Of a stretch of DNA of 19,710 nucleotides, positions 1 through 19,710 are shown piece after piece. Origin of the DNA: an uncultured Lachnospiraceae bacterium (GTDB lineage: Bacteria; Bacillota; Clostridia; Lachnospirales; Lachnospiraceae); contig CANQEB010000013.1 in NCBI GenBank assembly GCA_947594085.1, positions 1-19,710 on the forward strand, given 5' to 3'. The notes beneath the pieces are model-generated. The model saw only the letters and a list, made by a program, of their open reading frames with translations. It ran no database searches and was not told the origin of the DNA. Made by a program: the position numbers and the translations under genes. Position 1 is the stretch's first letter, and each line of letters starts with the position of its first letter.

Positions 1-365
1 GTCAGGAAAGCCCTCACCTTCCCGGAAAATTCATTGATGATCCACGCGAACAGCAGGCAGAGGATGTAGCTGATCGGGCCCGTGACCACGGCGAAGATCA
101 GCGTGTTCTTCAGCGAGATCAGGAAAATATCGTCCTCTAGAAACAGCTTAATGTAGTTCTGCCAGCCAACGAAGGTCGGAAACTCCAGCATGTTGAAATA
201 GGTGAAGCTCAGGGCGATGGAGATCACCACCGGCAGCACCGTGAAGAAGAAAAACAGGATGAAATACGGCGCCATCATAAAGTAACAAACCTTGTTCCGC
301 CGAATGCGGTATCCCAGGGTGTTCTGCTTATTTACACTCTTTTTTACAGCTGTCTGTTCTGCCAT
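1..365 (-). CDS. Sugar ABC transporter permease, MalF/UgpA type (N-terminal part; cut by window edge)
   Basis: Inner component of a carbohydrate ABC importer; forms the membrane channel together with a second permease that is not in the window. Reading the minus strand from the ATG at 365 gives about 121 residues. A basic cytoplasmic start is followed by a first membrane segment around residues 30-52 (rich in Phe, ending FFFFTVLPVV). Then comes the FVGWQNY-type periplasmic loop that is typical of MalF/UgpA permeases, and a second membrane segment beginning near residue 92. An AGGGAGG-like ribosome binding site precedes the start. It lies 19 bases after the stop of the solute-binding protein gene, so the two are almost certainly co-transcribed and work on the same substrate. 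The substrate is inferred from the upstream GH26 gene as mannan-derived oligosaccharide. The remainder of the gene lies left of position 1. Confidence 0.9.
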   Translation of the reverse strand, partial: MAEQTAVKKSVNKQNTLGYRIRRNKVCYFMMAPYFILFFFFTVLPVVISIALSFTYFNMLEFPTFVGWQNYIKLFLEDDIFLISLKNTLIFAVVTGPISYILCLLFAWIINEFSGKVRAFL

Positions 366-384
366 AACGCTCTCTCCCTCCCTT

Positions 385-3300
385 CTACTGTGCCACCGAC
401 AGTCCGAGCTCCTGCCGTTTGTGGCTGATCTCGGCGTCGATGTAGATGACCTTATCCATCAGTTCCTCCCTGGGCGACGCGGTGTCTGTCTCTGTCGTCA
501 CCGTGTAGAATGCATTGTTCACGTTTCGCCAGGAATAATAACCACCCGGCACCTGCGGGATGCCGTGCACCCACTCAAAGGCTTCCTCCAGCGCGCGGTA
601 GTCATCGACCGGCCACGGCATATTGCTGAAGGCTTCCAGATTTGCGGTCGGCACACGCGCCGCGCTTCCCATCAGGCTCTCCATCTCTCTGCCGTACTGC
701 GTCTGGATGTCCGCTGAAGTCCACCATTTCAGGAACTCCCAACACGCGTCCGGAGCTTCGGTGTCCGCCATGATCATGCAGGCAAGACCCGTACTGCCTG
801 TGCTGCGGTCGACGCTGCCGTCCTCCTTCACCGTACCCGGCACCGGAGCGAAATCCCACAGTCCCGCGATGTCCGGCGCGGAGACGACCAGGTTGTTGTA
901 GATCGTATAGTCCGCGATGATGATCGGGCACTCGCCGGTACGGAAGCGTTCCTCCACGCTTGTCTCCTTGTCCAGTTTATAATCCGTGTAGAATTCACAG
1001 TAATCCTTGAAGGTATTGACTGCGATGTCGGAGTCCAGCGCCGAGCTCTCGCCGTTCTCGGTGTAATAGCTCCCGCCGTTCTGATAGAGCAGCATCGCGA
1101 AAATCTGCTCACTCGGCAGCATGCCAAACTCCATCTGGTTCTTCGCGAGGACCGTCATGGCCACCTTCACGTCGTCCCAGGTCTGCGGGATCTCCATGCC
1201 GAGCTCCGCCAGGATATCCTTGCGGTAAAACATCACCGGGAAGGTCAACGTCTCCGGCAGTCCGTAGGTCGCCCCGTCGAACTGGAAGGGCTCCATCGCC
1301 GCCTCCGAGAAGCGCTTTGTGACCTCCTCGAGGTCGTCGAACTGACTCAGATCCAGGACGGCGTTTCGGATGCCGTAGTTGACCGGCGTATCGTTGCCGT
1401 TCGGCAGGGCCGTCACGCCCGTGGTCTGCGCCACGATCTGTCCAGTCGTGTTCGTCACCTGGATCGCCACGTCCGGCCCCTCGCCCGCCAGCTCCGCGCG
1501 CAGCAGCGTGCTCATGTCGACCAGCTGTACATTCACATTCACGCCTGTCTCGCTGGTGAACGATTCATCGATCATGCCCTTGATGACGTTCGCCTGGTCA
1601 CGGCCGGTGCCGATCCAGAGGGTGATCGTCTCACCCGCGTCCTTGGACACATTTCCGATCTGGTTGTAATCAATAATGAAAGAATAGAACAGCCGCCTGC
1701 ACTCATAACCCGCCTTGTCCAGGAACGAGGTGTGCGCGTACTTTACCTTCTGATCCGGCGAATAGACATTGATGCGGTCCACCGCCAGCGGCTGCGCGAT
1801 CACCTGGCTGATCCAGTTGCCGCAGGCGCGCACATTGATCTTGTAAGCGTTGATGACGCGCACAAAATAGTCGCCGTCCTCGATCAGATCCTCAAGCTGA
1901 TCGCGCATTGTCAACAGCACGGTCAGCTTGTCAGAATTCTTTCCGGTAAGCTGCTCCAGGCTCGTGATCGCCGCATCCAGCTGGTCGTGCACCGCCGAAA
2001 GCTCGTCGTGCAGCCCTGGCAGTGTGCGTTCGATCTGATAATCGCGGTAGGTATCCGGCTTCACACCCGTGATCTTGATGACCTGACGATAAATGCTGTT
2101 CAGATGCTGCACACAGTCCTGCACCTCGCTGATGATATCCGAGAAATCGCCGAGCACCACTTCCATGCGCAGGGTATGATGCCCTTCCTCCAGATAGAAG
2201 GAGTACGGATTTCCCTCTCCGTCCTGCAGCACATCCTCGCGCCAGCTCTGACCATAGTTGAATCCATAAGCCTCCATCTCCGAGAACGGCACCTTCCCGT
2301 CGAGCAAAATCTTGCGGGAAACATAGATGCCGCGCACAAAATTTTGATTGTCATAGAGAGAGATATTGTAATACCCGGTCTCCGCCACATCGAAATCCCA
2401 CTCGATCCACTGACCGACCAAACGCCAGGAGTTGCCCCCGATCGTATTGTTCAGGAGCTCCTTCGCGCTCGAAGGAGAAACCGCCGGCGACGACTGATCC
2501 TGTACCGGATAGAGCATCTGCGACGAGGAGCGCGTGGCATTCTCGCCCTCGATCGTGACAAGCTGCCCGCTCGTATCCTTCGCGCCCGTACCGTCCTGCT
2601 CCGCCTTCACTTCATCGTACGTCTTTGTCGCCGCCTGATTGCTGAAGGTCAGGGAATGAATCAGTACCGGCTCGCGCAGAGACATCAGAGAAACGATGTG
2701 CTTCCCCTCCGACAGATAAATCGAAAGCGGATTGCTGATATAGCCATCACTGTCGTATACCAGCTCCGTCTGCCACTCCGGCTCCTCGACCATGCTCGGC
2801 CGGGACTCATTGCCCTGGTTGTCGCGCTCCCACTCGTAGGACGCGGAACCATTCTCATTGCTTCCCCGCTCCATATCATATTTCCAGATTCGCTGGAACG
2901 AGATCAGCGCAAGCTCCTTATACGGAAGACTTCCGTCTATGAAAATGCTGCGCTCGATGTCGGAGTTTTTGCCCTCAATCGGATAATACTCCAGAGAGAG
3001 ATTGTAAAAGCCCGCCTCGGGCACCTCAATCTCAAACTCGGTCAGAGAATCCTCCGTCGTGTAGACGCTGTCACCCTCCACGCCCATATAGTCCGTGTAA
3101 AGCTCCGGCTCCTTCGCTTCGCCTTCCTCCTCGTAACGCACGAGCTCGCCCGCACCCATCGTCACCTCCGCAGTCGGAGATGACTGGTCATACTGCTGCA
3201 TATAATCCTTGTAGGAAGGAATGGAATCATCCACCGAGTAGAAGCTGATGATGTCGTCGTACTCATCCATGCTGACTCCGCTTCCGTCTATCGCTGTCTC

Positions 3301-3570
3301 TGTTTCGCTCTCGGCCTCGGTCTCGTCTTCCGTCTCCGCTTCGCTGAGAGCCTCGGTCTCACTCTCCGTCTCCGCCTCGCTGAGAGCCTCGGTCTCGCTC
3401 TCTGTCTCCGCTTCGCTGAGAGCCTCGGTCTCGCTCTCTGTCTCCGCCTCGCTGACAGTCTCCGTCTCGCTCTCTGGATCCGTCGCCATGACAAGGCCCG
3501 GCAACGCAAGCACAAGACCCGCTGCCAGGATCACCGGTATGGCTTTTCTCTGCCACTTATCTCGTCTCAT
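385..3570 (-). CDS. Large extracellular sugar-binding protein with two carbohydrate-binding-like modules
   Basis: Substrate-binding subunit of the ABC importer whose permease follows. The 1061 residues run in order: basic N-terminus and hydrophobic segment (about 11-29, ending VMA); acidic Ser/Glu/Thr/Ala repeats (31-94); a beta-rich module with CBM6/CBM35-like phrases such as EAGFYNLSLEYY (about 135-310); a second such module beginning IEGENATR (about 338-500); a helical linker (about 483-580); and a family 1 sugar-binding fold (about 646-1040), recognised by EGPDVAIQ, YGLPETLTFPVMFYRKD and WEFLKWW. Ordinary family members have about 400-450 residues, so this one is more than double. There is no lipobox cysteine after the hydrophobic segment, which is unusual for a Gram-positive binding protein. 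The start at 3570 has a GGAGG site about 6 bases upstream. The oligomannoside substrate is inferred from the neighbouring GH26 enzyme. Confidence 0.88.
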   Translation of the reverse strand: MRRDKWQRKAIPVILAAGLVLALPGLVMATDPESETETVSEAETESETEALSEAETESETEALSEAETESETEALSEAETEDETEAESETETAIDGSGVSMDEYDDIISFYSVDDSIPSYKDYMQQYDQSSPTAEVTMGAGELVRYEEEGEAKEPELYTDYMGVEGDSVYTTEDSLTEFEIEVPEAGFYNLSLEYYPIEGKNSDIERSIFIDGSLPYKELALISFQRIWKYDMERGSNENGSASYEWERDNQGNESRPSMVEEPEWQTELVYDSDGYISNPLSIYLSEGKHIVSLMSLREPVLIHSLTFSNQAATKTYDEVKAEQDGTGAKDTSGQLVTIEGENATRSSSQMLYPVQDQSSPAVSPSSAKELLNNTIGGNSWRLVGQWIEWDFDVAETGYYNISLYDNQNFVRGIYVSRKILLDGKVPFSEMEAYGFNYGQSWREDVLQDGEGNPYSFYLEEGHHTLRMEVVLGDFSDIISEVQDCVQHLNSIYRQVIKITGVKPDTYRDYQIERTLPGLHDELSAVHDQLDAAITSLEQLTGKNSDKLTVLLTMRDQLEDLIEDGDYFVRVINAYKINVRACGNWISQVIAQPLAVDRINVYSPDQKVKYAHTSFLDKAGYECRRLFYSFIIDYNQIGNVSKDAGETITLWIGTGRDQANVIKGMIDESFTSETGVNVNVQLVDMSTLLRAELAGEGPDVAIQVTNTTGQIVAQTTGVTALPNGNDTPVNYGIRNAVLDLSQFDDLEEVTKRFSEAAMEPFQFDGATYGLPETLTFPVMFYRKDILAELGMEIPQTWDDVKVAMTVLAKNQMEFGMLPSEQIFAMLLYQNGGSYYTENGESSALDSDIAVNTFKDYCEFYTDYKLDKETSVEERFRTGECPIIIADYTIYNNLVVSAPDIAGLWDFAPVPGTVKEDGSVDRSTGSTGLACMIMADTEAPDACWEFLKWWTSADIQTQYGREMESLMGSAARVPTANLEAFSNMPWPVDDYRALEEAFEWVHGIPQVPGGYYSWRNVNNAFYTVTTETDTASPREELMDKVIYIDAEISHKRQELGLSVAQ
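3310..3477 (-). repeat. 36-bp coding tandem repeat (acidic stalk)
   Basis: Three clear 36-base units lie at 3346-3381, 3382-3417 and 3418-3453, differing at only a few positions. A more diverged unit sits on the left (3310-3345) and a partial one on the right (3454-3477). Each unit is twelve codons and encodes ESETEALSEAET-like residues, directly after the signal segment of the binding protein. Unit length is a multiple of three, so gain or loss of a unit keeps the frame. The likely role is a flexible, negatively charged spacer through the cell wall; that is inference. Confidence 0.9.
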
Positions 3571-3642
3571 TCTCTACCTCCGCAATCTGTATGATCTTGT
3601 TATCATTCACGGCTAATGTCATTAATCCTAATGGTTCCGGAC

Positions 3643-3716
3643 GCCGCAGAAGACAGGACGTCTCCGGGCGGACGCCCCTATAGGTTCTTCCCGGAGACGT
3701 CCTGCTCTCTTGCGGC
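3643..3716 (-). other. Long perfect hairpin between yesL and the binding-protein gene
   Basis: Arms 3654-3668 and 3690-3704 are exact reverse complements over 15 bases, with a 21-base loop. A second 6-bp arm pair (3643-3648 with 3711-3716) encloses them across a short imperfect joint (GAAGA opposite CTCTCT) that can also partly pair. On neither strand is the stem followed by a run of T, so it does not read as a classical intrinsic terminator. It lies in the 193-base gap between the yesL stop and the binding-protein start. A role as an RNA-processing or stability element that sets the ratio of binding protein to enzyme is inference; a repeated extragenic palindrome is an alternative. Confidence 0.75.
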
Positions 3717-3763
3717 TGAAAACTAAATGCCATTGATTCACACCATGAATGGAGTTTTTCTAC

Positions 3764-4414
3764 TTACCTTCTATCTTCATAGTACCATGCGTCCTCGCCC
3801 GGTTCGGGCTTCGGCATGTACGCAAGCAATGCCTTTTCCATAAAAAATGTCACTGCGTAACACCAGCACCCCGGAAGGATCAGAATGCAAGGCAACGGCA
3901 AAATGAAAAACAGAAGCCATCCAACCACCGCTGTGCCGAGCGCTGTGATAAGCGTCACCGGAAAAAATCGGATGCCCATCACAAAGGACAGTTTCAAAAG
4001 TTCCGGCAAGCGCAGAGAGAAGCGCGACATCACCGGAAAAATGTTCACCAGCACACAGACACACAGGACAATCAGTCCCACATAGACCGCCGCCAGATGG
4101 CGGTTCCCCGCGTCGATCTGCTGCCTCGCACCGATATACAGAATTCCCAGGATCAGCACTGATACGATCGTCACAATGCAGCCCTTTGCCAGTGTCCGCT
4201 TCATGGAACCGAAGAATTCCCGCAGCGGGTTCCCCCTCTCCCTGCGAATGCTTTTGATCACCGTATAATAGAAAGATGTGACCGAAGAGCCGATCGTGAC
4301 CACCGGCAGGCAACACAGCACAAACGCAATGTTCACCAAAATCAGTTCTCCCACCTTATTCAAAAACTGAATCAGACCGCCTTCCCAGGAAAAAAACTTT
4401 CTGATCGCTTTCAT
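3764..4414 (-). CDS. YesL-like DUF624 membrane protein
   Basis: The 216-residue polytopic protein resembles the DUF624/YesL family, which is found beside sugar ABC transporters and glycoside hydrolases in Firmicutes; its biochemical role is not established. Visible features are the N-terminal phrase FFSWEGGLIQFLNKVGEL, then hydrophobic segments at about 26-50 (ILVNIAFVLCCLPVVTIG), 75-97, 106-127 and two more towards residue 190, with a charged RRERGNPLREFF loop between the first two. The acidic tail ends in EDRR. The start at 4414 has a GGGGGAG site 4-5 bases upstream. That site falls within the 13-base gap after the GH26 stop, so translation of the two is probably coupled. It belongs to the GH26-yesL-binding protein-permease operon. 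Confidence 0.85.
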   Translation of the reverse strand: MKAIRKFFSWEGGLIQFLNKVGELILVNIAFVLCCLPVVTIGSSVTSFYYTVIKSIRRERGNPLREFFGSMKRTLAKGCIVTIVSVLILGILYIGARQQIDAGNRHLAAVYVGLIVLCVCVLVNIFPVMSRFSLRLPELLKLSFVMGIRFFPVTLITALGTAVVGWLLFFILPLPCILILPGCWCYAVTFFMEKALLAYMPKPEPGEDAWYYEDRR

Positions 4415-4427
4415 GCATCTCCCCCGT

Positions 4428-6008
4428 TCACTCCCGAATCGGGTAGCTGCGAAGATCCGGCAGCTCGTCCAACGTAATCACCACGTCACTATCGTACGCC
4501 TTTTGCAGCATCGGGATCTCCGTGTACTGTTCACTGTAGGCAAATATGCCCGTGTTCTTCGCCACAAATTCGCCCTCCCAAGTACAGAAGAATCCCCACA
4601 TCGAACCGTCGCGAACGGCAAGCTCCGGATCAAAAATACAGCCGTTCTCCGACATGACAACCATCTTGCGCGCATCCGTATAGTGAATCGCCTGCAGATA
4701 CTTGTCTGTCTGCGGAGTGTAGACATGCTCGCCGGGATAAAGATCCTCGCCGATGATATCCACGTACTCGTCGCCCGGGTACCAATCGGCGTCCTGTCCG
4801 TTCCAAACCCAAATCAGATTGTTCAGCCCATACTCATTCGTCAACTTGTCATACAGCAAAATGTAGAGCTTCTTATATGCGTCCGCACCGGACGCGCCCC
4901 ACCAGAACCAACCGCCGCTTGCCTCGTGGAGTGGCCGCCACAGAATCGGCACATCCGCCTCCTGCAAAATCTGAAGCTGCTTCGCGATCGCGTCGATGTC
5001 CTCCATCAGCAGCTGATAACCTTCTTCGTCCTCCCCGTTCATGATCGCCGCAAGGTCTATATCCGTGCTGTCCGCGTAGAAGCCGCGATACCATTCCTTC
5101 GTCAGATATTTCTCAGGCGGATTCCAGTGCCAGCAAAAAGTGACAATCCCGCCATTTTCCCAGAAATTGATCGCGTACTCCGTGGATCTCGGGGTACTGC
5201 CGTTCGCCACGCGCGACGGGGAGTACTCGATGAAATCCAGTCCGAGGATCGCCGGCTCCTTCTCCGTCTCACGCTTGATGACCGTAAACTCCTTGCCGTA
5301 CTGACCACTGCTCGAATACTGGCCAGAGATGATATTCTTTCCGTAATTGTCCGCCAGATAACTCATCAGACGCCTGGCGCTCTCACTCGCGTTCGGATTG
5401 CACAGAGACGCCGAGACTTGGTAGATCGACTCATCCAGAGACTCCGACTCCTGCACGATCAATTTGTCCAAACAGATCCACCCCCAAAATTTTGAGATTG
5501 ACACTTCATGCTCTCCCGCGGAAAGATACGCCCGCGCGAGCACCGAATCGGTAAAAGAATCATCGAAAACGCTGACTGTTCCTAGATTCTCGCCGTCCAC
5601 ATTTACATAGTTCTCTTTGTAGCCGCCCTGTGCGGCACTGATAAAATGGAGATCATAGAAACCATCCTCCGGGGCGGAGATGGTAAAACTGCACGAGTCA
5701 CCGTCATCCTGAAAGCCGGCCGCATAGCCGTCTCCTGAATAACCAGAGAGTTGTGATTCGATATGTACATTACCGGAAAAATCTGCGTTCTCTGCCTCAT
5801 AGACTGTCTCGTCAGCTACAACTGCCTCCGCTGTTTCCTCGGCCGTCGCTTTCTCAGCTGCATCTGTCGTATCCTCGGTCACAGCCTCGACCGCTGCCTT
5901 CTCAGTCATGCTCTCGACTGTCTCCGCCGCGCCAATCGTCACATAGTTTACCGCCAAAACAGCCGCCACGGACGCCACCGCAGTGCAGATTTTTCGTCCT
6001 TTTTTCAT
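4428..6008 (-). CDS. Secreted GH26 beta-mannanase with CBM35-like module
   Basis: Predicted to hydrolyse beta-1,4-mannosidic bonds outside the cell. From the ATG at 6008 the protein has 526 residues: signal segment (about 1-27, MKKGRKI then hydrophobic, ending near GAA); an Ala/Glu/Thr-rich acidic linker (to about 67); a CBM35-like module (about 70-187, YEAENADF and CSFTISAPEDGFYDLHF); then a GH26 catalytic domain (about 200-526). Family hallmarks are WRPLHE, whose Glu362 is the expected acid/base, and VVMSENG, whose Glu454 is the expected nucleophile; HWNPP and IWVWNGQ also fit. An in-frame GTG at 6059 would extend the protein by 17 residues. It was rejected because a GGAG site sits 10 bases before 6008 and 6059 falls at the predicted transcription start. 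Other GH26 activities such as xylanase cannot be excluded. Confidence 0.88.
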   Translation of the reverse strand: MKKGRKICTAVASVAAVLAVNYVTIGAAETVESMTEKAAVEAVTEDTTDAAEKATAEETAEAVVADETVYEAENADFSGNVHIESQLSGYSGDGYAAGFQDDGDSCSFTISAPEDGFYDLHFISAAQGGYKENYVNVDGENLGTVSVFDDSFTDSVLARAYLSAGEHEVSISKFWGWICLDKLIVQESESLDESIYQVSASLCNPNASESARRLMSYLADNYGKNIISGQYSSSGQYGKEFTVIKRETEKEPAILGLDFIEYSPSRVANGSTPRSTEYAINFWENGGIVTFCWHWNPPEKYLTKEWYRGFYADSTDIDLAAIMNGEDEEGYQLLMEDIDAIAKQLQILQEADVPILWRPLHEASGGWFWWGASGADAYKKLYILLYDKLTNEYGLNNLIWVWNGQDADWYPGDEYVDIIGEDLYPGEHVYTPQTDKYLQAIHYTDARKMVVMSENGCIFDPELAVRDGSMWGFFCTWEGEFVAKNTGIFAYSEQYTEIPMLQKAYDSDVVITLDELPDLRSYPIRE

Positions 6009-6065
6009 ATTTCCGGCACTCCTCATTACTTCCTCATCGCTATATGTATATTTATACACGATTTA

Positions 6066-6094
6066 AATATAAACTAATTTTCCGTGTTTTTCAA
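6066..6094 (-). promoter_or_regulatory. Sigma-A promoter of the GH26 operon
   Basis: On the minus strand TTGAAA (6089-6094) is followed after 17 bases by TATATT (6066-6071). Predicted transcription start is near 6059, giving a leader of about 50 bases to the ATG at 6008. The flanks are strongly AT-rich. Position and spacing fit well, but the call rests on consensus alone. Confidence 0.6.
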
Positions 6095-6138
6095 CATGAT
6101 TTTTTATTTTTTATGCTCTTTTTTTATGCAATCCCTAT

Positions 6139-6155
6139 AGAAGCACTGTGCTTCT
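6139..6155. promoter_or_regulatory. 17-bp perfect palindrome, candidate operator or activator site
   Basis: AGAAGCAC-T-GTGCTTCT is an exact inverted repeat with 8-base arms around one central base. Its centre lies about 53 bases upstream of the -35 box of the GH26 operon, a place typical of activator binding. No matching regulator gene is in the window. It is too short and too T-poor downstream to be a terminator. Confidence 0.45.
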
Positions 6156-6246
6156 TTTCCGGTTCTGTTTCGTCATTATTACTATTACAGCTGACGTTTA
6201 GCCGTACAAACAGCCAAAAATACAATCCGGTCCTTGACAAAGCGCC

Positions 6247-6284
6247 AAAAAAACGGGCACAGAGAACAACCTTCCCCATGCCCG
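6247..6284 (-). terminator. Intrinsic terminator after lysC
   Basis: On the minus strand the arms CGGGCA (6279-6284) and TGCCCG (6254-6259) pair, and the stem continues inward with GGGGAA opposite TTCTCT including G-U pairs. Seven T residues (plus-strand A run 6247-6253) follow the stem. It lies about 70 bases beyond the lysC stop and separates the lysine genes from the GH26 operon. Confidence 0.85.
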
Positions 6285-6355
6285 ACATATATTTTTGTTC
6301 ACGTCCTATGATTCTGAACCCGAAAAATAATATCGCAATATACCCGTCTGTCTGA

Positions 6356-7675
6356 TTACAGATGGGTCAGAACAAAGATGTCGTAGATCGCCCGAACGGC
6401 ACGCTCGAAATCGGCATCCTTCACGCCGATGATGATGTTGAGCTCGCTGGAGCCCTGGTCAATCATCTTGACATTAATGTTCGCATGCGAAAGCGCTGCA
6501 AAGATCCGTGCCGCAGTACCTCTCATCGCACGCATTCCGCGTCCCACCACCGCAATCAGCGCCAGGTCCGACTCAAGATCAATCGTGTCCGGCTCCACTG
6601 CCCGATGGAGGCCGGAAATTACGCGCTGTTCCTTCTCCATAAATTCAGATTGATGCACGATCACAGTGAACGTGTCAATCCCAGATGGTGTATGCTCGAA
6701 GGAAATACCGTTCTCCTCAAACACTTGAAGCACTCTGCGGCCGAAGCCAATCTCGGAATTCATCATGTCCTTCTCGATGTTAATTGCGCAGAACCCCTTC
6801 TTGCCTGCGATACCGGTAATCGTATACTTTGGCTGACGGCAAGTGTTTTCCACAATCAATGTACCGGCATCCTGCGGCCGATTTGTGTTCTTGATGTTGA
6901 TCGGAATACCCTCCTTGCGCAGCGGGAAGATCGCATCCGCATGCAGTACGGTCGCTCCCATGTAGGACAACTCACGAAGCTCACGGTAGGTGATCGTCTC
7001 AATCGTCTCAGGATCCTCGACGATATGCGGATCCGTCACGAGGAAGCCGGACACGTCCGTCCAGTTCTCGTACAGATCGGCGTGCACGGCGCGCGCCACG
7101 ATCGAGCCGGTAATATCGGAACCGCCGCGCGAAAATGTCTTGATCCTGCCATCCTCATACGCTCCATAGAATCCCGGTACGACCGCACGCTCTACGGTCT
7201 CAAGTCTTCTGCTGAGAATATCGTTCGTCGTCTCTGGGTCGAACTCGCCATCCTCATCAAAGCGAATCACCTCCGCCGCATCAATGAACTCATATTCCAG
7301 ATACGCTGCCATAATGATACCGTTCAGATATTCTCCTCTGGATGCCGCGTAATCGCTCCCTGCCTGATCGGCAAAAGCCTCTTTCATCTTTGCAAATTCA
7401 TCCTCCAGCGAAAGCTCCAGGCAAAGTCCCTCGATAATCTCCTGATAGCGCTGTGCAATCGCCTCCATCTTCTGCTCCAACGCTTTTTTATCTCCGGCCG
7501 ACTGGTAGCAGTCGTAGAGCATATCCGTCACCTTCGTGTCATCGGAAAATCGCTTGCCCGGCGCGGATGGCACCACGTACCTTCGCCCTTTGTCCGCGTG
7601 AATGATCTCCGCGACTTTGCGGAACTGCTCGGCGTTCGCGAGCGAGCTTCCGCCGAATTTTACTACCTTTTTCAT
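6356..7675 (-). CDS. lysC: Aspartate kinase (aspartokinase)
   Basis: Phosphorylates L-aspartate to 4-phospho-aspartate with ATP, the first step to lysine, diaminopimelate, threonine and methionine; cytoplasmic. The 439 residues show KFGGSSLA (6-13), the VPSAPGKR phrase seen in clostridial aspartokinases (35-42), SRGGSDITGS (182-191), WTDVSGFLVTDP (205-215) and two C-terminal ACT-like domains (about 287-355 and 370-435, with MIDQGSSELNI). The ACT domains suggest feedback control by an end-product amino acid; which one cannot be told from the sequence. The start ATG at 7675 has an AGAGGAG site 6-7 bases upstream. It follows dapB by 68 bases on the same strand and probably shares its promoter. 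An intrinsic terminator ends the unit at 6247-6284. Confidence 0.96.
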   Translation of the reverse strand: MKKVVKFGGSSLANAEQFRKVAEIIHADKGRRYVVPSAPGKRFSDDTKVTDMLYDCYQSAGDKKALEQKMEAIAQRYQEIIEGLCLELSLEDEFAKMKEAFADQAGSDYAASRGEYLNGIIMAAYLEYEFIDAAEVIRFDEDGEFDPETTNDILSRRLETVERAVVPGFYGAYEDGRIKTFSRGGSDITGSIVARAVHADLYENWTDVSGFLVTDPHIVEDPETIETITYRELRELSYMGATVLHADAIFPLRKEGIPINIKNTNRPQDAGTLIVENTCRQPKYTITGIAGKKGFCAINIEKDMMNSEIGFGRRVLQVFEENGISFEHTPSGIDTFTVIVHQSEFMEKEQRVISGLHRAVEPDTIDLESDLALIAVVGRGMRAMRGTAARIFAALSHANINVKMIDQGSSELNIIIGVKDADFERAVRAIYDIFVLTHL

Positions 7676-7743
7676 AATAATCTCCTCTTCTCACGTCACT
7701 ATATGATTCAGTACGCCGCTCGGCAGGCACAGCTTATGATCCT

Positions 7744-8502
7744 CTATAGAGAAATCACGTCCGCCATGTCGTAGATCCCGGCGGGCTTTCCCGCGAGGTA
7801 CTTGGCCGCCTGCACCGCGCCCTTCGCGAACACGCCGCGCGAGTACGCCGTGTGCTTGAACTCGATCACCTCGTCGAAGCCGGCGAAGATCACCTCGTGC
7901 TCCCCGACAATGTTCCCGCCGCGCACCGCGCTGATGCCGATCTCCTTCTTGTCACGGCTCTGTCTGCGGCCACTCCTGTCATAAATATATTCATACTGAT
8001 TGTCCAGCGCCTCGTTCAGGCTGTCCGCCAGCGCGAGCGCCGTCCCGCTCGGCGCGTCTACCTTGCGGTTGTGGTGCTTCTCCACGATCTCCATGTCGAA
8101 ACCGGCCGGAGCCAGCAGCTTCGCCGCCTCCTGCACAAGCTTCAGCAGCATGTTGATCCCAAGCGACATGTTTGCGGACTTCATGACCGCCGTCTTCGCT
8201 CCCGCCGCGCGGATCTGCTCCATCTGCTCCTGCGAGTAGCCGGTCGTGCAGAAGACCGCCGCCACCTTTTTCTCCGTGCAGTACGCAAGCAGGGAATCCA
8301 GTGCGCCCGGCGCGGAAAAATCGATCACGACGTCCGCCGCGACGTCGCAGTCCGCAATGCTCGTAAACACCGGATAGTCCTTATCGCCCCTGTCCTCAAG
8401 GTCGACGCCCGCCACGATCTTCGCGTCCTCGTCCGCCGCGACGATGTCCGTCACCACACGGCCCATGTAGCCGTTGCAGCCGCTCATGATTATTCTTGTC
8501 AT
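7744..8502 (-). CDS. dapB: 4-hydroxy-tetrahydrodipicolinate reductase
   Basis: Reduces the DapA product to tetrahydrodipicolinate with NAD(P)H, on the route to diaminopimelate for cell wall and lysine. The 252-residue length is normal for the family. Motifs: nucleotide-binding GCNGYMGR (8-15), CTTGYS (85-90), MSLGINMLLKL (112-122), and the catalytic and substrate-binding EKHHNRKVDAPSGTA (141-155, His143/His144 and Lys147). The C-terminal GEHEVIFAG and FKHTAYSR are also typical. The start at 8502 is preceded by a modest AGAGGA site. The third positions are markedly GC-rich, unlike the secreted-protein genes just upstream. It is transcribed from its own promoter at 8543-8572 rather than with dapA, which lies about 7 kb away. 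Confidence 0.96.
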   Translation of the reverse strand: MTRIIMSGCNGYMGRVVTDIVAADEDAKIVAGVDLEDRGDKDYPVFTSIADCDVAADVVIDFSAPGALDSLLAYCTEKKVAAVFCTTGYSQEQMEQIRAAGAKTAVMKSANMSLGINMLLKLVQEAAKLLAPAGFDMEIVEKHHNRKVDAPSGTALALADSLNEALDNQYEYIYDRSGRRQSRDKKEIGISAVRGGNIVGEHEVIFAGFDEVIEFKHTAYSRGVFAKGAVQAAKYLAGKPAGIYDMADVISL

Positions 8503-8542
8503 TCTCTCATCCTCTTCCCGATTATTCTATATTGCTCTCGTT

Positions 8543-8572
8543 ACTCTACACTATTTCCTTATATCATGTCAA
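8543..8572 (-). promoter_or_regulatory. Promoter of dapB-lysC
   Basis: On the minus strand a perfect TTGACA (8567-8572) is followed after 18 bases by TAGAGT (8543-8548), four of six matches to the -10 consensus. It lies about 40 bases upstream of the dapB start. I see no lysine riboswitch or T-box in the short leader. The rest of the 8503-8696 gap holds the direct repeat copy described separately. Confidence 0.55.
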
Positions 8573-8602
8573 GTGACAATCTACCTCAGAAACGGCGCAG
8601 GT

Positions 8603-8680
8603 AGTCGCCGCCCCGCCTCTTGCCCCACCCATAAAAACTATATTATAATTTTGGTGGATAATCTTATCCTTTGGCAGAGT
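8603..8680 (+). repeat. Direct repeat copy A: orphan promoter-leader sequence
   Basis: This matches 14764-14837 in the same orientation. Over the ungapped 67-base core (8614-8680 against 14771-14837) I count about 54 identities by eye; a 4-base insertion precedes it, then AGTCGCC in both. It contains TTGCCC (8620-8625), 17 bases, then TTATAA/TATAAT (8643-8649), a good plus-strand sigma-A promoter. The differences cluster in the spacer, while the hexamers and the segment after them (TGGTGGATAAT and CCTTTGGCAGAGT) are kept. There is no plus-strand gene downstream: transcription would run into the 3' end of the 1121-residue minus-strand gene. Confidence 0.85.
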
Positions 8681-8696
8681 CCGTTTCATCAAAAAA

Positions 8697-11600
8697 TCAT
8701 TTATATGAATTCAGCCAGTCTTGCAGAAGCTGACTTGGATTACTCTGGCTGTATAGCAACGCTTGAGTTTCCGGATCCGCCACACCTGTGACTTCAATCC
8801 CCATCGCTCCCTGGAATGCAGATACCGCACTCTCTGTCATTTCGCCGAAATTCCCATATGTATTTGTGTCCAGATACCCTAGTTGGCTGAGCATTTTCTG
8901 AAGAGAGATCACATCGTCCCCTGAGCTTCCTCTGGCCAACTCGGTGTAGGATGAAGCGTCCTGAGAAAATTCATACCGTTCGATTTCAGGGCGGGAAATC
9001 TCCATATATTCCTTCACGATCTCCTGATCTGCAATAATCATAAATTCTTCACGGTAATTTCCCAGACACTTTGCATCATGGGCTTCCAGAAGCTCCTGAT
9101 CAGCCTCATTCTGCAGCACAGCGATCAGAAGATATACCGTATCATCCAAAATTCCTCCGCTGCCGTCGTCAAAATAAATGGGCGTCCACAAATATAAGGT
9201 ACTGTCTGACTCTCTGTAGGAGTCTGCCACAAAGTGAAAAGCCTTCATGGAATCTATCCGCGCTCTGGAGGCATCGACAGGAACAGGCACTTCCGTGTGT
9301 CCTAACGCCTCGATATAATCCTGAACGAGGACTTCCGAAAACTCCATCAGCAGCGAAGCACCTTCTACTACCCCATAATATTCTTCTATTGTCGGCAGAT
9401 AAAATGAGAATGTCTGTACAGCTGAATCCTGTCTCAGATCTTCAGAGGCGCGGTACTGTATAGCATACTGCATAACTTCCGAGAGATCATAGGTCGTCAG
9501 CTTATCGCGAACATTCAGAAAGCTTCTCGATACCAATTCACGTCTTTCCTCAAGCATGTGCATATAGAGCCACATCTCATACAGAGCGGAGATACTTTGC
9601 TCACGGGTAAGCATATGTTTAGGAAAAGGCTTCCCCTCCTCCGCGCGCATAATTCCAAGACGGCGAAGTGCCTCAATTCTTTCCTTTCCCTTTGTACCAG
9701 ATATTTCACTGTTTTCTTCTGCTGTTTCATTCCCGCCGGTTTCCTCTGGCTCATCGCTTTCCGCCTCAGACATGTCCTGGACATTCTCCTCCGACGCGCT
9801 TTCCGCTGTATTCTCCGCTTCTTCTGCTTCACCCAGACCGGTTGTATCCATCCCCAGCAGCGCCAGGCAGTTTATGATCGCCAGCGCCGCATCTTCTCTG
9901 CTGATCAGCCGCTGTCCGGGATCCGGGTCAAAGACATATTCAAGATCTTCTTCGGGAAGAAACCCAAGAGAAACAGCCGCACCGATGGCGGCGTTGACAT
10001 CCTGGTCCTCATAGGACTGCCGGAATTCGGCAGCTTTCTCTCCCGGTATACTTCCCACGGCTTCCTCATATATACCCAGAAGCATTTCACAGAACTCTTC
10101 CAGCGAAATTTCTTTCTGATAGCTTTCTTCCATGATATCTCCGATGATCCCATGCAGGATGCCGCCCTTTACCGTTTCCACCGCCCATTGGGAAATGTCA
10201 CTTTCAGACAGAGATTCCATCACGCTGTCTTCATTAAGGGCAAACGTAGGCTCCAGCTCTTCTGACGTTCCTGGGGTATTCTCCTTGTATAATGTTCCGG
10301 CAGAATTCTCGGAAAAATCCAGATAAAAAATCTCATCCTTTTTCAGCGGGATTTTTCCATACAGATTAACGCCCATTCCAGTATCCTCAGCTTCCCGTCC
10401 GGTCAACACTCCCATTTCTCCGTCCTCTTCGGCACGGATCAGCACTTTATAGCTGTCCAAAAATTCCGGATTCAGAAAAACATATTTCAGGTCATCATAT
10501 GCTCCCACGACGATTCCGTCATTTCTGTATTCTTCCTCATCTCCCGTATGCACAACCGCCAGTTCATTCCCAGCGGCATCCTGTACCGATACCTCCACCG
10601 GGCAGGCAATATATGCTCTCTGATAACCGCTCTCCCGAACCGCGTAAAACTTGTTATAAAAACCCGCGTGCTTCGGATCATTTTTCTGACTCTCATAGAG
10701 AGCAATCTGGTCGGAAGTCATCATAGAATTGATCGAAATGCTAGTCTGGGCGCCGGCGGTTCCCTTCACTCCTGAATTTGGCGCATAATAAGAGCATTCC
10801 ACATCAAAGGTTCCTTTTCTTTTCTGCATGGTCACATTCGTAAGATCCACAAAGAACCGGATCCCATACGTTTTCTTTTCCCCCGGCGCAAGTGTGATTC
10901 CAGGCAGTTCAAACGCTGTTTCCCTCCCCTGCCCGGAGCTTCCGGATGTAAAAGAGATATGCTCGTTCGGCACAACAGTCCCACGGATATTTTCCAACGG
11001 TTCTGCCCCGTCATTTTCCATTGTTACTTCCAGATATACGTATGGCGGATCACATCTGGGAATATTCAGACTCATCATTTCAAGCGTCTCATAGTAAGCG
11101 CTGTTTGGATCTTTCGACTCAAGGAATTTGAAAACCCCGCTCGCTATCTTAATGCCGAAATTCTTCATCGCGGTACCGAACCCCGATCCCAATCCTCCCA
11201 ATCCTTCCAATCCTTCCGCGGCCGAATCCGCGGCTTTCAAGCTGATATCACTGCCTGCTGCCTTCATATAATAAGAGATCAATGCAGACGAATCAAAATA
11301 CATCTCATAAAGCTCCCGTATCGGAAAGCCTGAGGCTCCTTCCATAAGTGCCAGCCAGGCTAATATATTATTCAATTTATTGACCGGCATTTTCAGCTCT
11401 CCGGCCATTTTATGAATAATTTTATCCATTTTTACCATGACCCCTTTGATGCTTCGGCCGTTTCCGCGGCCATTCTCCTTCCGGGTCATATTGACGCCTT
11501 TCTGTGCCTGCGTCTCAAACCAGTCCTCCGCGGCTGTCGTTTTCAACGATACCTTCATAGACGCATCCGAAACGGTAATATGAAACGTTTTCGTAAATTT

Positions 11601-12062
11601 ATCGATTCCTCTCCTGTCGGTGTAATTCAGCCCCAGCTTCGTCAAAAATGTCCTGAAAGAAACTGTAACCGTAGCAGTTCCCGCTTTTTTTGCATAAAGC
11701 ACGATCCCCAGGTTCTGCCTGTCTCCCTCTGTCATGTCCGCCTGCATTTCGTACTGACCCTGTTTCGGAAGATGGCTTCCCACCTCAACCACTTCAGGAG
11801 CCGATGAGGCCAAAGATAAGATATCATACGACAGATAATTTGTATTGATCCAGTGAAGCGGAGGAACAACAATCCGTTCTCCGGCCTTCATTGATACTTC
11901 ATAACTGTCCTTGGTGCTGGTGTACTCCCGAAAAATCATATCATCGGTTGTGAAGGCAAATTTTTCCAGCCGTACGGGAACACTTGCTTCCGCGGCAGCA
12001 GGCAGCGCACTTTCAAATATAAGAAGTACCGTCAGCAGCAGACTCAAAAATCGTTTGTTCAT
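8697..12062 (-). CDS. Secreted wall protein: Big2-like, SLH-like repeats and C-terminal peptidoglycan-binding domain
   Basis: No enzymatic function recognised. The 1121 residues run: signal peptide (1-24, ending PAAA); Big2-like segment (about 84-166, SSAPEVVEV and AKKAGTATVTVS); helical part (about 205-330) with a Gly/Leu-rich patch at 284-296; beta-sandwich-like part (about 338-445); three degenerate S-layer-homology-like repeats (about 621-667, 686-737 and 792-836, with DISQWAVETVKGGILHGI, ISREDAALAIINCL and RRLGIM...LTREQSISALYEM); an acidic linker between the second and third (744-788); a module shared with the next gene (about 936-1035); and a PG_binding_1-type domain (about 1040-1106, GSSGDDVISLQKMLSQLGYL). 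It should be exported and held in the wall. It starts 29 bases after the upstream gene, whose promoter it probably shares. The start at 12062 has an AAAGGA site. Confidence 0.85.
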   Translation of the reverse strand: MNKRFLSLLLTVLLIFESALPAAAEASVPVRLEKFAFTTDDMIFREYTSTKDSYEVSMKAGERIVVPPLHWINTNYLSYDILSLASSAPEVVEVGSHLPKQGQYEMQADMTEGDRQNLGIVLYAKKAGTATVTVSFRTFLTKLGLNYTDRRGIDKFTKTFHITVSDASMKVSLKTTAAEDWFETQAQKGVNMTRKENGRGNGRSIKGVMVKMDKIIHKMAGELKMPVNKLNNILAWLALMEGASGFPIRELYEMYFDSSALISYYMKAAGSDISLKAADSAAEGLEGLGGLGSGFGTAMKNFGIKIASGVFKFLESKDPNSAYYETLEMMSLNIPRCDPPYVYLEVTMENDGAEPLENIRGTVVPNEHISFTSGSSGQGRETAFELPGITLAPGEKKTYGIRFFVDLTNVTMQKRKGTFDVECSYYAPNSGVKGTAGAQTSISINSMMTSDQIALYESQKNDPKHAGFYNKFYAVRESGYQRAYIACPVEVSVQDAAGNELAVVHTGDEEEYRNDGIVVGAYDDLKYVFLNPEFLDSYKVLIRAEEDGEMGVLTGREAEDTGMGVNLYGKIPLKKDEIFYLDFSENSAGTLYKENTPGTSEELEPTFALNEDSVMESLSESDISQWAVETVKGGILHGIIGDIMEESYQKEISLEEFCEMLLGIYEEAVGSIPGEKAAEFRQSYEDQDVNAAIGAAVSLGFLPEEDLEYVFDPDPGQRLISREDAALAIINCLALLGMDTTGLGEAEEAENTAESASEENVQDMSEAESDEPEETGGNETAEENSEISGTKGKERIEALRRLGIMRAEEGKPFPKHMLTREQSISALYEMWLYMHMLEERRELVSRSFLNVRDKLTTYDLSEVMQYAIQYRASEDLRQDSAVQTFSFYLPTIEEYYGVVEGASLLMEFSEVLVQDYIEALGHTEVPVPVDASRARIDSMKAFHFVADSYRESDSTLYLWTPIYFDDGSGGILDDTVYLLIAVLQNEADQELLEAHDAKCLGNYREEFMIIADQEIVKEYMEISRPEIERYEFSQDASSYTELARGSSGDDVISLQKMLSQLGYLDTNTYGNFGEMTESAVSAFQGAMGIEVTGVADPETQALLYSQSNPSQLLQDWLNSYK

Positions 12063-12091
12063 AGAATCCCATCCTTTCTATCTATGCATTC

Positions 12092-14656
12092 TCATGCACC
12101 CTGCGAAGCCATCCAGCCCAGAAGCCGTTCCTTGTCCTCGGTCTGAGACAGCAGCATCCGCTGAAGATCGGCGTCCGCTGTCCCCGTAGGCTCCAGCCCC
12201 ATAGCCTCCTGATAAGCGCTCACAGCTTCCGTAGTCATCGGACCATAATAGCCGTCCACAGAACTGGTCATATACCCTTTGTCCACCAATGCCGCTTGTA
12301 TCGCGCGTACTGCATCTCCGGTGCTTTCTTCTGTCAATGTCTCATATGTATTTGTATCCTCTGCAATCTGGAACATATTCCCTTCGGAAATCATTCTGCT
12401 CAGGATTTCTCTCACCACGCTCTGATCCGTAATCAGAAGTTTTTCTGTGCGGTAATCTTCATAAACAGGATAATATGCTCTCTGGGAAAGATAATCCTCA
12501 TCTGCTCCAGGACAGATCATATACACGAAAAGATATACCTCATTGTTGTAAATGTGACCGCTGGCATCCTGATAGTACACCGGAAGCCAGTTATAGGCCG
12601 TCCCATCCTCTGTCTCACAAAATCCCTGGGCAAAGTCAAAGCTGTCCAGGCTCAGCCAGCCCGCTCCGAAAAGCTGATCCAGAGTCTCCATGTGAATCGG
12701 CGCCATATCCGTATAATCGCTCATATCGTCGACCTGAAAACTGTATTCCTCATAGATCATCCAGTCCGCTGCGGAACCGAGATCCCGCATATTAAACTCC
12801 ACCTCATCCCGGGAAACATTGGGACAATACACGGAAAAGCTTTCCAACAGCCGGCCTGCCTGACCTTCCTTCCCAAATCGATACTGCATAAAGTCACGGT
12901 CATCATCCGCCTCAACTGTTTCCATACCGTTCAGGCTGGACTGAACCGTCAAGGCAATCTCAGCGCTGTAAACTCCTGCGCCTTCCGGAACGAGAATCGG
13001 ATCCTTTACTTTAAGGTTGAGAGTCTGTTCACTGATTTTCTCCCCCTCTTCCGGCTCTTCCAGAAGCAGAACACGTACCGTATCGGTGCTTTCACCTTTT
13101 TTGACGCGAATGTCGTATTCTTTTCCCGATTCAAATTCCGGCACTGACAGATAATCCGCGTATCCGTACTTAGCAGCAGTTTCGTCAATTGTAAAATCAT
13201 GAGAGCAGACGATCTCCCCATTCTCAGGATCCGCTATTTCCACTGAGGCTGCTCCGGTTTCCCCGCAGAAAGAAAGCATTATTGGAAGTTTATACCCGGA
13301 TTTTCCATATAAGCGCGTGCCGTTTTCAGGAGAAGCAATCTTTGTTCCTCCCGGAATATCCAAAGCCTCCCACTCGTCTGTTCCGCCCTGGACAGGCCGT
13401 TCTTCCTCCTCTTCCTCGCCCTGATCCATTCCGTCCGGGACAACCACCTCAATCGAATATTGTCTGGTCTGACCGCCGCACTCAACCTCCAGGGTATAAG
13501 GGCCATAAGTGCCCGGCGTTTTTGTAAAGTACATTCCTCCCATATTACTGTCTCCAACACCCTGATATTTATATTCAAACGGCTGGCCATTCTGAGCGGT
13601 TCCAAACAGTCGTGCACGGTAGGGCGCGTATTCTCCGATCTCAAAAGCAAACGCCAAAAATCCCCCATTGACATAGGCCATGTAAGAATCATCCTGCTTC
13701 AAATCTTCTATTTTTGTTTCCTCATATTGTGCATTATAGGCAAAGACTTGTATCTCCTTTCCTTCGCCCAAGGGTTTCTGAAGCAAAGAAGTATCTTCAA
13801 AAGTGAACGTTGCTCTGTCTTCTTTTTTACCGTCCGATAAAACCAGCTCATATTTCCTGCCAGGTTCCAGATTCTCTGAAAGCTCCAGTTCTGTACCTAA
13901 ACCACTGTCCGCGCCTTCCTCATTATACGACATATCATCCTGTTCGGACGCAAGGATCTCACCTGTCTGCAAATCGCTCAGCTCAATGGTTGCCACCCCA
14001 TTAAACTGGTGATAATGCCTGAATACCATAAACCTTTCCCCGGGATTTCCCATAACAGTTGATCCGTCTGCAGGACTGGTAATGGAAAGAGAATAATCTG
14101 ACCCATCAGATGTGCTGGCTGCGGCAAACCTGGGCGTTGTCACAAATCCTGTTTCTCCTATTGCCGTCCCATAAGTAATGTCATACTGACAGTCCATAAC
14201 CAGTTCCACCTGATAAGTCAGCACTTCTCCGTTACCAATGATTTCTAGTTGATGAGGACCGTATGTGCCCGGGTTACCGGCAAAATTCAGCATTCCAGTT
14301 CTTCCCCACACTTCATCAAAAATATCATTCCATTCGAATTTTTCTCCATTCTCAGCAATTCCTGACAGTCTGACGCGGTAAGGCTGCCCTTTCACTCGGT
14401 TTTGCAGGGAGAAACAGATGCATCCTGTTTCATCCAGATTCAGTCTATAGTAATCTCCCTGTCGAAAGTTTTCCAAATTTTCTTCTTTCTCCTGTCCGTC
14501 CGGGGAGACTGTATAAACGCACACATTTAATGCTCCTTCCGCTTTTGCCGGGCAGGAAAGCAGCAACATAAAGACAACAGACAGAACCGTCTTCTGTGCA
14601 ACTCCTCCCCAAACATGCCAAATATAGGTTATCGCCCCAGTTCTTCCTTTCTTCAC
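12092..14656 (-). CDS. Exported protein with duplicated two-domain unit and C-terminal peptidoglycan-binding domain
   Basis: Function unknown. From GTG at 14656 the protein has 854 residues: a signal segment (about 23-40, ending LLLSCPAKA); domain A1 (about 43-154); B1 (188-287); A2 (302-407); an acidic DQGEEEEEERP linker; B2 (437-534); a module shared with the next gene (about 670-770); and a PG_binding_1-type domain (772-838, STGDAVRAIQAALVDKGYM). A1 and A2 share PYRxRLxGxAxNG and PGTYGPxxLE; B1 and B2 share SPxxGxxxxG and a GxKYEL/GKEYDI strand. LLSC at 32-35 could be a weak lipobox, otherwise cleavage after AKA is likely. A TTG 78 bases upstream is in frame but lies in the -35 box. The GTG has AAAGGAGG about 6 bases before it, which decides the start. 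Confidence 0.85.
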   Translation of the reverse strand: MKKGRTGAITYIWHVWGGVAQKTVLSVVFMLLLSCPAKAEGALNVCVYTVSPDGQEKEENLENFRQGDYYRLNLDETGCICFSLQNRVKGQPYRVRLSGIAENGEKFEWNDIFDEVWGRTGMLNFAGNPGTYGPHQLEIIGNGEVLTYQVELVMDCQYDITYGTAIGETGFVTTPRFAAASTSDGSDYSLSITSPADGSTVMGNPGERFMVFRHYHQFNGVATIELSDLQTGEILASEQDDMSYNEEGADSGLGTELELSENLEPGRKYELVLSDGKKEDRATFTFEDTSLLQKPLGEGKEIQVFAYNAQYEETKIEDLKQDDSYMAYVNGGFLAFAFEIGEYAPYRARLFGTAQNGQPFEYKYQGVGDSNMGGMYFTKTPGTYGPYTLEVECGGQTRQYSIEVVVPDGMDQGEEEEEERPVQGGTDEWEALDIPGGTKIASPENGTRLYGKSGYKLPIMLSFCGETGAASVEIADPENGEIVCSHDFTIDETAAKYGYADYLSVPEFESGKEYDIRVKKGESTDTVRVLLLEEPEEGEKISEQTLNLKVKDPILVPEGAGVYSAEIALTVQSSLNGMETVEADDDRDFMQYRFGKEGQAGRLLESFSVYCPNVSRDEVEFNMRDLGSAADWMIYEEYSFQVDDMSDYTDMAPIHMETLDQLFGAGWLSLDSFDFAQGFCETEDGTAYNWLPVYYQDASGHIYNNEVYLFVYMICPGADEDYLSQRAYYPVYEDYRTEKLLITDQSVVREILSRMISEGNMFQIAEDTNTYETLTEESTGDAVRAIQAALVDKGYMTSSVDGYYGPMTTEAVSAYQEAMGLEPTGTADADLQRMLLSQTEDKERLLGWMASQGA

Positions 14657-14705
14657 GCTTTTCCTCCTTTTGCACTGACATCCATTAACAAGCCTTACAT
14701 TTTTG

Positions 14706-14734
14706 AGTATAGCACACCGCGCATTTATGCGCAA
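14706..14734 (-). promoter_or_regulatory. Promoter of the two-gene wall-protein operon
   Basis: On the minus strand TTGCGC (14729-14734), 17 bases, then TATACT (14706-14711) preceded by TGC, an extended -10. The spacer region overlaps a GCGCAT-TT-ATGCGC palindrome (14720-14733) that could be an operator. Transcription would begin near 14699, about 43 bases before the GTG at 14656. It is back to back with the plus-strand promoter at 14777. Confidence 0.65.
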
Positions 14735-14763
14735 TTTTAAAAAAGCTTCGAGTTGGCACAGAA

Positions 14764-14837
14764 AGTCGCCCGCCTCTTGACCCCTTTCCCAAAACTATGT
14801 TATAGTTCTGGTGGATAATTTTACCCTTTGGCAGAGT
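14764..14837 (+). repeat. Direct repeat copy B: promoter-leader of the Big2-type gene
   Basis: This is the partner of 8603-8680, same orientation, about 6.16 kb apart. The pair brackets both paralogous wall-protein genes together with the operon promoter. Conserved blocks are AGTCGCC, CGCCTCTTG, AAAACTAT and the 3' half from the -10 region to GGCAGAGT. After 14837 the copies part, although CCGTTT occurs in both if about 12 bases are lost from copy A. Confidence 0.85.
14777..14805 (+). promoter_or_regulatory. Promoter of the Big2-type secreted protein gene
   Basis: TTGACC (14777-14782), 17 bases, then TTATAG (14800-14805; TATAGT one base later also fits). It lies inside direct repeat copy B. 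Predicted start near 14812 puts the conserved TGGATAAT block at the 5' end of the transcript and leaves a leader of about 90 bases. Confidence 0.65.
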
Positions 14838-14865
14838 TCATCTTCTCTGCCGTTTGCATTATCCA
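14812..14865 (+). promoter_or_regulatory. Nested hairpin in the leader of the Big2-type gene
   Basis: TGGATAAT (14812-14819) is the exact reverse complement of ATTATCCA (14858-14865). Inside it GGCAGAG (14830-14836) pairs with CTCTGCC (14845-14851) around an 8-base loop. The outer stem would sit at the very 5' end of the mRNA, where such stems stabilise transcripts. It ends 38 bases before the start codon and leaves the ribosome site free. Copy A keeps the left arms but has lost both right arms. Confidence 0.55.
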
Positions 14866-14903
14866 GATACTCAAGAAGAGAATTTCAAGGAGGATAACAC
14901 TTT

Positions 14904-15602
14904 ATGAAACTGAAAGCCGCAAGAAAACGAATTATTTCACTTTTACTTGCCTCACTCATGCTCATGAGCGTTTTCGGCACACTCACAGCAGAAGCCGCGA
15001 ATAAAGGACCCAAACTTGCGTCCACTTCCGGCACTTATTATCTGAAAAAAAGCGCAAAACAAAAAGACGTTTGGGTAGAGGTAGAGTCATCATACCCAGA
15101 TTCGATAGTCTACAGTCCATCTCAAATTGAGAACCTGAAGAGCAGCAATCCGAAAGTCGCAACGGTCTCTGCAAAATTTTATTCAGAAGTATATCTTATT
15201 ATCAAGCCGATAAAGACCGGAACGACTACAATAAGTTGCACTGTAAATGGCAAAAATCTCAAATATAAACTAACCGTCTGTAAATACGTGAACCCATTCA
15301 AAAAGCTCATGCTCGGTGATCGAAATTATGCATCTTCTTTCAACCAAAAAGAAACCAGTAAGAAAATCAAAAATCCGGGCGGCCAACGGACGCTGAATGT
15401 AACGCCGAAAAAAAGTTGGAAGCTGACAAAGATCGTTGGAACATATTGGGATCCTGATGCTGATGATGGATTTGGTGATTATTTTGATAAAAATATCAAA
15501 AACGGCGAGAATCTTGATCTGAGTAAAAAGTGGTGGTGGTTCAAATTTACGTTTAAGAATAAGAAAGGCACCAAAGAAGAATTCACTCTGTATTTTAACT
15601 AA
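14904..15602 (+). CDS. Secreted Big2-domain protein
   Basis: Function not recognised beyond the domain. The 232 residues hold a signal peptide (1-31, basic start, hydrophobic core, ending AEA); a Big2-like immunoglobulin-type domain (about 38-127, with LKSSNPKVATVSA and IKTGTTTISCTVNGK); and a lysine- and tryptophan-rich C-terminal part (about 130-232) with VGTYWDPDADDGFGDYFD, an Asp-rich loop near 183-192 that resembles but does not exactly match a DxDxDG calcium loop. Big2 domains usually mediate surface display or adhesion. The start at 14904 has AAGGAGG 10 bases upstream. Codon use is AT-richer than in dapA or dapB. It is transcribed away from the two wall-protein genes from a back-to-back promoter region and is the only plus-strand gene between typA and the left edge. 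Confidence 0.85.
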   Translation: MKLKAARKRIISLLLASLMLMSVFGTLTAEAANKGPKLASTSGTYYLKKSAKQKDVWVEVESSYPDSIVYSPSQIENLKSSNPKVATVSAKFYSEVYLIIKPIKTGTTTISCTVNGKNLKYKLTVCKYVNPFKKLMLGDRNYASSFNQKETSKKIKNPGGQRTLNVTPKKSWKLTKIVGTYWDPDADDGFGDYFDKNIKNGENLDLSKKWWWFKFTFKNKKGTKEEFTLYFN

Positions 15603-15614
15603 AGAGCTATGCGT

Positions 15615-15664
15615 GAAAGAAGCCGGATACTCTGCACAAACCGCAGGGCCGTCCGGCTTCTTTT
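15615..15664. terminator. Shared bidirectional terminator between the Big2-type gene and dapA
   Basis: AAAGAAGCCGGA (15616-15627) pairs exactly with TCCGGCTTCTTT (15652-15663). Within the loop CTGC and GCAG can form a small inner stem. On the plus strand the stem ends in TTCTTTTC, on the minus strand in CTTCTTTC. It sits 13 bases after the stop at 15602 and 55 bases beyond the dapA stop at 15719, so it can end both converging transcripts. Confidence 0.8.
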
Positions 15665-15718
15665 CTCACTGTTCTGTATCTGGTATAAGCCGCAGAGGAC
15701 TTTGTGCGCTCCCCATCA

Positions 15719-16603
15719 TCAGAGAATCCCGTAGTTCTTCATTGCCGTCTCCAGGCGCTTCGCGTTTGCTTCCTCCATCTCGGAGAGCGGGCTGCGCAGC
15801 GGACCGACATTCCGGCCCTGCAGATTCAACGCCTTCTTCACCGGAATCGGATTGACCTCGCAGAACAGCGCGTCAATCAGCTCGATCGCCGCAAGCTGCA
15901 GCTCGCAGCTCTTCTTCACATCGCCCGCAAGATAGGAAGCCACGATCTCGTGCGTCTGCCTCGGAGCAACATTCGAGAGCACCGAGATCACGCCGCAGCC
16001 GCCGAGCGACAGGATTGGCACGATCTGGTCGTCGTTTCCGGAGTACAGCTCAATCTCATCTCCCGCGAGGCTCATCAGCTTCGCCACCTGCGAGATATTG
16101 CCGGACGCTTCCTTCACGCCCACGATATTCTTGACATTCTTCACAAGCCAGGCAGCCGTCTCCGGCAGAATGTTGCAGCCGGTCCTGCTCGGCACATTGT
16201 ACAGGATGATCGGCAGGCTCACCGACTCCGCGATCTTCGTGTAATGCTGCTTCAGGCCGTTCTGCGTCGCCTTGTTGTAGTATGGCGTCACGAGCAGCAG
16301 CGCGTCCGCGCCGTCCTTCTCCGCCTCCTGTGAGAGCTGGATCGCGGTCTGCGTGCAGTTTGAGCCCGTACCGGCGATCACCGGAATGCGCTTCGCCACT
16401 TTCTCGATCGCGAAACGGATCACCGCTGAGTGCTCCTCCATCGTCAGTGTCGCGGACTCGCCTGTCGTCCCACAGATGATGATCGCGTCCGTCCCCTCCG
16501 CGATCTGGTACTCCAGAAGCTCCGCGAGCGCGTCGTAATTTACCTCTCCGTTCTCATACATCGGCGTGACGATCGCCACGCCCGCCCCCTTAAAAATAGC
16601 CAT
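15719..16603 (-). CDS. dapA: 4-hydroxy-tetrahydrodipicolinate synthase
   Basis: Condenses pyruvate with aspartate semialdehyde, the committed step to diaminopimelate and lysine; cytoplasmic. The 294-residue (beta/alpha)8 protein matches family length. Visible residues: GTTGES (45-50), PYYN with Tyr108/Tyr109, Tyr135 in LYNVPSRTG, Arg140, and the Schiff-base Lys164 in VGVKEASG. NPIPVKKAL near 251 is also typical. An ATG at 16609 is only 2 bases from the AAAGGAGG site; the ATG at 16603 is 8 bases away and gives the usual MAIFKGAGVAIVTP beginning, so I place the start there. The gene is very GC-rich in third positions. It stands alone behind a lysine riboswitch and ends at a shared terminator, so it is not co-transcribed with dapB. 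Confidence 0.96.
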   Translation of the reverse strand: MAIFKGAGVAIVTPMYENGEVNYDALAELLEYQIAEGTDAIIICGTTGESATLTMEEHSAVIRFAIEKVAKRIPVIAGTGSNCTQTAIQLSQEAEKDGADALLLVTPYYNKATQNGLKQHYTKIAESVSLPIILYNVPSRTGCNILPETAAWLVKNVKNIVGVKEASGNISQVAKLMSLAGDEIELYSGNDDQIVPILSLGGCGVISVLSNVAPRQTHEIVASYLAGDVKKSCELQLAAIELIDALFCEVNPIPVKKALNLQGRNVGPLRSPLSEMEEANAKRLETAMKNYGIL

Positions 16604-16730
16604 ATCCATATCCTCCTTTTCCAGTACACATTTCCTGTCAGACAGCCTTTCCGGTTCTGCAGGTCACACCTCAATCTGGGAAGCCCCATGCCGTGCTGCA
16701 GTCGATTCTCCAAAACTTCCCTCAACACAG

Positions 16731-16756
16731 CAAAGGGACTGTCGACAGACAGCCCC
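16731..16756 (-). terminator. Candidate expression-platform hairpin of the lysine riboswitch
   Basis: On the minus strand GGGGCTGTC (16748-16756) pairs with GACAGTCCC (16735-16743), one G-U pair, loop TGTC. Only CTTTG follows, a weak T tract. Just upstream AGAATT and AATTCT can pair, and ACAG can compete for CTGT, so alternative folds exist. About 130 bases then separate it from dapA. Whether it terminates is uncertain. Confidence 0.45.
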
Positions 16757-16782
16757 AAAGAATTAGCAGAATTCTGTTCTCC

Positions 16783-16951
16783 AGATAGCTCTCCATCGCA
16801 TCCCGATGACAGTCATGCGGTTCTTCACCGTATGCCCAAGAAAGCAGTCTCGGAAGCTGCTCCCTTTCGGCGCTCTCCCCTTTCCACGGCTATCCTCTGC
16901 GCCCGAACACATCCGGCCGTGTACTCATGAATCGCGCAACCTCTATCATTT
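16783..16951 (-). promoter_or_regulatory. Lysine riboswitch (L box) upstream of dapA
   Basis: Read on the minus strand, the leader carries L-box landmarks in order: GATAGAGGTTGCGC (from 16947), TGAGTAC, the GAAAGGGGAG block and CGCCGAAAGG (about 16863-16884), GACTGTCATC (about 16804-16813), and GGAGAGCTATC (16784-16794), whose CTATC closes the P1 helix with GATAG. These match the known lysC leader class of Bacillus by pattern, recalled from memory and not searched. Lysine binding is expected to lower dapA expression. It lies between the promoter at 16965 and dapA. The downstream platform is unusual and described separately. Confidence 0.9.
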
Positions 16952-16964
16952 CAAGATTTCTTTC

Positions 16965-16993
16965 ACTATAGCATTATTATGTTGTATTGTCAA
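16965..16993 (-). promoter_or_regulatory. Promoter of the dapA transcript
   Basis: On the minus strand a perfect TTGACA (16988-16993), exactly 17 bases, then TATAGT (16965-16970) preceded by TGC, an extended -10. Predicted start near 16958, immediately before the riboswitch. The leader to the dapA ATG is therefore about 355 bases; this accounts for most of the 475-base gap 16604-17078. Confidence 0.8.
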
Positions 16994-17078
16994 CGGTTTC
17001 TGACTCCACAAGGACCAGAGACATCTCCCAGCAGGCTATTTTGGACTTCTTATCACTGTTAAAATTTCGTCCTATGTC

Positions 17079-17588
17079 CTACAGCACGCCATTCTCCGCG
17101 CGGTATGAAGTCGACAGCTCCGTCACTTCATTGACATACGGCCAGAGCTCCTTGCACTCGCTGGTCCCAGTCAGGTAAAGCTCAGTGCCCTCTCCAACTG
17201 CATCGATCAATCCGCGCAACTCTTCGATCGTCACAATTCCCTTATCCGTCAGCCCAAGAATCTCGTCGAGGATCAGCACATCCGCCTCTTCCGTCACCAG
17301 AACCTTTTTGGCAAAATTCAGGCCATTCTTGATATTGTTGATCTCGTCCTCTTTCTCACGTTCCGTCAGATTCTCATAGTTGGCTGCAAATCTCTGAAAT
17401 CGAAACAGCTTGATCTCCGGCTCCAGACGTTTGAAAAATTCCTGGCTTCCACCGGACTGCTGCTCTTTCAGAAATTGGATCAGCACAACTTCCTTTCCTT
17501 CTGCGGCCGCGCGGACACCTTTTCCAAGTGCCGCTGAAGTCTTCCCCACGCCAGTTCCACAGAAAATATGTATATATCGTCCACTCAT
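17079..17588 (-). CDS. cobO: Cob(I)yrinic acid a,c-diamide / cob(I)alamin adenosyltransferase (CobO/BtuR family)
   Basis: Transfers the adenosyl group of ATP to cobalt in corrinoids to make coenzyme B12 forms; cytoplasmic. The 169 residues contain a P-loop GTGVGKT (11-17) followed by SAALGKGVRAAAEG, then VVLIQFLK, and VLILDEILGLTDKG with the Walker-B-like acidic residues. The C-terminus (EVTELSTSYRAENGVL) lacks the HPF...GIEF-type tail of the proteobacterial enzymes, as I recall for clostridial relatives. Of several in-frame ATGs (17609, 17600, 17588), the one at 17588 gives MSGRYIHIFCGTG and has an AGG/AGGTGG site just upstream. No other cobalamin gene is in the window, so it may serve corrinoid salvage. 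Confidence 0.85.
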   Translation of the reverse strand: MSGRYIHIFCGTGVGKTSAALGKGVRAAAEGKEVVLIQFLKEQQSGGSQEFFKRLEPEIKLFRFQRFAANYENLTEREKEDEINNIKNGLNFAKKVLVTEEADVLILDEILGLTDKGIVTIEELRGLIDAVGEGTELYLTGTSECKELWPYVNEVTELSTSYRAENGVL

Positions 17589-17701
17589 TGTCCACCTCAT
17601 CACCGCCATAGCCGAAACGGTTCTCGCTTTTTCATGATCACGCTGTAATTACCGTACTCTGCCCGACTATGGCCTTGGTATTTATCTGTAAATGCTTCAT
17701 T

Positions 17702-17730
17702 ATATTACTATATTTTCCCTGAGAATGCAA
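17702..17730 (-). promoter_or_regulatory. Possible promoter of the adenosyltransferase gene
   Basis: On the minus strand TTGCAT (17725-17730), 17 bases, TAATAT (17702-17707), with an overlapping TATAAT at 17699-17704. It is the best match in the AT-rich 226-base gap after the double-OB gene. Weak evidence; no riboswitch of the cobalamin type was recognised here. Confidence 0.4.
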
Positions 17731-17814
17731 TATTATTGTATACATTCGTCAGCTACGTTTGTCCCCAACCGCTCTGTAACCTCTCCGGATGCTGATAGTT
17801 CAATATAGTTAATC

Positions 17815-18441
17815 TCACTCCAAATACTCTAGCTTGCTCACAGACACCTCGTACGCAATACGCTTTTCGGTGGTGTCATCATCCAGTCGCTTCACATATT
17901 CCCTGCTCTGGATCCGTCCCCATACCTGCACATGTCCCCCTACCTCAAAGTTCGATGTGAAACGGGCATTTCGCCCCCAGCAGATACACGGTATATAATC
18001 CGATTTCCCATAAGGACGGTTGACCGCCAGCAACATATCCGCAATCTCCCGGCCAAGCGGAGTTCTTCGGTACACCGGTGTCTTGCAGATATAGCCGTCC
18101 AGAAAAATCTGGTTGCTCTTCACCTTATCGCCGTCTTCCTCCACGAAGCTGATCTCACGCGCAAACACAGAAAGCACCAGCTTGTTCTTCTTCTCCTCGT
18201 GCCTGTTGTACGAACGGAACTGTCCGAAAACTTGTATGTATTCCCCCTCGTAATCCTGTGTGACGTCAATCAGACGCTCTGAAATCATCACCGGTATGAT
18301 ATCGGATGAATCACTCAGCCTCTGAACAGAAATATCCACCATGTAAAACCCTTCCCCGAACACCTCGTGGCTGAAGCCAAAACCGGAAACGATTTTTCCC
18401 ATGATGGATACCTGATTGTTTTCAATGATCTTATCTGTCAT
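17815..18441 (-). CDS. Double-OB single-stranded-DNA-binding-like protein
   Basis: Probably binds single-stranded nucleic acid; the role is inferred from fold similarity. From the ATG at 18441 it has 208 residues in two related halves: the first about 7-100 (VSIMGKIVSGF, EGFYMVDISVQRLS, GEYIQVFGQFRSYN) and the second about 108-205 (FLDGYICKTPVYRRTPLGREIADMLLAV, DYIPCICWGRN, GGHVQVWGRIQSREYVK). The second half has the pattern of SSB/PriB proteins. It lacks the acidic DDDIPF-type tail of replicative SSB, so it is unlikely to be the main one. An upstream in-frame ATG at 18489 was rejected because AAAGGAGA lies 10 bases before 18441. The neighbours do not suggest a pathway. Confidence 0.7.
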   Translation of the reverse strand: MTDKIIENNQVSIMGKIVSGFGFSHEVFGEGFYMVDISVQRLSDSSDIIPVMISERLIDVTQDYEGEYIQVFGQFRSYNRHEEKKNKLVLSVFAREISFVEEDGDKVKSNQIFLDGYICKTPVYRRTPLGREIADMLLAVNRPYGKSDYIPCICWGRNARFTSNFEVGGHVQVWGRIQSREYVKRLDDDTTEKRIAYEVSVSKLEYLE

Positions 18442-18564
18442 AAAGCACTGTTCTCCTTTCTTCCTACGAAGTATCTTCTCGTATTCCAACTAGTTCAATT
18501 TATGCGCAAAGGTCTCCGAATATGTCTATTTTTTTCCAAAAAATAAAAAAATGTGTAACGGCAC

Positions 18565-18592
18565 TTGTAATCTCCCCAAATTGTGATAAACT
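18565..18592 (+). promoter_or_regulatory. Possible typA promoter and structured leader
   Basis: TTGTAA (18565-18570), 16 bases, TAAACT (18587-18592). The leader of about 110 bases to typA contains AGCAaCGAG (18621-18629) facing CTCGcTGCT (18671-18679), with a small ACAA/TTGT stem inside. No known riboswitch class recognised. The T- and A-rich tract at 18526-18551 lies between this and the divergent double-OB gene. Confidence 0.4.
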
Positions 18593-18708
18593 GGACAAGG
18601 TTTGAATTTAATGCCCAAACAGCAACGAGCCCCGTAAACAAGCGTTTTGTGAGGCACCGTATTGGCATGACTCGCTGCTAAACCCGAAAATAAGGAAAGA
18701 GTGAATTT

Positions 18709-19710
18709 ATGATCAGAGAAGATGTAAGAAATATTGCAATCATCGCACACGTAGACCACGGCAAGACAACGCTCGTGGATGAGCTTTTGAAGCAGAGCGG
18801 CGTGTTCCGCGAGAACCAGGAGGTCGCCGAGCGCGTCATGGACTCCAATGATCTGGAGAGAGAACGCGGCATCACAATCCTGTCCAAAAATACCGCGGTT
18901 TTTTATAAGAATACAAAGATCAACATTATCGATACCCCAGGGCATGCTGATTTCGGTGGCGAAGTGGAACGCGTGCTCAAGATGGTCAACGGTGTCATCC
19001 TTGTCGTAGACGCGTTCGAGGGTGCGATGCCGCAGACAAAGTTTGTGTTGCGCAAGGCGCTCGAGCTCGACCTTCCGGTCATCGTCTGCATCAACAAAAT
19101 TGATCGCCCAGAGGCCCGCCCGAACGAAGTAATCGATGAGGTATTGGAGCTATTCATCGAGCTGGACGCCTCCGACGAGCAGCTCGACTGTCCGTTCGTC
19201 TATGCCTCAGCGAAGGCAGGCTACGCGGTGCTCGACCCGAAGGACGAGCCAAAGAATATGGCCCCGCTCTTCGACACAATCCTGAACTATATTCCTGCGC
19301 CGCAGGGCGATGAGAACGGCCCGACGCAGGTTCTCATCAGCACGATCGACTACAACGAATACGTCGGCCGCATTGGCGTCGGCAAGGTGGACCGCGGCAC
19401 GATCAGCGTGAACCAGGAGGCCGTCCTGGTCAACCATCACGACCCAGACAAGAAGCAGAAGGTCAAGATCAGCAAGCTCTATGAGTTTGACGGGCTGAAT
19501 AAGGTAGACGTGAATTCGGCGACGATCGGCTCTATCGTCGCGATCTCCGGAATTGCGGACTTACACATCGGCGATACGATCTGTGCGGCAGATGCGCCGG
19601 ATCCTATCCCGTTCCAGAAGATCTCCGAGCCGACAATCTCGATGAACTTCATTGTCAACGACAGCCCACTCGCCGGGCAGGAGGGCAAGTATGTGACCTC
19701 CCGCCACATC
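18709..19710 (+). CDS. typA: Translational GTPase TypA/BipA (N-terminal part; cut by window edge)
   Basis: Ribosome-associated GTPase of the EF-G/LepA superfamily, linked to 50S assembly and stress or cold adaptation in other bacteria. The window holds 334 of an expected roughly 610 residues. Visible: G1 AHVDHGKT (13-20), G2 RGIT (53-56), G3 DTPGHADF (75-82), G4 NKID (129-132), G5 ASAKAGY (about 165-171), then domain II starting near residue 200 with [35 protein letters not shown] distinguishes TypA from EF-G and LepA. The start ATG at 18709 follows an AAGGAAAG site about 9-12 bases upstream. It diverges from the double-OB gene. Confidence 0.96.

Follow-up and report, generated by a model that had tools for sequence, protein, structure and literature searches.

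The window analyzed here, a 19,710-nucleotide stretch of DNA from an uncultured Lachnospiraceae bacterium, carries dapA (15719..16609, minus strand) and dapB (7744..8502, minus strand), both identified by family library matches. The former lies downstream of a lysine riboswitch (16778-16953, minus strand), the sole Rfam match in the window, while the latter is followed by a putative aspartokinase gene, lysC (6356-7675, minus strand), which was recognized by reading its translation and is the neighbor of dapB in relatives as well. A promoter-like site for dapB, TTGACA-18-TAGAGT (8543..8572, minus strand), was found in a hexamer scan. dapA and dapB are separated by 7.2 kb holding g232 on the plus strand and M2 and M1 on the minus strand. 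g232 (14904..15602) encodes a 232-residue protein with a signal peptide assigned by eye; among Pfam families none reached the curated cut-off, a weak similarity to Big_2 (Ig-like) falling below it.

M1 (8697..12062) encodes a protein of 1,121 residues with a signal peptide assigned by eye, and M2 (12092..14656) one of 854 residues starting from the GTG at 14656, its start and ribosome-binding site likewise assigned by eye. The two are 31-32% alike across about 250 C-terminal residues, where each has a PG_binding_1 domain (PF01471) above the curated cut-off, and they are probable wall-protein genes. They resemble PG_binding_1 proteins in this C-terminal domain but differ from them in their N-terminal parts, which lack a full-length relative in 294 other genomes of the order. 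Matches to M1 were found in 17 of 60 genomes (own genome included; 36 of the 60 belong to the genus), nearly all of them in either the PG-binding end or a short segment near residues 570-740. Its first 600 residues found matches in four of the 295 order genomes searched: its own and three others, in which they spanned 93-109 residues. M2 was matched in 8 of 47 genus genomes and its first 565 residues in its own genome only among the 295 of the order; full-length matches to either protein were confined to the own genome. By these searches, M2 and M1 appear to be near-orphan genes, oriented opposite to g232. The pair has a putative promoter, TTGCGC-17-TATACT with an extended TGC (14706..14734, minus strand), which was recognized by eye. 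Its -35 box matches the consensus at 3 of 6 positions, so it is missing from the hexamer scan output, and its spacer contains the palindrome GCGCAT-2-ATGCGC (14719-14732). The G+C content is 48% in both M1 and M2 and 39% in g232, versus 60% in dapA, 62% in dapB, and 54% in lysC, but an ordinary neighboring stretch (16954-18700) has 46%, so base composition argues neither for nor against a foreign origin. A phage or plasmid origin was rejected on searches that gave no match for M1 in viral contigs (six exact peptide patterns), phages, or plasmids and none for M2 in plasmids.

The M2-M1 module is flanked by a direct repeat. In a gapped alignment of 8594-8680 with 14755-14837, 71 of 80 aligned bases were identical, with 10 gap columns, and none of 2,000 dinucleotide shuffles reached its score; this is a genuine repeat, far beyond chance. 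Its copies have the same orientation and are separated by 6,157 bp. Without gaps, identity was 89% over a 47-nt core (8634-8680 and 14791-14837) and 52 of 65 bases from CCTCTTG to AGAGT, comprising 25 of 35 in the promoter part and 27 of 30 in the leader part, in agreement with the count by hand in the initial annotation (about 54 of 67 bases, 6.16 kb apart). That annotation also held that the repeat encloses exactly the two paralogous genes and their promoter, and indeed no gene other than M1 and M2 was recognized between the copies, together with the putative M2 promoter. It further described the -35 and -10 boxes and the first transcribed bases as conserved and the spacer as drifted; this fits the leader, which is the best-conserved portion of the repeat, but is imprecise for the hexamers, as a single base sets the two versions of each apart. 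The longest identical run common to both copies is 13 bp, which would make an assembly chimera at the repeat unlikely. No Rfam family, riboswitches included, matched the repeat at the gathering threshold.

The right-hand copy (copy 2; 14755..14837, plus strand), found by the alignment and the hexamer scan, likely serves g232. Its putative boxes are TTGACC (-35, 14777-14782) and an extended -10 TATAGT (14801-14806), and a hairpin, GGCAGAG/CTCTGCC (14829-14852), follows it, the 3' arm of which is missing after the left-hand copy. The latter (copy 1; 8594..8680, plus strand), recognized by the alignment, the hexamer scan, and the position of its counterpart in the sister genome G005 described below, has putative boxes TTGCCC (-35, 8620-8625) and TATAAT (-10, 8644-8649) and a leader extending to 8680. 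It stands divergent from the dapB promoter-like site (48 bp, -35 to -35), no gene was recognized downstream of it on its own strand, and transcripts from it would enter the 3' end of M1 in antisense. The promoter-like hexamers of both copies have an identical spacing of 18 nt, within the 16 to 18 nt taken as sigma-A-like, and match the sigma-A consensus at 10 of 12 positions each. The region contained 13 such sites where 9.0 ± 3.2 were expected, which is weak as sole evidence, so the promoter reading draws chiefly on two facts, namely that the sequence precedes g232 and that it is conserved in G005. On these grounds, the two copies likely represent the promoter and 5' leader of g232.

We then compared the dapA-dapB interval across the genus. 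dapB was detected in 46 of 47 genomes (G009 gave no match), and in 43 of the 45 others bearing it the gap to dapA was only 8-482 bp. None of these 43 gaps contained a match to the promoter-like sequence on the strand tested, local scores being at most 20, versus 83 between the window copies. The two genomes outside this count were G012, in which the contig begins 228 bases before dapB, and G005, in which the locus is on two contigs. Sequence similar to the dapB promoter-like site of the window also precedes dapB in G069 and G068 (dapB, 97%), where its TTGACA comes immediately past the dapA stop and so marks the insertion site. The comparison thus indicates that the entire block between dapA and dapB, g232 as well as the module, is inserted DNA, confined to this lineage as far as searched, a point that the initial annotation missed.

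The repeat itself proved to be rare. The leader, which is the 3' half of the repeat, searched as a pattern with up to 3 mismatches, matched twice in the own genome and not at all in 59 relatives; the own genome is 71% complete, which leaves room for additional copies there. A promoter pattern derived from all three known copies and used with the same tolerance matched twice in the own genome (G000), once in G005, and in none of the other 45 of the 47 genus genomes, all three matches being at this locus, while an earlier, narrower pattern had matched copy 2 only. The idea of a common promoter/leader family was rejected, as no copies stood before unrelated genes in the 47 genomes at up to 3 mismatches, and the refutation that the initial annotation had proposed for its own view thus did not occur. 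Its view that the repeat marks the edge of the module is supported. An operator-like motif after the -10 box, GGATA-4-TAYCC, gave six matches in 5 of the 47 genomes, three of them at this locus. One of the three others falls within a coding frame (G003), and inspection by eye of the 1.8 kb downstream of these three detected no g232-like frame of at least 80 residues. With two matches in a reversed control versus six, a regulon defined by this motif is unsupported.

The sister genome G005 (96% complete) carries on one contig (C7) dapA (98%), a g232 homologue oriented as in the window, and one promoter copy, and on another (C35) the dapB upstream region and dapB (99%); neither M1 nor M2 found a match in it. 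The sister-strain comparison suggested in the initial annotation therefore yielded a relative with a single known promoter copy and no detectable module. The end of C7 and the start of C35 are the two ends of one multicopy IS, which recur beside differing flanks in G000, G005, and G016 (13 matches in three of seven genomes, one of them with 3 mismatches; flanks inspected for 12 of the 13). Outside the IS both G005 contigs have the 9-base flank CTGCCTCGG, and a similar 9-base flank match, TCCGGTCTG, was seen on two G016 contigs. From the matching flanks and this parallel, C7 and C35 very likely adjoin in G005, joined by one IS with a 9-bp target duplication. Read across the IS-split contigs, G005 would have one promoter beside dapB, from which the IS appears to separate it. 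This IS, too, has the dapB promoter-like site on one side and the g232 promoter on the other, but it is an independent event of the sister genome, and the window contig (C13) had no IS-end match. G005 is the one relative in which g232 was seen without the module, and there the locus is on two contigs.

Between the own genome and G005, the dapA and dapB blocks are 88-100% identical per 50 columns, end blocks excepted, while g232 and its flanks differ strongly, with islands of high identity (96% in the signal-peptide block and 74-82% in central blocks). As the g232 homologues are merely 57% identical (54% by local BLAST), the slot may have been exchanged whole. A broader reading would make the dapA-dapB interval an exchange slot for surface-protein cassettes in this lineage, with the duplicated promoter/leader and its GGATA-4-TAYCC motif as a reused joint, modules gained or lost between the promoter copies, and the stranded copy persisting over M1 in the role of an antisense or regulatory promoter; we consider this quite improbable.

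The promoter of G005 is on the dapB side of g232, and copy 1 occupies that side in the window, so that M2-M1 separate the presumed old promoter position from g232, now 6.2 kb away behind copy 2. The initial annotation missed this correspondence of the left copy with the g232 promoter position of G005, by which copy 1 presumably marks the ancestral promoter site. With G005 as the reference, the A of TTGACC and the extended -10 TG are both retained in copy 2 but altered in copy 1 (TTGCCC), as would be expected where a promoter has no gene to serve; identity to G005 in the promoter part is 26 of 35 for copy 1 and 30 of 35 for copy 2. Contrary to decay, the -10 box of copy 1 is closer to the consensus than that of copy 2. 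The G005 promoter lacks CCTTTGGCAGAGT, which the two window copies have in common, and the leader is absent from G005. The promoter part and the leader thus point to different histories, copy 2 being nearer to G005 in the one and the window copies sharing the other.

The explanation that we favor, and hold to be probable, is a promoter duplication coupled to the insertion of M2-M1, which left behind a stranded, partly decayed promoter. The dapA-dapB gap would first have gained g232 with its own promoter, facing away from dapB, as in G005. In the window lineage, M2 and M1 would next have entered between this promoter and g232, the same event duplicating a promoter-leader stretch of about 85 bp. 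Its outer copy (8594-8680) would have remained by dapB without a gene, its -35 and extended -10 decaying, and, if active at all, would fire antisense into the end of M1, while the inner copy (14755-14837) would drive g232. A promoter-like sequence of its own may allow dapB to tolerate the insert. Points that count against this explanation are that neither insertion machinery nor a known target duplication was seen, that a single relative, with its locus on two contigs, shows the g232 state, and that the own genome is 71% complete.

A gene lost from the left side would imply another course, proposed in the initial annotation, in which promoter and g232 were duplicated in tandem and the left g232 was then replaced by M2-M1. 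Several g232-like paralogues do occur per genome, two of them about 1.2 kb apart on one G005 contig (C41). No homology beyond the repeat, however, was found to the left of copy 2 with g232, the flank 3' of it, or the region upstream of dapB, nor to the right of copy 1 with g232, its leader, or the dapA side; in each of the seven comparisons at least 134 of 1,000 shuffles were equally good. A left g232 may possibly have been lost without trace, but the scheme also requires two events, and we regard it as rather unlikely.

The window copies diverge from each other more than dapA and dapB do between the genomes, so the duplication may predate the split, with G005 losing the module afterwards. Module and both promoters would then be older than the divergence, and M1-M2 would have disappeared from G005 either through a deletion of the DNA between the repeats or because the slot was replaced; the closeness of the copy 2 promoter part to G005 (30/35) rather than to copy 1 (25/35) fits such a course. 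Set against this, the G005 promoter is no simple hybrid of the window copies and, without CCTTTGGCAGAGT, would not be a recent excision product of the window arrangement. Full-length M2 is, moreover, absent from the 46 other genus genomes and full-length M1 from the 35 searched. We give this course a small chance.

No Pfam or NCBIfam match to a transposase or recombinase was found in M1, M2, or g232, and the module edges have no terminal inverted repeats of at least 14 bases, none of the 21 inverted pairs of that length in 8560-14870 having arms at both edges. These results do not fit an IS or transposon, nor do the flanks, which span about 85 bp (identity, 71 of 80 aligned bases) instead of forming a short exact target-site duplication. 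A cassette excised by homologous recombination is not supported, as long, near-identical repeats are lacking, and with a longest common run of 13 bp the loss of the module by recombination between the copies, raised in the initial annotation, is unlikely. The high conservation of the leader (27/30) and the inverted repeat GGATAA-2-TTATCC within it in copy 1 would suit an attachment-type site of about 30 bp, the module being a site-specific cassette moved by a recombinase acting in trans. No recombinase was recognized among the window translations (most of them read without the family library), no further copies of the site occurred in the genomes searched, the homology runs on through the promoter, the copies have drifted, and M1 lacked phage and plasmid matches and M2 plasmid matches; such a cassette is very improbable.

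Duplication-insertion that leaves an orphan promoter is a general kind of genome rearrangement. The present locus resembles it in that a regulatory direct repeat flanks new genes, one copy keeping its gene and the other decaying, and differs in that a repeat of about 85 bp exceeds the length of an IS target duplication. The arrangement is thus best explained as an ordinary duplication-insertion into a slot specific to the lineage, with one promoter left stranded, and no mobile cassette would be needed to account for the odd repeat at its flanks. The locus offers a readable case of a lineage-specific pair of probable wall-protein genes entering a core amino-acid locus, in which the likely ancestral promoter position, the gene to which it belonged, and a relative without the module can all be read from the sequence.

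In both window copies of the promoter/leader direct repeat, the element GGATA-4-TAYCC lies where the leader begins (8656-8669 in copy 1 and 14813-14826 in copy 2), and it is also present there in the sister genome, G005. A regulon for this element was looked for in the 47 genomes of the genus set, and none was found. Within the leader of g232, the secreted-protein gene downstream of copy 2, lies a terminator-like hairpin (GGCAGAG/CTCTGCC, 14829-14852), a possible attenuator. By eye, the spacer of the putative promoter of M2, a probable wall-protein gene, holds an operator-like palindrome, GCGCAT-2-ATGCGC (14719-14732).

Elsewhere in the window, the gene at 385-3570 (minus strand) contains 18/36-bp tandem repeats (3291-3491) encoding an N-terminal acidic repeat of the ETESETEALSEA type.

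An insertion sequence with the ends CAACTGACAAT...TTTACTCCA occurs in multiple copies, accompanied by a 9-bp target duplication. In G005 (contigs C7 and C35), one copy sits next to dapB; in the window's own genome, the same element is found on contigs C39, C182, C201, and C2, the last a weak match with 3 mismatches.

Between the two genomes, identity falls sharply at the dapA stop (15602-15718) and upstream of dapB (8587-8600). Judged from this comparison, the dapA-dapB interval undergoes far faster evolution or exchange than its flanks.
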